64,000 nt of DNA from Permianibacter fluminis. GTDB taxonomy: Bacteria > Pseudomonadota > Gammaproteobacteria > Enterobacterales > Permianibacteraceae. Shown here piece by piece: positions 1 through 64,000 of the stretch (the first letter of the stretch is position 1; every line of letters begins with the position of its first letter). The position numbers and the translations under genes are program-made. The stretch is taken from NCBI RefSeq assembly GCF_013179735.1, contig NZ_JABMEG010000001.1, positions 1,116,001-1,180,000 of the forward strand, read 5' to 3'. The notes beneath the pieces are model-generated. The model had not been told where the DNA came from. It worked only from the letters and a program-made list of their open reading frames with translations, and ran no database searches.

Positions 1-1
1 C

Positions 2-505
2 GGCTTCGTCGTCATCAGCGGCCTCGGTGCCTTGAATGGCTGGACCCTGCTCGCCGGTGAACTGACCCAGTCATTCGCCCGTCACGGTGGCTTTCCGAAA
101 GTGTTTGGCGCCACCAATCACCGAGGTGTGCCGGTGCTGGCCTTTGTGATGACCGCCGGCCTCGCCAGCGTGATGATCTTGATGAACTACAGCAAATCGA
201 TGGCGCAGGGCTTCACGTTTTTCAGCGTCGTGGTCACCGCGGCCAACTTGCCGTTGTACCTGTTCTGCTCGCTGTCGGTGCTGGTGCTGTGGAAGCGCGG
301 CGAAATTGCCACCCTCGGCAAAAAAGAAGGCAGCTTGCTGGTCGCTGCCGTGCTGGCAATCGCCTATGCCGTCTGGGCGTTTATCGGTATCGGTCACGAA
401 TCATTTTTGTGGGCGCTCGCGCTCGCGCTGATGGGCCTGCCGGTGTATCTGTGGATGCGCTGGCAGCGTCGGCGGGAGGCGAGGGCGGTAGCGGCGGCAA
501 GCTAA
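2..505 (+). CDS. APC-family amino acid/amine permease, C-terminal part (5' end outside window)
   Basis: The frame is open from the first bases of the window, so only the last ~167 residues are present. They contain four hydrophobic stretches with short loops and the sequence GALNGWTLLAGELTQ, which resembles the conserved TM8 region of amino acid-polyamine-organocation (APC) permeases of the basic amino acid/agmatine antiporter branch. The tail is short and Arg/Ala-rich. The family imports or exchanges amino acids or amines across the inner membrane. It is co-directional with the amine-dehydrogenase-like gene 230 bp downstream, so the pair could form an uptake-plus-oxidation unit; this is inference, because a palindromic repeat element separates them. 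The substrate cannot be deduced. Confidence 0.8.
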   Translation, partial: GFVVISGLGALNGWTLLAGELTQSFARHGGFPKVFGATNHRGVPVLAFVMTAGLASVMILMNYSKSMAQGFTFFSVVVTAANLPLYLFCSLSVLVLWKRGEIATLGKKEGSLLVAAVLAIAYAVWAFIGIGHESFLWALALALMGLPVYLWMRWQRRREARAVAAAS

Positions 506-535
506 GTTTTGCACCAAGTGACAGCAAACCAACAG

Positions 536-686
536 CACCCCCAACCCCTCCTCGTGAGAGGAGGGGAGTGTAAGGCGTTCCCCTCCTTGTCAAGGGCGAG
601 CGGGGAGAGAGCACAATGCGAGTGCATTGTGCGCCCGCGTAGCGCCAAGCGTTCTGCGCTTGGCCGGGCGGGGCTAGGGGTGGTTG
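536..686. repeat. Composite palindromic intergenic element (family A, copy 1)
   Basis: The element is bounded by imperfect inverted ends, CACCCCCAACCCCTCC on the left and GGGGCTAGGGGTGGTTG on the right. It contains three perfect stem-loops: 545–566 (9-bp arms), 611–632 (GCACAATGC/GCATTGTGC) and 644–664 (GCCAAGC/GCTTGGC). Related elements lie at 39606–39815, 43855–43945 and 44755–44880. No gene is present between 506 and 736. Confidence 0.75.
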
Positions 687-736
687 AGCGCAGCCAGACT
701 CCACGCCGGATGGACGAGAAAATATCGGAGTAACCC

Positions 737-2830
737 ATGTCCCGCGATCCGCGTTACGACATTCTGTTTGAACCGGTCCGCATTGGCCCGGTCACCACCA
801 AGAACCGGTTCTTTCAGGTGCCGCATTGCAATGGCATGGGCCACGCGATGCCGGAAGCGCATGCGGCGATGCGTGAGATCAAAGCCGAAGGCGGCTGGGG
901 TGTAATCGCCACCGAAGAATGCGAGATCCACCCGAGCGGCGATGTCTCGCCCTATGTCGAAGCGCGGCTTTGGGACGATGCCGACATTCCGGCGCTGGCA
1001 TTGATGTGCGAGAAGGTGCACCGGCACGGCGCGCTCGCGGCCGTCGAGCTGACCCACAACGGCCCGACCGCATCGAACCTGTATTCACGCGACATCCTGA
1101 TCGCGCCTTCACATCAACCGAGCAAATACGGCTACCCGCACCAAGCCAAGGCAATGAGCAAACGTGATATCGCCGATTACCGACGCTGGCATCGCGATGC
1201 CGCGCTGCGGGCGAAGTGCGCCGGCTTTGATGTGATCTATGTTTACGCCGCGCATGACTTGAGCCTGGCCATGCATTTCCTGCAAAAGCGTCGTAATCAT
1301 CGTAATGACGAATACGGCGGCAGTCTGGAAAATCGCACCCGGCTGCTGCGGGAGATCATCGAAGACACCAAAGACGCGGTCGGTGATACCTGCGCCGTCG
1401 CGGTCCGTTTTGCCACCGAAGAACTGCTTGGTGACGGCGGTGTCACGCTGACCGAAGCCAAAGAAGTCGTGCACATGCTGGCCGACCTGCCCGATCTCTG
1501 GGACGTCAATCTCGCCGCCTGGTACAACGACTCGATTCCCTCGCGCTTTGCTCGTGAAGGCGCGCAGGAACCGTTCATCGACTGGGTGAAAAAAGTCACG
1601 ACCAAGCCGGTCGTTGGCGTCGGCCGCTTCACCTCGCCCGACACCATGGTGTCGCAGATCAAACGCGGTGTGCTGGATTTGATCGGCGCGGCGCGGCCGT
1701 CGATAGCCGATCCGTTTTTGCCAAAGAAAATCGAGCTGGGTCTTATCGACGACATCCGCGAATGCATCGGCTGCAATATCTGCGTCAGCGGCGACATGAC
1801 CATCACGCCGATCCGTTGCACGCAAAACCCGACCATGGGCGAAGAGTGGCGCAAAGGCTGGCACCCGGAAAAAATCGCCAGCAAGAAATCCGACAGCAAG
1901 ATCTTGATCGTTGGCGCCGGCCCGGCCGGACTGGAAGCCGCGCGTGCACTCGGCGAGCGTGGTTACGAGGTACATCTGGCCGAAGCCGGCAAAGAGCTCG
2001 GCGGCCGGGTCACGCTGGAGTCGCGCCTGCCCGGTTTGGCGGAGTGGGCGCGTGTGCGTGACTGGCGCCTGGGCCAAATCAACAAACTGAACAACGTCAA
2101 TGTCTATCGCGATTCGAATCTCAGTGCGCAAGACGTGCTGGATTTTGCTGCTGATCAGGTTGTGCTTGCCACCGGCTGCCACTGGCGCCGTGACGGTTAC
2201 GGCCGCAGCAATGGCAGCGGCATCGCCGGCTTCACTGCGCAATCGGTGCTGACGCCCGATGATGTGATGGCTGCGCTGTATTCGGGAGATAAAACATTTT
2301 TCGAGCAGCTGCCAGCCGGCGCGGTCGCTGTGTTCGATGACGATTACTTTTATTACGGCAGCGTCATGGCCGAAGCGCTGCGTAAAGCTGGTCGCGAGGT
2401 GCTGTTCATCACTCCCGACGACACCATCGCGTCCTGGAGCAGCAACACGCTCGACTACCGCCACATCCAATGGCGCATGCACGAGCTGGGCGTGCAGCAA
2501 GTGGTCGCACAGAACATCACAAACTGGGATGGCAAGCAGTTAACACTGGAGCACAGCTGGTCAGGCAAGACTTCAACACTCGCTTGTGCCGCCGTGGTCG
2601 CGGTAACCGCCCGGCTGCCCAACGATGCGCTGTATCAAGCCTTGCTGGCTCGAGAAGCGGAATGGGCCGGCGCCGGCGTCAAAACGGTTCGCTGCATCGG
2701 CGATGCCGAAGCGCCGGGGCTGATCGCTCATGCGGTGTACGCCGGCCACCGCTATGCCCGCGAGCTGGATGAAACCCCACGCGGAGAAGTCGCGTTCCGG
2801 CGGCACTTCCATGTTGGGCAAACAGGTTGA
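737..2830 (+). CDS. Trimethylamine dehydrogenase-family flavoprotein (Old Yellow Enzyme barrel plus Fe-S and FAD/NAD-like domains)
   Basis: The 697-residue length and domain order match trimethylamine/dimethylamine dehydrogenases. An N-terminal FMN-binding TIM barrel (~1–340) carries Cys31 in QVPHC, the position that forms the 6-S-cysteinyl-FMN bond in TMADH. A 4Fe-4S motif follows (Cys343, 346, 349, 361; CIGCNIC then IRC), then a GAGPAG dinucleotide fold at ~393. By memory-based alignment, residues of the TMADH trimethylammonium 'aromatic bowl' are not conserved: the Tyr60 position is Glu, and the loop between the third and fourth Fe-S Cys lacks the Trp. I infer an amine or N-methylated amino acid dehydrogenase (reductive demethylase) with a different substrate. 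Electrons would pass from FMN through the cluster to an electron carrier. An amino acid permease lies just upstream. Confidence 0.88.
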   Translation: MSRDPRYDILFEPVRIGPVTTKNRFFQVPHCNGMGHAMPEAHAAMREIKAEGGWGVIATEECEIHPSGDVSPYVEARLWDDADIPALALMCEKVHRHGALAAVELTHNGPTASNLYSRDILIAPSHQPSKYGYPHQAKAMSKRDIADYRRWHRDAALRAKCAGFDVIYVYAAHDLSLAMHFLQKRRNHRNDEYGGSLENRTRLLREIIEDTKDAVGDTCAVAVRFATEELLGDGGVTLTEAKEVVHMLADLPDLWDVNLAAWYNDSIPSRFAREGAQEPFIDWVKKVTTKPVVGVGRFTSPDTMVSQIKRGVLDLIGAARPSIADPFLPKKIELGLIDDIRECIGCNICVSGDMTITPIRCTQNPTMGEEWRKGWHPEKIASKKSDSKILIVGAGPAGLEAARALGERGYEVHLAEAGKELGGRVTLESRLPGLAEWARVRDWRLGQINKLNNVNVYRDSNLSAQDVLDFAADQVVLATGCHWRRDGYGRSNGSGIAGFTAQSVLTPDDVMAALYSGDKTFFEQLPAGAVAVFDDDYFYYGSVMAEALRKAGREVLFITPDDTIASWSSNTLDYRHIQWRMHELGVQQVVAQNITNWDGKQLTLEHSWSGKTSTLACAAVVAVTARLPNDALYQALLAREAEWAGAGVKTVRCIGDAEAPGLIAHAVYAGHRYARELDETPRGEVAFRRHFHVGQTG

Positions 2831-2833
2831 AGT

Positions 2834-2922
2834 AGGATGGGTAGAGGCGCGATGCGCCGAAACCCATCAGATCTCGCCGCGTTGATAAGGGCGATGGGTT
2901 TCGCTTACGCTCTACCCATCCT
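2834..2922. repeat. Palindromic repeat with 13-bp perfect terminal inverted repeats (family B)
   Basis: AGGATGGGTAGAG at 2834–2846 is the exact reverse complement of CTCTACCCATCCT at 2910–2922. An internal pair (AAACCCATC/GATGGGTTT) extends the cruciform. It begins 3 bp after the flavoprotein stop codon, so it could also act as a 3' mRNA stabiliser. The GTAGGGTGGGTC-type elements at 18524–18636, 42409–42507, 45485–45588 and 45678–45781 look related in design. Confidence 0.75.
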
Positions 2923-2972
2923 GCCGCGCTCCGGCGTCGGTCAATTCAGTTGTTAGATTTCAGGAGAATGTT

Positions 2973-3452
2973 ATGCGTCATATATTGTTAGTGCTGGTAA
3001 TTACCTTAATGTGCGGCTGCGCCCCTGCTGCCTTTAAAATGTATAGCGGCTCTGATCTGCCCAGAACAGACTTTGCTGTTATATCTGCTTTGGGCCTTTA
3101 CCCAGAGAGTCGCATGTCTCTGCAAATTAAGGAAATAAATGGAAAGCCAGTCAATGACACAACTGCCGCTGAGTTTCATGTTTTGGCCGGCGACTACAAA
3201 ATTTTACTAAAGGCTTTTGCTGACTTTAATCCTTCCGCGACAAGCTCAACTTGGAAAGATGCATTTATAGAGGTAAGCGTGAGCGTCGAAAACGGCCACA
3301 CCTATATCCCAAACTTCACACGAATTGACGACAAAGTATCAGTCCACTTTGACGATAAAGGCGTTGGATTTAAAAAAGAGTGCTTACCTCTCTATCAAGC
3401 CTACTACAAGACAAATATTTGGGCGGGCAAGGCGCCAGACATTCAATGTTGA
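2973..3452 (+). CDS. Small AT-rich putative lipoprotein
   Basis: This 159-residue protein has a short basic start, a hydrophobic core and a Cys at position 17 (LMCGC) that fits a lipobox, so it is probably exported and lipidated. AGGAG precedes the ATG by 5 bases. The mature part (TDFAVI, KEINGKPV, FHVLAGDYKI) resembles the small beta-rich lipoproteins that bacteria carry in many diverged copies, but I do not recognise a named family. The gene is visibly more AT-rich than its neighbours and is paired with the equally AT-rich gene at 3587, which suggests acquisition. Its function is unknown. Confidence 0.6.
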   Translation: MRHILLVLVITLMCGCAPAAFKMYSGSDLPRTDFAVISALGLYPESRMSLQIKEINGKPVNDTTAAEFHVLAGDYKILLKAFADFNPSATSSTWKDAFIEVSVSVENGHTYIPNFTRIDDKVSVHFDDKGVGFKKECLPLYQAYYKTNIWAGKAPDIQC

Positions 3453-3586
3453 AATCAAGAAACTCAATCAGGTTCATGTAGGTCCGAACCGCATAGCGTT
3501 TCGGAAGCTTGTTGTTTCTATTCGCACGATGCCTCCGTACGGGTTCGCCCATTTGAGTTGTAATTTCTAACGCCAGGTCTTTCGCC

Positions 3587-4054
3587 ATGGATAAGCGTCG
3601 TCTTAAACGAATGATTCGATACTGGGAAAAGTGTCACGCCAGGGCGATGTCAAATATTGATAGGTGTGACTGGAATAGTTGGTTTGACCTTTGGCATATT
3701 CATTATGACTACAAGGCTAAGGGAGGACGAGTTGAAAACAAGCCCTATTCATATTTTTTAGGCTATCAATTGCTTCGCTCTGTTGAAGAGCGGTGCAAAA
3801 GTCGCGCAGACCCCTTTCAATGCTTTCTCAGCATACATCCTGACGCACACAACGACGCGGTATATATGCACACGGAGAATCCGAACCCAAACAGTCCTGG
3901 CTTCCCTTATCTGTTTGAAGACGTTGAATGGGGCGTTACTGATAATAAATCGCTCAATACAGTCATCGACGCAAACACGCACAAAATCGGAAAAGTCGAC
4001 ACTGATGAATATAAATACTATATCGTCATTCGAAAGACCAAATCCGACGTTTGA
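3587..4054 (+). CDS. Hypothetical AT-rich protein
   Basis: This 155-residue soluble protein has a basic, Trp-rich start (RRLKRMIRYWEKCH, then WFDLWHIHYDY) and a C-terminal half rich in acidic residues, Asn and Tyr. There is no signal peptide, membrane segment or motif that I recognise. Base composition matches the lipoprotein gene upstream and differs from the flanking GC-rich genes. The Shine–Dalgarno is weak. The pattern 'Trp-rich, small, AT-rich, next to an orphan lipoprotein' is seen in immunity-type orphans, but nothing in the sequence supports such a claim directly. Confidence 0.5.
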   Translation: MDKRRLKRMIRYWEKCHARAMSNIDRCDWNSWFDLWHIHYDYKAKGGRVENKPYSYFLGYQLLRSVEERCKSRADPFQCFLSIHPDAHNDAVYMHTENPNPNSPGFPYLFEDVEWGVTDNKSLNTVIDANTHKIGKVDTDEYKYYIVIRKTKSDV

Positions 4055-4229
4055 AAACGTTACGGTCTTCTGCCGTCACTAGGCCGGACACCGTGCTGCT
4101 GAAGACGGTCTTTCGACTACGTGTTGGTGGCTCAAAACTGAATAGCGTTGCAAGCGCATGTTCGGTCGGACATTCAGAGTCTATTTTCCGTTCTTTTCGT
4201 GCCGTTTTCTGAGTCAAGAGGAATGTACA

Positions 4230-4679
4230 ATGATCGTCGACGCTCAGGTAACGATTAACGCCTCCCGTCCAGCGGTCTGGGCCACCATGACCGATATCGC
4301 GAATGCTGCGACCACCATCAACGGTATCGAGCAGATTGAGATTGTCGAGCAGCCCACAAACGGCTTGGTTGGCTTGCGTTGGCGGGAAACCCGAATCCTG
4401 TTCGGCAAGCCCGCGACAGCGGAGAAATGGATCACGGAGGCGGTTGAGAACGAGTTTTACAAAACTCGGGCGGAAAGCGATGGCTTCATCTTTCTATCAA
4501 CCAATCGTATTTCCGATGGCAGCGGCGGCCTGATCCTGACCAGCATTCACGAATCGTTGCCGCAAACACTGGCGACTAAACTGATGGTGATTCCGATGTC
4601 GCTGCTGTTCAAGGGCGTGGCGAAGAATGCCATTCTGCAGGACTTGCTCGATATCAAGTCGGTAGCGGAGCAGCAATGA
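4230..4679 (+). CDS. SRPBCC-fold (START-like) ligand-binding protein
   Basis: The start is set at ATG 4230 (149 residues), because AGAGGA lies just upstream and the protein then begins on the first beta strand (VDAQVTINASRPAVWATMTDI). This is the classic N-terminus of the polyketide cyclase/AHSA1/SRPBCC superfamily. Further family-like features are a central VGLRWRETR strand and a long C-terminal amphipathic helix. These cytoplasmic proteins bind small hydrophobic ligands in a deep cavity. It opens a row of small-ligand fold genes (DUF1801 at 4761, VOC at 5317, VOC at 5933), which are often found together in proteobacteria. The ligand is unknown. Confidence 0.75.
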   Translation: MIVDAQVTINASRPAVWATMTDIANAATTINGIEQIEIVEQPTNGLVGLRWRETRILFGKPATAEKWITEAVENEFYKTRAESDGFIFLSTNRISDGSGGLILTSIHESLPQTLATKLMVIPMSLLFKGVAKNAILQDLLDIKSVAEQQ

Positions 4680-4760
4680 TGGCGCCGCAACCGGCCAAGT
4701 CCGCCGATTCTCGCGGCATGAACGTCGCAAGAGCCGGGTGACCATCACCGAGCCAATACC

Positions 4761-5168
4761 ATGATCCGATTAATGCGATTTCCCGATGCCATCCGACATG
4801 AGTCAGTGATTGAAGATTGGTGGCAGCAGCACCCGGAAGCGCTGGCGGTGATGGCGCGTTACTGGTTTGCCGTGATGCGCCATTGTGGCGACGATGTCCG
4901 TGAGCTGCTGCATGATGGTCATCCAACCGCCTGCGTTGCTGATGCTGCGTTTGCTTACGTCAATGTTTTCCGTGCGCACGTCAATGTCGGGTTCTTTCTC
5001 GGTGCCGAACTGGCCGATCCGCACGGCTTGCTCGAAGGTACGGGAAAATTCATGCGCCACGTCAAGCTGAAGCCGGAAAACGAGGTGAATGCGGCGGCAC
5101 TGCATCTGCTCATCGAAACCGCCTATCGTGACATGCAGGCTCATCTGAGATCCGGGCCGGTTTCGTAA
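4761..5168 (+). CDS. DUF1801 domain protein (YdhG/YjbR-like fold)
   Basis: This 135-residue protein carries the conserved DUF1801 signature: FAYVNVFRAHVNVGFF, then GLLEGTGKFMRHVKL. It is a small cytoplasmic alpha/beta protein of the YdhG-like superfamily (CyaY/YjbR-like fold). Its molecular function is not established. The gene lies 81 bp after the SRPBCC gene in the same direction. The ATG at 4761 has no strong Shine–Dalgarno, so the start could be slightly off. Confidence 0.8.
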   Translation: MIRLMRFPDAIRHESVIEDWWQQHPEALAVMARYWFAVMRHCGDDVRELLHDGHPTACVADAAFAYVNVFRAHVNVGFFLGAELADPHGLLEGTGKFMRHVKLKPENEVNAAALHLLIETAYRDMQAHLRSGPVS

Positions 5169-5224
5169 TAGCGAACCTTGTCGATTTACACCGGGTAGGG
5201 TTCGAGGCGGCATGGACATCATGC

Positions 5225-5251
5225 GTACGAAGCCGCTGCGCGGATTCGTAC
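5225..5251. repeat. Short inverted repeat between DUF1801 and VOC genes
   Basis: GTACGAA (5225–5231) and TTCGTAC (5245–5251) flank a GC-rich 13-base loop. It sits in a 148-bp gap and may be a REP-like element or a weak terminator; there is no T-run. Confidence 0.45.
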
Positions 5252-5316
5252 CTACGGGCGGCATGTTTTCCCATGCTGCGCATGCTTTGCAATAACCACT
5301 GAAAGGAGATCAGGCA

Positions 5317-5802
5317 ATGGCCAAGAACACGGTTTGTCTCTGGTATGAATCTGGCGCGGACGAAGCCGCGCGGTTTTATACCGGGGTATTTCCGCAAAGC
5401 CAGCTTGGCGCGATTTGCCGAGCGCCGTCAGACTATCCCAATGGCAAAGCCGGTGACGTCCTGACGGTGGAATTTGTTGTCGCCGGCATCCCCTGTCTGG
5501 GCCTGAATGGTGGTCCCCGGTTTCAGCACAGTGAAGCGTTTTCCTTTCAGATTGCCACCGAAGATCAGGCCGAGACGGACCGGTACTGGCACGCCATTGT
5601 TGGCAACGGCGGTCAAGCCAGCCAGTGTGGCTGGTGCAAGGACAAGTGGGGCATCAGCTGGCAGATTACGCCGCGCATTCTGATGTCAGCGATGGCTCAG
5701 GGCGGCATGGTGGCAAAGCGCGCCTTCGAGGCGATGATGCCGATGCAGAGAATCGATATCGCCGTGCTTGAGGCGGCGATTGCGGCCGCGAAAAACGGCT
5801 GA
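5317..5802 (+). CDS. VOC-superfamily protein, PhnB/3-demethylubiquinone methyltransferase-like
   Basis: The 161-residue protein shows the typical layout of the PhnB-like branch of the vicinal oxygen chelate superfamily: an opening VCLWYESGADEAARFYTGVF, a central FVVAGIPCLGLNGGP, and the hallmark WCKDKWGISWQITP near residue 110. A strong ribosome site (AAAGGAGAT) precedes the ATG. Many members are annotated as '3-demethylubiquinone-9 3-methyltransferase', but the family lacks a methyltransferase fold and the role is unproven. It faces another VOC gene (5933–6319, opposite strand). Confidence 0.85.
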   Translation: MAKNTVCLWYESGADEAARFYTGVFPQSQLGAICRAPSDYPNGKAGDVLTVEFVVAGIPCLGLNGGPRFQHSEAFSFQIATEDQAETDRYWHAIVGNGGQASQCGWCKDKWGISWQITPRILMSAMAQGGMVAKRAFEAMMPMQRIDIAVLEAAIAAAKNG

Positions 5803-5932
5803 GCGGTACACCCTGTACGCCGGCGCAACAACGCAGACGGGGCTCGGAGATCGCCGGTAGCTGGTGCGTGCATTGCCGCTTTCCATTTTCAGTAGCAGCG
5901 CCGCTGTCTGGCTGAAAGTAAACGCCAGCAAC

Positions 5933-6319
5933 TTAGCGTTGCGGAATGTCTTCGTGAATGCACAGGTAGTTGCCTTCCGGGTCCTTGAACCACGCGGCCT
6001 TCTCGGCGCCCAGCACACAGACATGGTTGACGGTTTTCAGGCCGGGAAAATCATAGTCCTCAAAGACAACGCCAGCGCGCTTCAAATCCGCAATGCTGGC
6101 GGCAATATCGGTGACCTGAAAACTGATGGCGGTATGGTCGGCCTTGGTGCCTTCCGGTTTCGGAAACAGCGCCAAGGTCGTTCCGCCTACGACGTAAACA
6201 AATTTGCCATCCGGTTTGAAGCCGCCGGGTTGAAAACCGAGCCGGCCTTCGTAGAAGGCGCGAGCGCGCGCCATATCGATGACCGGCAACATGGTTGTCA
6301 CAGAAGCAGTGGTCAGCAT
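5933..6319 (-). CDS. VOC/glyoxalase-family protein
   Basis: The start is placed at ATG 6319 (128 residues), because AAGGA sits 6 bases upstream and the protein begins directly with the first beta-alpha unit (VTTMLPVIDMARARAFYEGRLGF). The second VOC module ends in KDPEGNYLCIHED, where the Glu/His near the C-terminus are candidate metal ligands. The architecture is that of glyoxalase/bleomycin-resistance proteins; the substrate is unknown. The gene converges on the PhnB-like gene, leaving 130 bp between stops. Confidence 0.8.
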   Translation of the reverse strand: MLTTASVTTMLPVIDMARARAFYEGRLGFQPGGFKPDGKFVYVVGGTTLALFPKPEGTKADHTAISFQVTDIAASIADLKRAGVVFEDYDFPGLKTVNHVCVLGAEKAAWFKDPEGNYLCIHEDIPQR

Positions 6320-6562
6320 GGGGAGTCCTTGCTTGCAGTCCGGCAACATGGAATCCCGACAGGGATATTGGGCCGGCGGGAACGCAAGCATAGTCCTTGT
6401 GCTTACTTCAGCTTAGACCGCGTCGATCCGAACCGGCTGGCGTTTAGGGCGCTTGCCGATTCGTCGGCACGCAATCGTTGTGTGGAGGAGCGGCTTCCGT
6501 AACCGTTAACCCTCAGGCAGCAGCCCCTTCCTTGCTTCCGCGATGTCAAACGGTGCGCGGAC

Positions 6563-7867
6563 TTACTGAATCAGTACGCCACCTTTCGTCACCGCACTGG
6601 GCCGCTCCAGCAAGCGGATATTGGCCAGCACATCACCGTCGACTGCCACCAGATCGGCGTATTTGCCGACCGCGATGGAGCCGATGTCGGTATCTTTGCG
6701 CATCAGGCGGGCATTGCTGATGGTGGCGGATTGGATGGCCTGCATTGGCGTCTGGCCGTAGCGGACCATGTAAGCCAATTGTTTGCCGTTGTCGCCGTGC
6801 GGGAACACGCCGGCATCGGTGCCGAAGGCGATGTTGACGCCGGCTTTGACCGCTTTGCGAAAACCTTCGCGCTGGGCGTCGGTGGTTTGCCGGTTTTTCT
6901 CCAGGATTTCTGCGGGCCAGTGTTCAGCGCTGCCGACCTCGGCGATGTAGTCGCCGTTATAAATATCGGCGACCAGCCAGGTGCCGCGTTTTTTCATCAA
7001 GGCAATGCCTTCGTCATCGATCAATGATCCGTGCTCGATTGATCGGACGCCAGCGCGCACGGCGGCCTTGATGCCGTCGGCGCCATGGGCGTGGGCGGTG
7101 ACATCTTTGCCGTATTTTTGCGCTTCTTCGACGGCGGCGTGAATTTCCTTTTCGCTGAATTCAGCTGCGCCGGGTGTGGTGCCCATTGTCAGCACGGCGC
7201 CGGTCGCGATCATCTTGATGAAGTCAGCGCCGCCGGCAATCAGTTCACGCACACGGGCACGCACTTCGTCGGCGTTGTTGGCGACGCCACGGCGAAAATC
7301 GGCCGGAATGATCACATCCGGCGCCATGCCAGTGACTTCACCACCGCCGCCGCTGATCGTCACGTAGGCACCGGCCACCATCATTCGCGGTCCGCGCAGC
7401 AAACCGGTATTGATTTGCTCGCGCAGCGCGACATCGACAAACGCCCGGTAGGTGCCGACATCGCGCACGCTGGTGAAGCCAGCTTTGAGCGTCGCCTCGG
7501 CATGAATGGCGCCGATCAGGGCATCGCGGGCACCGGTGCTCATCAGCGGCGCCGCGACATTGGCCGATTGAATGTCACCGATTAGATGCGTGTGGACATC
7601 ACTCAAGCCGGGCAGCACGGTGTAGCGCGACCAATCGATGACGCGCAGCGTTGCTGGCAGCGGCACACTTGCGTCCTGAATGGCGACGATGCGATCGCCA
7701 GCAAGCAGGATGACCTGCTGGCTCAGCACCCGACCGGCGTCGACGTCGATCAGTGTGCCGGTGCGCACCGCGGTGTCGGCAGCCGGTGCAGCGCCGAGAA
7801 CGGTATGAAATGGCAGCAGCGCGAACAGCGCCAGCAAGCGCAAGCAGGATGTACGTGATGTTGGCAT
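6563..7867 (-). CDS. Exported amidohydrolase (imidazolonepropionase/Xaa-Pro dipeptidase-like)
   Basis: Starting at ATG 7867 (434 residues) gives a clean signal peptide (LLALFALLPFHTVLGA). The amidohydrolase barrel has H92/H94 in VHTHL, a possible bridging Lys in FIKMIATG, then HAHG, IEHG and FGTDAGV, which together form the metal-binding set of subtype I binuclear hydrolases. The final SIAVGKYADLVAV is the family's closing beta motif. It probably hydrolyses amide bonds of small peptides or cyclic amides in the periplasm. Its start lies close to a divergent second amidohydrolase gene (ATG 7992), so the two probably share a promoter region. In-frame ATGs upstream (to 7951) are less likely starts. 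Confidence 0.85.
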   Translation of the reverse strand: MPTSRTSCLRLLALFALLPFHTVLGAAPAADTAVRTGTLIDVDAGRVLSQQVILLAGDRIVAIQDASVPLPATLRVIDWSRYTVLPGLSDVHTHLIGDIQSANVAAPLMSTGARDALIGAIHAEATLKAGFTSVRDVGTYRAFVDVALREQINTGLLRGPRMMVAGAYVTISGGGGEVTGMAPDVIIPADFRRGVANNADEVRARVRELIAGGADFIKMIATGAVLTMGTTPGAAEFSEKEIHAAVEEAQKYGKDVTAHAHGADGIKAAVRAGVRSIEHGSLIDDEGIALMKKRGTWLVADIYNGDYIAEVGSAEHWPAEILEKNRQTTDAQREGFRKAVKAGVNIAFGTDAGVFPHGDNGKQLAYMVRYGQTPMQAIQSATISNARLMRKDTDIGSIAVGKYADLVAVDGDVLANIRLLERPSAVTKGGVLIQ

Positions 7868-7991
7868 TGGCAAGGTCCGTATTGACTGGGTCTGCATTGA
7901 CAAGGGCTGCATTGACAAGACTCGGGTGGTTGCCGCTACTGTAGCCAGCACCGGTTAAAAACTCCATGCGTTGCCATTTGGGTGGATTGCC

Positions 7992-9740
7992 ATGTCGTCA
8001 CATCATTCGCGTTTGTTACGCCCTTCGTTGCTGTTCTTGTTATCCGGATCGTTGATCGGATTGCTGTTCGGTCTGTCGGCCTGCCATTCCACGCCAGACG
8101 ATCACGCCGATATTGTTGTGCGCCATGCGCACGTGCTGACCATGGATGAGCGCATGCCGACCGCGCAAGCGCTGGCTGTTCGTGGTGGCCGGATCGCCGC
8201 CGTCGGCAGCGACGCCGAGATCGGCCGCTGGATTGGCGAGCACACCCGCGTCATCGAGGGCAATGGCGCGACAGTGTTGCCGGGGTTGATTGATACCCAT
8301 ATTCATCCGGTCATCGGCGCCGAGCAGCTGGATGATTGCAGTCTTGGCGATGAAGTGATGTCGCTGGCGGCAATGCGGCCGACCGTCTCTGAATGCCTGC
8401 AGCGCAATCCCAACGCCGCCAGCACGGAATGGTTGGCGGTGATCAATCTGAATCCGGCCAATTTTCACGCCACCGCGGCGGATCTGGATCAGCTATTGGC
8501 CGACCGGCCGTTTGGCCTGTTTGGCACCGACGGCCACACGGCGTGGATCAATACCGCGGGACTGAAAAAATTGGGCCTGACTCGTGCCAGCGTCGATCCG
8601 GATAACGGTCGCATTGTCCGCGATGGCAAGGGCAATCCCACCGGTCATCTGATCGACATGGCGGTGGATCTGGTGCTGGCGCAATTGCCAAAAAAATCGC
8701 TGGCCGACAAAGTACGTTTGACCGAGCGCGCCTTGCAGGACATGCACAGAGTCGGGCTGACCACCTTGCTGGAAGCGTCGGCCGGTGAAGACATTCTGCA
8801 GGTGTACAGGGCGCTGGCCGAACAGGGCAAGCTCAGCGCAAAAGTGTCGGTGGCGCTGACCAGTGTTGCCGATCCATCGGCGAATCATTTGCAGGAATTG
8901 GCCGCGCTGCGCGACCGCTATCGCGGTCTGCCGCATGTGCAGATCGATACGGTCAAGGTGTTCGCTGATGGCGTGCTGGAGTACCCGACCCAGAGTGGCG
9001 CGCTGCTGGCACCGTATGAACCGGTGGCTGGTAATGGTCGCTCCGATCGCGGCAGCCTGTATTTTGAACCGGAGAAGATGGCGGATTTTGTCACTGCGCT
9101 GGATCGCGATGGTTTCAATGTCCATGTTCATGCCATCGGTGATTGGGCGGTGCGGGCGACGCTGGATGCGTTTGCGGCGGCGCGTAAACGCAACGGCGAG
9201 CAATCGCGCGCGCATTTCAGCATTGCCCATCTGGAGCTGATTGATCCGGCCGATTGGCCGCGCTTTGCCGCGCTCAATGTCTACGCGTCATTTCAACTGC
9301 TTTGGGCTCAGCCCGATGCCTACAGCGTTGACGCGGTGCAGCCGTATCTGGGGCCGACGCGGTCGCAGTGGCTGTACCCGGCGGCCGGGGTCAGCAAGGC
9401 CGGCGGCGTAGTCGTTGCCGGTAGCGACTGGAACGTCAGTACATTCAATCCCTGGGAAGCGATGGCGACCGGACTGTGTCGCTGCAATGCCGACGAACCG
9501 GCGCGACCGCCGTTGCTGCCGGAGCAAGCCTTGCCGTTGCCGGTGATGTTGCGCGCCTACACCATCGATGCCGCCCGTATGCTCGGCCGGGATCAGGAGC
9601 TGGGCTCGCTGACGGTTGGCAAGGCGGCGGATCTGATCATGCTCAATGGCCCGCTCGCTACCAATGCCGAGCAATTGCGCCATACTGAAGTGCTTACCAC
9701 GATGATTGACGGTGTGCTGGTGTACGAGCATCAGCCCTGA
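7992..9740 (+). CDS. Amidohydrolase lipoprotein, YtcJ-like
   Basis: This is a 582-residue protein from ATG 7992. The N-terminus is a lipoprotein signal (LLFGLSAC, lipid Cys31), so it is probably anchored facing the periplasm. The YtcJ-like metal-dependent hydrolase features are PGLIDTHIHP (H103/H105), FGTDGHTAWINTAGLKKLG, VKVFADGVLE, HVHAIGDWAVR and a late AGSDWNVS carrying the catalytic Asp. The insert of ~200 residues between strands is usual for the subfamily. Substrates of YtcJ-like enzymes are largely undefined. The gene is divergent from the other exported amidohydrolase. Confidence 0.88.
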   Translation: MSSHHSRLLRPSLLFLLSGSLIGLLFGLSACHSTPDDHADIVVRHAHVLTMDERMPTAQALAVRGGRIAAVGSDAEIGRWIGEHTRVIEGNGATVLPGLIDTHIHPVIGAEQLDDCSLGDEVMSLAAMRPTVSECLQRNPNAASTEWLAVINLNPANFHATAADLDQLLADRPFGLFGTDGHTAWINTAGLKKLGLTRASVDPDNGRIVRDGKGNPTGHLIDMAVDLVLAQLPKKSLADKVRLTERALQDMHRVGLTTLLEASAGEDILQVYRALAEQGKLSAKVSVALTSVADPSANHLQELAALRDRYRGLPHVQIDTVKVFADGVLEYPTQSGALLAPYEPVAGNGRSDRGSLYFEPEKMADFVTALDRDGFNVHVHAIGDWAVRATLDAFAAARKRNGEQSRAHFSIAHLELIDPADWPRFAALNVYASFQLLWAQPDAYSVDAVQPYLGPTRSQWLYPAAGVSKAGGVVVAGSDWNVSTFNPWEAMATGLCRCNADEPARPPLLPEQALPLPVMLRAYTIDAARMLGRDQELGSLTVGKAADLIMLNGPLATNAEQLRHTEVLTTMIDGVLVYEHQP

Positions 9741-9830
9741 CCGTAGCAAACGGGCCGTTGCGTGCCGTGCGATGGTCGCGAATGAGCAGGGCCAAACACA
9801 AATAACAGACAACCAAGAACAAACCACCGA

Positions 9831-9858
9831 TAACGAACTACCAGTAACGAACTACCAG
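9831..9858. repeat. 14-bp tandem repeat, two units
   Basis: TAACGAACTACCAG occurs twice head to tail in an A/C-rich stretch upstream of the first diguanylate cyclase gene. The rest of the 190-bp gap shows no gene. Confidence 0.7.
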
Positions 9859-9931
9859 TACCCAACCACCGCGCAGAAGGATGCTGCAGCAAAGCGTGTT
9901 ACGCGTTGTTTACGTTGTCAGGGTGTAACGC

Positions 9932-11077
9932 ATGCAGTTGATGAACGGTTTTACCGTCTTGATCATGACCGGGGTGTTGCATCTGCTGATCGCGGCAGCC
10001 GGTCTGCTGATCCGTGGCCAACCGGAAACCCGTGCCATTGTCAGGCTCTGGGTGCTGGCGCAGGTGATCGGTGGTCTGGCGCAATTGCTTCGGCTGATGC
10101 GTGCTGACTGGCCGGAGTTATGGTCGAGCACGCTGCCCAATATGGCCTCGGCGCTGGCCTATGGACTGGCCTTGTTGGCGGTGATCCAGTTGTTTCAATT
10201 GCGCTCGCGCGCATTCATTGTCAGCACCGTGATTATCGTGCTGCTGCATCTGCTGATGCGTGAATTCGGCATGTCTGAATCCGTTCGCTTGACCTGCCTG
10301 AGCCTGTTGTTCGCCTTTCAGTTCTGCCAATACACCTACCTCTACGGACAAGCCCATCGGCAGCACAAAACTACGCTGATGAACGTACTGCAACTGGCGA
10401 ACCTGCTGGTGGTGATGACCATGCTGGCGCGCGCCATCGAAGCGGCGGGCGCCGGGCCCGGTTATGATTTCCAGCACGCGGGGCTCGGTCAGAGTCTGTC
10501 GCTGATTGGTGTATTCATTGCCGTCACCATCAACGGTTTCGGTTTTCTGTTGATCCTGATCGAGCGCGGCACCATCGAGTTGACCCGGTTGTCATCGCTG
10601 GATCCGTTGACTGAAACGCTGAACCGCCGCAGCTTTCTCGACAGCGCCAATCAACAGCTGGCGCTGGCAAAGCGCAATCTGTATCCGGTTTCGGTTTTGA
10701 TGTGCGATATCGATCACTTCAAGCAATTCAATGATCAGCATGGTCATCAGGCTGGCGACAGTGTCATTTCGACACTGGTGGCCGCCGCGCGCCGGACCAT
10801 GCGCGGTGGTGACTGCATTGCCCGCTGGGGCGGGGAAGAGTTTGTGCTGCTGTTGCCGTACACCCAGCGCAGCGGTGCCGAGCAATTGGCGCAGCGCTTG
10901 AACCGGGCGTTTGCCGTCAGTGCTACGCCGCACGGCGATCAGCGACTCAGTGCGACGGTCAGCATCGGCGTGGCCGAGCATCAGGCGGATGAAGACATAC
11001 AGGCCACCATTGACCGCGCCGACCAAGCTTTGTTGCGGGCCAAGCAGCATGGTCGCAACCGGGTCGAGGCTGCCTGA
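9932..11077 (+). CDS. Membrane-bound diguanylate cyclase (GGDEF), paralogue 1
   Basis: This 381-residue protein has six or seven predicted membrane helices in the first ~210 residues followed by a complete GGDEF domain. The signature is GGEEF at 300–304, and an RxxD product-inhibition site (RGGD, 291–294) sits exactly five residues before it. It should make cyclic di-GMP from two GTP and be feedback inhibited. The N-terminal membrane module begins LMNGFTVLIMTGVLHLL and has no periplasmic sensor domain; I do not recognise it as MASE1/2/5. The downstream gene at 11399 is a paralogue of identical length. Confidence 0.9.
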   Translation: MQLMNGFTVLIMTGVLHLLIAAAGLLIRGQPETRAIVRLWVLAQVIGGLAQLLRLMRADWPELWSSTLPNMASALAYGLALLAVIQLFQLRSRAFIVSTVIIVLLHLLMREFGMSESVRLTCLSLLFAFQFCQYTYLYGQAHRQHKTTLMNVLQLANLLVVMTMLARAIEAAGAGPGYDFQHAGLGQSLSLIGVFIAVTINGFGFLLILIERGTIELTRLSSLDPLTETLNRRSFLDSANQQLALAKRNLYPVSVLMCDIDHFKQFNDQHGHQAGDSVISTLVAAARRTMRGGDCIARWGGEEFVLLLPYTQRSGAEQLAQRLNRAFAVSATPHGDQRLSATVSIGVAEHQADEDIQATIDRADQALLRAKQHGRNRVEAA

Positions 11078-11398
11078 TCGCGGTGAGTCTTGTGTTTGTG
11101 CCCTGGGTCCTGTGCTCAGCCTGCGGTGTTTTTACGCCCGGCACTTCGTGTCCAATCGGCTCTGCATTTACTCCGCCCCGCCAACGATGGTCACGACTTC
11201 GACTATCTTGATCCGGAGCGAGGGCACCGTTGCAGTGAACTAACCTGGTCGCACCCGCGCACCGGTCACTCGGCAGAATGTCAGAGCGCATGGCCGTGAC
11301 GGCGCACAGGAGATGACATTGATGGGGATATCGATGGTGGCATTGGTGGTGGCATGGAAGGGAGCAAACCCGGTGCTTCAACGCTTGGGTACAGATCG
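11078..11398. other. Intergenic region between the diguanylate cyclase paralogues
   Basis: About 320 bases carry no coding frame that I can support. Just before the next gene there is a run of GATGG/GGTGGCAT micro-repeats (11320–11355). I see no convincing terminator. The length suggests that the second cyclase has its own promoter. Confidence 0.6.
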
Positions 11399-12544
11399 AT
11401 GACCTTGATGAATGGCTACACCATTCTGATTTTGACCGGCGTGATGCAGCTGCTGGCGGCGTGCGCCAGCCTGCTCGTGCACGAAACCGGCGTTACCCGG
11501 CAGGTGCTGCGCTGGTGGGTATTGGCGCAGGTCATTGCTGGCATCGGTCACATCGCCCGGCTGGTGATTGACCCGTCACATCTGTTTCTCAACACCAGCT
11601 TGCCGAACGCGCTGATTTCGTTGTCACTGGCGATGATGACCTACGCCATGGCCCGGCTGCTGCAGCGGCAATTTCGCGCCTTGATGCTGGTGTCGGTAGT
11701 GATCATTCTGTTGCAATTGATCGCCCGCGAACTGACCCACTCGGAAGCGCAGCGCCTGCTGCTGGCCTCGGCGCTGATCACCGTGCAGTTCTTTCTGCTG
11801 AGCTATCTGTACTGGCGCGCCGAAGTCGGTCGCCGCGCACTGACCAACAGCCTGATGCTCGGCAACGCGATCGCGGCAGTGGCGATGTGCGCGCGGCTAT
11901 GGGAGGCGGCGCATGCCGGCTCGGAATACAATTTCAGCCACGCCGGCCTCGCCCAGCAGATTGCGCTGGTGGGTTATTTCAGCGGCATGGTGGTCAACGG
12001 TTTTGGCTTTCTGCTGATTTTGATCGACCGTGGCACCGAGGAATTGGTCCGGCTTTCCTCTCTGGATTCGTTGACCGAAACCCTGAACCGGCGCAGTTTT
12101 CTGGTGGTGGCCAAACAACAGCTGGCGCAGGCGGAGCGGGGGCATCATCCGGTGTCGCTGCTGATTTGCGATTTGGATCATTTCAAGCAAATCAATGATC
12201 AGCACGGTCATCACGCCGGTGACCGCATGATTCTGGCATTGGTGGGGGTGGCGCGGCAGACCATGCGGCACAGCGACAGTCTGGCGCGCTGGGGTGGCGA
12301 GGAATTTGTTTTGCTGTTGCCGCAAACCGATCTGGCCGGCGCCCGCCAGATTGCCGAACGGCTGAACAAGGCATTTGCCGCAATCACCATCAGCCACGGT
12401 CAGTTGACGCTGCACGCGACCGTCAGCATCGGCATTGCCGAGCGTCGCGGCAAGGAGTCGGTCGAGCAGACGCTGGATCGTGCCGACCGCGCGCTGTTGA
12501 TGGCCAAAGCCAATGGCCGCAATCGGGTCGAAGTGAATTCCTGA
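11399..12544 (+). CDS. Membrane-bound diguanylate cyclase (GGDEF), paralogue 2
   Basis: Taking ATG 11399 as start aligns the N-terminus (MTLMNGYTILILTG) with paralogue 1 and gives the same length, 381 residues. The same hydrophobic module precedes the GGDEF domain, with GGEEF at ~299 and RHSD five residues before it, so the active site and I-site are intact. Identity between the two is highest at the end of the last helix (NGFGFLLILI) and through the catalytic domain. It is diverged in the membrane part, which suggests a tandem duplication followed by a change of signal. Confidence 0.9.
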   Translation: MTLMNGYTILILTGVMQLLAACASLLVHETGVTRQVLRWWVLAQVIAGIGHIARLVIDPSHLFLNTSLPNALISLSLAMMTYAMARLLQRQFRALMLVSVVIILLQLIARELTHSEAQRLLLASALITVQFFLLSYLYWRAEVGRRALTNSLMLGNAIAAVAMCARLWEAAHAGSEYNFSHAGLAQQIALVGYFSGMVVNGFGFLLILIDRGTEELVRLSSLDSLTETLNRRSFLVVAKQQLAQAERGHHPVSLLICDLDHFKQINDQHGHHAGDRMILALVGVARQTMRHSDSLARWGGEEFVLLLPQTDLAGARQIAERLNKAFAAITISHGQLTLHATVSIGIAERRGKESVEQTLDRADRALLMAKANGRNRVEVNS

Positions 12545-12549
12545 ACGGT

Positions 12550-13836
12550 TCAGCAGGACAACTGCCACTGCGCCGCCGCTGCCTGCTGCAAGGTGTCGCG
12601 AAACGCCGGATGGGCAATGGCAATCAAGGCACTGGCGCGCTCGCGCAGCGATTTGCCGCGCAGATCTGCAATGCCAAACTCGGTCACCACATATTGCGCA
12701 TGCGCGCGCGTGGTAACCACGCCGGCCCCGACCGTCAGCACCGGCGCGATCCGCGAGACCGCACCACCGGCAGCGGTGCTGGGTAAGGCAATGATCGCTT
12801 TACCGCCATCCGACAACGCGGCGCCGCGCATGAAATCCATCTGGCCGCCGACCCCGGAATAAATTTTGGTGCCGATGGAGTCGGCGCAGATCTGGCCGGT
12901 CAGATCGACCTGCAGCGCGCTGTTGATCGCGACCACATTGTGATTGCGGCGAATGGTGCGGGTATCGTTGACATAATCGGCTTCCAGCAACACCACTACC
13001 GGATTGTCGTCGACAAAATCGTACAGTCGCTGCGAACCCATGACGAAGGTCGCGACCAATTTGCCCGGGTGCACCTGCTTGCGGCTATTGGTGATGACGC
13101 CGCGCGCGACCAGCTCCAGCACGCCGTCAGAAAACATCTCGCTGTGCACGCCGAGATCGCGGTGGTTGCCGAGACAGGCGAGTACCGCATCCGGGATCGC
13201 ACCGATGCCCATCTGCAGACAGGCACCGTCAACAATCAGGCTGGCGACATGCTGGCCAATGGCGTTGTTGACCGCATCCGCGACGGCGGTTTCGTGCAGT
13301 GGTAAGTCATCGCTGGCTTCATAAATCGCGGTCAGATCGTCGTAGCGGATAAAGCTGTCGCCATGTGTCCGCGGCATCCGCGGGTTGATGTGGGCAATGA
13401 TGGTGCTGGCTCGCTCGCAGGCGGCCTTGGTTGCCTCCACCGAAATGCCGAGGGTGCACAGACCATGACGGTCCGGCGGCGAAACCTGAATCAGCGCGAC
13501 ATCCACCGGTTGCTCGCCACGCCGAAACAACAACGGCAATTCGGACAGGAACATCGGCACGTAATCGGCATGACCCTGCTGCACCAAAGGTCGGGTCTGG
13601 GCGCCGACAAAAAAGCAGTGATGGCGCAGATGTGGCGCCAGCTCGGCGCGCGCCAAGCTCTGCATCCGTTCGGTGTGCAACTGCATCAGCCGCAGGCCGC
13701 GGCGCTCGCGGACCCGCTCGGCCAAACCATTCAGCAGGATGCGTGGCGTCGCGGCCATCGACTGGGTCCAGAGCCAGCCGTGATCCGGCAGCAACTCGAC
13801 GACATCGGCAGGACGATTCAACAAGCGTGGCGACAT
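12550..13836 (-). CDS. Acetyl-CoA hydrolase/transferase-family CoA-transferase (4-hydroxybutyrate/butyrate type)
   Basis: The start is ATG 13836 (428 residues), with CCGGAG upstream. Family I CoA-transferase features are QVSPPDRHGLCTLGIS in the N-terminal half, GIGAIPDAVLACLGNHRDLGVHSEMFSDG containing the catalytic Glu (~233), and the C-terminal GGAVSRI plus TEFGIADLRGKSLRERA typical of the acetyl-CoA hydrolase/4-hydroxybutyrate CoA-transferase group. It moves CoA between an acyl-CoA and a free acid such as acetate, possibly through a glutamyl-CoA intermediate. No partner dehydrogenase or thiolase is nearby, so the physiological acid is unknown. It converges on the second diguanylate cyclase, with 5 bp between stops. 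Confidence 0.87.
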   Translation of the reverse strand: MSPRLLNRPADVVELLPDHGWLWTQSMAATPRILLNGLAERVRERRGLRLMQLHTERMQSLARAELAPHLRHHCFFVGAQTRPLVQQGHADYVPMFLSELPLLFRRGEQPVDVALIQVSPPDRHGLCTLGISVEATKAACERASTIIAHINPRMPRTHGDSFIRYDDLTAIYEASDDLPLHETAVADAVNNAIGQHVASLIVDGACLQMGIGAIPDAVLACLGNHRDLGVHSEMFSDGVLELVARGVITNSRKQVHPGKLVATFVMGSQRLYDFVDDNPVVVLLEADYVNDTRTIRRNHNVVAINSALQVDLTGQICADSIGTKIYSGVGGQMDFMRGAALSDGGKAIIALPSTAAGGAVSRIAPVLTVGAGVVTTRAHAQYVVTEFGIADLRGKSLRERASALIAIAHPAFRDTLQQAAAAQWQLSC

Positions 13837-14088
13837 GATCACACTCCGGAAACGGGGCCAACGGCCCACAGCAATGCTTCATTAAAGCAGCCGCCGACGG
13901 ACGAGGCCTGTAGCCTGATCAAGAAACTGGCATCATGGCCGCCGGAATGGACCGCCGAAAGAGGCTACGACCCGGATGGCCGAGTCGGTGCGGCCAGACC
14001 TGATGTGAATGGCTGACATAAACGCCGGACATAAAAGCCTGGCTTTAAAATCTGGCAAAGAATGCAGCGCGATGAGTGAGCAAGAAAC

Positions 14089-14610
14089 ATGAACAACCCG
14101 GCAATGGCATCCCTTCGTGATGCGGGCCCGGCCGATTTTCCGGCGCTGCTGGCGCTGAATGCCGAATCCGAGCATTTTCTGAGCCCGATGGATGCGCCGC
14201 GGCTTAGTCAGCTGTTTGCGCAGGCGGCCTATTGCCGTGTGTTGGAACAGGACGGGGAGGTGGCGGCGTTTTTGCTGGCGTTTCGGGAAGCGGCGGATTA
14301 TGACAGCCTGAACTATCGCTGGTTTGCTACCCGTTACCCGCAGTTTCTCTACATCGATCGGGTTGTGGTTGCCGCCAGCCATCAAGGCAAGGGTCTTGGC
14401 GTCCTGCTGTATGCGGATCTGTTCCGCTTTGCCCGCCAGCACGGTGTGGCCCGTATCACCTGCGAATTTGATACCGAGCCGCCAAATGAAGCCTCGCGAC
14501 GTTTCCACGCCCGCTTTGGTTTTCATGAAGTCGGAACGCAGTGGGTCGCCAACGGCAAGAAACAGGTATCGTTGCAGGAAGCGCGCAGCGATGGCTACGT
14601 CACGGAATGA
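14089..14610 (+). CDS. GNAT-family N-acetyltransferase
   Basis: The 173-residue single-domain protein has acetyl-CoA-binding motif A in YIDRVVVAASHQGKGLGVLLY (the QGKGLG loop at ~100) and motif B in NEASRRFHARFGFHEVG. The C-terminal NGKKQVSLQEAR fits a closing strand. It probably transfers acetyl groups to an amine on a small molecule or protein; the acceptor cannot be told. It is divergent from the CoA-transferase across 252 bp. Confidence 0.88.
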   Translation: MNNPAMASLRDAGPADFPALLALNAESEHFLSPMDAPRLSQLFAQAAYCRVLEQDGEVAAFLLAFREAADYDSLNYRWFATRYPQFLYIDRVVVAASHQGKGLGVLLYADLFRFARQHGVARITCEFDTEPPNEASRRFHARFGFHEVGTQWVANGKKQVSLQEARSDGYVTE

Positions 14611-14766
14611 ATGTGACGGTGACGCTGTTGCGGCAAAATACGGGGGGCAAAGTGCTGAAGCAGAGTGCTGGAGTACGTTGCAGCAAATAGACAACAGTGA
14701 TTGAGTGCTTGGCTTTCAAAAGCATGCATTGAAATGCACATACTGAAGTGATGATGTGATCAAGGA

Positions 14767-15198
14767 ATGATGGATATGACAAACCGAACCGAGCTCAGCA
14801 GCGAATGGAGCCTGTTGCAGCAGCATTTCTATCGCTACGAACAGCAGGCGCTGCTGATCAAGTTATTGGCCGTTGTGCTGACGGCGCTGGCCGTGCTGCA
14901 GCTGGCCGATTGGCGCCTGTTGCCGCTGCTCGCAATTCTGTGGCTGCAGGAAGCGATGCTGCGGACCTGGCAAGCACGACTGGCTGATCGGTCATTGAAA
15001 TTGGAACAGGCATTGCGTGCCAGTGGCGATGCGCTGCCCGCCTGGCAACTGCACAGCGACTGGTTGGCGAGCCGCCCCGGACAGCTGGCGCTGCTGCGCG
15101 ATTATCTCGGCAATGCGCTGCGGCCGACGGTGGCGTTTCCGTATGTTGTGCTGGTGCTATTCCTGCTTGGTTTACCGATGATGACAGCGGCAAACTGA
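14767..15198 (+). CDS. Small inner-membrane protein of unknown function
   Basis: This is a 143-residue protein. A cytoplasmic N-terminus (~28 residues) leads into a long hydrophobic hairpin (~30–63), a central amphipathic region rich in Leu, Arg and Ala, and a final membrane helix (~120–138). AAGGA precedes the ATG. I recognise no family; the layout is like the small conserved membrane proteins that sit between signalling genes. It is followed after 43 bp by the TonB-C-like lipoprotein, so the two could be co-transcribed. Confidence 0.6.
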   Translation: MMDMTNRTELSSEWSLLQQHFYRYEQQALLIKLLAVVLTALAVLQLADWRLLPLLAILWLQEAMLRTWQARLADRSLKLEQALRASGDALPAWQLHSDWLASRPGQLALLRDYLGNALRPTVAFPYVVLVLFLLGLPMMTAAN

Positions 15199-15241
15199 GA
15201 GTCACCGCCTGACAAACCGAAAGCTGGCAAGGACGAGACAA

Positions 15242-15748
15242 ATGCAAGTGAAATGCAAAACGATCTTTACCCTCTTGTTGCCGGTTTCGCTATCGGTGCT
15301 GATGACGGCGATGTTGGCAGGTTGTGCTGCCACGGCACCCGTGCAATCGCTGCCGGTGCCGGCTTCTTCACCTGCATCTACACCCGCATCTGCATCCACA
15401 ACTGCACCGGTGACCACGCCGCGACACACCGAGGTTGGCGGCGGCAACTACAAGGTCATGACCATTCCCTGCGGAGATGCAAGCTATTCCTGGCGCATGT
15501 TCATCGCGACCCCGCGCTGGCCATCCAATGCTGACCCGGCCATCGAAAAAGCCCGTGTCCTGCTCGGCTTCACCGTCACTGAACAGGGAAAAGCGGAAGC
15601 GATCACGGTGGCCGAAGTCAGCCATCCTGAATTTGCCGAGCCCGCACAAGCCGCGTTGCGACAATCCCGGTTCGAGTTTCCGCCGGAAGCGGCGCCCTGT
15701 CTGGTCGGCAAGCCCATGGTGCTGCCGATGGTTTTTCAGCTTGATTAG
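15242..15748 (+). CDS. Lipoprotein with TonB C-terminal-like domain
   Basis: The 168-residue protein has a lipobox LAGC (Cys ~28), then a Pro/Ala/Thr/Ser-rich linker (~32–62), then a compact domain (VLLGFTVTEQGKAEAITVAEVSHPEFAEPAQAALRQSRFEFPP) that follows the TonB C-terminal/energy-transducer pattern of strand, helix and 'FxPP' turn. With no N-terminal membrane anchor of TonB type, it is probably an outer-membrane- or inner-membrane-tethered periplasmic protein rather than a working TonB. Its role is unknown. Confidence 0.7.
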   Translation: MQVKCKTIFTLLLPVSLSVLMTAMLAGCAATAPVQSLPVPASSPASTPASASTTAPVTTPRHTEVGGGNYKVMTIPCGDASYSWRMFIATPRWPSNADPAIEKARVLLGFTVTEQGKAEAITVAEVSHPEFAEPAQAALRQSRFEFPPEAAPCLVGKPMVLPMVFQLD

Positions 15749-15810
15749 TGCGCGGCCTTTGATTGAGTACAGCGATTGGAACAGGTGCTTGATTCTGGCG
15801 TCATGACTCA

Positions 15811-15846
15811 GACGCTGTCATGCCAGCGAATGCCGGCATCCATTTG
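15811..15846. repeat. Dispersed repeat of the TGCCGGCATCC type (family C)
   Basis: CTGTCATGCCAGCGAATGCC with the following GGCATCC resembles the common proteobacterial intergenic repeat centred on a short stem (TGCC…GGCA). Related copies are at 24168–24203, 33131–33203 and 44136–44256. It lies between convergent genes. Confidence 0.55.
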
Positions 15847-15963
15847 TCGCGAAAAAAATTAGAGCCAGCATCCCACCGGCACTTTCCGCATTTGCTGTCG
15901 CCGCGGCGACAGCAAAAGTTATCTGCCAATTGGGCCCGCCCTCTCCCAACGGCAAACGGCTAA

Positions 15964-16737
15964 TCAAATCGAAAAATCGTGAATGCCGCATTCCCGCTTC
16001 AGGCCAAAAAAGCGGGTGTCTTCTTCGCTCATGCCTTCGCCGAGCGGGCGCGTGGTGTGCCAGTCGCCAATCGAGACATAGCCTTTTTCCCACAGTGGGT
16101 GATACGGCAAGCCGTGCTTTTTCAGGTACTGACCGACATCGCGATCAGTCCAGTCGGCAATGGGATGCAGTTTGTAGCGCTCCTGCTGCCGCTGCAGCAG
16201 TGGCGCCTTGGCGCGTGACGCCGACTGGCTGCGACGCACGCCAGAAAACCAGCTGCCGATATTCAACTCGCGCAGCGCCCGCTGCATCGGCTCCACTTTC
16301 CGCAATTGATTGTATTGCTCGATGCCGGCCAGGCCTTGTTCCCACAGCTTGCCGTAGCGTGCTTCCTGCCAGGCAATCGAGAGCTGCGCCCGGTACACCT
16401 TCAGATTCAGGTTCAAGCGTTCCGTCAGCTCATCAATGAACCGGTAGGTTTCCGGAAACAGATAGCCGGTGTCGACCACGATGACCGGAATGTTTGGCTT
16501 GATCGCGGTCACCATATGCAGCAGCACGGCGGCTTGCGCACCAAAGCTCGAACTCAGGGCAAACTCGCCGGGTAAATGCTCCAGTGCCCATTGCACGCGC
16601 TGCTGGGCACTTTTCAGTGCCAGCAATTGATTGGCTTCGCTGGCATCGGTGCTAACCCGATCAGAAGAAGAGGCGGTGGCAGCGGCCTCCGAACCGGCTT
16701 CTGGTTCACTGACCAGACGAGTGACAGCAACAGTCAT
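15964..16737 (-). CDS. cysH: Phosphoadenosine phosphosulfate (PAPS) reductase
   Basis: Starting at ATG 16737 gives 257 residues. The enzyme reduces PAPS to sulfite with thioredoxin in the cytoplasm. Evidence is the P-loop-like [15 protein letters not shown], the [12 protein letters not shown] segment, [12 protein letters not shown], and the C-terminal KRECGIH motif with the catalytic Cys250. The paired cysteines (CC…CxxC) that bind the 4Fe-4S cluster of plant/Pseudomonas-type APS reductases are absent, so this is the E. coli-type PAPS enzyme. It is last in the cysJ–cysI–cysH order, 89 bp after cysI. Confidence 0.95.
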
Positions 16738-16826
16738 GATGCAGGTATCCCCTTCGCGTACGGTGGCGTGCCGCGTCTGGCCCGCCACCGATGGCTGGTC
16801 TTCATTGCGTGCGCAATCGGCGTCAT

Positions 16827-18494
16827 TCAGGCGGCAACCGGCGTCACGATTTGCGCCCGGTGCAACCAGTCACCAAAGCGTTCGGTCGCGCTGCGTTCTT
16901 TGGCAAAGCGGGCAATCAGCGGCTCCAGCGTTGCCAGAATGGTCGGCTCGTCGATATTTTCCTGATGCAACTGATTGAAGCGGGTGCCAGCCGCGTCACC
17001 GCCGAGATACAGGTTGTAGCGACCGGGCGCCTTGCCAATCAAACCGACTTCGGCCAGCCATGGCCGCGCGCAGCCGTTCGGGCAGCCGGTGATGCGCAAA
17101 TTCAGCGGAAAACTGAGCAGGCCGTGTCGCTGCAACAATTGCTCGACCTTGCCGACAAACTCTGGCAAATAGCGCTCGGCTTCCGCCATCGCCAGCGAGC
17201 AGGTCGGCAGTGACACGCATGCCAGTGCATCGCGTCGCAGCGGCGTCACGTGGGCGTATTGGCCGAGCCCGTATTCGGCGACCAGCGCATCAATGCGGGC
17301 GCGTTGCCGGGCCGGCACATTGGCAATCACCAGATTCTGGTTTGGCGTCAGCCGGAAATCGCCACCGTGGATTTTGGCGATTTCGCGCAGGCCGCTGAGC
17401 AGACGTTTGTCACCGCGATCCGCCACCCGGCCGCCATCGATATGCAAGGTCAGATGGGCGCGGCCGTCGCTGCCGTCGACCCAGCCAAAGCGATCACCGT
17501 TATGGTCAAATTTGAATGCGCGCGCCGGCGCCAGCGGAAAGCCGGTACGGGCTTCCAGTTCGCGTTTGAACCAGTCGATGCCGTGCTTGGCGATGGTGTA
17601 CTTCAAACGTGCGTGCTTGCGCACGCTGCGTTCGCCGTGATCGCGTTGGGTGGTGAGAATGTGTTCCGATACCGACAGCAATTGTTCCGGCGTGACAAAG
17701 CCAATGACGTCAGCCAGCCGTGGATAGGTGGTCTTGTCGCCGTGGGTAGAGCCGAGGCCACCACCGACGCTGACGTTGAAGCCGACCAATTTGCCGTGTT
17801 CGAAAATCGCGATGAAACCCATGTCGTGGGCGAACACATCGACATCGTTGACCGGCGGCACAACGAATGCGGTCTTGAATTTGCGTGGCAGATAAGTTGG
17901 CCCATAAATAGGTTCTTCTTCCGGCTCGCCACCTTCGACCAATTCGCCGTCCAGCCAGATCTCGTGATAGGCCTTGGTTTTCGGCAGCAAGTGCGTGGCA
18001 ACCGCCTGAACATGAGGGTAGACCTGCTGCCAGGCATCGGTTTGTTCCGGATTGGCCGACAGGATCACGTTGCGGTTGATGTCGCCGCACGCCGCAATAG
18101 TATCGAGCGCGACACTGCTGATGCCTTGTATGGTCGCTTTCAGATTGCGTTTCAGCACGCCGTGCAGCTGAAACGCCTGCCGGGTGGTCAGCTTCAGCGT
18201 TTCATTGCCGACCGTGCGTGCCAGCTCATCCAGTTTCAGCCACTGCGCCGGTGTCGCGACACCGGCCGGCATCCGCACCCGCAGCATGAAGCTGTACAGC
18301 GGCTCAAGCTTTTGCTCGGCGCGTTCGGCCCGCAGATCGCGATCGTCCTGCTGATAGCTGCCGTGGAATTTGATGATCGTGGTGTCATCGGCTCGGATGG
18401 CGCCGGTGTGATCATCGGCGACGCTTTCTTTCAGCGTGCCACGCAGAAACTGACTGCGTGCCTTGATGCCTTCGACTTCGCTGGGGTTACTCAT
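16827..18494 (-). CDS. cysI: Sulfite reductase (NADPH) hemoprotein beta subunit
   Basis: Starting at ATG 18494 gives 555 residues, close to E. coli CysI. It reduces sulfite to sulfide using siroheme and a 4Fe-4S cluster. The cluster cysteines are seen as CVSLPTC (426, 432) and GCPNGC (471, 475). Other family blocks are [10 protein letters not shown] and CGDINRNV. It works with the CysJ flavoprotein encoded upstream, but 163 bp containing a palindromic repeat lies between them, so the two could be unequally expressed. No siroheme synthase gene is in the window. Confidence 0.96.
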
Positions 18495-18523
18495 ATCTTC
18501 ACGCTCATAAAATTTTGTGTTTT

Positions 18524-18636
18524 GTAGGGTGGGTCTCGACCCACCGTGGTGCAATTTTTGAAGCCTGTCTCTTGCGCCGATAGGGCCGGCGCCATGTGTC
18601 GGGTTACGCGGCGTTGCCGCTAACCCAACCTACACG
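18524..18636. repeat. Palindromic repeat between cysJ and cysI (family B type)
   Basis: It begins GTAGGGTGGGTC and ends …CCTAC. Internal stem-loops are GTGGGTC/GACCCAC (18529–18544) and GGGTTA…TAACCC (~18601–18626). It occupies most of the cysJ–cysI gap. Confidence 0.75.
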
Positions 18637-18657
18637 CATAGCTGACAGCGGCTTTGT

Positions 18658-20478
18658 TCAATACACATCACGGCGGTAGCGACCTTCTTCCCGCAGCCGG
18701 TCGAGATACTCGTCGGCGTAAGCGGCGTCTTGGTCACTCTGCTCGGCGATGATCTCGCGCAGTGCCGCGTGCACATCCGGCGCCATCTGCTTGGCGTCGC
18801 CGCAGAGGTAAATCGCCGCGCCGCGCTGTAGCCAGTCATAGACCTCTTTTGCTTGTTCACGCAGCCGGTGCTGGACATAGATGCGCTCAGCCTGATCGCG
18901 GGAAAAGGCCAACGACAATTTGCTCAGCGCGCCGGATTTCAGCGCGGCCTGCCATTCGGTCTGGTACAGGAACTGCGAGGTGCAATGCTGGTTGCCGAAG
19001 AACAACCAGGTCTTGCCTACTGTCACGCCAGCACCCGCGCGCTCGGCGCGTTCCTGAACAAAGGCACGGAACGGTGCGATGCCGGTGCCGGGGCCGATCA
19101 GGATCAGGTCGCGGCTGTCGTCATCCGGCAGATGGAACGATGGATTGTGTTCGATGAATACCTCAACGGTGTCGCTGTCGTTGACATCGGCCAGATAGCG
19201 CGAGGCAGCACCAACGCGGCGACCGGCTTCGCTTTGCTCGTCAATAACGCCGACCGTCAGATGCACTTCGTCGTCAACCAGTTTTTGCGACGAGGCAATC
19301 GAGTACAGCCGTGGCGTCAGCGGCCGCAGCGTGGTGACCACTTGCTCGGCACTCAGCTTTGCCGGGAATTGCAGCAGCAGATCAATGAACTGATGCGCGG
19401 TCAGAAAAGCTTGCAGCGCTGCGGTTTGCGCCGGCTGTAGCAATGCAGCCAGCTTGCTGTCTTGCGCCAGTTGTTGATAACGGTCCAGCACCGGCTTGGA
19501 CAATTGCGTCAGTTCGCGCTTTTCCCGCAACCAGCGGCGCAGGCTCAATGTTTCGTCGCCGACCGTGACCGTTTGCTCGCCATCGAGTTGCAGCGCGGTC
19601 AGGACTTCGCTGACGACAACATCGGGATTGCGCGGCCAGACGCCGAGTGTGTCGCCCGGTTCGTAAGCAAAGCCGGAACCGGCCAACGACAATTCGATAT
19701 GACGAACATCCTTGCTGCTGTCGCGGGCGGTGATTTTCTGCACTGCCAGCACCGGCGCCGAAAACGGTTTGTCGCGGTTGTAGGCGCTGACCGCGTGCGG
19801 CCGCAGCGGCAGCACTTGCGCGCTGATCTGGGCGCTGGTTTGCGTGCTAGCCGGCTGCAGTTTCTTGGCCTGTTCGACGATCTGCGCGCGCCAGCTTTTC
19901 GCCTCGGCTTCGTATTCGACATCGGCCTCGACGCGCGGCTGCCATTCGCTGGCGCCGAGTTTGTCGAGCAAGCCGGCGAAATTTTTGCCGGCGGCGCAAA
20001 ACTGGTTGTAGCTGCGATCACCGAGACTGAACACCGCGTATTTCAGCTGCGGCAATTTGGGTGCGCGGTTGCTGCCGAGGAATTTGAACAGCGCGATGCT
20101 GTCTTCCGGTGGCTCGCCCTCGCCTTGAGTGCTGATGGCGACAAGCAGCAGCTTTTCCTGGGCCAGTTCGCGGGTCGGGTAGTCGCTGGCGCGCAGCACG
20201 CGTGCAGCGATGCCTTGTGCCTGCAGATCGCTGTGCAGCTGTTCAGCGAGGCGCTTGGCGTTGCCGGTTTGCGAGCCGTACAACACGGTGGCGGTCAGCG
20301 CCGGCTTGCTGTCTGCGGCCGGTACCGTCGTGATGGCAGCGGCACCGCGCTGGGCCAGACCATAGGCATAGCCCGACAGCCACAACAGCTGCTCGGTCGG
20401 CAGGCCGTCGAGCGCGCGCGCCAGCGGGTGTTGGCGGAAGTCACCGAGCGGAGTCGGCAGCGGAGAAGAGGCAGTCAT
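18658..20478 (-). CDS. cysJ: Sulfite reductase (NADPH) flavoprotein alpha subunit
   Basis: Starting at ATG 20478 gives 606 residues, as in E. coli CysJ. The N-terminal flavodoxin (FMN) domain carries TVLYGSQTGNAKRLAEQL and STQGEGEPPEDS. A CysJ/P450-reductase FAD module follows (RLYSIASS), then an NADPH-binding part (LIGPGTGIAPFRAF, ending EEGRYRRDVY). It passes electrons from NADPH to CysI. A large inverted repeat ends directly at the start codon (20479–20522), leaving no free Shine–Dalgarno; see findings. Confidence 0.95.
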   Translation of the reverse strand: MTASSPLPTPLGDFRQHPLARALDGLPTEQLLWLSGYAYGLAQRGAAAITTVPAADSKPALTATVLYGSQTGNAKRLAEQLHSDLQAQGIAARVLRASDYPTRELAQEKLLLVAISTQGEGEPPEDSIALFKFLGSNRAPKLPQLKYAVFSLGDRSYNQFCAAGKNFAGLLDKLGASEWQPRVEADVEYEAEAKSWRAQIVEQAKKLQPASTQTSAQISAQVLPLRPHAVSAYNRDKPFSAPVLAVQKITARDSSKDVRHIELSLAGSGFAYEPGDTLGVWPRNPDVVVSEVLTALQLDGEQTVTVGDETLSLRRWLREKRELTQLSKPVLDRYQQLAQDSKLAALLQPAQTAALQAFLTAHQFIDLLLQFPAKLSAEQVVTTLRPLTPRLYSIASSQKLVDDEVHLTVGVIDEQSEAGRRVGAASRYLADVNDSDTVEVFIEHNPSFHLPDDDSRDLILIGPGTGIAPFRAFVQERAERAGAGVTVGKTWLFFGNQHCTSQFLYQTEWQAALKSGALSKLSLAFSRDQAERIYVQHRLREQAKEVYDWLQRGAAIYLCGDAKQMAPDVHAALREIIAEQSDQDAAYADEYLDRLREEGRYRRDVY

Positions 20479-20522
20479 GGTTCGGGTCCCACATTTGGAT
20501 GGCCAAATGCTGGGCCCGAACC
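20479..20522 (-). promoter_or_regulatory. Long stem-loop directly upstream of the cysJ start codon
   Basis: Arms GGTTCGGGTCCCA and TGGGCCCGAACC (one-base difference) enclose a second perfect arm pair CATTTGG/CCAAATG around a 4-base loop. The stem covers the ribosome-binding region and touches the ATG. It could control translation, or be a dispersed repeat that happens to lie here. Confidence 0.6.
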
Positions 20523-20618
20523 GGGCTGGGCGGAAAGGACGACCGGTTACACGCTTACAACCGGGTGGCATTAGGGCTGCGTTGGCCTCGTCACCGTGCT
20601 GGCGGATGTGTGATTGGG

Positions 20619-21002
20619 TTAGCCCGCGCGCCGAGGTTGCAACAGGGCCAGCGTTAGCAGCCCGGCGATCAGCAGCAGGCTGTATTCCATGCCGTTGAAG
20701 CCGCCGCCGACGACAAACCAGCCGTGCTGCCAATGCACCAGCCAGATACCGGTGCCGTACTGGATTGCGGACGTCACCGCGATCGGCGCCACCCAGCGCC
20801 GAGCCAGCAATAGCAGCGGGCCGACCAGCTCATAAACCGTGATCGCCCAGGCCAGCGCCGGCCCGAACGGGAAGCTTTGGGCTTCGAGAAAACTGCCAAA
20901 GTCAGCGACCCCGTGGTCGTAAATGCGGTGTGCGCCATGGATGAAAATCAGCAGCGCGAGACAGCATCGCAGCAAATGCTCGGCCAGTTGTTCGGACTTC
21001 AT
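20619..21002 (-). CDS. DoxX-family inner membrane protein
   Basis: The start is ATG 21002, chosen from the strong AAGGAG 7 bases before; it gives 127 residues. Four membrane helices and the FIHGAHRIYDHG motif after helix 1 fit the DoxX/DoxD family. Members include the small subunit of archaeal thiosulfate:quinone oxidoreductase and proteins linked to thiol/redox balance. The position upstream of cysJ in the same direction is consistent with a sulfur-related role, but the family is broad and this is inference. Confidence 0.75.
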   Translation of the reverse strand: MKSEQLAEHLLRCCLALLIFIHGAHRIYDHGVADFGSFLEAQSFPFGPALAWAITVYELVGPLLLLARRWVAPIAVTSAIQYGTGIWLVHWQHGWFVVGGGFNGMEYSLLLIAGLLTLALLQPRRAG

Positions 21003-21188
21003 GCGACTCTCCTTGGGCGCCATCGCAGCCACGATGCTGCCGGGCGCGGTCGTGACCGGCAAGCGCAGTATTCACGGCCGCCATCCCGTTCCGAACGGCT
21101 GGTTATATCCGCATTCGGCCGGGTCATTTCCGGTCCCACGGTCTGGCTCCGATACTGCCGGCTCGATATCGCCGCTGAGCATGACCCC

Positions 21189-21926
21189 GTGGAGTTGGCG
21201 CCGGAGTTCACCACTTTTGTCTTGATAGGCCTGTTGGCGCAGCTGATCAAAGGCGCGCTCGGCATGGCCTATGGCGTCACCTCGTCGGGTTTGCTGCTCG
21301 GTTTCGGTCACACGCCGGCAATTGCCAGTGTCGCGACCCATATTGCCGAGGTGTTCACCAGTGGCGCGTCCTGGGCCAGCCATGTCTATCACGGCAATGT
21401 CAAAAAGCGTTTGCTGTGGCGGCTGGTGCTGCCGGGCGTGGTGGGTGCGCTGCTTGGCGCGAGTGTGCTCAGCTATTTTTCCAGTGCCACGTTGAAGCCG
21501 TGGGTCAGCGCGTATCTCTTGCTGATGGGGGTGTGGATATTGGCGCGGGTCTGGCGCAAACAGGCGCCACGGCCGCGCGTGCGCGGCGCCATCTCATTGG
21601 GGCTCGGTGCCGGTTTTCTCGATGCGTTGGGTGGCGGCGGCTGGGGTTCGTTGACCACCACACAGCTGATCGCGCAGGGCGTGCCGGAGCGCTATGCAAT
21701 TGGCACCGTGCAAGCGGCGGAATTCTTTGTCGCGGTCGCGGCGGCTGTGGTTTTCATTGCCGTGCTCGGCATCGGCCATTGGCAGATTCCGCTCGGGCTG
21801 CTAGTTGGAAGTATGATTGCCGCACCGTTCGCAACTTACGTGCTGAACGTCCTGCCAGTGCCAGCATTGACTGCCTCGGTCGGCAGCCTGACTGTGCTGC
21901 TCAGTGTCTGGAATTTTCTGCGCTAG
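21189..21926 (+). CDS. TauE/SafE-family permease (candidate sulfite exporter)
   Basis: The hydrophobic protein begins near GTG 21189 (245 residues); an upstream extension of the frame is not protein-like. The family repeats are visible: LIKGALGMAYGVTSSGLLLGFG in the first half and LGLGAGFLDALGGGGWGSL in the second, each in a four-helix bundle. TauE/SafE proteins export sulfite or sulfonates, or move other small anions. The divergent cys genes favour sulfite or sulfoacetate as cargo. The start codon is uncertain because the Shine–Dalgarno is weak. Confidence 0.82.
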   Translation: MELAPEFTTFVLIGLLAQLIKGALGMAYGVTSSGLLLGFGHTPAIASVATHIAEVFTSGASWASHVYHGNVKKRLLWRLVLPGVVGALLGASVLSYFSSATLKPWVSAYLLLMGVWILARVWRKQAPRPRVRGAISLGLGAGFLDALGGGGWGSLTTTQLIAQGVPERYAIGTVQAAEFFVAVAAAVVFIAVLGIGHWQIPLGLLVGSMIAAPFATYVLNVLPVPALTASVGSLTVLLSVWNFLR

Positions 21927-22069
21927 ATTGGTGGCGATGGCCGCTGCGATCGCCTCAGTGGAATTCGATTGCTAATTGGCTGGAATCCAGAAAGAATCAA
22001 CGCATCTATTCATTGGCAGATGTCAGTTTCAAACTGACAGGGCCAGCAATCACTAGTTAGGTCAGCAAG

Positions 22070-22474
22070 GTGCATGAGGTTCCCCTTTTTCTTCTGATTA
22101 AATACCTGTCTTATGTTGGCGTCTTTGTTGTTTGGTTCAAACTGCTCCGTGTTGAAATCCAAAATACAGTAAATTTCAGCATCAAATGGGCTGGCTATAA
22201 AATGCTGCTTGGCTTGGTGTTTGGGGTGTGCATTGCCGCCGCGTATGCCTTTGCTCAAGCAAAAGGTCTTGGTGATTGGTGGTCTTATGTCATTGCGTTT
22301 GGCATTGGCAGAGTTTTGGAATGGCTAGTAGTCTTTAAGCTGGTTTCTCAAAATAGCGTTGTAAAGAATTATCGCAGCTTGATGGTGTGCGTCGCGATTG
22401 GAGTGATGGCATCACTTCTCACTGACCTGCTTTGGAATGTTTGGGGCTTTGAAGTCCCGAAGTTTGTTTGTTAG
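22070..22474 (+). CDS. Hypothetical AT-rich inner membrane protein
   Basis: The 134-residue protein has about four hydrophobic helices (4–22, 44–65, 71–92, 105–124). It is clearly AT-richer than its neighbours and has no recognised motif. A CACTAGTTAGGTC string precedes it. It is probably an acquired orphan. It could be a member of the small integral 'YkvI/DUF' type proteins, but nothing allows a name. Confidence 0.5.
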   Translation: MHEVPLFLLIKYLSYVGVFVVWFKLLRVEIQNTVNFSIKWAGYKMLLGLVFGVCIAAAYAFAQAKGLGDWWSYVIAFGIGRVLEWLVVFKLVSQNSVVKNYRSLMVCVAIGVMASLLTDLLWNVWGFEVPKFVC

Positions 22475-22598
22475 TCAGTGCTCTGATTAGGCGGCTGTGT
22501 TGGGCCAGTAGCTCCAGGTTATTTCGCTCTGCCATGCCCGACAGCATTGAGCATCAATGCTGGCCTAATACCATGATCTGGCACATGAACGTCGATGT

Positions 22599-23390
22599 TT
22601 AATCCTGCAGCGGATTGATCTGGCAATTCTGCTGCAGTGTGTTCGCCAAATCCGGATTCATCAAAGCCCCCAGCATCAGCAAACCTTTTGCCAGCACCAG
22701 CGCATTGTGGCCATTGCCACGGACAAACGAAAACCGCCAGTACACCGCGCCCGGCGTTTTCTGCCAGGCCCAGCGAGCCCAGTGCAGCACATCATCGGCT
22801 TCCCAATAGATGACCCGGCGATTGCGGGCAATGGTTTCCGGTTGCCGCACCAGCGGTGACGGATTGAACGCATACGCACTGACACCGGCAAAACGCATCG
22901 ACACATGCAGTGCTAGACCGCCGCCGAGCGAATGGCCGGTGGCGATCAGTGCGGTGCCGGGATAACGCTGCTGCACGCTGCGAACAATCTGCGCCGCCTG
23001 TTCGTATTGTTCACCGATGATGTTGCCGGTCCACCAATCGCGTTCGCTGTCGGTGCCGCGAAACGCGATCACCACCTTCACAATCACGCCATCGCGATGC
23101 TGTTCAAACAGGCTGTATTGCAGATCGCCTTCGGCGGTGCGGCTGGCCAGCTGCCAATCCCCCGGCAGGGCAAATTGCGGTTGTTCCCGATCGTCATAGG
23201 CGTTGTTGGCCAGCAGCGCGTAAATGGCGCCCTCAACCGCCGCCAGCCGATGCGGCTCGCCATAGGCTGCTTGCAGATAACCGGGATCGCAACCACGAAT
23301 GGACGCACGGGCCGGCAACGAGACTACCCCCAGCGCGAGCAACAAAGCAGGAACCCAACCGAGCGCGGCGACAACAAAACGCCAAATCAT
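22599..23390 (-). CDS. Exported class 3 (alpha/beta hydrolase) lipase
   Basis: Starting at ATG 23390 (263 residues, GGTGAAG upstream) gives a signal peptide ending around ALGVVSLPARA. The fold is that of fungal-type lipase_3: VVIAFRGTDSERDWW (oxyanion strand) and TGHSLGGGLALH, the GXSXG nucleophile elbow. The catalytic Asp is probably in SAYAFNPSPLV…YWEADDVLHWAR, and the His is in GNGHNALVL. It probably hydrolyses acyl glycerols or phospholipids in the periplasm or outside. Two Cys near the ends (RGC, QQNC) may pair. Confidence 0.83.
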   Translation of the reverse strand: MIWRFVVAALGWVPALLLALGVVSLPARASIRGCDPGYLQAAYGEPHRLAAVEGAIYALLANNAYDDREQPQFALPGDWQLASRTAEGDLQYSLFEQHRDGVIVKVVIAFRGTDSERDWWTGNIIGEQYEQAAQIVRSVQQRYPGTALIATGHSLGGGLALHVSMRFAGVSAYAFNPSPLVRQPETIARNRRVIYWEADDVLHWARWAWQKTPGAVYWRFSFVRGNGHNALVLAKGLLMLGALMNPDLANTLQQNCQINPLQD

Positions 23391-23438
23391 GACTTCACCA
23401 AAAACCAACGAGAGCGAGCGACAGAACCGTGACTGGCC

Positions 23439-23470
23439 AAAACCGGATCCTGTCAAAACCGGGCCCTGTC
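23439..23470. repeat. 16-bp tandem repeat in the divergent lipase/small-protein promoter region
   Basis: AAAACCGGATCCTGTC and AAAACCGGGCCCTGTC follow each other directly, and a third degenerate unit starts at 23471. The 291-bp intergenic space contains no gene. Confidence 0.65.
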
Positions 23471-23681
23471 GAAAACGAGCTCGGCCAGAAGCAAGACCAG
23501 ACAGACCCGCGGCGGTCGGGCCAGTTCCCGCGGGGCGCGCATTCTGGCGAAAAAACAACCAATTCACAAGCGCGATCAGCGACTAGGCCGGCTTATTTCT
23601 CCCGCCCGGTCAACCACCCGGCCCGGTCGGCGTTATAGGAAGCAACGGCCACTTCCGGCCTTGTTGAAAAGGACTGCCAAA

Positions 23682-23996
23682 ATGACGATTCGCCGCCTGT
23701 CGCTGCTGGCCACACTGCTGGCCGCCACGTTCTCGTTCGCCGCTGCTGCCGAAGACCGCGTTGACCAACGCCAGCAGAACCAGCGTGCCCGTATCGTCGA
23801 TGGCGTAGCCAGCGGCGAACTGACCAAGCCGGAAGCGCGGCGCATGATCCACGGCCAGCAACACGTCAAACGGATGGAGCGTCGGGCCGAGGCGGATGGC
23901 GTGGTCACGGCCAAAGAGTCGGCCCGTCTGGAAGTTGCCCAGGATGTGCAGAGCGAGCGCATCAAGACGCAAAAACACGATGCCCAGGATCGCTGA
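23682..23996 (+). CDS. Small periplasmic conserved hypothetical protein
   Basis: The start is ATG 23682 (104 residues) with AAAAGGA upstream. The signal peptide LLATLLAATFSFAAAA is followed by a highly charged helical mature part. The pattern RQQNQRARIVDGVASGELTKPEARRM…ADGVVTAKESARLEVAQD…IKTQKHDAQ recurs in short proteobacterial secreted proteins. The DGVVTAKE segment looks like half an EF-hand, so calcium binding is possible but unproven. Function unknown. Confidence 0.72.
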   Translation: MTIRRLSLLATLLAATFSFAAAAEDRVDQRQQNQRARIVDGVASGELTKPEARRMIHGQQHVKRMERRAEADGVVTAKESARLEVAQDVQSERIKTQKHDAQDR

Positions 23997-24336
23997 AACG
24001 GCGTTAGCATCGCTGCGTTCGCTATCGTCCGGTGCGAGCCGGGCGATAGCGACCAGAGTACGCACAAGGATGTGCGGCTTTTGGCGAGTTGCGCTGTGCC
24101 AAGCCGGCTTGAAGTCAAAGCTGCTTCAGCTCCAGCGACGCCGTGAATAGGTCTTGAAATCAAAATCAAGCGGTCAACCCGGCGAAAGCCGGGGCCCAAT
24201 TGCTTGATAAAAATGGATTCGTTTTACGCCGTTCATTTGCCGTCTGCGGTGACTCAATGCCACAGGCAGACTATTGATTCACGCCCATCTTCATCACTTC
24301 ACCGAATTCACTCTCAACGTGCTCACTTTCACTGAA
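23997..24336. other. Intergenic region with hairpin and dispersed repeat
   Basis: This stretch has no gene. CGCTATCG/CGATAGCG (24020–24051) encloses a second short CCGG/CCGG stem and could end transcription of the small periplasmic gene, though no T-run follows. A family C repeat (CCCGGCGAAAGCCGGGG) lies at 24168–24203. Confidence 0.55.
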
Positions 24337-24813
24337 CTACCAAAGCTCCGCCTCGGCCGCTTGCTCCGCCGCTGCTTCGCTCAATTCACCGGCCATCAGC
24401 AGCGTCGCCATTGCCGGCGCATAGCGTTTGTCGGTGACCAGAATGTGTTCCGCCAGCCAATACCGTAAAAACAACAGCAGCTCGTGAAACGGCGGTTGTT
24501 TGCCGGCATCGATCTCGCCCTGCAATTGCTGCACCTGCGCCAGCAGCGCGCGGTGCTTTTCCCGATGCGCGTCCAAATGATCGGCGCCAGCGCGCGCCAT
24601 CAGTAACTCTTCTGCCTTGAAATGACGCTCGGCATATTTGCCGAGTCGAGGCAGCGTGTCGATCACCGCTTGGCGTTGGGCGGTGGCATCGGCTTGTTGC
24701 AGCCCGACCAGATCGTTGATCAGAACAAACAGCCTGCGATGCTGGGCATCAAGCGCGGGATGTCCGACCGAATAAAGCCGAGTCCAGCGCAGCGGTGGCA
24801 ACGGTTGCGACAT
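24337..24813 (-). CDS. Bacteriohemerythrin
   Basis: The 158-residue protein has the full diiron ligand set of hemerythrins: H25 (HPALDAQH), H64 and E68 (HFKAEE), H83/H87 (HREKH), and H123/D128 (HILVTD). A four-helix bundle is predicted. It reversibly binds O2 and probably serves as a cytoplasmic oxygen store or sensor; family members supply O2 to methane or alkane oxygenases or modulate taxis. The tail (AAAEQAAEAELW) is short. It follows the cre-linked small membrane genes on the same strand after 96 bp and may be the last gene of that transcript. Confidence 0.9.
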   Translation of the reverse strand: MSQPLPPLRWTRLYSVGHPALDAQHRRLFVLINDLVGLQQADATAQRQAVIDTLPRLGKYAERHFKAEELLMARAGADHLDAHREKHRALLAQVQQLQGEIDAGKQPPFHELLLFLRYWLAEHILVTDKRYAPAMATLLMAGELSEAAAEQAAEAELW

Positions 24814-24909
24814 GGCAAAACCCTGATAAAAAAGCGGGCTTTATTGTCGTCCGCCATCGCCATTCCGCTTTGCGATGGATCAACTGTGCACGATGCCGCG
24901 CTGGTCGCG

Positions 24910-25461
24910 TCAGGGCGGAAACCCGTTCTGCCAAATCAGCACGGTTGCGCGCCGCGGGTCATAAATGTAAACCGTCCACTGCTGCAGCTGGCCATCCCAC
25001 CAATTGGCTTCATGAATCCGGAACCACAGCGATGGCAGTCGTCCGCTTAACCGTTCGCCAGCCAGTGCCGCTGCGCAGGGCGATTGCTCCAGCGTGCGGA
25101 TGAGTTCACTGATCAGCGCCGGGTTGGCTTCCAGCCGTTGCCAAGTGTGTTGGCCGAGTGCGGTCGGCGCATCTCCGGTCGTTTGTTTGAACTGCAACAG
25201 GTGCTGGTTTGTGTCCGGTTTGCAGGCGCGTTCGCTATGGCCCTGCAATTGCCAATCGCTGGCCTTGCCAAGGTGCATGCCGTTCAGTTGCTGGTGGTAG
25301 TCCGGCACAAACGCGGTTTTGGCGTTTTCTTCCTGATCAGCGGAATGGCTGCGGAATTCAAAAAACAGCAGATACGACACAAACAGCGCGAGCGCCAGCA
25401 TCACGGCGCCGGCCATATCAAGCACGATGCGCAACCAGAACCACAATCGCTTCATGTCCAC
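24910..25461 (-). CDS. Single-pass membrane protein of unknown function (cre-linked)
   Basis: The 183-residue protein has a basic start and one long N-terminal membrane helix (~9–33), then a soluble part of ~145 residues with two Cys (RACKPD, SPCAAAL) that could form a disulfide, and a C-terminal beta-like WTVYIYDPRRATVLIWQNG. The soluble domain is therefore probably periplasmic. Its start overlaps the end of the gene upstream by 10 bp, indicating translational coupling. I recognise no family. Confidence 0.65.
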   Translation of the reverse strand: MDMKRLWFWLRIVLDMAGAVMLALALFVSYLLFFEFRSHSADQEENAKTAFVPDYHQQLNGMHLGKASDWQLQGHSERACKPDTNQHLLQFKQTTGDAPTALGQHTWQRLEANPALISELIRTLEQSPCAAALAGERLSGRLPSLWFRIHEANWWDGQLQQWTVYIYDPRRATVLIWQNGFPP

Positions 25462-25721
25462 GACTCCGGATCACGTTGCCGGCGCTGCAGCGCGCGACCA
25501 TCACGATAGCTGTGCCGGCGTGCCAGCCAATCAAAGCAGAGCCAGGCAACCGCGTTGCTCTGCATCAGCTGAAACAACAGCAGGCCGATCTCCAGCCGCT
25601 GGCTCAGCAGAAAACCGTCGAACAGCAAAACGGTCAATCCGCTGCCAATCAGCAACAACCAGCCGGCAGCATGAACCGGTTGCCAGAACCAGTCGGTGCG
25701 TTCAAACCAGATTTTTTGCAT
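25452..25721 (-). CDS. Small two-helix membrane protein (cre-linked)
   Basis: The start is ATG 25721, preceded by AAGGAAA; it gives 89 residues. Two hydrophobic helices (~15–37 and ~40–62) are followed by a basic tail (RRHSYRDGRALQRRQRDPE). It overlaps the next gene by 10 bp and lies 89 bp after creD, so it is probably part of the cre transcript. Not a known Cre component. Confidence 0.62.
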   Translation of the reverse strand: MQKIWFERTDWFWQPVHAAGWLLLIGSGLTVLLFDGFLLSQRLEIGLLLFQLMQSNAVAWLCFDWLARRHSYRDGRALQRRQRDPESWT

Positions 25722-25810
25722 GAGGGATTTCCTTGTCGCGGTGACTGGCATGGGCATGGCAAATGAATCTGTCACGCTCATGTCACGCCCATGCCGTCAC
25801 CGATTCGTAC

Positions 25811-27169
25811 TCAGCGCGCTTCGCTGCTGCGCGGTGTCAGCACCCGCTGTTGCAGGTGATACCAGTCGACCTTTCGGGTCAGCAGCATGGCCAGCGTCAG
25901 CAAACCAAACAGCAGGCCACTACCGATCAGCAGGGCAAAATCTTCCGAGCCCAGAATCAGGTACAGCGCGCCATACAGCACCGCCAGTGCTACGCCAAAA
26001 CCCAAAGCCGTCAGTACGCTGCGCAACACCGCGCTGAGATAGGCGATGATCACGCCGATACAGCCGGCCGCCGCAATCAGATACGCCCAGACGAAAGCAA
26101 TGTGCTCCGACAGTGATAGCAACAACAGAAAGAAAAACGCCAGCGCCAGCCCGACCATGCCGTATTGCACCGGATGAATGGCCAGTTGCTTCATGATTTC
26201 AAACAGCAGGAAGGCGCCGAAGGTGATGCCAACGAACAAGAAAGCATATTTGGTCGCCCGGTCGCTTTTGACGTAGACATCGACCGGGTCCAGAAAATCG
26301 ACCGAGAACGCCTGATTCAGCACGTCATCACAGCGTTCGGATTCCATGCAGTTCTGCCAGCGGCTTGGCATATTGGTTGCGAGCACCGACGTCTGCCAGT
26401 TGGCGTCAAGGCCGTCTTCGCGCAGATCTTTCTGATCCGGTGTTGCGTTGCCCCAGAACCGGGCGTGTGGCCAGCTGGAACCAAGCGACCAACTGGTGTT
26501 GTCGGCGACCGGTACCACCGACAGCGTTTTCAAACCCTGCAATTGCAGGCTGATGACAAAATGCTGGGGGCCACCGGCCTGCAAGGGTGGCAGATTCGCG
26601 TGCACGCCTTGTTCATCGTGCAAGGGCAGTCGACTGCCGGGCTCGAAGGCGAGTGGCGCGGCATTCCACTGCAGCATTTGCAGCTGCTTGATGCCGCGCT
26701 GCTCACTGACTGACAGCGCCAGGTAAGGCGTGTCGAACAGATACTGTTCATCGGTCGGCACGGTGACGCCGTAATCCGCCGGCAGCTCAAAATCGCCGGT
26801 CAGCTGCAGCGCGGCCCGGTAAACCGGCACCTGAAAGATTCCGACCGGTTTTTGTTCAATGTCGACTTTGCTGTCCACCTGCAATTGCCGTGGCAGAAAG
26901 CTCAACTTGCCGGCACGGGTGCGCTGAACGCGTATCGGTTTGTCGTCCTTGTCGCGTTCATCGGCCCAGTAGCGATGCTCGAACGGAACGATCAGTACCG
27001 GCGCCACCACGGCCTGCGTACCGGCGTTGCTCTGACTCACCGAATCGATGGCCTGCTGACGAAAATTGCTGCGTTCCTGAACCAGATCCTGGGTCCAGAT
27101 CAGCGGAATTTGCAGCACCAGAAATAAGAAAAACAACGCACCTGCCTTGAACAGCCATTGCCACTGCAT
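25811..27169 (-). CDS. creD: CreD inner membrane protein
   Basis: The start is ATG 27169 (452 residues), chosen from GGAGAG upstream. It has one N-terminal helix (FFLFLVLQIPLIW), a large periplasmic domain (~40–300) with SQSNAGTQAVVAPVLIVPFEHR and QLTGDFELPADYG, then a cluster of C-terminal helices starting at ATKYAFLFVGITFGAFLLFE. This layout is characteristic of CreD, the envelope protein that is the most strongly induced gene of the CreBC regulon. A CreB-tag-like direct repeat precedes it. Its molecular role is not established. Confidence 0.92.
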   Translation of the reverse strand: MQWQWLFKAGALFFLFLVLQIPLIWTQDLVQERSNFRQQAIDSVSQSNAGTQAVVAPVLIVPFEHRYWADERDKDDKPIRVQRTRAGKLSFLPRQLQVDSKVDIEQKPVGIFQVPVYRAALQLTGDFELPADYGVTVPTDEQYLFDTPYLALSVSEQRGIKQLQMLQWNAAPLAFEPGSRLPLHDEQGVHANLPPLQAGGPQHFVISLQLQGLKTLSVVPVADNTSWSLGSSWPHARFWGNATPDQKDLREDGLDANWQTSVLATNMPSRWQNCMESERCDDVLNQAFSVDFLDPVDVYVKSDRATKYAFLFVGITFGAFLLFEIMKQLAIHPVQYGMVGLALAFFFLLLLSLSEHIAFVWAYLIAAAGCIGVIIAYLSAVLRSVLTALGFGVALAVLYGALYLILGSEDFALLIGSGLLFGLLTLAMLLTRKVDWYHLQQRVLTPRSSEAR

Positions 27170-27238
27170 GTCACTCTCCATTACCGGAACGGGTGGCGAT
27201 ACAGTGGCGGTATCAGGTGAGTGGCGAATGAGCGTCAG

Positions 27239-27254
27239 GTGAGGATTGGGTGAG
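27239..27254 (-). promoter_or_regulatory. CreB-tag-like direct repeat upstream of creD
   Basis: Read on the minus strand the site is CTCACCCAATCCTCAC, two CTCAC half sites separated by six bases, against the known TTCAC-N6-TTCAC tag. A second, weaker match lies at 27217–27232. It sits 70–85 bp before the creD start, a plausible activator position. Confidence 0.55.
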
Positions 27255-27286
27255 GATGGCAAACTTTATTGCCAAACAGGCAGACT

Positions 27287-28732
27287 TCAATCAGCGCCGA
27301 AGGTATCGGCCGCTGCAAACCGCAAGCTCACCAGCACACCGGTCGCGTGGTTTTGCACCGTCAATTGACCGCCATGCAGCGTCATGACTTCGCGGGCAAA
27401 ACGTAGACCCAGCCCGCTGCCTTTGCGGCCATCCGGGCGCGGCAACGAATAGAACCGCTCGCCGAGCCGCGGCAGCGCATAGTCCGGAATCGGCGGACCG
27501 TCATTGCGAACATCGATGACGAGTCCGGACGCCGTTTGCTGTGCATCGATGCAAACTGTGCTGCCGATGTCAGCGAAAGCTATGGCATTGTCGAGCACGT
27601 TGACCAAGGCCTGTTCGAGCAAGAACCGTTCGCCGCTGATCGCCAGTGTAGGCGCGCCAGTCAGTTGCCAATGCAGTTGCTTTGCGCTCAGCAAAGCCGT
27701 CAGCTGACCGATGGCCGCTTCGACCAACACCGACACCGGCAGGGTTTCGCGGTGCTCCAGCGCTCGCCGCTGCTCCAGCTTGGCCAACTCCAGCAAACGC
27801 TGGATCAGTTGATGCAGGCGCTCGCTTTGTTCATGAATGCTGCGCAGGAATTGCTGGCGTTTGTCCGCCGGCATTTGGGCATCAGCCAGCAGTTCGGTGG
27901 CGGCCTGAATTGCGGCCAGCGGGCTCTTCAGTTCGTGGGTCAGCGTATGCACATACTGCTCGACGTAATCCTTGCCTTCGAGTTTGCTGCGCATGGTTTC
28001 CAGCGCGTCGGTCAGCTTCTCCAGCTCGGTGCCGCGGGCGAACTGCGGTGGTTGCAATTTCTGGTTGTCACTAACCGCCAACGCATAGTGGCTGACCTGA
28101 CGCAGGCTCCAGATCAGCCAGCTGGTGAAGCCAACGCCGATCAGCAAGGAAAATCCGAGCAGCACCACGCCGTAGCGCAGTAGCGTCGCGCGCGCGGCAT
28201 CAATGTACGGCTGGGTGCTTTGATTTGGCAGTGCAACGGTCAGCACACCGATTATCTTGTCGCCGTCGCGAATCGGCGCGGCGACATGCATGACGGTGCT
28301 TTGTTCGTCGTCCGGTGTCAGCCGGCTGGAGCGGACGCCGTATTCGCCGCGCAGTGTCAGGAAGACATCGTTCCAGCGCGAGAAATCCTTGCCCACCGCT
28401 TCGCCGCTGCTGTCGATGAGCACGATGCCATTGGCATCGGTGATATAAATCCGGAGCGCGAGTCGGGTTTTGTGCTGGCGCCAAATCGTCGCGTCGAGAC
28501 GGGTCTGTGCCAGCGTCTGCAATTGTCGGGCAATGTCGCTGCCGACCAGATCGCCGCGTTGCATGCTCGGTTGCACCACCAGCGCCAGGGTTTGCGCCAA
28601 CTCGACCAGATTTTCCTCGCTGACTTGCCGCACCACCGGCTTCAGTTCATCCAATACCAGCTTCAGGCTCAACCACGCCGTCAGGCCAACGATGAGGAAA
28701 TAACCGAGAAATAGCCGCAGGCCAAGTTTCAT
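27287..28732 (-). CDS. creC: Sensor histidine kinase CreC
   Basis: This 481-residue kinase has a first membrane helix (~5–27), a periplasmic sensing region (~28–180, with IYITDANGIVLIDSSGEAVG resembling a double-Cache-like loop), a second helix (~184–205), HAMP-like linker, HisKA domain with phospho-acceptor His266 in THELKSPLAAI, and an ATPase domain (NVLDNAIAFA; DGRKGSGLGL). It phosphorylates the CreB regulator; the signal is linked in E. coli to growth on fermentation products or glycolytic carbon. It follows creB by 24 bp. It is separated from creD by 117 bp. Confidence 0.92.
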   Translation of the reverse strand: MKLGLRLFLGYFLIVGLTAWLSLKLVLDELKPVVRQVSEENLVELAQTLALVVQPSMQRGDLVGSDIARQLQTLAQTRLDATIWRQHKTRLALRIYITDANGIVLIDSSGEAVGKDFSRWNDVFLTLRGEYGVRSSRLTPDDEQSTVMHVAAPIRDGDKIIGVLTVALPNQSTQPYIDAARATLLRYGVVLLGFSLLIGVGFTSWLIWSLRQVSHYALAVSDNQKLQPPQFARGTELEKLTDALETMRSKLEGKDYVEQYVHTLTHELKSPLAAIQAATELLADAQMPADKRQQFLRSIHEQSERLHQLIQRLLELAKLEQRRALEHRETLPVSVLVEAAIGQLTALLSAKQLHWQLTGAPTLAISGERFLLEQALVNVLDNAIAFADIGSTVCIDAQQTASGLVIDVRNDGPPIPDYALPRLGERFYSLPRPDGRKGSGLGLRFAREVMTLHGGQLTVQNHATGVLVSLRFAAADTFGAD

Positions 28733-28756
28733 GACGTCATGTTCTCGCGGCGGCCA

Positions 28757-29446
28757 TCACGATGATCGCTTCAGGCTGTAGCCGAAGCCGCGATGGGTGA
28801 TGATGGGGTCAGCCGCCGAATCCACCGCGCGCAATTTGGCGCGCAGCTGTTTGATCAAGGTATCGATGACCCGGTCGGTACTGTCCTCGGATTGCGGCCC
28901 AAGCGCCGCCAACAATTGCTCGCGGCTGAACACGCGCCCGGGCTGCGCCAGCAAACAGGCCAGCAGCAAATACTCCGAGCGGGTCAATGGCAAATCGTGC
29001 TGACGAAACCGGATTGCTGCGCGCGTCGGCTCGTGAATCCATTCGTCATCTGGCGCTGGAGCAGGCGAGGCCGCCATCGGCTCAGCATGCCGCCGCAAAA
29101 TCACTTTGATGCGCAGGATCAACTCACGCGGACTGAACGGCTTGCCGACATAATCCTCGGCCCCCAGTTCCAGACCGACGATACGATCCACCTCTTCGTT
29201 ACGCGCGGTCAGGAACAACACCGGCGTCGGCTGAATCGCCCGCAGCGCACGGCATAGCTCAAACCCCGTTTGATCGGGCAGGCCGACATCGAGTATCAAT
29301 AGGTCAAAGCGTCGTGCCTGAGCTGCCAACAACGCCGCCTGCCCGGTCAGGCAATGGCTAACCCGAAAACCGTCACGCTGGAGCGCAAAAACCAGCGCAT
29401 CGGCAATGGCCGGTTCGTCTTCAACCAGAAGAATATTGGCAGACAT
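28757..29446 (-). CDS. creB: Response regulator CreB (OmpR/PhoB type)
   Basis: The 229-residue protein has an N-terminal receiver domain (LLVEDEPAIADALV; phospho-Asp53 in LLILDVGLPD; LFLTARNEE; GAEDYVGKPF) and a C-terminal winged helix DNA-binding domain (LTRSEYLLLACLLAQPGRVFSREQLL…VDTLIKQLRAKL…HRGFGY). It activates the Cre regulon by binding direct repeats; such a repeat is found before creD. It is first in the creB–creC–creD order and is divergent from the DUF3142 gene. Confidence 0.92.
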   Translation of the reverse strand: MSANILLVEDEPAIADALVFALQRDGFRVSHCLTGQAALLAAQARRFDLLILDVGLPDQTGFELCRALRAIQPTPVLFLTARNEEVDRIVGLELGAEDYVGKPFSPRELILRIKVILRRHAEPMAASPAPAPDDEWIHEPTRAAIRFRQHDLPLTRSEYLLLACLLAQPGRVFSREQLLAALGPQSEDSTDRVIDTLIKQLRAKLRAVDSAADPIITHRGFGYSLKRSS

Positions 29447-29621
29447 AGGACAAAGCTCATGGAGTCACTGCCAACAGCATAGCAATGCACGCGATGCCAA
29501 GCCATGGCAGCACAACACCGATATCATGTTGGCGACAAGCAGGTGGCCGAGCATTCGCTAGGCGAATTTCAATGCTTGATTTAGGATAGCGACACCAAAC
29601 TCTCGACATCTGAATCACCCC

Positions 29622-30827
29622 GTGGCCGCCAAAAAGATGCTAAAGACAGTCGCATTAGCTCGGGCGTTGCTGCTTTGCTTTTTACTGCCAAACGGCAGTT
29701 CGCCGACGACCTTCGAGCACCAAGTTTATGTCTGGCAACGGCAGTGGTTACCAGAGCATCGCGAATCTATACGCAAAACAGAGGGTTTAATCTCGGGGTT
29801 TCGAGTGTTGTCCAGTCAGCTCCATCCGCGAACTGGTTGGGTATTCGCGCGGGTTGATCTGCCACTGCTTGCTGCCGAAGGTCGGCCGGTCGTTGCGGTA
29901 ATTAGGCTGGATGGCGCTTTGGCCGATTTGCCTATCAATCAAGTTTCCCTGCAGCTGAAGAGGACTATTTCGACTTGGCTCGATGCTGGCGTCAGATTGA
30001 CCGGCATCGAGTTTGATTACGATTGTCCCGCCAGTGCGCTGGCTGGCTATCGAGCCGCGCTGGTGCGTTGGCGCAATGCGGTGCCCGCGCCGCTTACCTT
30101 GAGCATTACGGCGCTGCCGTCATGGCTCGACAGCGCAGCGCTTGATGGTCTGCTTGCAGTTGTCGATCAGTCTGTCCTGCAGGTTCATGCGGTTCAACAA
30201 CCGACAAACGGGCTGTTCAGCGTTGAGCAGGCATTCGCTTGGAGTTTGCGTTGGGCGGAGCGCAGCCCTAGCCCATTTTTTCTGGCACTCCCCGCCTATG
30301 GGGTCGCGCTGATCCACGGTGCCGGCGGCGTTAGCGTGGAGTCGGAAACCATTTTGCACAACAACAGCCCTCGCGACGAACTCCATTCCGACCCAGAAGA
30401 TGTTGCACGGCTGATAAGTAAACTGCGCAGCCACAAGCCAAAACATCTGGTGGGTCTTATCTGGTTTCGACTACCGCTGGAAACGGACCGGCGAGCGTGG
30501 CCTTGGCAAACCCTGGCTGCTGTGATTTCCGAGCGGTCCCTATATTCTCAGTTGGAAATTTTGCTGTATCAAAAGGGTTTTTCTGGTGATGTCTCAATCC
30601 GAAATACAGGCAATGCTCCCGCGGCACTTCCCGACCAAGTTGTGCTGAACGCAAATCATTGTGAGGCGGGTGATGGCGTGTCGGGCTATCGCTATTCTTT
30701 TGATGGTGAAGTTGCGACCTTCAGACGGAGCGACTCGCGCACCATGCTCGCCGCAGGGAAGTCAGTGCAGATTGGTTGGCTGAATTGCAAAAAAATAGAA
30801 CAGGATGCTGCAAATGACTCAAATTAG
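29622..30827 (+). CDS. DUF3142-family exported protein
   Basis: The start is either GTG 29622 or ATG 29637; the protein has ~400 residues. A hydrophobic N-terminus (ALARALLLCFLLPNG) suggests export. The DUF3142 signature is VYVWQRQW at the mature start, then GIEFDYDCPASALAGYRAALVRWR and LTLSITALPSWLD, a pattern resembling a TIM-barrel glycoside hydrolase strand order. The end (ISIRNTGNAPAALP, GYRYSFDGEV) looks like a beta-sandwich. The family has no assigned reaction. It overlaps the next gene by 14 bp, so the two are translationally coupled. Confidence 0.75.
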   Translation: MAAKKMLKTVALARALLLCFLLPNGSSPTTFEHQVYVWQRQWLPEHRESIRKTEGLISGFRVLSSQLHPRTGWVFARVDLPLLAAEGRPVVAVIRLDGALADLPINQVSLQLKRTISTWLDAGVRLTGIEFDYDCPASALAGYRAALVRWRNAVPAPLTLSITALPSWLDSAALDGLLAVVDQSVLQVHAVQQPTNGLFSVEQAFAWSLRWAERSPSPFFLALPAYGVALIHGAGGVSVESETILHNNSPRDELHSDPEDVARLISKLRSHKPKHLVGLIWFRLPLETDRRAWPWQTLAAVISERSLYSQLEILLYQKGFSGDVSIRNTGNAPAALPDQVVLNANHCEAGDGVSGYRYSFDGEVATFRRSDSRTMLAAGKSVQIGWLNCKKIEQDAANDSN

Positions 30828-32943
30828 AAGGTCCGCAATGGTAGTTGCCATAGCTGCATTACTACCCATTGCTTCCGACACTTATGCGTGCGGAGCACGG
30901 TTTCCCAATCAGTTACTGGATGACCGGGCGGCAACGTTAAGCGAGTTGCCTGAAGGGAATTTTCGCTATGAGATGCTGCGTTTCGGGATGCCACTACCAG
31001 GACTGACCACGGTAACGGAAGCAACCGTCAGCCCGAACTCCTACTTCTGGGAAAGCGACGATGACGGCGAATCGGTGCCGGAGCAGGCGCGCCTACGCTC
31101 GGAATACGAGCAGCAGGAACTGCCGTCGGAACAGTGGATAATTGTGAAAAAGATGCGGTCAATGACCGATGCTCAGTCGGCTGAAGCCGTTGGCGAGTCG
31201 TTGTCAAGAGAGCTTCGGTGGTATACCGCCGGCGCCGTCGCTGTTGCGGTCGATGACCGAGTACTTGCAAAAAGTTACTTTGAACGAGTGCTCTCGCTGC
31301 CGCCAGCGGAAAGAAAATCCCGCACCAGTTGGACGCAGTACTCGTTGGGCGTTTTGCTGGCAAGCAGACAGGAGTGGGCTGCCGCAAAAGCGATGTTCGC
31401 TGAATTGCGCGCTGCCGTGGCGAGCGGCAATGCTGATCCCCTGGAGCTCGCCGTGGCGAGTCTCGGCGAAGAAGCACGTATCGCCATGGCAGAGGGGGAG
31501 TGGCCGACCGCAGTGCGACTCTACAGCAGCCAGCTTGCGCATGGCTCGGAAAGTGGCTACGCCTCACTACTTCGTCTGGCAGAGTCAATGCTCGCGCTAC
31601 CCGATGCTGAGCTGGAAGCTGCTATGAATGATGGCTCCGTTCAGCAATTTCTGGCTGCGTACCTATTCAGTCGTGGTGCCTACGACCATAGAAATTATGC
31701 GAGGGTCGCCAAGATTTTCGCACGGACAAACGTTGTTGAGCTTTCTTCACTAGATCGACTTGCCGCCGCTAGCTATCAATACGGTGATTATGACAGTGCC
31801 CGTCGCTTTCTCGAAAAAGCCGGTGACAGTGGTTTGGCTTGGTGGTTACGGGCAAAACTGGCGCTGCGCTCCGGCGACAAGGCCCTGGCACAAAGCGCCT
31901 ATGCGCAAGCAATGAAATCGTTTCCGAAAGAGGAGGTGTGGGGCGAAAAGGTCACGGAAAATGGCGAGTATGAGTCGGTCATGCCGCAGTGTCGCGTCAA
32001 GGCTGAGGCTGCAATTTTGTCGTTGGGGCGCGGCGATTACCTGGATGCCCTTGATCTGCTGATGCAAGGGGCCGAACTCTACTGGCTCGATGCGGCAACG
32101 CTCGCGGAGCGGGTACTGACTGTGGATGAGCTCAAGAGTTTCGTCGAGAAACACACGGTGCCGACACCTGCCAGCAAAGCGCAAGAAGGGTCCCATTTAT
32201 GGGGGGCACAGGATTATCATCAGCTTTTGCGAGAGTTGCTGGCACGTCGGCTCATGCGAGCTGAGCGTTACGATGAAGCAGTTTTATTTTACGGCTCGCC
32301 TGAGCTTCGTGAACTCGCTACGCGTTACGGGCTGGCTCGAAAGCAAGCCAAGTCACGCTGGACCGCAACTGGCCGCGCTTCAGCCGCATACGAAGCGGCA
32401 ACATTGCTACGCCAATCCGGCATGGAGCTCATCGGTTTTGAAATGGCGCCAGACTTTTCCGCCGCAGGGGGAATGAGTGAGTGGGCAGAGACGAAAGAGC
32501 TCGATGAGTGGCGAACCCCGACTGAATTATCGAGGCTGGAAGAAAGCAGGGCACGACCGAACAAACGCTTTCACTATCGGTACGTAGCCGCTGCGTTGGC
32601 GAATGAGGCGGCAGACCAGTTGTCTCCACGAAGCCAAGCATTTGCGGCGACGCTTTGCCATGCAACCGAGTGGCTAATCTATCGTGACGGGGATGCAGCG
32701 CAGAAAATTTATCAGCGCTACATAAATGAAGGGCCTTACGTTCCTTGGGCGGCACATTTTGGTCAACTTTGCCCTGAGCCTGATTTTCAGGCAGCGCAGA
32801 CCTTGCAGTGGCAGGAAACGGTCAGTGCGGCGCGGCTAAAGTTACGCCCCTTTAAATGGCTACTTGCCGCCGGCTCGTTTGGTTTGTTGGCCTTGGCATC
32901 AATGCTGATGTGGCGCCGACGGAAAAGATCGAGCGAGGGATAG
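30814..32943 (+). CDS. Exported TPR-like helical repeat protein with C-terminal membrane anchor
   Basis: The start is ATG 30814 (709 residues), because AGGA lies 8 bases upstream and overlaps the DUF3142 end. A signal peptide (MVVAIAALLPIASDTYA) is followed by a Cys near the mature N-terminus. The body is helical and Ala-rich, with repeated TPR-like units (for example WTQYSLGVLLASRQEWAAAK, SGDKALAQSAYAQAMK and YLDALDLLMQGAELYWLDA). One membrane helix near the end (FKWLLAAGSFGLLALASMLMW) is followed by RRRKRS, so the bulk is periplasmic. Together with the DUF3142 protein it probably forms an envelope complex; function unknown. Confidence 0.72.
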   Translation: MTQIRRSAMVVAIAALLPIASDTYACGARFPNQLLDDRAATLSELPEGNFRYEMLRFGMPLPGLTTVTEATVSPNSYFWESDDDGESVPEQARLRSEYEQQELPSEQWIIVKKMRSMTDAQSAEAVGESLSRELRWYTAGAVAVAVDDRVLAKSYFERVLSLPPAERKSRTSWTQYSLGVLLASRQEWAAAKAMFAELRAAVASGNADPLELAVASLGEEARIAMAEGEWPTAVRLYSSQLAHGSESGYASLLRLAESMLALPDAELEAAMNDGSVQQFLAAYLFSRGAYDHRNYARVAKIFARTNVVELSSLDRLAAASYQYGDYDSARRFLEKAGDSGLAWWLRAKLALRSGDKALAQSAYAQAMKSFPKEEVWGEKVTENGEYESVMPQCRVKAEAAILSLGRGDYLDALDLLMQGAELYWLDAATLAERVLTVDELKSFVEKHTVPTPASKAQEGSHLWGAQDYHQLLRELLARRLMRAERYDEAVLFYGSPELRELATRYGLARKQAKSRWTATGRASAAYEAATLLRQSGMELIGFEMAPDFSAAGGMSEWAETKELDEWRTPTELSRLEESRARPNKRFHYRYVAAALANEAADQLSPRSQAFAATLCHATEWLIYRDGDAAQKIYQRYINEGPYVPWAAHFGQLCPEPDFQAAQTLQWQETVSAARLKLRPFKWLLAAGSFGLLALASMLMWRRRKRSSEG

Positions 32944-32957
32944 CCAGCTTCATGAAG

Positions 32958-33034
32958 TGGTGGGCCCTACTGGACTTGAACCAGTGACCCAGCGATTATG
33001 AGTCGCTTGCTCTAACCAACTGAGCTAAGGGCCC
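32958..33034 (-). tRNA. ileX: tRNA-Ile (CAU anticodon, lysidine type; ileX-like)
   Basis: It reads on the minus strand from GGGCCCTTAGCTCAGTTGG to the encoded CCA (32958–32960), with a full cloverleaf of 77 bases. The anticodon loop is CGACTCATAATCG. The anticodon stem and T arm match tRNA-Ile2 of E. coli rather than elongator tRNA-Met, so the CAU is expected to be modified to read AUA. Confidence 0.92.
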
Positions 33035-33096
33035 GTACTGCAGAACGGCTTGTTGCGTGCGCTGAGGAAAAATCAGCGTGGCGAAGGGTAATAAGG

Positions 33097-33127
33097 AAAA
33101 GGGGCGCTGGCAAGCGCCCCTTTTTTG
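33097..33127. terminator. Bidirectional intrinsic terminator downstream of rpoD
   Basis: GGGGCGCT/AGCGCCCC arms with a 4-base loop are flanked by AAAA on one side and TTTTTT on the other. It ends rpoD transcription on the minus strand and would insulate the tRNA gene. Confidence 0.88.
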
Positions 33128-33130
33128 TTT

Positions 33131-33203
33131 TTCGTCATACTCGCGTAGGCGGGTATCCAGCGCCTCAGGAAAGACACTGGGTTCCCGCCTGCGCGGGAAC
33201 GAC
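33131..33203. repeat. Dispersed repeat (family C, double unit)
   Basis: Two inverted units (GCGTAGGCGGGTATCCAG and CTGGGTTCCCGCCTGCGCGG) face each other, giving a long cruciform between the terminator and the rpoD stop codon. This is the common CGGGAATCC-type intergenic repeat. Confidence 0.7.
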
Positions 33204-33213
33204 GGGGTGTTGC

Positions 33214-35076
33214 TTATTGCTCGTCGAGGAAGCTGCGCAGGCGTTCCGAGCGCGACGGGTGACGCAGTTTGCGCAGGGCCTTGGCTTCGATCTGACGGAT
33301 CCGCTCGCGGGTGACGTCGAATTGCTTGCCGACTTCTTCCAGCGTGTGGTCGGTTGGCATGTCGATACCGAAACGCATGCGCAGCACTTTGGCTTCGCGG
33401 GCGGTCAGGCCGCCGAGCACTTCGCGGGTGGCTTCGCGCAAGGATTCTGCCATCGCGACATCGACCGGTGATTCGGTTGCGGTGTCTTCGATGAAATCGC
33501 CCAAATGCGAATCTTCATCGTCGCCGATCGGGGTTTCCATCGAGATCGGCTCTTTGGCGATCTTCAGCACTTTGCGGATTTTGTCTTCCGGCATTTCCAT
33601 GCGGATAGCCAGTTCATCCGGCGTCGGTTCACGACCCTGCTCTTGCAGCATCTGGCGCGAGACCCGGTTCAGCTTGTTGATCGTTTCGATCATGTGCACC
33701 GGAATCCGGATGGTACGCGCTTGGTCGGCGATCGAACGGGTGATCGCCTGACGAATCCACCAGGTCGCGTAAGTCGAGAACTTGTAACCGCGGCGGTATT
33801 CGAACTTGTCGACCGCTTTCATCAGACCGATGTTGCCTTCCTGAATCAAATCGAGGAATTGCAGACCGCGGTTGGTGTATTTCTTGGCGATCGAGATCAC
33901 CAGACGCAGGTTGGCCTCAACCATTTCTTTCTTGGCGCGGCGGGCTTTGGCTTCACCGATCGACATCCGGCGGTTCAGCTCTTTGATGTCGAGCACGGCC
34001 AGATGGGTTTCTTCTTCGATCTGCGCCAGTTTTTTTTGGGCGCGGATGATGTCTTCGGCGTTGGCTTCAAGCTTGTCGCGGAATTCGCTCTTGGCTTTCA
34101 GGTGGGCATCGAGCCACTTGGTGTTGGTTTCGTTGCCCGGGAAGCTGGCGATGAACGCTTTGCGCGGCATGCCGGACTTGTCGCAGGACAGGCGCATGAT
34201 CAGGCGCTCTTGCGTGCGGACATGGTCCATCAGTTTGCGGGTCTTGTGGACCAGACGATCAAACTGCTTCGGCACCAGCTTCAGTTGCATGAACAGATCG
34301 CCAAGCTCGGTCATCGCCGCCTTGGTGGTCTTGTGGTTCTTGCCGAATTTTTTCAGCGCGGCAACAGCTTTCTCGTGCTGCTCGCGCAGCGCAACAAAGC
34401 GGGCTTTGGCTTCTTCCGGATCCGGGCCGGTGTCGACTTCTTCTTCGTCAGCGGCTTCGGCGTCTTCGTCTTCCAGTTCTTCGGTGGCGAGCTCGGAACC
34501 GATGTGAGTTGCGGCAGCCGGCAGCTCTTCATTGACCGCGTTCGGATCAATAAAGCCGCTGAGAATATCGGCCAGACGAATTTCGCCAGCGAGGTAGCGA
34601 TCGAATTCGTCGAGCAGATAAGTGGTGGTGCCCGGGTATTCGGTGATCGCGGTGAGAACTTCACGCAGGCCTTCTTCGATGCGCTTGGCGATTTCGATTT
34701 CGCCTTCGCGGGTCAGCAGTTCCACGGTGCCCATTTCGCGCATGTACATGCGGACCGGGTCCGTGGTGCGACCGACTTCAACGTCGAGGCTGGCGAGTGC
34801 GGCGGCGGCTTCTTCGGCGACGTCTTCGTCGGCGACCGGCGCGGCATCGCTCATGATCAACTGGTCAGCATCCGGCGCGACTTCAAAGACCTGGATGCCC
34901 ATGTCGTTGATGATGCGGATGATCTCGTCGATCTGTTCCGGATCGATGATGTCCGGCGGCAGGAAGTCATTGACCTCAGCGTAAGTGAGGTAGCCCTGCT
35001 CCTTACCTTTGGCAATCAGCAGTTTGAGCTGGGATTGCTGGGTATTGTCGGCGTCAAAGTTTTCAGTGGATGCCAT
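33214..35076 (-). CDS. rpoD: RNA polymerase primary sigma factor (sigma-70)
   Basis: This is a 620-residue RpoD. Region 1.1 is at the N-terminus ([25 protein letters not shown]), followed by region 1.2 ([22 protein letters not shown]), an acidic non-conserved insert with an [17 protein letters not shown] run, region 2 ([55 protein letters not shown], broken here only for description), region 3 and region 4.2 ([29 protein letters not shown]). It directs transcription of housekeeping genes. It is last in rpsU–yqeY–dnaG–rpoD and separated from dnaG by 362 bp that hold its own promoter. Confidence 0.98.
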
Positions 35077-35438
35077 GCCGGTGCGACCTGCTGCAGATGA
35101 GAGAAAAAACGGAGGGAAGCGCTGACCAAGCCTCTTGCGCCTGCCGGTCCGGCCGCTTGCGGGGCGGGGACGGTGCTTAAGGCCACGGGGCTTGGTCAGG
35201 GGTTCCGGAAAAAGCCGGCAATTATACAGGGTAGACCGCTATTGCGGGTCTGCTTGTTCACGAAATCGGCAAAGTCGGGCCTGTCATTCTGGGTAACCGC
35301 GTTCCGATTAAGGCGCCCGTGCCGTTTAAGTCGCCGCTGGTTCATCACCGTCCCGATGCCGGGTCCGCTAGATGGGGCGGTTTGGTGCCAATTCAAGGGC
35401 CGTCGTCAGCTCCTTTTCTTAGGAAGGAGGGGGATCGG
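35077..35438 (-). promoter_or_regulatory. rpoD leader and promoter region
   Basis: No gene lies here. On the minus strand a TATAAT box is at ~35221–35226, close to a hairpin of AGACC/GGTCT type (35231–35250); the -35 element is weak. Downstream, an 11-bp perfect inverted repeat (CTGACCAAGCC at 35122–35132 with GGCTTGGTCAG at 35189–35199) can fold the leader into a long-range stem before the rpoD start. Confidence 0.5.
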
Positions 35439-37223
35439 TCAGGTCTTGCCGGCGCGCAAGCCGGCCATGAAGCGGGCTTTTTCTTCGGCCGTGGCGAGGC
35501 CGGAGCGGACCCGTGCTTCCAGATGAGCCGGATCGGCAGCCGCCTGCGCGGCCTCGTGCCGCAGCCGGGTCAGGGCGTCGGCGAAAACTTGCGGCCGCGA
35601 GGCTTCAAAGGTTTCCAGCAATTTCGGGTCGGTATCGGCACCGTCCGGCGCCCACGCGGCCAGTTGGCGCAGGGTGTCTTCGTGCGGGTGGTCGGCGAAC
35701 AGGCCGAGCAGCACGCCGGTATTGACGCCCGGCTGCTCGCGCAGGGTTTGCGCCATCAGCGCCAGCAGCTCGCCACCTTTGAGCGCTTTCAACTCGCGTT
35801 CGGCGTTGACCGGCAGTTCATCGATCAGCGTCGGTTGCTGCAGCAGCAGCGCCAACACCGTCCGCATCGGCGTCATCGCCAGCGGCTTCGGTCGTGTCGG
35901 CGCCCGGCTCGGGCGCGGTGCGGCGGGGCGCTCGGCGATCATGGGCTGGCTCAGCCCGATGCGCTGATTCAGTTCCTGCTCCAGCAGCATTTTGAAGACC
36001 GGGTCGGTGGCTTTGCCTATGAGCGGTTTCGCCAGTGCGGCCAGACGGGCTTTGCCATCGAGGCTGCTGATATCGGTCTGCCGACCGAGCTCTTCAAACA
36101 GATAAGTCGACAGCGGTAGCGACTGCTCACTCAAGCGGACCTTGAACGCCTCGGGGCCTTCCTGCCGCACCAGCGAATCCGGATCTTCGCCATCGGGCAG
36201 GAACAGGAACTTCACCTGCCGGCCTTCCCGTTGCAGGGCAATGGCATGACTGAGCGCTCGCCACGCGGCGCCGCGGCCGGCTTTGTCGCCGTCGAAGCAG
36301 CAGACCACTTCCGGGCAGTAGCGGAACAGCGTTTCCAGGTGGGCGGCGGTGGCGGCGGTACCGAGTGCAGCGACCGCATTCGGGATACCGAATTGGGCCA
36401 GCGCGACCACGTCCATGTAGCCTTCGACCAGCACCATCCGGCTCTGGCTGTCCTTGTGCTGCTTGGCCTCAAACAGGCCGTACAACTCGCTACCTTTGTG
36501 AAAAACCGGCGTTTCCGGCGAGTTCAGGTATTTCGGTTCGCCCTGGTCGAGCACCCGGCCACCAAAGCCGATGACCCGGCCACGGGCATCGCGAATGGGG
36601 AACATGACCCGCTCGCGAAAGCGGTCGTAATGGCCTCTTTGTTCAGGGCCGCCACCATCCTTGGGAATCAGCATGCCGGCCTGTTCCAGCAACTCGCGCA
36701 GACGCGGGCTGGTGCCGACCGCTTTCAGCAAACCGTCCCAGCCGGGCGGCGAATAACCGATGCCGTAATGCTTGGCGATTTCGCCGGAAACCCCGCGCCG
36801 CTTTAGGTACTCGACGCCGGCTATTCCGTCCGTCTCGCGCAGTTTGCGCTGATAGTGTGTACTTGCTTCCGAGAGGATGGCGTAGAGCTCTTGGCGGAGC
36901 CCGGCCTGCGGGTCGCTGCCTTCCTCACGCGGCACTTCGATGCCGAGCCGCTCGGCCAGCAGCTCGACTGCCGACGGGAATTCAATGCGGTCGTAGGCCA
37001 TGACAAAGCCGAGCGCATTGCCGGCCACACCACAGCCAAAACACTTGTAGAACTGCTTGCTCTGCGAAACCGAAAACGACGGGCTTTTCTCGCCGTGAAA
37101 CGGGCAGCAGGCCCAGTAATCCTTGCCCTTCTTTTTCAGCGGCACGCGGCTTTGCACCACATCGACAATGTCGACGCGGGACAGCAAATCCTGAACAAAC
37201 TGCTGGGGAATACGGCCGGCCAC
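35439..37223 (-). CDS. dnaG: DNA primase
   Basis: The 594-residue protein starts at GTG 37223. The N-terminal zinc finger has ligands C40, H43, C61 and C64 (CPFHGEKSPSF…FYKCFGCG), the TOPRIM core has VEGYMDVVALAQFG and CFDGDKAGRGAAWRA, and the C-terminal part is the helicase-binding domain. It synthesises RNA primers at the replication fork with DnaB. It lies 101 bp downstream of yqeY in the macromolecular-synthesis locus. Confidence 0.97.
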   Translation of the reverse strand: MAGRIPQQFVQDLLSRVDIVDVVQSRVPLKKKGKDYWACCPFHGEKSPSFSVSQSKQFYKCFGCGVAGNALGFVMAYDRIEFPSAVELLAERLGIEVPREEGSDPQAGLRQELYAILSEASTHYQRKLRETDGIAGVEYLKRRGVSGEIAKHYGIGYSPPGWDGLLKAVGTSPRLRELLEQAGMLIPKDGGGPEQRGHYDRFRERVMFPIRDARGRVIGFGGRVLDQGEPKYLNSPETPVFHKGSELYGLFEAKQHKDSQSRMVLVEGYMDVVALAQFGIPNAVAALGTAATAAHLETLFRYCPEVVCCFDGDKAGRGAAWRALSHAIALQREGRQVKFLFLPDGEDPDSLVRQEGPEAFKVRLSEQSLPLSTYLFEELGRQTDISSLDGKARLAALAKPLIGKATDPVFKMLLEQELNQRIGLSQPMIAERPAAPRPSRAPTRPKPLAMTPMRTVLALLLQQPTLIDELPVNAERELKALKGGELLALMAQTLREQPGVNTGVLLGLFADHPHEDTLRQLAAWAPDGADTDPKLLETFEASRPQVFADALTRLRHEAAQAAADPAHLEARVRSGLATAEEKARFMAGLRAGKT

Positions 37224-37324
37224 GGTTCAGCTTAGGGTGCGGAGAGGACAGCTATGGTGCCTGCCGGCACCGGCGAGAAACAAGCCGCGCCGTCGGTCGA
37301 CGGCGCGGGATACGGCAACCGGAC

Positions 37325-37774
37325 TCAGCCGCCGAGCTTGGCTTTGATCAGGCCCGACATGGCGCCCATGTCGCAGCGGCCCTGCACTTTCGGCTTCAGC
37401 AGGTTCATCACCTTGCCCATGTCCTTGACGCTGGCGGCGCCGGTTTCGGCAATGGCAGCGACGATCAGGGCGCTCAGTTCGGCCTCGCCGAGCTGTTCCG
37501 GCAGGTAGGCCTGCAGCACCTCGAGCTCGGCCTGCTCGACTGCCACCAGATCAGCGCGGCCGCCGATTTCGTATTGCTTGATCGATTCCCGACGCTGTTT
37601 GATGGCCTTTTCAACGACCGCAAGAATGGCGGTGTCGTCGAGCGTGATGCGGTTGTCCACTTCCTGTTGCTTGATCGCAGACTGCAGCAAACGGATGGTG
37701 CCCAGTTTCTGTTTGTCCTGGGCGCGCATGGCGGTTTTCATGTCTTCGGTGATGCGATCGCGCAAGCTGGTCAT
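37325..37774 (-). CDS. yqeY: GatB/YqeY domain protein
   Basis: The 149-residue protein contains the whole YqeY fold: DRITEDMKTAMRAQDKQKLGTIRLL, then KRRESIKQYEIGGRADLVAVEQAELEVLQAYLPEQL, and the closing MGKVMNLLKPKVQGRCDMGAMSGLIKAKL that resembles the tail of GatB. AAGGAAAA precedes the ATG. Members may assist tRNA-dependent amidation or tRNA recognition, but the function is not fixed. It commonly lies between rpsU and dnaG, as here. Confidence 0.93.
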   Translation of the reverse strand: MTSLRDRITEDMKTAMRAQDKQKLGTIRLLQSAIKQQEVDNRITLDDTAILAVVEKAIKQRRESIKQYEIGGRADLVAVEQAELEVLQAYLPEQLGEAELSALIVAAIAETGAASVKDMGKVMNLLKPKVQGRCDMGAMSGLIKAKLGG

Positions 37775-37830
37775 GGTGTTTTCCTTTTTGTCATGCGGCG
37801 CGTTGGCGCCGGCAAAAACGGTTGAAACGC

Positions 37831-37857
37831 AAAATGCCAGGCACTAGGCCTGGCATC
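37831..37857 (-). terminator. Hairpin between rpsU and yqeY (attenuator/terminator)
   Basis: ATGCCAGGC (37834–37842) pairs with GCCTGGCAT (37848–37856) around ACTAG. On the minus strand the stem is followed by TTTTG. It would reduce read-through from rpsU into dnaG-rpoD, matching the internal terminator known in this position in enterobacteria. Confidence 0.7.
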
Positions 37858-37973
37858 TTTAAGCTCGCTAAACGGTGTACCCGATTGGCAGTTTCGCGCT
37901 GCTGCGCCACCCTGCCTGAGCTCCGGCTGTCGTTGCGGACAGCCAGCAAATCACGTCGTTTACTAAGCGAGGC

Positions 37974-38189
37974 TTAGTACAGACGCTCTTTGCGAATCGA
38001 TTCGCGCGACAGCTTCTTGGCGTAACGCTTGACCGCAGCGGCTTTCTTGCGCTTGCGCTCGGTAGTCGGCTTTTCATAGGCCTCACGCGAGCGGACTTCC
38101 GCCAGGGTGCCGGCTTTTTCGCATGCACGCTTGAAACGACGCAGGGCGACGTCAAACGGCTCGTTTTCTTTGACCTTCACGTTCGGCAT
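37974..38189 (-). CDS. rpsU: 30S ribosomal protein S21
   Basis: The 71-residue basic protein is a standard S21 ([59 protein letters not shown]). S21 joins the 30S platform near the anti-Shine–Dalgarno and helps initiation. It starts the locus and is divergent from tsaD. A leader hairpin (38221–38251) lies about 30 bases before the start. Confidence 0.98.
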
Positions 38190-38548
38190 TGCAGAACCTT
38201 AAGCTTTCGGGGCATTTACAGCCGCCCCACGGGTACACGGGTGGGAGCGGCCAAATGGCTACTCCCGGAAAGGGGCGACATTCTAGCCAAAGGCCCGGAT
38301 CGATCGCAAACAGATCTTTGGTCAAGCTTTGATCAAAGCCCGATCCCGGTTCGATTCCGGTCCGATCCCGGCCCAGTTCGGTCGGGCCTAGCCCTGATCG
38401 GCACATGGGGCCAGCCGAGATCCGGGCACCCGGCTGGCCCGCCGGGCCGTTACAATGCCGACCCGCCTGCCCCGCTCCCAACCAAAGAGGGCCGGGCTGA
38501 GGGTGACCGCCGGTCAAACCGGCATCTGACCAGAGAAACGCAGCGGCA
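38190..38548. promoter_or_regulatory. Divergent rpsU/tsaD control region with 11-bp phased repeats
   Basis: No gene is present. On the rpsU side, GCCGCCCCAC/GTGGGAGCGGC (38221–38251) makes a hairpin in the rpsU leader. In the middle, CGATCCCGGT, CGATTCCGGT and CGATCCCGGC start at 38341, 38352 and 38363, an exact 11-base period. I found no LexA box like the one in front of E. coli rpsU-dnaG-rpoD. Confidence 0.55.
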
Positions 38549-39556
38549 ATGAAAGTCCTTGGTATCGAGTCTTCCTGCGATGAAACCGGCGTTGCGCTGT
38601 ACGACAGCGAGCGCGGTTTGCTGGCCGACGCGCTCTATTCCCAGGTCGCCATGCATGCCGAATTCGGTGGCGTGGTGCCGGAACTGGCCTCGCGCGACCA
38701 CGTCCGCAAGACCCTGCCGATGATCCGTGAAGTGCTGGCCAAAGCCGGCGTCGAGCGGCCCGACGCCATTGCCTACACCGAAGGTCCGGGCCTGATAGGC
38801 GCGCTGCTGGTGGGGGCGTCGATTGGCCGCAGCCTCGCCTATGGCTGGGGCATTCCGGCCATCGGCGTGCACCACATGGAAGGGCATTTGCTGGCGCCAA
38901 TGCTGGAAGCCGACCGGCCGAGCTTTCCGTTTCTGGCGCTGCTGGTCTCCGGTGGCCATACCCAGATTGTCGATGTCCGTGGCCTTGGCGACTACCAACT
39001 GCTCGGTGAGTCGCTCGACGACGCCGCCGGCGAGGCCTTCGACAAAACCGCCAAGATCATGGGTCTCGGTTACCCCGGCGGCGCCCGGCTGGCGAAAATG
39101 GCCGAGCAGGGTCGGCCGGGTCTCTACAAATTTCCGCGGCCGATGCTCGACCGGCCGCATTGCGATTTCAGTTTCTCCGGGCTGAAAACGGCGGCGCTGC
39201 TCGCCTGGCAGGATTCTGATCAAAGCCAGCAGGCCGTTGCCGATATCGCGCTGGCCTTTCAGGATGCCGTGGTCGACACGCTGGTCGGCAAATGCGAGCG
39301 CGCGCTCAAACAAACCCAGCACAAATCGCTGGTGATCGCCGGTGGCGTCAGCGCCAATCTGCAGCTGCGCGCCAAGATGCAGGCGCTGCTGCAAAAACGC
39401 GGCGGCAAAGCCTATTACCCGCAGCTGAAATACTGCGGCGACAACGGCGCGATGATCGCCTACGCCGGTTGCCAGCGCCTGCTGGCCGGTGAACACCGCG
39501 ACCTGGCCATCAGCGCCCGACCGCGCTGGCCGATGATTGATCTGCGCGCGCCGTAA
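38549..39556 (+). CDS. tsaD: tRNA N6-adenosine threonylcarbamoyltransferase subunit TsaD
   Basis: The 335-residue protein is a full-length TsaD (Kae1/Gcp family). It begins [19 protein letters not shown], contains the metal-binding HxxxH pair in VHHMEGHLL (H109/H113), [12 protein letters not shown], and [18 protein letters not shown], and ends with [13 protein letters not shown]. With TsaB and TsaE it transfers threonylcarbamoyl to A37 of ANN-reading tRNAs, including the tRNA-Ile(CAU) encoded 5 kb away. It is divergent from rpsU, the classic gammaproteobacterial arrangement. Confidence 0.97.
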
Positions 39557-39605
39557 CACTCACTAGTCGCTGCCGCGATGTAGGCGCGCAAATTGGTGCG
39601 TACCG

Positions 39606-39815
39606 CTTCTCCCTCTCCCTTGATGGGGCGAAGCTGGGAATTAACAGAGCACAGCGCTGTTCCAGCGAAGCGCCATGCGCCACAGGCGAATGGCCGGGGC
39701 GCGAAGCGGGTTGGGGAGAGCGTGACCCTGCAGTCAGAGCGGCTGCACACTACAACGAGAGCGGCAGCTTCACCCTCATCCAAACCTTCTCCCGTCAAGG
39801 GAGAAGGCTTACGTT
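39606..39815. repeat. Composite palindromic element (family A, copy 2)
   Basis: It opens CTTCTCCCTCTCCCTTGATG and closes with CCTTCTCCCGTCAAGGGAG, with GTTGGGGAGAG in the middle. An internal piece AACAGAGCACAGCGCTGTTCC is self-complementary. The whole 39557–40022 gap (466 bp) between tsaD and the patatin gene has no coding frame I can support; its last 200 bp show no further structure. Confidence 0.6.
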
Positions 39816-40022
39816 TACCGCTCCCTTGTCAGTCGTCCACCAACAGGACTACGCTTGCAGCGATTCATTCAGCATGTCCTGTCGTCGTTGTTTGCTGAAG
39901 CTCGTTAGCAAACGCGGTGTTCTATCGCCGTTCCGCGCGTTTCTCCATTCTGGTTGTCAGCCGTATTGGCGCTCGCCTTTGCGTTCGCGGCCGGCTGACT
40001 TCGGCAACGCAGGGAGTGCGTC

Positions 40023-42398
40023 ATGGCAAGTGACAGCCGCGAATTCCATCACCCGTCCGCCGTCCGGATGACCGAGCAGCAATTGCTGGCGCGGCGGCGC
40101 GCGGCCGCGCGTGTCGAGCTGGATCAAGTCGAACTTGGCGTTGCGGTCTCCGGTGGCGGCATCCGTTCAGCGACCTTTGCGCTTGGCTTTTTTCAGGGCC
40201 TCGCCCGCGGTGATGGCCGGGTCGGCAATCTGTTACCGAAAGTGGATTGGCTGTCGACCGTTTCCGGAGGCGGCTATTTCGGTAGCTTTCTCGGCCGGCT
40301 GTTTCAAAGCTGCGGCGATCCGCAAAGCGTCACCGAGCAATTGCTCAATCCGCACAGCGGTCCGGTCGAACATCTGCGCCGGCACGGTCGCTATCTGGCG
40401 CCCGGCGGCAACGATGATGGCTGGCTCGCCTTTGCTTACATGCTGCGCAGCTTGCTGATGGTGCAAGTGCTGTTTGCCGCGCTCGCTTACACCGTGGGTT
40501 TGCTGACGCTGTTGCTGTCGCCCTTGCTGGAACCGCTAACCCGGTATTTTTCCACCAGCGCGGTCGGCATCAGTTGGCTGGCGATGATCCAAACCTTTTC
40601 CGGACCGTGGCTTTCGCTGACCATTTTTCCGGTCGCCGGTTTTCTGCTGCTCGGTATCCTCTATTACTTTTACGCGCTGCTCGTCGATGGCGGCGAAGAA
40701 GCGCGCATCGCCCGGCCCTGGCTGATGCTGAGTGCCGATGATGAAAAGCTGCGCCGGCATCGCTATTGCCTGACGCTGTGGCAGGGCCGCTGCTTGACGA
40801 TTCTGGTGTTGCTGCTGGTGTTGGCGCTGCTGCAAGGGCTTGGCACGGTGCTGGCCAATCCCGGCATGCGGGAAAAATTTCTGGATGAGTTTGCAGTCTG
40901 GGCGGCGGGCGTGCTGGCCGGTGCCGAAACCGTGCTGCTGTTCGGTCGCCGGATCATGGCGTCGCTGATCGGTGGCAAAGGCGAGGGTGGCAGCAAATTC
41001 ACGTTGCCGTTGTCAGTGGTCGGCGCGCTGGCCGGCAGTCTGGTGTTGTTGTCGCTGGCCGTGCTCGGCTTTGCATTGGCCGCGCATGTGCTGCATTTCT
41101 ACGGCTGGCCGCGTTACCAACAATTTGCGGTTAGCCATTGGCTGTGGCTTGCCGTGCAAATCGGATTTCTGTTTCTGATCGCCTGTTGGGTCAATCTTAT
41201 CAACTCGACCTCGCTGCATCCGTTTTACTACGCGCGGTTGGCGCGCAGTTTTCTCAGTGCGGCGCTGCTGCGCAATCGAGATGTCATGCGCGGCGCACAA
41301 TGCGGTGCTGGCGGCACCACGCCCGGCGATCTGCCGCTCAGCGATTATCAACCCGACAAGGAAGGTGGCCCGCTGCATCTGATCAACTGCACCATCAATG
41401 AAACAGTGGAAGCAGACAGCAATCTCTGGCGCGCGGATCGCAAAGGCATCAATCTATCGGTGTCGCATTGGCTGTACAGCGTCGGTGCCCGGCACCATTT
41501 GCTGCGCGATCAAAACGGCTGGAGTGCATTGGGGCCATCGTTCCCGACCAAACAGCATCCCAAAGCCATCAACCAGTCACCGACCGGGCGCTTGTTCTCC
41601 GGTTGTGAAGGTCATGAAGAATTGACCGTCGGTCGCTGGGTCGGCATTTCCGGCGCAGCGTTTTCTACCGGCCTCGGTTCGCTGACCCATTGGTGGAGCA
41701 GCGTCATTTGCGCGGTCGGCAATGTTCGGCTGGGTTACTGGTGGCGCACTCGCAAACTGCCGTTCTGGAGTTATTACTGCCCACGGCTGTTCCGCTATAT
41801 GGTGCAGGAACTGCTCGGCTATTTTCGCGGCACCACCGCGCCGTACTGGTACCTGAGCGACGGCGGCCATTTTGAAAACATGGGCGCCTATGAAATGATC
41901 CGGCGGCGGGTACCGGTGCTGGTGATCATCGATGCCGAATGTGATCCGAACTATCAATACCAGGGCTTTGGCAATCTGGTGCACAAGGCGAGGATGGATT
42001 TCGGCTGCGAAATCCGCGTGCTCAGTGACGACGAGCGCCGCGCCCGCTTTGCCGAATCCTCGCCGCTGGTGTCACTGGAAACCCTGCGCGGAAAAATCGA
42101 CGGCGAACTGCGACAGAACGGCGGTCGCGCCAGCCTTGCCGTGGGCTGGTATACCGACAACACCGACGACAGCCGTGAACCTGATATCTGGATTCTGTAC
42201 GTCAAACCGGCCATGTGCGGCGACGAATCGGTTGACCTGCAACACTACCGCAGCGAAAACCCAGACTTCCCGCAGCAAACCACGATGGACCAATTTTTCG
42301 ACGAAGTGCAGTGGGAAAGCTACCGCAAACTCGGCGAACAAACCGGCGTGCAGATGTGCTGTGTAATCGACCGGCTGGTATCACCGGGGCTGGAGTAA
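40023..42398 (+). CDS. Patatin-like phospholipase with a large multi-helix membrane insert
   Basis: The 791-residue protein has GGAG before the ATG. The patatin active-site parts are far apart: the oxyanion GGG at 44–46 (VAVSGGGIRSATFALG) and nucleophile Ser81 (STVSGGGYFGSF) are N-terminal, while the catalytic Asp is ~613 in YLSDGGHFENMGAYE. Between them are six membrane helices (about 140–175, 190–220, 255–275, 290–310, 325–355, 370–392). The C-terminal part (VLVIIDAECDPNYQYQGFGNLVHKAR) fits the end of the patatin fold. It should be a membrane-embedded lipid acyl hydrolase. No effector-system partner (for example a cyclase) is adjacent. Confidence 0.85.
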   Translation: MASDSREFHHPSAVRMTEQQLLARRRAAARVELDQVELGVAVSGGGIRSATFALGFFQGLARGDGRVGNLLPKVDWLSTVSGGGYFGSFLGRLFQSCGDPQSVTEQLLNPHSGPVEHLRRHGRYLAPGGNDDGWLAFAYMLRSLLMVQVLFAALAYTVGLLTLLLSPLLEPLTRYFSTSAVGISWLAMIQTFSGPWLSLTIFPVAGFLLLGILYYFYALLVDGGEEARIARPWLMLSADDEKLRRHRYCLTLWQGRCLTILVLLLVLALLQGLGTVLANPGMREKFLDEFAVWAAGVLAGAETVLLFGRRIMASLIGGKGEGGSKFTLPLSVVGALAGSLVLLSLAVLGFALAAHVLHFYGWPRYQQFAVSHWLWLAVQIGFLFLIACWVNLINSTSLHPFYYARLARSFLSAALLRNRDVMRGAQCGAGGTTPGDLPLSDYQPDKEGGPLHLINCTINETVEADSNLWRADRKGINLSVSHWLYSVGARHHLLRDQNGWSALGPSFPTKQHPKAINQSPTGRLFSGCEGHEELTVGRWVGISGAAFSTGLGSLTHWWSSVICAVGNVRLGYWWRTRKLPFWSYYCPRLFRYMVQELLGYFRGTTAPYWYLSDGGHFENMGAYEMIRRRVPVLVIIDAECDPNYQYQGFGNLVHKARMDFGCEIRVLSDDERRARFAESSPLVSLETLRGKIDGELRQNGGRASLAVGWYTDNTDDSREPDIWILYVKPAMCGDESVDLQHYRSENPDFPQQTTMDQFFDEVQWESYRKLGEQTGVQMCCVIDRLVSPGLE

Positions 42399-42408
42399 GG
42401 GCTGAAAA

Positions 42409-42507
42409 AGTAGGGCGGGTTCGGCGCGTAGCGACAACCCGCCGTTTTGAATTACGCGGCCATCTTCGATGCGTGAAACGGTGGCTTGCTTCGCGAAGCC
42501 ACCCTAC
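42409..42507. repeat. Palindromic repeat (family B type)
   Basis: Starts GTAGGGCGGGTT…AACCCGCC and ends GTGGCTTGC…GCGAAGCCACCCTAC, two stem-loops in a row between convergent genes. Same design as the elements at 18524 and 45485. Confidence 0.72.
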
Positions 42508-42540
42508 GCTGAGCGATTAATCCGCTGTACTCGATATCGG

Positions 42541-43047
42541 CTATTTCTTCTTTTCACTCGCCTCAGAAGCGGTCTTTATTGCGCCGGGTTTGTAGGAGTC
42601 CAGAAGACGCTTCGCAAAGGATTCATCTATCAAAGCTACCGATGTCGACGATTGCATCGACATCCCGGCACCGAGCTGCACGTCAGGCTCGAAGTAGAGA
42701 TAATAAGTTTTCTCAGTAGCGAAATCTATATCCAGCTTAATGGGGGGATTCCCGCATGGAAAATGGTGCTCTATAGCTATTTGATGTGCACCGCCATTGG
42801 CAGGAAACGCCAAATATCGCTCGCGCCTCACTGAGCCAATTTCCTTGCCATCCATATAGATGTCGAAGGCACACATTGAGCCAGCACTGCTTGAACCACG
42901 AAAAAAATATACGGTTGCAGCTTCGGGAAATTCTGAACCTGCTACAGCTCGTTTATCTGCATCTAGTATTCGAATAACAGGTGCTGAGACGCATGCGGTC
43001 AGCGTCAATAATAAGGCACTTGCAGCGACCATCTTCCCTATGTTCAT
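42541..43047 (-). CDS. DUF2846-like lipoprotein
   Basis: The start is ATG 43047 (168 residues) with GAGGAG upstream. The lipoprotein signal ends LTLTACVS. The mature domain (EAATVYFFRGSS, CAFDIYMDGKEIGSVRRERYLAFPANGGAHQIAIEH) has the strand pattern of DUF2846, a small envelope domain. It ends in a Lys-rich tail (EASEKKK). Its base composition is more AT-rich than the surroundings. Function unknown. Confidence 0.68.
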   Translation of the reverse strand: MNIGKMVAASALLLTLTACVSAPVIRILDADKRAVAGSEFPEAATVYFFRGSSSAGSMCAFDIYMDGKEIGSVRRERYLAFPANGGAHQIAIEHHFPCGNPPIKLDIDFATEKTYYLYFEPDVQLGAGMSMQSSTSVALIDESFAKRLLDSYKPGAIKTASEASEKKK

Positions 43048-43208
43048 TGGTACTCCTCGCAATCAAATCAATTTACCTAGATAGAACTCTTAATACCTCG
43101 TAGGTACGCTTAGCAAGCGTAGCCTGGGTCATGCGCAGTATGACCCGGGTTTTTCGTGCACCGTGCAGCACCTTTCCGGAACCCGCTTCGCTTGTTCCGG
43201 ACTATCCA

Positions 43209-43820
43209 TCAACTTTGCGCCACTTTCTTCTGGCCAATCTTGCTTTCCTGCCCACTTATCAACTTCCGGATATTTTCCTGGTGCCGCCAAATCAGCAGCG
43301 CGCTCAAAATCGCCAGCGGCAAGGTGTAGGCGGGCCAATAAAACCAGGCGATTACCGGTGCGGCGGCAAACGCGGTCAGCGCGGCCAGTGAGGAGTAGCG
43401 GAACAGCACGGCCATGATCAGCCAAACCGCGCCGAGGCACAGGCCCAGTCGCCATTCCAGCGCGAAGATCACGCCAAAGCCGGTGGCGACGCCTTTGCCA
43501 CCTTCAAAGCCGAAGAAAATCGGGAACAGGTGACCGAGGAAGGCGGCAAGCGCGACGGCGGCGAGCCAGAGCCCGTCCACGCCGAAGGCTTGCGCCAGCA
43601 GCACCGGGATCACGCCTTTGATGGAGTCACCGGCCAGCGTGATCAGCGCGGCTTTTTTACCGCCGATGCGCATGACATTGGTGGCGCCGGGGTTTTTCGA
43701 GCCCTGCGAGCGCGGGTCGGGCAGGCCGAGCAGGCGGCAAGTGATAATCGCCGCCGATACGGAGCCGGCGAGGTAGGCGAGCAGGACAAAGGCAAGGTTG
43801 AGCAGCAGGTTTGTGGTCAT
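43209..43820 (-). CDS. plsY: Acyl-phosphate:glycerol-3-phosphate acyltransferase
   Basis: The 203-residue inner membrane protein has five helices. The family motifs are AYLAGSVSAAIITCRLLGLPDPRSQGSKNPGATNVMR (broken here into parts: SGSKNPGATNV loop), GHLFPIFFGFEGGKGVATG, and IWRHQENIRKL near the end. It acylates the sn-1 position of glycerol 3-phosphate using acyl phosphate, the first step of phospholipid synthesis. It is divergent from folB, a common arrangement (plsY–folB) in gammaproteobacteria. Confidence 0.97.
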   Translation of the reverse strand: MTTNLLLNLAFVLLAYLAGSVSAAIITCRLLGLPDPRSQGSKNPGATNVMRIGGKKAALITLAGDSIKGVIPVLLAQAFGVDGLWLAAVALAAFLGHLFPIFFGFEGGKGVATGFGVIFALEWRLGLCLGAVWLIMAVLFRYSSLAALTAFAAAPVIAWFYWPAYTLPLAILSALLIWRHQENIRKLISGQESKIGQKKVAQS

Positions 43821-44375
43821 GGTGTCGGAGTAGTGGGCTCGGGACGCGCTGCGGCCCCCTCATCCCTGGCCCTTCTCCCACAGGGGGAGAAGGGAATTCA
43901 ACCCCCTCTCCCTTGATGGGAGAGGGTTGGGGAGAGGGTGAACCGTTCGCGTGCTCGCTAGCGGAGGTCGCGCAGCGTGTGCGCAGCAAAGCCGGCAGTA
44001 TACCGGCGAGCGAAAGCCAAGCCAGTGTGACCAGTGCCGTGTCATACCCAGCGGACACTGACCGGTCAAACCTGACTCGCTAAATCTGACTCACTAAACC
44101 TAAGGACGCTCTGATTGAGTCTGAAAGGAAAGCGTTTCTGTCGTCCCGGCGAACGACTGCATGGATGCAGGAGGTAAAGCAACGCAGGAGCGGTTGCCGA
44201 AACCGGGACCCCTTTTCATCGGCAAAAATGGATACCGGCTTTCGCCGGTATCACAGGGCTTGAACGTAATCAGATGCTCCCTAACCCGCGTATCACGACA
44301 ATGCCGCCGTGACAGCGCGCCGACGAAGCCCGACAATGCTTGCCACCTTCGCCTCCGACACCGAACAGGCCGCTG
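43821..44375. other. Intergenic region between plsY and folB with two repeat elements
   Basis: A family A element (43855–43945, CCCTTCTCCCACAGGGGGAG then CTCTCCCTTGATGGGAGAG) and a family C element (44136–44256, with ATACCGGCTTTCGCCGGTAT as a perfect stem) occupy half of this gap. The remaining sequence holds the divergent promoters, which I cannot place with confidence; no gene is seen. Confidence 0.6.
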
Positions 44376-44741
44376 ATGGACACCATTTATCTCCGCGATA
44401 TCGAACTTGCCGTGACCATCGGCGCGTTTGCCTGGGAACAGAAAATCAGCCAGAAGCTGCTGCTGACATTGACCCTGAAAGTGGATACCCGAGCCGCCGC
44501 TGCCAGTGATGAGCTGGCTGACGCGCTCGATTACGGCGCCGTGCTGTCGCGGGTGCAGGCGCTGGCCGCCGAGTTGTCGCCCGAGCAACCGGTGCGCTTG
44601 CTGGAAACTTTTGCCGAGCGCATCGCGACCACGATTCTGGCCGAGTTTGGCAAAGTGCAAAGCCTGACGGTGGATCTGGCCAAGGTTTTCATTTTCCCGC
44701 AGGTGCCGCGGATTGGTGTGGTGATTGAGCGGGGCCGGTAA
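44376..44741 (+). CDS. folB: Dihydroneopterin aldolase
   Basis: The start is ATG 44376 (121 residues). The family pattern is clear: MDTIYLRDIELAVTIGAFAWEQ, DYGAVLSRVQALAAE, and RLLETFAERIATTIL with the conserved catalytic Glu/Lys region up to KVFIFPQVPRIGVVIER. It converts dihydroneopterin to 6-hydroxymethyl-dihydropterin plus glycolaldehyde. It is followed by folK 222 bp later; the gap holds a repeat element. Confidence 0.94.
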   Translation: MDTIYLRDIELAVTIGAFAWEQKISQKLLLTLTLKVDTRAAAASDELADALDYGAVLSRVQALAAELSPEQPVRLLETFAERIATTILAEFGKVQSLTVDLAKVFIFPQVPRIGVVIERGR

Positions 44742-44754
44742 GGCTGCAATCCGA

Positions 44755-44880
44755 TCCCCCTCCTTTTAAGGAGGGGCTAGGGGTGGTTGCGGAACATAAC
44801 CAACGAACTGCTCTCTTCCTGATCTCTGCTGCGTGCTGAGTTGAACCACCCCCAACCCCTCCTTCACAAGGAGGGGGGTG
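44755..44880. repeat. MITE-like element with ~35-bp inverted ends (family A, copy 4) between folB and folK
   Basis: Left arm 44755–44789 (CCCCCTCCTTTTAAGGAGGGG then CTAGGGGTGGTTG); right arm 44843–44880 (GAACCACCCCCAACCCCTCC then TTCACAAGGAGGGGGGTG). Each arm also contains its own small stem. The 50-base centre has no homology I can name. Confidence 0.75.
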
Positions 44881-44963
44881 CAAAATGCAAGTTGCGCATT
44901 GGAAGCTGCCGCGATTGCCATGCGGTAGCTCAGCAATCGGAATTCAATCAACGAGGTTCAGCT

Positions 44964-45509
44964 TTGCCAAGCGGTTATCTATTGGGTATCGGCAGCAATG
45001 TGGCGCCGGAGCAGAATGTGCCGGCGGTGCTCAAGGCCTTGCTGGCCATTTCGCCGCAGCTGTATCTGAGCCGGGTGGTGCGGACGGCGCCGGAAGGCAT
45101 GCAATCGGCCCATGATTTTCTCAATGTGGTAGTGCTGGTGACGAGCGACTTGTCGCCGGAGGCACTCAAACAGCAAACCAACCGCATCGAGGAAGCGCTC
45201 GGCCGTGATCGCAGCGCGCCGGACCGGAAAACCCGCGACCGCCCGGCCGATATCGATCTGCTGACCCGTATCCGCAATGCCCGCCGCACCCAACTGCCGA
45301 TGATCAAGGAGAACTATCTGCGGCCTCTGGCCGAGGAGTTGCTGGATTATTTGCAGAACCGGCCGCTGCGGGCGCCGAATGGCGTGGTGACGCCGATCCA
45401 TCTCGACGGTTTGTCGCTCGGTGAAATGCCGGCGACGGTGTCGCTCGACACCGCGACGGGCGTGATTGGTCTTGGCGAGCCAAGTGGTCGGTTGCGTGAA
45501 CAGTCGTAG
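44964..45509 (+). CDS. folK: 2-amino-4-hydroxy-6-hydroxymethyldihydropteridine pyrophosphokinase
   Basis: I place the start at TTG 44964 (181 residues), because GAGG lies 7 bases before and the HPPK fold begins there (GYLLGIGSNVAPEQNVPAVLKAL). The upstream in-frame sequence runs through the repeat element and is not protein-like. Other motifs are DFLNVVVLVTSDLSPEALKQQTNRIEEALGR (in parts) and DRPADIDLL, the Mg-ATP Asp pair. It phosphorylates hydroxymethyl-dihydropterin for folate synthesis. The C-terminal ~22 codons plus a repeat have been duplicated downstream (45678 onward). Confidence 0.85.
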   Translation: MPSGYLLGIGSNVAPEQNVPAVLKALLAISPQLYLSRVVRTAPEGMQSAHDFLNVVVLVTSDLSPEALKQQTNRIEEALGRDRSAPDRKTRDRPADIDLLTRIRNARRTQLPMIKENYLRPLAEELLDYLQNRPLRAPNGVVTPIHLDGLSLGEMPATVSLDTATGVIGLGEPSGRLREQS

Positions 45510-45588
45510 GGTGGGTCAAGCGTAGCGGACCCACCAGCGCCATTGAAAATGGCGGATCCGCTGCGCTTGATCCGCCCTACCTGCTGTT
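45485..45588. repeat. 104-bp direct repeat, copy 1 (includes the folK stop region; family B)
   Basis: Identical to 45678–45781 except for one base. It contains an inverted pair GTAGGGTGGGTCAAGCGTAG… / …CGCTTGATCCGCCCTAC and an internal GCGCCATT/AATGGCG stem. Confidence 0.88.
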
Positions 45589-45599
45589 TTTTTTCGAAG

Positions 45600-45699
45600 T
45601 ATGCGACGTCGCGGTGGAAGTGCCTCGGGGAGTGCGCTCGATGCCGCGACGAGAGTGATTGGCTTCGGCTAACCGATTGGTCGGTTGCGTGAACAGTCG
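45600..45699 (+). pseudogene. Duplicated, decayed 3' end of folK
   Basis: GTGCGCTCGATGCCGCGACG and GTGATTGGCTTCGGCTAACC mirror the end of folK (TCGCTCGACACCGCGACGGG, GTGATTGGTCTTGGCGAGCC), with substitutions that introduce a stop codon. The following 104 bp is the second copy of the direct repeat. This remnant is non-functional. Confidence 0.7.
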
Positions 45700-45781
45700 T
45701 AGGGTGGGTCAAGCGTAGCGGACCCACCAGCGCCATTGAAAATGGCGGATCCGCTACGCTTGATCCGCCCTACCTGCTGTT
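45678..45781. repeat. 104-bp direct repeat, copy 2
   Basis: See copy 1 at 45485–45588; offset 193 bp. Repeat and folK remnant together fill the 340-bp gap between folK and the folM-like gene. Confidence 0.88.
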
Positions 45782-45849
45782 GTTCATTTATTTCGACCGG
45801 CGCGACGTATCTGTTGCCAGGCTGACCGACACCAGCGCTTGCAACCGCA

Positions 45850-46563
45850 TCAACCCAACCGCCTGCCACCATCGACGGCGATCACCGCGCCGGTCTGGTA
45901 CGGGTTGGCGAGCAGTGCCGACACCGCCAGACAAATCGGTTCGGCGCCGCCTTCGACGCCGAGCAGGGTTTCGCTCAACACCTTCTCTTTCATTTCGGCG
46001 CTGTGCCAGTCCTTGAACAGGATAGGCCCCGGCTGGATCACGTTGACCTTGATTTTGGGTGCCAGCGATTGGGCGAAACTGAGCGCCAGATTTTGGCCAC
46101 CGGCCTTGCTGGCGCAATAGCTGTCGAAGCGCGGATTGGGTTTGTCGGCAAAAATATCGCTGATGTGAATGATGTCGGCGTGTGCTTTGCTGCAGGCGCG
46201 CAGGTGGCCGGTTAACGCGCGGGTCAAGGCAAACGGGCTGCGCATGTGCACCTGATAGAACTGATCGAATTGCGCCAGCGCATCGTCATTGGCGGTCATC
46301 GTGGCGGAAAACGCCGAGGCATTGTGGATGATGGCGCGCAGCGATCGGCATTGCGCTTTGACCAATTCGGCCAGCGCCTGCACGCTGGCTTGATCAGTAA
46401 AGTCGGCGCGAATCACGGTGATGCCGGCGCTGCGCAGGGCGTCGAGTTCCGGGTTGTCGTGATGATAATGGCCAATGACCGGATGGCCCTGGGCGCGCAA
46501 ATGCAACGCAAGTGCGTGGCCAACGCGACGGCCGGCACCGGTAACCAGAATGGCATCTTGCAT
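45850..46563 (-). CDS. folM: Pteridine reductase-like SDR (dihydromonapterin reductase, FolM type)
   Basis: The 237-residue short-chain dehydrogenase has ILVTGAGRRVGHALALHL, the TGxxxRxG nucleotide motif that distinguishes pteridine reductases from other SDRs, NASAF, the catalytic Tyr/Lys in YCASKAG, and PGPILF. E. coli FolM reduces dihydromonapterin and, weakly, dihydrofolate with NADPH. The position converging on folB–folK supports a pterin role. The symbol rests on motif and context rather than full alignment. Confidence 0.82.
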   Translation of the reverse strand: MQDAILVTGAGRRVGHALALHLRAQGHPVIGHYHHDNPELDALRSAGITVIRADFTDQASVQALAELVKAQCRSLRAIIHNASAFSATMTANDDALAQFDQFYQVHMRSPFALTRALTGHLRACSKAHADIIHISDIFADKPNPRFDSYCASKAGGQNLALSFAQSLAPKIKVNVIQPGPILFKDWHSAEMKEKVLSETLLGVEGGAEPICLAVSALLANPYQTGAVIAVDGGRRLG

Positions 46564-46687
46564 GGGAAGAATCCTTGTTCTTTACCAACCTGCGTGGTGA
46601 AAAAATTCGTTAGTGCCGGTGCCATTCACGCGGTAGCCGTGGCTGTGATCGCGTTGCGTTCCGGTGAAAACCTGGCAACCGTGGTGC

Positions 46688-46762
46688 GAAATTCATCGCG
46701 GCCAACGCCGCTGCTACATCGCAAATTTCATCGCGGCCAAGTCCGCTCCTGCAGGCAAAACC
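46688..46762. repeat. REP-like repeats, two units (family D)
   Basis: Two head-to-tail units of the AATTTCATCGCGGCCAA…CCGCT type (the first at about 46688, the second at about 46728) carry the short GCGGCC/CGCCGC stem of proteobacterial REP sequences. A third related unit (CACGGCTAAAGCCGCTCCCA) is at 51391–51421. Confidence 0.65.
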
Positions 46763-46795
46763 GTCGCGCTTCTACGTTCGCTAACCGGCTACTGA

Positions 46796-47785
46796 TCAAC
46801 TGAGCCAGTTGCCATTGGGTGTGCCAGCGGCAAACGCCGAGACGTTGGTCATGGTGGTCTCGGCGATATTTTGCAGCGCTTCCCGGGTGAAGAATCCCTG
46901 GTGTCCGGTGATGAAAACATTGGGGAAAGTCATCAGCCGCGCCAGCACATCATCGGTCAGAATGTCGCCTGAATGGTCAGCGAAAAACAGCCCGGCTTCT
47001 TCTTCGTAGACGTCCATGCCCAGCGCGCCGAGCTGGCCGGATTTGATGGCGACAATCACCGCTTTGCTGTCGATCAGCGCACCGCGGCCGGTGTTGATCA
47101 GCATCGCGCCCGGCTTCATTTGTGCCAGTGTCTGACTGTTGATCAGGTGCTGGGTGGCGGCGGTCAACGGGCAGTGCAGGCTGACGATATCGCTCTGCTG
47201 AAGCAACTCCGGCAGCGTCACATAGCGCACGCCGAGGGCCAGACAGTCGCGGTTCTGGATTGGATCGGTTGCCAGCACCGTGCAGCCAAATCCGCTCATG
47301 ATCCGGGCCAGTACCGAACCGATTTGACCGGTGCCGATGATGCCGACGGTCTTGCCATGCAGGTCAAAACCGAGCAGGCCATTGAGCGAAAAATTTTGTT
47401 CCCGAACGCGGGCAAAGGCGCGATGCAACTTGCGATTGAGCGTCAGGATAAGACCAACCGTGTGCTCGGCAACGGCATACGGCGAGTACGCCGGCACCCG
47501 TGCAACGGCCAGTTGCAATGCCTTCGCGGCATTCAGATCGACGTGGTTGAAACCGGCACTGCGCAAGGCCAACAAGCGGGTGCCGCCGGCTGCGAGTTGC
47601 TGCAAAACGGCAGCGGAACCGTCGTCATTGACGAACAGGCTGACCGCGGAAAATCCGTTGGCGAGTGCCGCCGTGCTGGCGTTCAACGCCAAGGTTTGAT
47701 GCTGGCAGCGATGGCCGCGTGCACTCGCCGCCGCATCCAGAAACGGTCGCTCGAAGGGCTGACTGCTGTAGATCAGAACGTCCAT
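46796..47785 (-). CDS. ldhA: D-lactate dehydrogenase (D-2-hydroxyacid dehydrogenase family)
   Basis: The 329-residue protein matches fermentative D-LDH. The catalytic Arg is in LLALRSAGFNHVD, NAD binding in VGIIGTGQIGSVLARI, the Glu in DVYEEEAGLFF, and the acid/base His in the diagnostic HQGFFT. It reduces pyruvate to D-lactate with NADH. An 18-bp direct repeat lies just upstream of its start. The gene stands alone. Confidence 0.94.
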   Translation of the reverse strand: MDVLIYSSQPFERPFLDAAASARGHRCQHQTLALNASTAALANGFSAVSLFVNDDGSAAVLQQLAAGGTRLLALRSAGFNHVDLNAAKALQLAVARVPAYSPYAVAEHTVGLILTLNRKLHRAFARVREQNFSLNGLLGFDLHGKTVGIIGTGQIGSVLARIMSGFGCTVLATDPIQNRDCLALGVRYVTLPELLQQSDIVSLHCPLTAATQHLINSQTLAQMKPGAMLINTGRGALIDSKAVIVAIKSGQLGALGMDVYEEEAGLFFADHSGDILTDDVLARLMTFPNVFITGHQGFFTREALQNIAETTMTNVSAFAAGTPNGNWLS

Positions 47786-47810
47786 GCGCGGCTCCTTTTC
47801 TCTTCCTTTA

Positions 47811-47875
47811 TATATATAGGAAGAGCGGAACCGGCGCCATGCCGATCAAATGCTACCTATATATAGGAAGAGCGG
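47811..47875. repeat. 18-bp direct repeat upstream of ldhA
   Basis: TATATATAGGAAGAGCGG occurs exactly at 47811–47828 and 47858–47875, 47 bp apart. The AT-rich part could be read as a -10 element on either strand. Possible regulator site or short duplication. Confidence 0.8.
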
Positions 47876-47926
47876 CGCGTGCAGACAGGACGAACAGTAC
47901 GTGATGTGGGCGTTGTCCGGCTCGGA

Positions 47927-48685
47927 TCAATCGAGCTGCTTCAGGTACTCGGTGCCACCCAAACCGCGCATCTGATCCAGTATCCAGCTTTGCCGGCGAT
48001 AGACATACGCCGACGGTTTGTCGACTTTGAACCGATGCGGATTGGGCAGCACCGCTGCCAGCAACGCGGCCTGTGACCAGCTGAGCTGGGCCGCGCTGCG
48101 ACCAAAATAAACCCGGCTCGCCGCTTCGACGCCGTACAGACCTTTGCCGTACTCGACGATGTTCAGGTGCACTTCGAGAATGCGCTCCTTCGACCACAGC
48201 GCTTCGATCAACAGCGTGAACCACACTTCGAGACCTTTGCGGACGTAGCTGCGACCGGACCAGAGAAACAGGTTCTTGGCGACTTGCTGGCTGATGGTGC
48301 TGGCGCCGCGCAGCCGTTTGCCACGTTGGTGCGCGGTCCAGGCTTTTTCCATCTGCTCGATATCGAAACCGTAATGCTCGGGGAATTTCTGATCTTCGCC
48401 GGCCATCAGCGCCAGCGGTGCCGCTTTGGCAATGCGTTCATACGGCACCCATTTCTTGCGCGCGACATAGTTCTTGTCGCCGCTCCACCAGGCCGCAATC
48501 TGCCGCTCCATCATCACGCCGGAATACGGCACCGGCGCAAACCGGAACACCAGCACCAACAAGATCGAGAGCGAAATGAAACCGAGCGTGAACCAATAGC
48601 AGGTGCGCCAGAGCCGGCGCAGCAATGACGGGCGCGGTTTGCTGGTGCGATTAGCGGGCGTGATGCGGGTGGCTTGTTCAGTCAT
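47927..48685 (-). CDS. mtgA: Monofunctional peptidoglycan transglycosylase
   Basis: The 252-residue GT51 enzyme has one N-terminal membrane helix (YWFTLGFISLSILLVLVF). The active-site motifs are LMAGEDQKFPEHYGFD (catalytic Glu), RGASTISQQVAKNLFLW, and KERILEVHLNIVEYGKGLYGVE. It polymerises lipid II into glycan strands in the periplasm. It is divergent from the MidA-like gene across 164 bp. UppP, which recycles the lipid carrier, lies 2 kb away. Confidence 0.95.
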   Translation of the reverse strand: MTEQATRITPANRTSKPRPSLLRRLWRTCYWFTLGFISLSILLVLVFRFAPVPYSGVMMERQIAAWWSGDKNYVARKKWVPYERIAKAAPLALMAGEDQKFPEHYGFDIEQMEKAWTAHQRGKRLRGASTISQQVAKNLFLWSGRSYVRKGLEVWFTLLIEALWSKERILEVHLNIVEYGKGLYGVEAASRVYFGRSAAQLSWSQAALLAAVLPNPHRFKVDKPSAYVYRRQSWILDQMRGLGGTEYLKQLD

Positions 48686-48849
48686 GGCGCGCCATTCTCT
48701 TTGTTCGCCGGTGTGCCAGCAAGCGGGATATTGCGGCCGACTGCGCGCCGGGCCGTGCGCCCCGGCCGCGTGTCAGATACTGGCAGTTAAGCGTGCAGGG
48801 ATCGGCGCAGAACCGTAAAATGCCGCGTCCTCTTCACCGCCGGTTTTCC

Positions 48850-50064
48850 ATGAGCCATCGCGAGCGCCTGCAAACTCAACTGCACCGATTGAACCCGCGG
48901 TTACCGCTGCCATCCGATGAGGCGATCAGCCACAGCGAGCGGCTGCACCAGCATTTGTCCGCGCAGCTGGCCAACCAGCCGATGCCCTTTTCGGCGTTCA
49001 TGGCCGATGCGCTGTATGCGCCGGGTCTGGGTTATTACAGCGCCGGCGCGACCAAGCTGGGTGCCAGCGGCGACTTTGTCACCGCGCCGGAAATCTCGCC
49101 GCTGTTTGCCCGCTGCCTGGCCCGGCAATGTGCCGAAGTGCTGCAGGCGATCGGCGGCGGTGAGCTGCTCGAATTTGGCGCCGGTCGCGGCATCATGGCC
49201 CGGGATCTGCTGCTCGAATTGCAGGCGCTCGATGCCCTGCCGAGCCGCTATCTGATCATCGAAGTGTCGGCCGATTTGCGCCAACGCCAGCAGGAAACCT
49301 TGCAGCAATTGCCGGCCGATATCGCTGGCCGCGTGGTCTGGCTCGAACACCTGCCGGCGACATTCAGCGGCGTCATCCTGGCCAACGAAGTGCTCGACGC
49401 GATGCCGGCCACGGTCTGGTGCCGGCGTGACGGCGAGTTGCTGGAGTGCGCCGTTACCCGCACCGAGCAAGGCGAATTTGCCTGGACTGAACTGCCGGCC
49501 GATAAAAGCTTGCAGCGCTGGTTTGCCAGTTTGCCAGCCGCTCTCGTTGAACAATGGCCGGCGCTTTACCGCTCGGAAATGCATCCCTTGCAGGCCGGTT
49601 GGTTGCACAGCCTTGGCCGCATTTTGCAGCGCGGTGCCGTGCTGCTGATCGATTACGGTTTTCCCCGCCACGAGTTCTATCACCCGGATCGCAGTGCCGG
49701 CACCTTGATGTGCCATTACCGCCATCACGCCCATCCGGACCCCTTGGTGCTGGTCGGTTTGCAGGATCTGACCGCGCATGTCGACTTCACCGCAGTGGCC
49801 GAACAAGCGTTGGCCGCCGGGCTGGACGTGCTCGGTTATTGCCATCAGGCGGGCTTTCTGCAGTCGCTCGGCGTGCTTGATATGGCCATGCAAATTCGGG
49901 ATGAAACCGAGCAGATCGTTGCCGCCCAGGCGCTGAAAAAATTGCTGATGCCGCACGAGATGGGTGAGCTGTTCAAGGTCATCGCACTCGGCAAAGGGCT
50001 CGATGATTGCCTGACGCAGCCGCTGACCGGCTTCGCGTTATATGACATGCGGGAGCGCCTTTGA
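48850..50064 (+). CDS. SAM-dependent methyltransferase of the MidA/NDUFAF7 (DUF185) family
   Basis: From ATG 48850 the protein has 404 residues; an in-frame ATG at 48820 is possible. Family features are FMADALYAPGLGYYSAGATKLGASGDFVTAPEISPLF in parts, LLEFGAGRGIMARDLLLEL (SAM loop), VILANEVLDAMP, and LLIDYGFPRHEFYHPDRSAGTL. In mitochondria the relative methylates a complex I subunit arginine; the bacterial role is open. Its stop overlaps the start of the 84-residue gene (TGATG). Confidence 0.88.
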   Translation: MSHRERLQTQLHRLNPRLPLPSDEAISHSERLHQHLSAQLANQPMPFSAFMADALYAPGLGYYSAGATKLGASGDFVTAPEISPLFARCLARQCAEVLQAIGGGELLEFGAGRGIMARDLLLELQALDALPSRYLIIEVSADLRQRQQETLQQLPADIAGRVVWLEHLPATFSGVILANEVLDAMPATVWCRRDGELLECAVTRTEQGEFAWTELPADKSLQRWFASLPAALVEQWPALYRSEMHPLQAGWLHSLGRILQRGAVLLIDYGFPRHEFYHPDRSAGTLMCHYRHHAHPDPLVLVGLQDLTAHVDFTAVAEQALAAGLDVLGYCHQAGFLQSLGVLDMAMQIRDETEQIVAAQALKKLLMPHEMGELFKVIALGKGLDDCLTQPLTGFALYDMRERL

Positions 50065-50318
50065 TGGCCGAGCGTTTGCTGATTCTGTTACTGCTGATCC
50101 TGCCGTCCATTGCCGAGGCCAATGCCCGCCAGGTGAACTGGGTGCCGTGGCTGATTGGTGTCACCGTCACCAGTTCCGTGCTGGGCTGGATCTGGGCCAA
50201 GCGGACCAAGATGCTCGACAACATCCACCTGCGTATCGTCGGTTTCAGCGTCTATTTCTGGCTGCTGGCGTTCGCCCAGATGGGTGTGTTGATGCTGCTG
50301 TACTGGCTGACCAAGTAG
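50064..50318 (+). CDS. Small membrane protein of unknown function
   Basis: From ATG 50064 (84 residues), coupled to the methyltransferase by a 1-base overlap. It has an N-terminal hydrophobic segment resembling a signal or first helix (LLILLLLILPSIAEA), then two further helices (WLIGVTVTSSVLGWIWA and VYFWLLAFAQMGVLMLLYWL). No family recognised. Strict coupling suggests that it belongs to the same transcript. Confidence 0.65.
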   Translation: MAERLLILLLLILPSIAEANARQVNWVPWLIGVTVTSSVLGWIWAKRTKMLDNIHLRIVGFSVYFWLLAFAQMGVLMLLYWLTK

Positions 50319-50459
50319 CGCATTTGGTCGCGTCGGTCGGTGCTGGCGTAGTCACGCGCTTGCGTCCGGCAGCGGGTTCCGAACGGCGACGGCCGGTGGC
50401 CGGTTTTTCCGACAAGACAATTCAATCTGACGGTTTCATCCAACAAGGATATTGAGCAA

Positions 50460-51284
50460 ATGGAATGGTGGTTGTGGGTGCAGGCCCTGATTCAGGGCAT
50501 CGTTGAAGGGCTGACCGAGTTCCTGCCGGTTTCCAGTACCGGTCATCTCATCGTCTCGGGCGCGTTGATTGGTTTTAATGGCGAGAAGGCCAAGGTCTTT
50601 AACATCGTCATTCAGTCGGGGGCGATCCTGGCGGTCTGTTTCGAATACCGCGCCCGCATCGGTTCGGTTCTCACCGGCGTCTGGAGCGAGCCGCCGGCGC
50701 AGCGGTTCACCGTCAATCTGCTGCTCGCGTTTCTGCCCGCTGCCGTGTTGGGCTTGCTGTTCGCCAGCGGCATCAAGGCGTATCTGTTCAACCCGATCCC
50801 GGTGGCGGCGGCGTTCATTGTCGGTGGTTTTCTGATCCTCTGGGCCGAGAAGCGGACCCATGTGGTCACGGTGCCGACCGTTGATGACATGAAGCCGATG
50901 GACGCACTGAAGGTTGGCTTTGCCCAATGTCTGGCGTTGATCCCCGGTACTTCGCGTTCCGGTGCGACCATCATCGGTGCCTTGCTGTTTGGCTATTCCC
51001 GCAAGGCCGCCACCGAGTTTTCGTTCTTTCTGGCCATGCCGACCATTTTCGCCGCGACCGTTTATGACGGCTGGAAGCATCGCGAGCTGTTCAGCGGCGA
51101 CGATATTCCCATGCTGGCAATTGGCTTTGTCGCGGCCTTCCTGAGCGCCATTGTCGCGGTGCGGGCGCTGCTGAAGTTTGTCTCCAGCCACACCTTCGTT
51201 GGCTTTGCCTGGTACCGGATCGGTTTCGGTTTGCTGATTCTGGCAACTGCCGGGCTTGGCTGGATCGATTGGTCCGCCGCCTGA
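50460..51284 (+). CDS. uppP: Undecaprenyl-diphosphatase
   Basis: The 274-residue protein has eight helices and both BacA/UppP motifs: [19 protein letters not shown] (catalytic Glu/His loop) and [17 protein letters not shown]. It dephosphorylates undecaprenyl pyrophosphate, regenerating the carrier for cell wall synthesis, and confers bacitracin tolerance. It is followed by an intrinsic terminator. Confidence 0.96.
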
Positions 51285-51313
51285 ACGGCAGTCAGTAGCG
51301 CTCAGCGCAGCCA

Positions 51314-51349
51314 AAAAAGAAACGGGGCCGGTTGGCCCCGTTTCTTTTG
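51314..51349 (+). terminator. Intrinsic terminator after uppP
   Basis: AAAGAAACGGGGCC pairs with GGCCCCGTTTCTTT around GGTT; a T-rich side follows. It may also act for dps from the other strand. Confidence 0.88.
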
Positions 51350-51390
51350 CTCGGTAACAGAAGGGGTCGGTATTGCTTGCTGCGGCGTCT

Positions 51391-51421
51391 TCTCTCAATC
51401 ACGGCTAAAGCCGCTCCCACA
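51391..51421. repeat. REP-like repeat (family D)
   Basis: TCACGGCTAAAGCCGCTCCC contains the CGGCTAAAGCCG stem followed by the CTCCCAC tail typical of REP units. Lies between uppP terminator and dps. Confidence 0.65.
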
Positions 51422-51427
51422 AACCCG

Positions 51428-51895
51428 TCATTCGAGCAGAACACGCAGCATCCAGGCGTTCTTCTCATGCAGTTGCATGCGCTGCGTCAAAACATCGGCG
51501 GTAGGCTCATCGCTGGCGGCTTCGACCAGCGGGAACAGTTCGCGGGCGGTGCGCACGACTTGTTCCTGACCCAGCACCAGCCGGCGGATCATTTCCTTGG
51601 CGTCCGGTTTGTCGGTGTCTTCCGGGATTTTGGTCAGCGCGGCGAATTCGCGGTAGGTGCCCGGTGCCGGGAAACCGAGCGCGCGAATCCGCTCGGCAAT
51701 GGCGTCAACCGCCAGCGCCAGCTCGGTGTATTGCGTCTCGAACATCAGGTGCAGGGTGTTGAACATCGGCCCGGTGACATTCCAGTGGTAGCTGTGCGTC
51801 TTCAGGTACAGCGAGTAGCTGTCAGCCAGCAAACGCGACAGACCAAGGGCAATGGCTTCGCGTTGCGAGGCGTTGATACCGATGTTGATCTCCAT
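51428..51895 (-). CDS. dps: Dps-family ferritin-like DNA-protecting protein
   Basis: The start is ATG 51895 with AAGGAG upstream; it gives 155 residues. The ferroxidase motif is seen in [19 protein letters not shown] and [27 protein letters not shown] (in parts), a four-helix bundle with inter-subunit iron ligands. It forms a 12-mer that oxidises iron with peroxide and binds DNA in stationary phase. Alternatively it is a Dps-like miniferritin without DNA binding; the N-terminus is short and carries no Lys-rich tail. Confidence 0.9.
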
Positions 51896-52457
51896 GAAAG
51901 CACTCCTTGTGATGACAAGCGACGGGGTACGGCTGCGGTCATTATGGTCTTGATTCCCGGACCGGTGAAAGTTCGCCGCCGCTATCGCAGCCATACAGCC
52001 GGTGAATGGTTGTGCCGTTTGTCGGCAGTGGATCGTGACTACCGAACTGACAAATTTGGGCAGTTGGTGGTCCGATCATCGGCGCCAGATTCCGTTTGCG
52101 CGACCTCATGAACGCATCGCGAGGTGGATTTGGATCCCGATTTGGATCCGTCAGCGGTTTGGCTTCAGTCCGATCCAAAACTGCCGGCTTGCGATCCAAA
52201 CGGGGTCTGCAAACCGATCCAAAACCGGTTTTATGGTGGCCACGCGCGGCGATCAGATCCCGCTTTTTGCTGTGCATCGACGATCGATTTGCGGTGACGC
52301 CGTGTGTTGACCACGTTTTTGATCCAAAAATGGGCTGCAAAGGACAAAAAAATTGCGTTTTTGCACAAAAAACGTTGCCTAAAATTTCACCATACAAAAA
52401 AACTTGTATATACTCAGCGCCGTAGCGTTCACCGCTACCTGACTGGAGAAATCAAAA
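51896..52457. promoter_or_regulatory. Long control region with six GATCCAAA sites and A-tracts
   Basis: GATCCAAA or its complement TTTGGATC occurs at 52129, 52141, 52172, 52193, 52216 and 52321; spacings of 12, 31, 21 and 23 bases are near multiples of a helical turn. From 52320 the DNA becomes A-tract-rich. A probable sigma-70 promoter for the H1-like gene has TATACT at 52409–52414 and a weak TTCACC at 52386–52391. No gene is seen between dps and 52458. Confidence 0.55.
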
Positions 52458-52841
52458 ATGGCAAAAGCTACCAAAGCAAAGGCAAAGAAACCGGCTAAAG
52501 CCGCCAAGGCTAAAGCCCCGCGTAAAGCGAAAGTCGTAAAGGCGAAAGCCGTCAAAGCCAAGGCCCCGCGTAAAGCGAAGGCTGTGAAGGCCAAAAAGAA
52601 AGCCGCCCCGAAGGTGAGCAAAGAAGAACGTGCAGCAAAGCGTGAAGCCGCTGCCCGTGCTCGTCGTCTGGCTGCTGCCAAGAAGAAAGTCGCCAAGCTG
52701 AAAGAGCGTCAAGCCAAGCAAATGGCTCGCTTCAAGGCCAAGCTCGAGAAGGCATTTGCCAAGTTCGAGACCAAGGCCATGGCTGCTGTTGACAAGCCGA
52801 AAAAGCGTCGTCGTCGTAAGAAAGCTGTCAAAGCTGCCTAA
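52458..52841 (+). CDS. Histone H1-like, Lys/Ala-rich DNA-binding protein
   Basis: The 127-residue protein is built almost entirely of Lys, Ala, Arg and Pro. The N-terminal half repeats KAKAPRKAKAVKAK, the middle is a charged helix (SKEERAAKREAAARARRLAAAKKKVAKL), and the end is KKRRRRKKAVKAA. This resembles AlgP/AlgR3 and H1-like proteins of gammaproteobacteria and chlamydiae, which compact DNA or bind RNA. GGAG precedes the ATG. The strong promoter-like region suggests high expression. Confidence 0.85.
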   Translation: MAKATKAKAKKPAKAAKAKAPRKAKVVKAKAVKAKAPRKAKAVKAKKKAAPKVSKEERAAKREAAARARRLAAAKKKVAKLKERQAKQMARFKAKLEKAFAKFETKAMAAVDKPKKRRRRKKAVKAA

Positions 52842-53232
52842 GACGCCTGGCGTTTCGGCGAGCCGCATTGAGGTCTCCTCTGCGGCTCGCCACCTTCCGT
52901 AGTTAAGTGTTCAGACAGTCGTTAAGTATTCAGAACCCGCTTCACCCGCTTGCCGTAATGCCATTGCCGTAATGCCATTGCTGTAGCCGTGCTCATGCTG
53001 AACAGCGCCCGCTGATGCCTTTGAGCTCATACGCCAACAGCCGCTGACAGCCTTGCTGCAGCAACCGTGGCATTGCAAACCTCTCGCTGCGCCTGCCGTA
53101 GCCGCTCCCTGTTTCACTCCCGATTTTGCTGCTGACGCTGGTTCCACTGGCTGCTCGTCACTATCCGCTGCTCCGGATTTGGTCGATCAGTGAGTGCTGC
53201 GGTGACGGCTGTTGCGCTCGACGCCGCAGCGC
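52842..53232. terminator. Hairpin after the H1-like gene and repeat-bearing intergenic region
   Basis: GGCGAGCCGCA/TGCGGCTCGCC (52857–52891) forms an 11-bp stem right after the stop, a probable terminator although no T-run follows. Further on, TGCCGTAATGCCAT is repeated twice in tandem (52951–52978). The rest of the 390 bp shows no gene. Confidence 0.6.
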
Positions 53233-53841
53233 TTAGCTGCCGGTCTGGCCCGGTTTGGAAATGCAGATCTCGTCCAGCGTCAGCTCAAAGGCCGGGGCAA
53301 ACTCACGCATGAAGTAATCGACCTCGGGCGATTTCAGCGCCTGCAGGCGGTTCTCGATGTCTTCGGCAGCGACCTTGAACTCATTGTTGCCGGCCAACAG
53401 TTCACTCCGACACTTCAAACAGGCCGCGATGGTGTCGGCCGCCTTGATGAGTTCGTGTTGGTCCGCCGACATGGCGGTGTCGAGCAGCAATGGCCGATAG
53501 GTTGGCTGCAGCGCCGCCGGCAACATGCTCAGCAAATCGATTTGCGCTTGCGCCTCAATCGCCTTGTAGGCGTCGCGAATGGCCGGCGAGTGGTATTTGA
53601 CCGGTGACGGCAAATCGCCGGTGAAGACTTCGCTGGCGTCATGGAACAAGGCCGCGACGGCAATCTGATCGGCGTTGACCTGACCGCCAAACACCTGATT
53701 GCGGATGCTGGCCAGCGTGTGCGCGATCGCCGCGACCTCGAACGAATGCTCCATGACGTTCTCGCGCATCGCATTGCGTTTGAGGCCCCAGCGTTCGATG
53801 TAGCGCAGGCGGGCGAGGTAAGCGAAGAACGGACTGCTCAT
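53233..53841 (-). CDS. yfbR: 5'-deoxynucleotidase YfbR (HD domain)
   Basis: The 202-residue HD-domain phosphohydrolase has ENVMEHSFEVAAIAHTLA (first His), ALFHDASEVFTGDLPSPVKY (HD pair and specificity loop), and the late Asp in IKAADTIAACLKC. YfbR removes the 5' phosphate from deoxynucleoside monophosphates, helping balance dNTP pools. It converges with the H1-like gene. Confidence 0.93.
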   Translation of the reverse strand: MSSPFFAYLARLRYIERWGLKRNAMRENVMEHSFEVAAIAHTLASIRNQVFGGQVNADQIAVAALFHDASEVFTGDLPSPVKYHSPAIRDAYKAIEAQAQIDLLSMLPAALQPTYRPLLLDTAMSADQHELIKAADTIAACLKCRSELLAGNNEFKVAAEDIENRLQALKSPEVDYFMREFAPAFELTLDEICISKPGQTGS

Positions 53842-54068
53842 GATGAAACTCCGTGACGGGTGCGTGGTTCGAGACTAACCGAGGGCGCAGGCTGACGTCA
53901 TCTGCGCTGCTTGCCAGCGCGGAATTGCCAGCAGGCGTCATCTGGAAGTCAGTTCATTGCTGGACGAACTGACTAAATACCGGAATACCAGAATGCCGGC
54001 GTGTCGCGATGGCCAATGCCATCCATGCGCCGCAGCACGCGTGTCAGAGGCGTACGCGCCGTTGGCAT

Positions 54069-55274
54069 TCAGCTGTGGGCGATGGGTAGGTTGACCGCCG
54101 GCAGCATTTGCCGACGGGTATCGATGCGATCGGTTGTTGCCGGCAGCGTCGCTGCCAGCACATTGCAAATTTGCTCGGCGGTGGCGCGATGCGAGGTCAG
54201 CTTGCCGCCAATCAGACTGAGCAGCCGTGGTTGTTGCGGCCGGTCGGTCAGCAACACCGATTCGCGTGGGCGCTTGAAGGCATTGCCGCTGCCTTGCGGC
54301 AATACCCGCAGTCCGGACCAGCTGTCGATGATGTCTTCACGGCGAAAGGTCGGCGCGAAATAGTGGTTGTGGGTGCGCAGCAGGTAATCCATCTCCGCGT
54401 CATCCGGCGTCGCCGTGGCCGGGTTGCCGGTGAACGGGCTTTCGGTGGTGCCGACCAGCCGCTGGCCGCGCCAGGGCATCACAAACACTGCCCGGCCATC
54501 CTCGGCCTCCAGGTAATAACAACCGCGCTGCGGCGGCTGTGGCAGCACGATATGCGAGCCCTTGACCAGCTCGATGGCCGGCAACGCCTGGGCCGGCTGG
54601 ACCGTGGCCAGCAACTCCCGGACCCAGGGCCCGCTCAGATTGGCGACCGCCCGAGCCTGCACCCGTACCGACTCGCCGGCGGCGTTCCGGTAGGTCACCG
54701 AGGCCCCGGATTCGCTCAGGGCGAGGCTTTCGACGGTGCACCGATAGCGGAGCTCGGCGCCCATCAGCTCGGCGCTGGCCAGCACGGCAGCGGTCAGCGG
54801 CGCATCGTCGGTTTGGGCATCGTGATAGCTCAGCAGGTACATGCCGCGCCGGGTCAGCAGGCCGTCGGTCTCGCCGTGCCGGGCCTTGAGCCGTTGCGGC
54901 CGGCTACCACCCAGCAGCCAGTACAGCAGCAACCCGCAATGGACCAGCCAGCCCGGTCGCCGCATGCCATCCCGGACCGGGATGAAAAAGCGCTGCTTGT
55001 GCACCAGCTGCGACGCGGTCCGCAGCAGGATGCGCTGCTCGCGCAGGCATTCGTAAACCAGTTTCAGTTGTCCGGTTTCAAGGTAGCGCAGGCCACCGTG
55101 GATGAGTTTGCTGGAATGCGACGACGTAGCCGCCGCGGCATGGCCATATTGCTCCAGCACGATCACCCGCCAGCCGCGTGCGGCCGCTTCGCGGGCGACC
55201 GCAGCGCCATGGATGCCGGCGCCGATCACGAGCAGATCGCAGTCGAAATCTTCTGGAGGTGGGGTCGGCATCAT
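54069..55274 (-). CDS. FAD-dependent glycerol-3-phosphate dehydrogenase-like oxidase, short form
   Basis: From ATG 55274 the protein has 401 residues. The DAO fold has DLLVIGAGIHGAAVAREAAARG and the GlpD hallmarks SSHSSKLIHGGLRYLETGQLKLV (in parts) and RPGWLVHCGLLLYWLL. It ends at SLIGGKLTSHRATAEQICN plus a short tail, so the ~120-residue C-terminal helical domain of E. coli GlpD is missing. It probably oxidises glycerol 3-phosphate or a related alcohol at the membrane and passes electrons to quinone. No glpF, glpK or regulator is adjacent. Confidence 0.82.
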   Translation of the reverse strand: MMPTPPPEDFDCDLLVIGAGIHGAAVAREAAARGWRVIVLEQYGHAAAATSSHSSKLIHGGLRYLETGQLKLVYECLREQRILLRTASQLVHKQRFFIPVRDGMRRPGWLVHCGLLLYWLLGGSRPQRLKARHGETDGLLTRRGMYLLSYHDAQTDDAPLTAAVLASAELMGAELRYRCTVESLALSESGASVTYRNAAGESVRVQARAVANLSGPWVRELLATVQPAQALPAIELVKGSHIVLPQPPQRGCYYLEAEDGRAVFVMPWRGQRLVGTTESPFTGNPATATPDDAEMDYLLRTHNHYFAPTFRREDIIDSWSGLRVLPQGSGNAFKRPRESVLLTDRPQQPRLLSLIGGKLTSHRATAEQICNVLAATLPATTDRIDTRRQMLPAVNLPIAHS

Positions 55275-55417
55275 TCGATAATCGAGCGGAGTGTTGGTCT
55301 GATTATGGCAGACACGGGCGCGCAAACCACACCTTCGTATCCGTGCTTGTAACCGAGCCGAATGCGGGTACTGATACCGCGCGTGATCAGTGTCTGCGGC
55401 CACGACGTGAGCAAGGC

Positions 55418-55915
55418 ATGAGCGGAAATCGTGATGAACTGTTGGCACGGCGCCGCGCGCTGCAACTGCGACAGCAGCGTGACGCGCAGCGGAATCGTAT
55501 TGCCCGGGAGTTGGCGGCATTGGATCAAGCCGGTGCCAGCTATGAGTTGATTTGGCCAGATGCCGTCAACGCCATCTGGATCGGCCAGCGCTTTCCCCAA
55601 ATGGGTAGTCGCATTGATTGGTCAGCCGTGCCCGATGTCAGTGTGCAGCGCTGGCATGACGGGCAGGATCGCGAGCAACTCTGTCGCCAATTGTTGCGCC
55701 ATTATGCTGCCGAAGAGACGGCCCCGATCCTGGCAGTCTGGGGTGATGCGGAAACGCCGGCCCTGTGCATGACGGCGGCCGAGTGTGCACGACACTGCGC
55801 AATTTTGCTCGATGCCGATTTCGAACTATGGCTGTCGTCAACATCAGCAGCGTGGCTGATGGAGTGGCAAGCGGAAGGGGTCGTCTATGCGGGAAGACTA
55901 CCACCTCAATCATAA
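55418..55915 (+). CDS. Hypothetical protein
   Basis: From ATG 55418 the product has 165 residues. The basic helical start (NRDELLARRRALQLRQQRDAQRNRIARELAALDQ) looks like a short coiled coil, followed by an alpha/beta part (YELIWPDAVNAIWIGQRFP; AVWGDAETPALCMTAAECARHCAILLD). No signal or membrane segment. No family recognised. It is divergent from the GlpD-like gene; the opposite frame is also open, but this one has a more protein-like composition. Confidence 0.5.
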   Translation: MSGNRDELLARRRALQLRQQRDAQRNRIARELAALDQAGASYELIWPDAVNAIWIGQRFPQMGSRIDWSAVPDVSVQRWHDGQDREQLCRQLLRHYAAEETAPILAVWGDAETPALCMTAAECARHCAILLDADFELWLSSTSAAWLMEWQAEGVVYAGRLPPQS

Positions 55916-55962
55916 CGACAAGAGTAAGGTGGTAGTTCTCGATTGTCTGTGCCGATCAGCGC

Positions 55963-57318
55963 TTACAACCGGCGTTGCAATCGCTGGCCAAAAAAGCCGT
56001 CGGTGTGGTGCTTATGCGGCAATAAAACCAACTCGCCGCGCTCGCGCAGATTCGCGGCCAGGATCGGATCCAGTGCGTCGAATGCCGCCAGAATCCCTTC
56101 GTCCTGATGATCCGAGCCGTCGATGCCGACCCGGACAAAATCCGGATGCGTCGCCAGAAATGCCTCGACCACAGCTTGATTTTCCTGTGCCAGCAACGAG
56201 CAGGTCGCGTACACCAGCCGACCGCCCGGTTTCACCAGATGGGCAGCGCCAGTCAGAATCGACAACTGCTGATCGTGCAGCGAGGCGATGTCCATGACGC
56301 GCCATTTCATGTCGGGGTTGCGGCGCAGCGTGCCGGAGCCAGAGCAGGGCGCATCAACCAGCACCGCATCGGCTTCGCCGTAATAGCCTTTCAGTGCGTC
56401 ATCATTTTCACTGCTGAGCGGCAGCAAGCGAACGTTGTCGAGTTGGGCGCGGATCAAGCGCGGCTTCATTTTGTCGAGCCGATAGGCCGCAACATCGCAA
56501 GCCACCAGATTGCCTTTGTTGTTCATCAACTCGGCCAGGTGCAGCGTCTTGCCACCGGCACCGGCGCAGAAATCGATCACGGTTTGCCGCGGTCGCGGGC
56601 TGACCAGCCAGCCGACCAATTGGCTGGCTTCATCCTGCATTTCAAACAGGCCGTCCTTGAACTCCTTGGTGTTGAACAGCGGACCGCGCTGGGCACGGCG
56701 CAAGCCCCACGGTGACAGCGGCATCGGGCTGCAATCAAACGATTGCTCGGTGAGCCGTTTCTGCACGTCGTCGCGACTGATCCGGCGGGTGCTGACCCGC
56801 AAATCCACCGGTGCCGGTTCGTTCAGGGCGCGGGCCAATTTTTCGGCCTCGTCGTCGCCCAGTTGTTGCCGAATTGGTTCGGCAAGCCAGTCCGGTAAAT
56901 TTAGCCGATCGGCGAAACTCAAGCTGCTTTTGTCGAAGCTGCGCACCGCCTTGATCAACGCGGTGGAACGGTCTTTGAAGTCTGTGTCTTCCAGCGCCCG
57001 GCCGCTCCAGCCAAGGACCGTAATCAGGTACGTTGCGACCAGCGTTTCTGCCTCAAAACGCAGCCCGACAAACGGCCCGGTGCCGGCGCTCAGCGCGCGC
57101 AATTCGCGCAATCGGCGCAGGCAGCCATAAACCGTTTCAGCGGCAAAACCGCGATCTTGCGAGCCCATTTCGCGGTGTGCCTTGAAGTAGCGATCCATCA
57201 AGGTATCGGCTGGCTCGGTGATCGGCAAAATGCTGGCGAGCAGCTCACTGGCTTGGCGAAAACGGGTGCGGGCGAAACGCGGTTCTTGGTTGTTTTCAGA
57301 CTTGTTTTTGCTGGACAT
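55963..57318 (-). CDS. RsmB/NOP2-family rRNA cytosine-C5 methyltransferase
   Basis: From ATG 57318 the protein has 451 residues. An N-terminal NusB-like helical domain (ARTRFRQASELLASIL…RYFKAHREMGSQDRGFAAETVYG) precedes the SAM domain. The latter has DFCAGAGGKTLHLAELM, the VDAPCSGSGTLRRNPDMKW catalytic Cys motif, and YATCSLLAQENQAVVEAFL with the second Cys. It methylates a cytosine in rRNA (position C967 if it is the RsmB orthologue) or tRNA. It is followed by the hypothetical gene on the opposite strand. Confidence 0.88.
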   Translation of the reverse strand: MSSKNKSENNQEPRFARTRFRQASELLASILPITEPADTLMDRYFKAHREMGSQDRGFAAETVYGCLRRLRELRALSAGTGPFVGLRFEAETLVATYLITVLGWSGRALEDTDFKDRSTALIKAVRSFDKSSLSFADRLNLPDWLAEPIRQQLGDDEAEKLARALNEPAPVDLRVSTRRISRDDVQKRLTEQSFDCSPMPLSPWGLRRAQRGPLFNTKEFKDGLFEMQDEASQLVGWLVSPRPRQTVIDFCAGAGGKTLHLAELMNNKGNLVACDVAAYRLDKMKPRLIRAQLDNVRLLPLSSENDDALKGYYGEADAVLVDAPCSGSGTLRRNPDMKWRVMDIASLHDQQLSILTGAAHLVKPGGRLVYATCSLLAQENQAVVEAFLATHPDFVRVGIDGSDHQDEGILAAFDALDPILAANLRERGELVLLPHKHHTDGFFGQRLQRRL

Positions 57319-57406
57319 CAGGACGGATTCCCGTTGCGAGTGATGTGACAAGATCACGCCGTTATCACTGTCGTTGCCGGCAGCGATAACGGAGTGGAAG
57401 AGAGGA

Positions 57407-59005
57407 CTATTTGGCGCTGGTGCGCAGCCATTCCGCCAATACCACGGCAACCGCGCAGCTGACATTCAGGCTTTCGACAGCGCCGCTGCCGGGGATTTTG
57501 ATCGTGGTAGTGGCGTGTTCCAGAACAAAATCGGACAGGCCGCTGTGCTCTTCGCCGAACCAGATCACCGCGCGCTTTGGCAGTTTTTTATCGAACAGCC
57601 CGGTCTCGGCATCGCCACTGGTGGCGAGCAGTTCAAAACCGGCTTCGGTGAGCTTGGTAAAGCTTGCCGCCAGATCGCGATATTCCACCAGCGTCAGCGC
57701 TTCAAAGCCACCTTCGGCGGTGCGGGCAACGGCACCGCTGTGCACCGGCGCGCCAGCGTTGACCAGCACGGCATCGACGCCGAAATGGGCCGCGGTACGC
57801 AGGATGGCACCGAGGTTGTGCGGGTTGCCGACGTTTTCCAATGCCAGCACCCGACGCGAGCCTTTTGCCGGCACAGTGGCCAGCCACTCATCCAGCGTTT
57901 GGGTGACGCGTTTGCGCACCAGAAAGCAAACGCCTTCATGGTGTTCGGTTTCGGCGGCGCGGGCCAGCTCATCATCGGGAATGATGTGATAGGCGAGCCG
58001 TTCATTGACGCAATGCTTCATCACGTCAGCAAATTGCGGGGCGCGGCTCTGGGTCAGATACACCCGGATCAGATCCTGCGGACGCACGGCGAAAAACGCC
58101 TTGCAGGCATTGACGCCATGAATGCGGGTCTCGTCGCGACGCTGGGCATTTTCCGGTTTGACCGGCGCGCTGTCGGTGCTGCTTTCAGCTGCAAACTCGT
58201 CGCGATCAAAGCGTTCGCGGCGCGGTGCATCTCGCTCGGTCCGGTCGAAGCGTTCGCTGCGATCAGGTCGTTCGCTACGCTCACCTCGGTCGACAAAGTC
58301 AGGCCGCGGCGGCCGATCAAAATCGCGCGGGCGCTCATCACGGGGACGATCGTCGCGTGGCCGGTCAAAATCACGACGCGGCCGATCACCGCCGTCACGC
58401 GCTGCACGTTCTTCGCGCGGCCGATCGCTGCGTGGACGGTCATCGCGCGGTCGATCGCTACGGGGACGGTCATCACGAGGGCGATCATCACGCGGCCGGT
58501 CATCACGAGGACGGTCACTACGCGGCCGATCGTCGCGTGGCCGGTCGCTACGAGGACGGTCGTCACGCGGCCGATCACTGCGTGGGCGATCGTCAAAGCT
58601 GCGCCGGTTGTCGTTGCCGCGCTGGCCCGGATCGCGATTGCCAATGTTGTCGTCTTCCGGACGCCAGACCTGAATGCTCGGATCCCTGCCTGGACCGCGT
58701 GGCCGGACACTGCGGTCACCACCAGGGCCACGATTGCGGTCGGCGTACGAACGCTCGCCACCACCATTGCGATCCCGATCGCCAAAGCTGCGACCGCCGT
58801 CGCGGCCGGGACCCGCGCGATCATCGCGGCGTGGTCCACGACCCGCCGGGCGGGCGCTGTCGCTGCGCGGGCCGGCGGCATTGCGCTGGGCCTGGCGTTC
58901 TTCATCAAAACGGGTCTTCGGCCGGTCATCGTTGTCGTGACGGCGCGGACGATCACCGTGATCAGTTCGCCGTGGTCCGGAAGAACGGGGTTTGCTTGGT
59001 TTCAT
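57407..59005 (-). CDS. SpoU/TrmH-family RNA 2'-O-methyltransferase with long Arg/Asp-rich disordered N-terminus
   Basis: The 532-residue protein has three parts. Residues 1–~275 are low complexity, dominated by Arg, Asp, Pro and Gly, with about ten tandem RPRDD/RPRSD units (~140–210). Next is the SpoU substrate-binding domain (IHGVNACKAFFAVRPQDLIRVYL; GVCFLV). Last is the SPOUT fold with motif 1 NVGNPHNLGAILRTA, motif 2 WFGEEHSGLSD and motif 3 IPGSGAVESLNVSCAVAVVL, the knot that binds SAM. It resembles E. coli YfiF in its core, but the tail is unusually long. It methylates ribose in rRNA or tRNA; the tail probably binds RNA. Confidence 0.9.
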   Translation of the reverse strand: MKPSKPRSSGPRRTDHGDRPRRHDNDDRPKTRFDEERQAQRNAAGPRSDSARPAGRGPRRDDRAGPGRDGGRSFGDRDRNGGGERSYADRNRGPGGDRSVRPRGPGRDPSIQVWRPEDDNIGNRDPGQRGNDNRRSFDDRPRSDRPRDDRPRSDRPRDDRPRSDRPRDDRPRDDRPRDDRPRSDRPRDDRPRSDRPREERAARDGGDRPRRDFDRPRDDRPRDERPRDFDRPPRPDFVDRGERSERPDRSERFDRTERDAPRRERFDRDEFAAESSTDSAPVKPENAQRRDETRIHGVNACKAFFAVRPQDLIRVYLTQSRAPQFADVMKHCVNERLAYHIIPDDELARAAETEHHEGVCFLVRKRVTQTLDEWLATVPAKGSRRVLALENVGNPHNLGAILRTAAHFGVDAVLVNAGAPVHSGAVARTAEGGFEALTLVEYRDLAASFTKLTEAGFELLATSGDAETGLFDKKLPKRAVIWFGEEHSGLSDFVLEHATTTIKIPGSGAVESLNVSCAVAVVLAEWLRTSAK

Positions 59006-59063
59006 GCCAGCTCCGTGCTGTGTTGAGCAAATGAGGTTCGCGTTGCGCGCGCCATTCGGTGGT

Positions 59064-59360
59064 TCAGTGCTGCTCTGCCAAATTGGCCAAGGTCGTTATC
59101 AATCGTCGAAATTCATGCCGACATCCGAGCTGATCGAGCTGTCGATATAGCGGTCGAAATTCATGCCGGTTCGTCGTACCCGGCAGCACCCAAACGGGCA
59201 TTTCCTGACGCTCGGCCAGCACCGCGTCGGGGCCACTGGCGAACCCGATGCAAAGCAACAGGGGTGCGTTTGTGCGGCGTTTGTGTGGCGCTTGTATGTA
59301 AGCCTTGTGTCGGGTCAAATCAGGCGTGCCAGTCGTGACGGCTTGGTCAACGCCAATCAA
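59064..59360 (-). CDS. Possible small protein with an internal 16-residue duplication (doubtful)
   Basis: The frame is open from inside cca to 59064. A start within the gap would be TTG 59360 (98 residues); an ATG at 59516 would overlap cca by 74 bp. Codon use looks coding (APLLLCIGFASGPDAVLAE, MPVWVLPGTTNRHEF). The last part is a 48-bp in-frame duplication (RHEFRPLYRQLDQLGC / RHEFRRLITTLANLA). No family recognised. It lies between cca and the SpoU gene. Confidence 0.28.
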   Translation of the reverse strand: MIGVDQAVTTGTPDLTRHKAYIQAPHKRRTNAPLLLCIGFASGPDAVLAERQEMPVWVLPGTTNRHEFRPLYRQLDQLGCRHEFRRLITTLANLAEQH

Positions 59361-59442
59361 AATTCCTGCGTGATCGGCGTCGTCGCGGACACGGATCGGT
59401 TCAGGTGCTGTTCGTCGCGTGGCGACGAAACGGGTTAGCGGT

Positions 59443-60690
59443 TCACGCCAGTTCCGAGCTGTCGTGAGCCAGTCGTGCACGTAATTCGGCAACCGCTTGC
59501 GTGCGGTGCTCATGCAGGTGGTCGGCCAGCTTCTGGCCTTGCAGGCCCTGATCGAGCAGGGGTTGAACCGGCACGGCGCGGACCGCTGCCAACGCCTGTT
59601 GCCAGTAGGCGCGCTGTGGATAGGCGCGCTCCAGCCAGCCTTCACGGCCGCGGTAATCGGCTTCGCAGGCCAGCAGCAATTCCTGGAAGCGCTCCGGCCG
59701 ACGCAGGGCGTCGCTTTGCATCAGGACTTTCAGCACCGTGCCCGGGCGCAGCTGGAAGCCGCGATGAAAGTGTAGATGAAAGCGCGAGGTCAGCACGGCG
59801 AGATCGCGAAACTCGTTCGGCAATTTCAGCCGGGTGGCCAGTGCCTCGATAATCGGCACGCCCGCTTCTTCATGACCGCGGTGGCTGGGCCAGAACTGCG
59901 CCGGTGTCACACCCTTGCCAAGGTCGTGGACCAAAGCCGCGAAGCGGACCCGGATATTGTCGCTGATCCGGCAGGCAACCGCGAGCACCATCAGCGTGTG
60001 TACGCCGGTATCGATCTCTGGATGCCACTGGGCCGGATTCGGTACGCCCCACAGGCAATCCAGCTCGGGAAAGATGATTTTCAGTGCGCCGCAGCTGCGC
60101 AGCACCTCGATATAAACACCGGGTTCGTCTTCGCTGAGGGCCTTCGCAGTTTCCTGCCAGACCCGCTCCGGAGTCAGGTGGTCGAGCTCACCGTCGCGAA
60201 CCATCTGCTGCATCAGCGCCTGCGTTTCCGGGGCAACGGTAAATCCGAGTGGCGCGTAGCGGGCGGCAAACCGGGCCACCCGCAGCACCCGAACCGGGTC
60301 TTCGGCAAAGGCCGGCGAGACGTGGCGCAGCAGTTTTTTGTCGAGATCGGCGCGACCGTGATAGGGATCGATCAGGGTGCCGTCATCATCCAGCGCCATC
60401 GCATTGATGGTCAGATCGCGGCGCTGCAGATCGGCTTCCAGGGTAACGTCGGGTGCGGCGTGCATGACAAAGCCGCGGTAGCCGTGACCGCTTTTGCGCT
60501 CGGTCCGGGCCAGCGCGTATTCGGCCCGCGTCTCGGGATGCAGAAACACCGGAAAATCGCGGCCGACCTGGGTGTAGCCCAAGGCCAGCATCTGCTCGGC
60601 GGTGGCGCCGACGACGACATAATCGCGTTCCGTGACACGGCGGCCGAGCAGTTGATCGCGGACGGCGCCGCCGACGAGGTAACTCTTCAT
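59443..60690 (-). CDS. cca: CCA-adding tRNA nucleotidyltransferase with HD domain
   Basis: The 415-residue protein is a bacterial class II CCA enzyme of the E. coli type. It begins MKSYLVGGAVRDQLLGRRVTERD in the polymerase head (GGxVRD, then the DFPVFLHPE active-site strand). RRDLTINAMALDDDG and DPVRVLRVARFAARY follow in the neck, and the C-terminal HD phosphohydrolase domain has LVHDLGKGVTPAQFWPSHRGHEEAG (in parts). It adds or repairs the tRNA CCA end and trims 2',3'-cyclic phosphates. It is divergent from gspA. Confidence 0.95.
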   Translation of the reverse strand: MKSYLVGGAVRDQLLGRRVTERDYVVVGATAEQMLALGYTQVGRDFPVFLHPETRAEYALARTERKSGHGYRGFVMHAAPDVTLEADLQRRDLTINAMALDDDGTLIDPYHGRADLDKKLLRHVSPAFAEDPVRVLRVARFAARYAPLGFTVAPETQALMQQMVRDGELDHLTPERVWQETAKALSEDEPGVYIEVLRSCGALKIIFPELDCLWGVPNPAQWHPEIDTGVHTLMVLAVACRISDNIRVRFAALVHDLGKGVTPAQFWPSHRGHEEAGVPIIEALATRLKLPNEFRDLAVLTSRFHLHFHRGFQLRPGTVLKVLMQSDALRRPERFQELLLACEADYRGREGWLERAYPQRAYWQQALAAVRAVPVQPLLDQGLQGQKLADHLHEHRTQAVAELRARLAHDSSELA

Positions 60691-60858
60691 GCCGGCATTC
60701 TACCCCGAGCCTGCGGCGATGAGTTGTGCAGATCGGTGTGGGCAGCGCCGACGGCGGCTGTCGCGCGGCCCGCGTGTCCGCGTGGTTTGGCCGGTATGAC
60801 GGAAGCCGGTCGGCGAGTATCATGGCCGTCCCACCGACATGCCGCGACTGCACGACCG

Positions 60859-62619
60859 ATGTATCAGGGCCAGCCGATCTATCAGGATCATTACGGTTTG
60901 CGGGAAACCCCGTTTTCCATCGCGCCGGATCCGCGCTTTCTCTATTTGAGTGGCCGCCATCGCGAGGCGCTGGCTCACCTTTTATATGGGGTCGGCGTTG
61001 GTGGCGGCTTTATCTTGCTGACCGGCGAAGTCGGCACCGGTAAAACCACACTCTGCCGCTGCCTGCTGGAACAATTGCCGGAAAACGTCCGGCTGGCTTA
61101 CGTGCTGAATCCGCGGCTGTCGCCGGTCGAGCTGTTGCAAACCATCATCGACGAGCTGCATATCGCGCCGCCGGATGCCAAGACCAGCCTGAAAGCCTTG
61201 ACCGATGTGATCGCGGAACGGCTGCTGGAAAATCATCGCCGCGGTTTGAGCACGGTGCTGATGATCGATGAAGCGCAGCACCTGTCGCTGGAAGCGATGG
61301 AGCAGGTCCGGTTGTTGACCAATCTCGAAACCAACGAGAAAAAACTGCTGCAAATCATTCTGATTGGCCAACCGGAATTGCTGGAGCGTTTGGCGCAACC
61401 GGAATTGCGTCAGCTGGCTCAGCGCATCACCGCCCGTTACCACCTGCTGCCGCTCAATCTCGCCGAAACCGGCGCCTATGTTTTGCACCGGCTGCAAGTG
61501 GCGGGTGTCCAGCGCTCGCCCTTTACCGGCAATGCGCTGCGTGCCCTGCATTATTTTTCGGCCGGCATTCCACGTTTGATCAACACCATTTCTGAACGGG
61601 CCCTGCTCGGTGGTTATGCCCGCGAAAAAGATCGCATTGATGAAGCCATGTTGCGACAAGCGGCGCGTGAAGTCTTGGGCGATCTGAGTTATGCGCGCCG
61701 GGCCGCCGGCCGGCGCGCCGTCTGGCCCTGGCTTGCTGCAGGTGGCGGTTTGCTGGCTTCAGCGCTGGCACTGGCATTGTGGTGGTCGCCGGGGGGCAAA
61801 CAACCTGACGCGGCTCGCACGACCGCGACAGAGGTGGCGCGCGGCAATACCGATATCGTGAGTGGGAACGATGCTGCGCAGAACAGCGCCGCGCCCGATG
61901 CCACGACGGTTGCCACCGGTAACGAAGCATTGGCCTTGGCGCTGCTCGGAGACGTCGCGCCGGATCGGCGCGGCGATCTGGCGGCGCAGGAATTGCTGAC
62001 CCAGTGGCAAGGTGAATACGAGCCGCTGCGGGACGGCCCGTTCTGCAGCCATGTCGAACAATACCGCCTGCGCTGCGAAAGCGGATTCGCCGATCTGGCG
62101 CTGCTGAAAACCTACAACACGCCTGCGTCACTGAAGTTGCTCGCCGGCGAGCGTGGTCCGTTCTGGGTCAGTCTGGTGGGCATGACCGAGCAGCGCGCGC
62201 TGATCCGGTTTGGTCAGCGCGAAGCGGAGTTGTCCTTGCCACAATTGCAGCAACTCTGGTCTGGCGAATATCAGCTGCTCTGGCAACCGCCAAACGGTTA
62301 CAGCCGGCCACTCAGCGAAGGCATGAGCGGACCGCAAATCATCTGGCTCGCCACTGCGCTCGCCAGCGCCAATGGTGGCACCGCTGGTGCCGCCAGCGCC
62401 CGCTTTGACAACGCAATGAAACTGCAGGTGCAACAATTTCAGCGCGAGCACGGTCTGATGCCCGATGGTGTTGCCGGTGTGCAAACCTTGATCGCAGTGC
62501 AGGCTAATGATGAACGGCAACCGCGCCTGCATGTGCCGGCACTGCCTAGCCAGAATCTGTCCGATGCCGGTGGCAATGCACCGGCTGCGCAACTCAGCTA
62601 TTCGGTGGAGAGTCGCTAA
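60859..62619 (+). CDS. gspA: GspA/ExeA ATPase with peptidoglycan-binding domain
   Basis: From ATG 60859 the protein has 586 residues. The AAA+ domain has YGLRETPFSIAPDPRFLYLS, Walker A GEVGTGKT (~56–63) and Walker B VLMIDEAQ. A single membrane helix (~291–313, WPWLAAGGGLLASALALALWW in parts) leads to a periplasmic region ending in a peptidoglycan-binding domain (VQQFQREHGLMPDGVAGVQTL). GspA with GspB opens the cell wall for assembly of the type II secretion secretin. gspB follows directly, but no gspC–N genes are in the window. Confidence 0.92.
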   Translation: MYQGQPIYQDHYGLRETPFSIAPDPRFLYLSGRHREALAHLLYGVGVGGGFILLTGEVGTGKTTLCRCLLEQLPENVRLAYVLNPRLSPVELLQTIIDELHIAPPDAKTSLKALTDVIAERLLENHRRGLSTVLMIDEAQHLSLEAMEQVRLLTNLETNEKKLLQIILIGQPELLERLAQPELRQLAQRITARYHLLPLNLAETGAYVLHRLQVAGVQRSPFTGNALRALHYFSAGIPRLINTISERALLGGYAREKDRIDEAMLRQAAREVLGDLSYARRAAGRRAVWPWLAAGGGLLASALALALWWSPGGKQPDAARTTATEVARGNTDIVSGNDAAQNSAAPDATTVATGNEALALALLGDVAPDRRGDLAAQELLTQWQGEYEPLRDGPFCSHVEQYRLRCESGFADLALLKTYNTPASLKLLAGERGPFWVSLVGMTEQRALIRFGQREAELSLPQLQQLWSGEYQLLWQPPNGYSRPLSEGMSGPQIIWLATALASANGGTAGAASARFDNAMKLQVQQFQREHGLMPDGVAGVQTLIAVQANDERQPRLHVPALPSQNLSDAGGNAPAAQLSYSVESR

Positions 62620-63528
62620 ATGTCGTATTTGCTGGAAGCGCTGCGCAAATCAGAACGCGAGCGACAGGAAAAAACCGCCGTGCCGGATCTGCAGACCCCG
62701 ACGGTCGAGTGGGAAAGCGCAGAAGAGCCGCGCCAGCGTTCACCGTGGCTGACGGTTGCGGTCATTGCGATTTGCCTGAACACGATTTTGCTGGCGCTGC
62801 TGGTCTGGCGTTTTGGTTTTGCCGGCAACGACAATGCCCGCGCTGATCGGGATTCGAACGCGTCGGTCACCACGAATCCGCCGCCGCAACCAAGCAATGC
62901 CGCCGCCGCGATGCCGCCGGTGATTGTGGTGCAGCAGCCGGCCAGCGCCAACGAGGCCATCGTGGTGCGGGACCGGCCACGTCCGGAGCTGATTACGCCG
63001 AATTCCGCGCGCCAATACCCGCGCAGCAGTGGCGATGAAAGCCGCAATGGCCAATATGATTCCGGTTCGATGACGAGCTCGCAAACAGGCTCGCAAGCAG
63101 GTACGCAAGCAGACAGGCAAGCAAGCCAGCAGGCCTTCACCCAATCCGGACCACAACCGGCACAGCGCGATGCCAATCGCGAGCAAAGCAGCAGCACCGG
63201 TTTTGCTGCAGGCAGCGACAGCGCGGACGGCAACACGGCCGACAACCGCGCTGGCAATGACAACGCCGATGACGGCAGCGAGGCGACGCCCAGTATTCAC
63301 AGCTTGCCGTTGGAGATTCGTCAGCAGCTGCCCATCCTGACCATGAATTCGCATATCTATGCCAGCAATGCGCGCGACAGTTTTGTCATGATCAATGGCA
63401 GTGCGTTCGGGCCGGGCCAAGCCATTGTCGCCGGCTTGAAACTGGTCGCTGTGGTGCCGGAAGGAGCCGTGCTCGAATTCAAAGGCCATCGATTCCTGTT
63501 GCCAGCGCTGGCCAGCTTCAGTCCCTAA
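62620..63528 (+). CDS. gspB: GspB/ExeB, type II secretion assembly protein
   Basis: This 302-residue protein starts right after the gspA stop. SYLLEALRKSERERQ is the conserved cytoplasmic start of GspB, followed by a membrane helix (~45–65), a long Gln/Ser/Ala-rich periplasmic linker (~70–220) with a stretch of TGSQAGTQADRQASQQ-like repeats, and the GspB domain at the end (LPILTMNSHIYASNARDSFVMINGSAF…GLKLVAVVPEGAVLEFKGHRF). It partners GspA in inserting the secretin. Confidence 0.9.
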   Translation: MSYLLEALRKSERERQEKTAVPDLQTPTVEWESAEEPRQRSPWLTVAVIAICLNTILLALLVWRFGFAGNDNARADRDSNASVTTNPPPQPSNAAAAMPPVIVVQQPASANEAIVVRDRPRPELITPNSARQYPRSSGDESRNGQYDSGSMTSSQTGSQAGTQADRQASQQAFTQSGPQPAQRDANREQSSSTGFAAGSDSADGNTADNRAGNDNADDGSEATPSIHSLPLEIRQQLPILTMNSHIYASNARDSFVMINGSAFGPGQAIVAGLKLVAVVPEGAVLEFKGHRFLLPALASFSP

Positions 63529-63666
63529 TCAGAGAGCAACAATCAACGACCATTTGTCAGGATTGTGCTCGGCGACGGTTGTCGACGCCGGCTGGCTAAT
63601 GGTTCAATGCCTGCATACCTTGAGCGTGCGCCGGCGCGCCTCACCACGGATGGACCTTCCGACACC

Positions 63667-64000
63667 ATGACGGCCGCTGTTTCGTTTGCGCACCCTGCCG
63701 AATCGTATTCTCGTTATCCGTCGCTGGATTTGATCCGTGGTATCGCTGTGCTCGGCATTCTGTTGGTCAATATCTGGGCCTTTTCGATGCCGTACGCGGC
63801 CTATCAGAATCCGGCGGCCTATGGTGATTTGCACGGTGTCAATTTTTTTGCCTGGTGGTTTGCGGCCGTTTTCGCGCAGGAAAAATTCATCACGCTGTTC
63901 TCGGTGTTGTTTGGCGCGGGCATGGCGCTGTTTTTCGACCATGCCAGTGCACGCGGCGCCGCCGCGATGTCGCTGCATTATCGGCGCCTGCTGGTCATGC
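63667..64000 (+). CDS. DUF418-family membrane protein, N-terminal part (3' end outside window)
   Basis: Only the first 111 residues are present and the frame stays open at the end. An in-frame ATG at 63607 is an alternative start. The N-terminus SRYPSLDLIRGIAVLGILLVNIWAF is the signature of the YeiB/DUF418 membrane acyltransferase-like family, and a second helix (EKFITLFSVLFGAGMALFF) follows. Members have about ten helices and unproven function. It starts ~140 bp after gspB and is not evidently part of that unit. Confidence 0.8.
   Translation, partial: MTAAVSFAHPAESYSRYPSLDLIRGIAVLGILLVNIWAFSMPYAAYQNPAAYGDLHGVNFFAWWFAAVFAQEKFITLFSVLFGAGMALFFDHASARGAAAMSLHYRRLLVM

What the first reader, a model, noticed from the sequence alone, without database searches (positions are those of the whole stretch)
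29622..32943. Translationally coupled DUF3142 protein and anchored TPR-like periplasmic protein
The two genes overlap, both products are exported, and neither has a known function. DUF3142 has features of a carbohydrate-active barrel, and the partner is a ~700-residue helical scaffold with a C-terminal anchor. This looks like a two-component envelope system not described as such.
Basis: partly seen in the sequence, partly recalled or inferred. Interest (0 to 1): 0.6.

Follow-up and report, generated by a model that had tools for sequence, protein, structure and literature searches.

The report
Envelope sugar-cutter with helical partner
Two overlapping bacterial genes make a chitinase-like enzyme and a large exported helical scaffold protein; the two travel together across many bacterial groups and look like a dedicated cell-envelope sugar-processing unit that I did not find described as a pair.

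Summary
In detail: a DUF3142 gene (29622-30827) overlaps a ~709-residue exported TPR-like protein with a C-terminal membrane helix (30814-32943). The likely overlap is 14 nt, the same as in 57 of 77 related loci. The pairing is real. In 80 named genomes chosen only for the DUF3142 protein, 77 have the partner immediately downstream; in an independent phylum sample, all 9 genomes with long-form DUF3142 also have it. Two further DUF3142 subfamilies pair with their own exported helical proteins, in 16/16 and 2/2 loci; the gene order is reversed in the first. AlphaFold gives DUF3142 a GH18-chitinase-like barrel (pLDDT 93, Z 21); the partner is a TPR-like superhelix. The only solved DUF3142 protein is the Yersinia chitinase TfeC, reported as an antifungal T6SS effector; the window's genome has no T6SS sheath gene, so that route does not explain this pair. 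The usual catalytic Glu of GH18 is Asp here, as in TfeC. Best reading: an envelope-anchored GlcNAc-polymer hydrolase held by a dedicated TPR scaffold. Substrate, activity and physical binding are inferred, not shown. Interest moderate: real, widespread and apparently undescribed as a pair, built from a known enzyme family.

The parts
29622..30827 (+). DUF3142 gene (GTG 29622 or ATG 29637 start; 401 or 396 aa), GH18-like exported enzyme
29637..29714 (+). N-terminal hydrophobic export signal of the DUF3142 protein (no lipobox here; 36 of 74 scored homologues have a lipobox)
   Evidence: signal type inferred from sequence
29715..30536 (+). TIM-barrel domain, residues about 27-300 of the 396-aa form
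   Evidence: model pLDDT 93, GH18 matches at Z about 21 over model residues 24-300
30009..30023 (+). E125-F-D127-Y-D129 motif at the end of barrel strand 4, matching GH18 D-x-D-x-E with Asp in place of the catalytic Glu
   Evidence: D127 in 60/60 and D129 (D or E) in 60/60 sequences of three subfamilies; weak hhalign placement against GH18 (E 0.016)
30552..30788 (+). C-terminal beta-sandwich with a conserved Cys pair (C342, C384), found in the long form only
30802..30805 (+). AGGA Shine-Dalgarno-like site 8 nt before ATG 30814
30814..30827 (+). 14-nt overlap of the two genes (translational coupling inferred)
   Evidence: start codon at this exact overlap in 57/77 loci
30814..32943 (+).
30814..30888 (+). 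Signal peptide ending TYA, before the invariant Cys26-Gly27
   Evidence: Cys26 in 46/46 sequences, Gly27 invariant; preceding residues
30925..32730 (+). Helical TPR-like superhelix, residues 38-639
   Evidence: (pLDDT 89, pTM 0.82)
32785..32937 (+). C-terminal long helix with membrane segment and RRRKR tail

Best explanation
The two genes encode one functional unit. The DUF3142 protein is exported and is a GH18-like glycoside hydrolase that cuts a GlcNAc-containing polymer in or near the envelope (peptidoglycan, or chitin-like glycans from outside). It probably uses D127 and D129 in place of the usual GH18 D-x-E pair. The TPR protein is exported with it, binds it, and fixes it at the inner membrane through its C-terminal helix, so that hydrolysis is localised or controlled. 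Where the DUF3142 protein is a lipoprotein, the pair may bridge the two membranes; where it has only an N-terminal anchor, as in Serratia, the partner loses its own anchor. Shown: gene overlap, co-occurrence, co-inheritance, barrel fold (predicted), conserved catalytic-type residues, complementary anchors. Inferred: hydrolytic activity, substrate, physical binding, the scaffold role.
For: Adjacent and same-strand in 77/80 loci from Pseudomonas, Xanthomonas, Serratia, Klebsiella, Escherichia, Achromobacter, Herbaspirillum, Shewanella, Gluconacetobacter and others. Phylum sample: 9/9 long-form genomes carry the partner, with only one further strong partner genome; hypergeometric P about 1e-17 by genome and 1e-13 by genus, ignoring phylogeny. 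Tree correlation 0.92, n = 73. Short-form DUF3142: partner directly upstream in 16/16; third form 2/2. Barrel model Z about 21 to GH18 chitinases and to SleL, a GH18 spore-cortex peptidoglycan enzyme. TfeC chitinase belongs to the short form (profile E 5.5e-78) and matches the long-form profile (E 3e-12). D127, W33, R90, Y138, T158, W163 conserved across all three forms. Anchors: 36 lipoprotein/C-terminal-helix, 25 neither, 13 helix only, 0 lipoprotein without helix.
Against: No activity, substrate or binding data for the long form. The catalytic Glu of GH18 is Asp, which would normally weaken GH18 activity. The anchor pattern is partly phylogenetic (16 of 25 'neither' loci are Serratia). The pair is unlinked in Tahibacter aquaticus (L064), a Lysobacteraceae MAG (L097 = G422) and G453, and G746 has a partner but no DUF3142 hit. 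Long and short partners are only weakly alike by profile (E 2e-4), so a common partner family is not established. No other gene is conserved beside the pair that would name the substrate.
Confidence: 0.5

Rival explanations
1. The DUF3142 protein is a non-catalytic glycan-binding barrel (a GH18 pseudo-enzyme, like chitinase-like lectins) and the pair is a glycan-sensing or tethering complex.
For: The GH18 acid/base Glu is Asp in all 58 long and short sequences. GH18-like lectins such as SPG-40 are among the fold matches.
Against: The short-form member TfeC, with the same D-F-D motif, is deposited and described as a chitinase (PMC13008689). Putative active-site residues are invariant across three subfamilies, and the third form has Glu.
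Confidence: 0.2
2. The pair processes or helps secrete an exopolysaccharide, in the way PelA/PelB, PgaB/PgaA or BcsZ/BcsC pair a barrel enzyme with a TPR protein.
For: Same division of labour (barrel enzyme plus TPR scaffold). In E. coli the pair sits between kdgK and yhjJ, near pdeH and the bcs cellulose genes; in several Pseudomonas a short gene that reads like a PilZ-domain protein (my reading, not searched) lies next to it.
Against: No synthase, exporter or outer-membrane barrel accompanies the pair across genera. The partner has no beta-barrel.
Confidence: 0.15
3. The DUF3142 protein is a T6SS-delivered effector like TfeC, and the TPR protein is its adaptor or immunity protein.
For: TfeC is a DUF3142 protein reported as a T6SS4 antifungal effector (reviews PMC13162877 and PMC13008689; the primary paper was not readable). 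14 of 27 DUF3142-bearing genomes have a T6SS sheath gene.
Against: The window's genome (99.5% complete) has no VipB/TssC match, nor have 12 of the other 26. Export signals and lipoboxes are present in the long form. No T6SS genes were seen next to the pair.
Confidence: 0.08
4. The two genes are only neighbours, with no functional link.
For: The pair is unlinked in a few genomes (L064, L097, G453).
Against: 77/80 adjacency, reversed order with overlap in the short form, tree correlation 0.92, co-presence even where unlinked in G422 and G453.
Confidence: 0.02

Closest known systems
TfeC, DUF3142 chitinase of Yersinia pseudotuberculosis (PDB 8y6t, 9vtv)
   Same: Same Pfam family PF11340, same barrel, same D-[FY]-D motif and Y/T/W positions
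   Different: Short form without the C-terminal beta-sandwich; described as a T6SS antifungal effector; the window's genome has no T6SS sheath gene and the window copy is the long form with a TPR partner downstream
GH18 chitinases and the GH18 spore-cortex enzyme SleL
   Same: Barrel fold, Z about 21, 250-260 residues aligned; E-x-D-x-D falls on D-x-D-x-E
   Different: No hit to the GH18 Pfam profile; catalytic Glu replaced by Asp; first Asp of DxxDxDxE not present; 9-16% identity
Hydrolase plus TPR exopolysaccharide pairs (PelA/PelB, PgaB/PgaA, BcsZ/BcsC)
   Same: A barrel carbohydrate enzyme works with a periplasmic TPR protein (general knowledge)
   Different: Partner has no outer-membrane barrel; no synthase genes nearby
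TPR_2 / TPR_14 repeat proteins
   Same: Partner scores above the TPR_14 cut-off and folds as a TPR-like superhelix
   Different: Only one repeat is detectable by sequence; invariant N-terminal Cys-Gly and two further near-invariant Cys; no named family in Pfam or NCBIfam

Membership tests
DUF3142 (PF11340) | Score above Pfam gathering cut-off over the whole domain | tested here: met
   236 bits against a cut-off of 30, profile 1-202/202
GH18 glycoside hydrolases | (beta/alpha)8 barrel of GH18 type | tested here: met
   Predicted model; Z 19-21 to many GH18 structures
GH18 glycoside hydrolases | Match to the GH18 sequence profile (PF00704) | tested here: not met
   No PF00704 hit at E up to 1; no GH18 hit anywhere in the genome
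GH18 glycoside hydrolases | DxxDxDxE motif with catalytic Glu | tested here: not met
   E-x-D-x-D in the window; Asp at the Glu position in 58/60, Glu only in the third form
GH18 glycoside hydrolases | Hydrolysis of beta-1,4-GlcNAc polymers | not testable with these tools
   Only reported for the relative TfeC
TfeC-type antifungal effectors | Homology to TfeC | tested here: met
   Long-form profile hits 8y6t at E 3e-12
TfeC-type antifungal effectors | Delivery by a type VI secretion system | tested here: not met
   No VipB/TssC match in the 99.5% complete window genome
TPR proteins | TPR sequence repeat above cut-off | tested here: met
   TPR_14 24.8 bits against 23.5, one repeat
TPR proteins | Helical superhelix | tested here: met
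   Model pLDDT 89; TPR structures lead the fold matches at Z 11-12, a level that helical repeats can reach without relationship
PelB/PgaA/BcsC-type TPR secretion proteins | TPR region joined to an outer-membrane beta-barrel | tested here: not met
   Model is helical apart from two short strands, residues 377-380 and 386-389
PelA/PelB-type loci | Adjacent exopolysaccharide synthase genes | tested here: not met
   No gene family conserved beside the pair across genera

The most novel reading that the evidence does not exclude
DUF3142 enzymes are generally two-protein machines: at least three subfamilies, in either gene order, each evolved with its own exported helical scaffold, and the antifungal TfeC is one specialised offshoot of an otherwise envelope-resident glycan-processing system using an Asp-based variant of the GH18 active site.
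Probability: 0.35. Interest if true: 0.7.

Novelty: new variant of a known kind. Interest (0 to 1): 0.55.

Why it matters
It would give a testable role to two gene families found in many Proteobacteria (Pseudomonas, Serratia, Achromobacter, Shewanella, 27 of 5426 complete E. coli genomes) and annotated as DUF3142 and hypothetical/TPR protein. It would also reframe the reported antifungal chitinase TfeC: most of its relatives sampled here come with an exported partner, and many of their hosts have no type VI secretion system. Because closely related strains differ naturally in having the pair, its effect on the envelope can be measured directly.

Tried and rejected
Viral origin: no related locus in viral contigs, no PHROGs hit below E 0.02. 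Anti-phage defence: no PADLOC match. Plasmid-borne spread: a single Xanthomonas sacchari plasmid in 72,556 records. T6SS dependence: rejected for this genome. Other GH18 chitinases in the genome: none by Pfam. A third conserved gene: none across genera; the recurrent clusters are local synteny such as rpoH/ftsX and liv genes in Serratia. CreB control: the neighbouring genes are creBCD, but no cre-tag within two mismatches lies in 29447-29636 and the window holds fewer such matches than expected by chance. Sigma-70 promoter match in the intergenic stretch: none. Direct GH18 profile alignment: only a weak local alignment (E 0.016), informative for the motif position, not for homology by itself. 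Two weak DUF3142 Pfam matches (G712, G569) lie below the curated cut-off and no partner lies beside them; the G712 open frame looks like a histidine kinase by eye. Structure search of the partner gave only general TPR matches, so a more specific fold relative is untested.

Full report
WHAT IS THERE. Two genes lie head to tail on the + strand. The first, 29622-30827, encodes a DUF3142 protein (PF11340, E 4e-70). The second overlaps it and runs to 32943. ATG 30814 is likelier: it has AGGA 8 nt upstream and gives a 14-nt overlap, and a start codon at exactly that overlap is found in 57 of 77 related loci, 44 of them with an SD-like motif. Translational coupling is an inference from this conserved geometry.

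CO-OCCURRENCE. Among 59 relatives, both families occur in exactly the same two genomes, adjacent in both (overlap in G052). A scan of 84,980 species genomes with the DUF3142 alignment returned 80 loci; 77 carry the partner next door on the same strand. Of the three exceptions, L076 ends at its contig edge, L097 (= G422) has its partner on another contig, and L064 has none within the fetched stretch. In a separate 398-genome phylum sample, long-form DUF3142 occurs in 9 genomes and all 9 have the partner; one more genome (G746) has the partner alone (G746 neighbourhood). The chance probability is about 1e-17 by genome or 1e-13 by genus; neither figure corrects for shared ancestry. Distances on the two trees correlate at 0.92, which also contains common vertical inheritance.

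THREE FORMS. A shorter DUF3142 form without the C-terminal beta-sandwich has its own ~700-residue exported partner directly upstream in 16 of 16 loci, with an open-frame overlap of 31 nt in several. A third form has a ~840-900 residue partner downstream in 2 of 2. The DUF3142 barrels are clearly related (hhalign E 6e-21 and 5e-8). The partners are related short-to-third (E 1e-8), weakly long-to-short (E 2e-4, probability 44%) and not detectably long-to-third. So the pairing habit is general, but the partners may not be one family.

STRUCTURES. The DUF3142 model (pLDDT 93, pTM 0.88) is a TIM barrel plus a beta-sandwich. Its best structural matches are GH18 chitinases and the GH18 cortex enzyme SleL (Z about 21). 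The only solved DUF3142 protein is TfeC of Yersinia pseudotuberculosis, titled a chitinase. Two reviews describe it as a T6SS4 antifungal effector (PMC13162877; PMC13008689); the primary paper (doi 10.1038/s41564-025-02208-z) was not held. The motif G-I-E-F-D-Y-D takes the place of GH18 D-x-D-x-E in a weak profile alignment. The acid/base Glu is Asp in all long and short forms and Glu in the third; TfeC also has Asp. The partner model (pLDDT 89, pTM 0.82) is a helical superhelix with a long C-terminal helix that carries the hydrophobic segment. Fold matches are general TPR proteins.

ANCHORS. About half of the scored DUF3142 homologues have a lipobox (36 of 74). Across those 74 loci I count 36 lipoprotein/C-terminal-helix, 25 without either, 13 with the helix only, and none with a lipoprotein and no helix. 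The window is of the 'helix only' type. The pattern fits a unit that keeps at least one membrane anchor, but it is dominated by a few clades.

CONTEXT. No further gene is conserved beside the pair across genera. The window genome lacks a T6SS sheath gene, as do 12 of 26 other DUF3142-bearing genomes, and lacks any GH18 Pfam match. The congeneric G001 and the confamilial G002 lack the pair at the tRNA-Met/rpoD site and in the rest of the genome. In both trees the window pair groups with Pseudomonas and Xanthomonas rather than with Rheinheimera of its own order, with moderate support. Horizontal gain as a unit is plausible, not proven. In E. coli 27 of 5426 complete genomes carry the pair, between kdgK and yhjJ in the two regions read.

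VERDICT. What is new here is the demonstration of near-obligate pairing across three DUF3142 forms, the link to a GH18-like barrel and TfeC, and the exclusion of T6SS for this copy. Enzyme activity, substrate and binding remain to be shown. Only one paper in the held library mentions DUF3142 at all, so 'not described as a pair' rests on that library, which lacks most subscription journals.

Noticed in passing
window 25811-29446 (-): creB, creC and creD (CreBC two-component system and CreD; NCBIfam equivalogs above cut-off) lie divergently next to the pair and share the 29447-29636 intergenic stretch. No cre-tag found there.
   Followed up: partly
window 32958-33034 (-) and L197/L198: tRNA-Met (cat) beside rpoD is conserved in G001 and G002, but the DNA on its far side differs in each: a variable site next to a tRNA.
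   Followed up: partly
L044 9282-13317: Enterobacteriaceae bacterium B14 has two overlapping partner-like genes in tandem after one DUF3142 gene.
   Followed up: no
L073 9127-11187: In Serratia rubidaea NCTC12971 the partner is split into three open frames: decay or sequencing error.
   Followed up: no
NZ_CM143899.1 256122-260551: One E. coli strain (E22) has an ISKpn26 element annotated within the pair.
   Followed up: no
L185 4774-8449: G453 has two partner-like genes about 14 kb from its DUF3142 gene, on the opposite strand.
   Followed up: no
L024 8812-9156: G270 has a 134-residue open frame matching only the C-terminal part of the partner, possibly a remnant.
   Followed up: no
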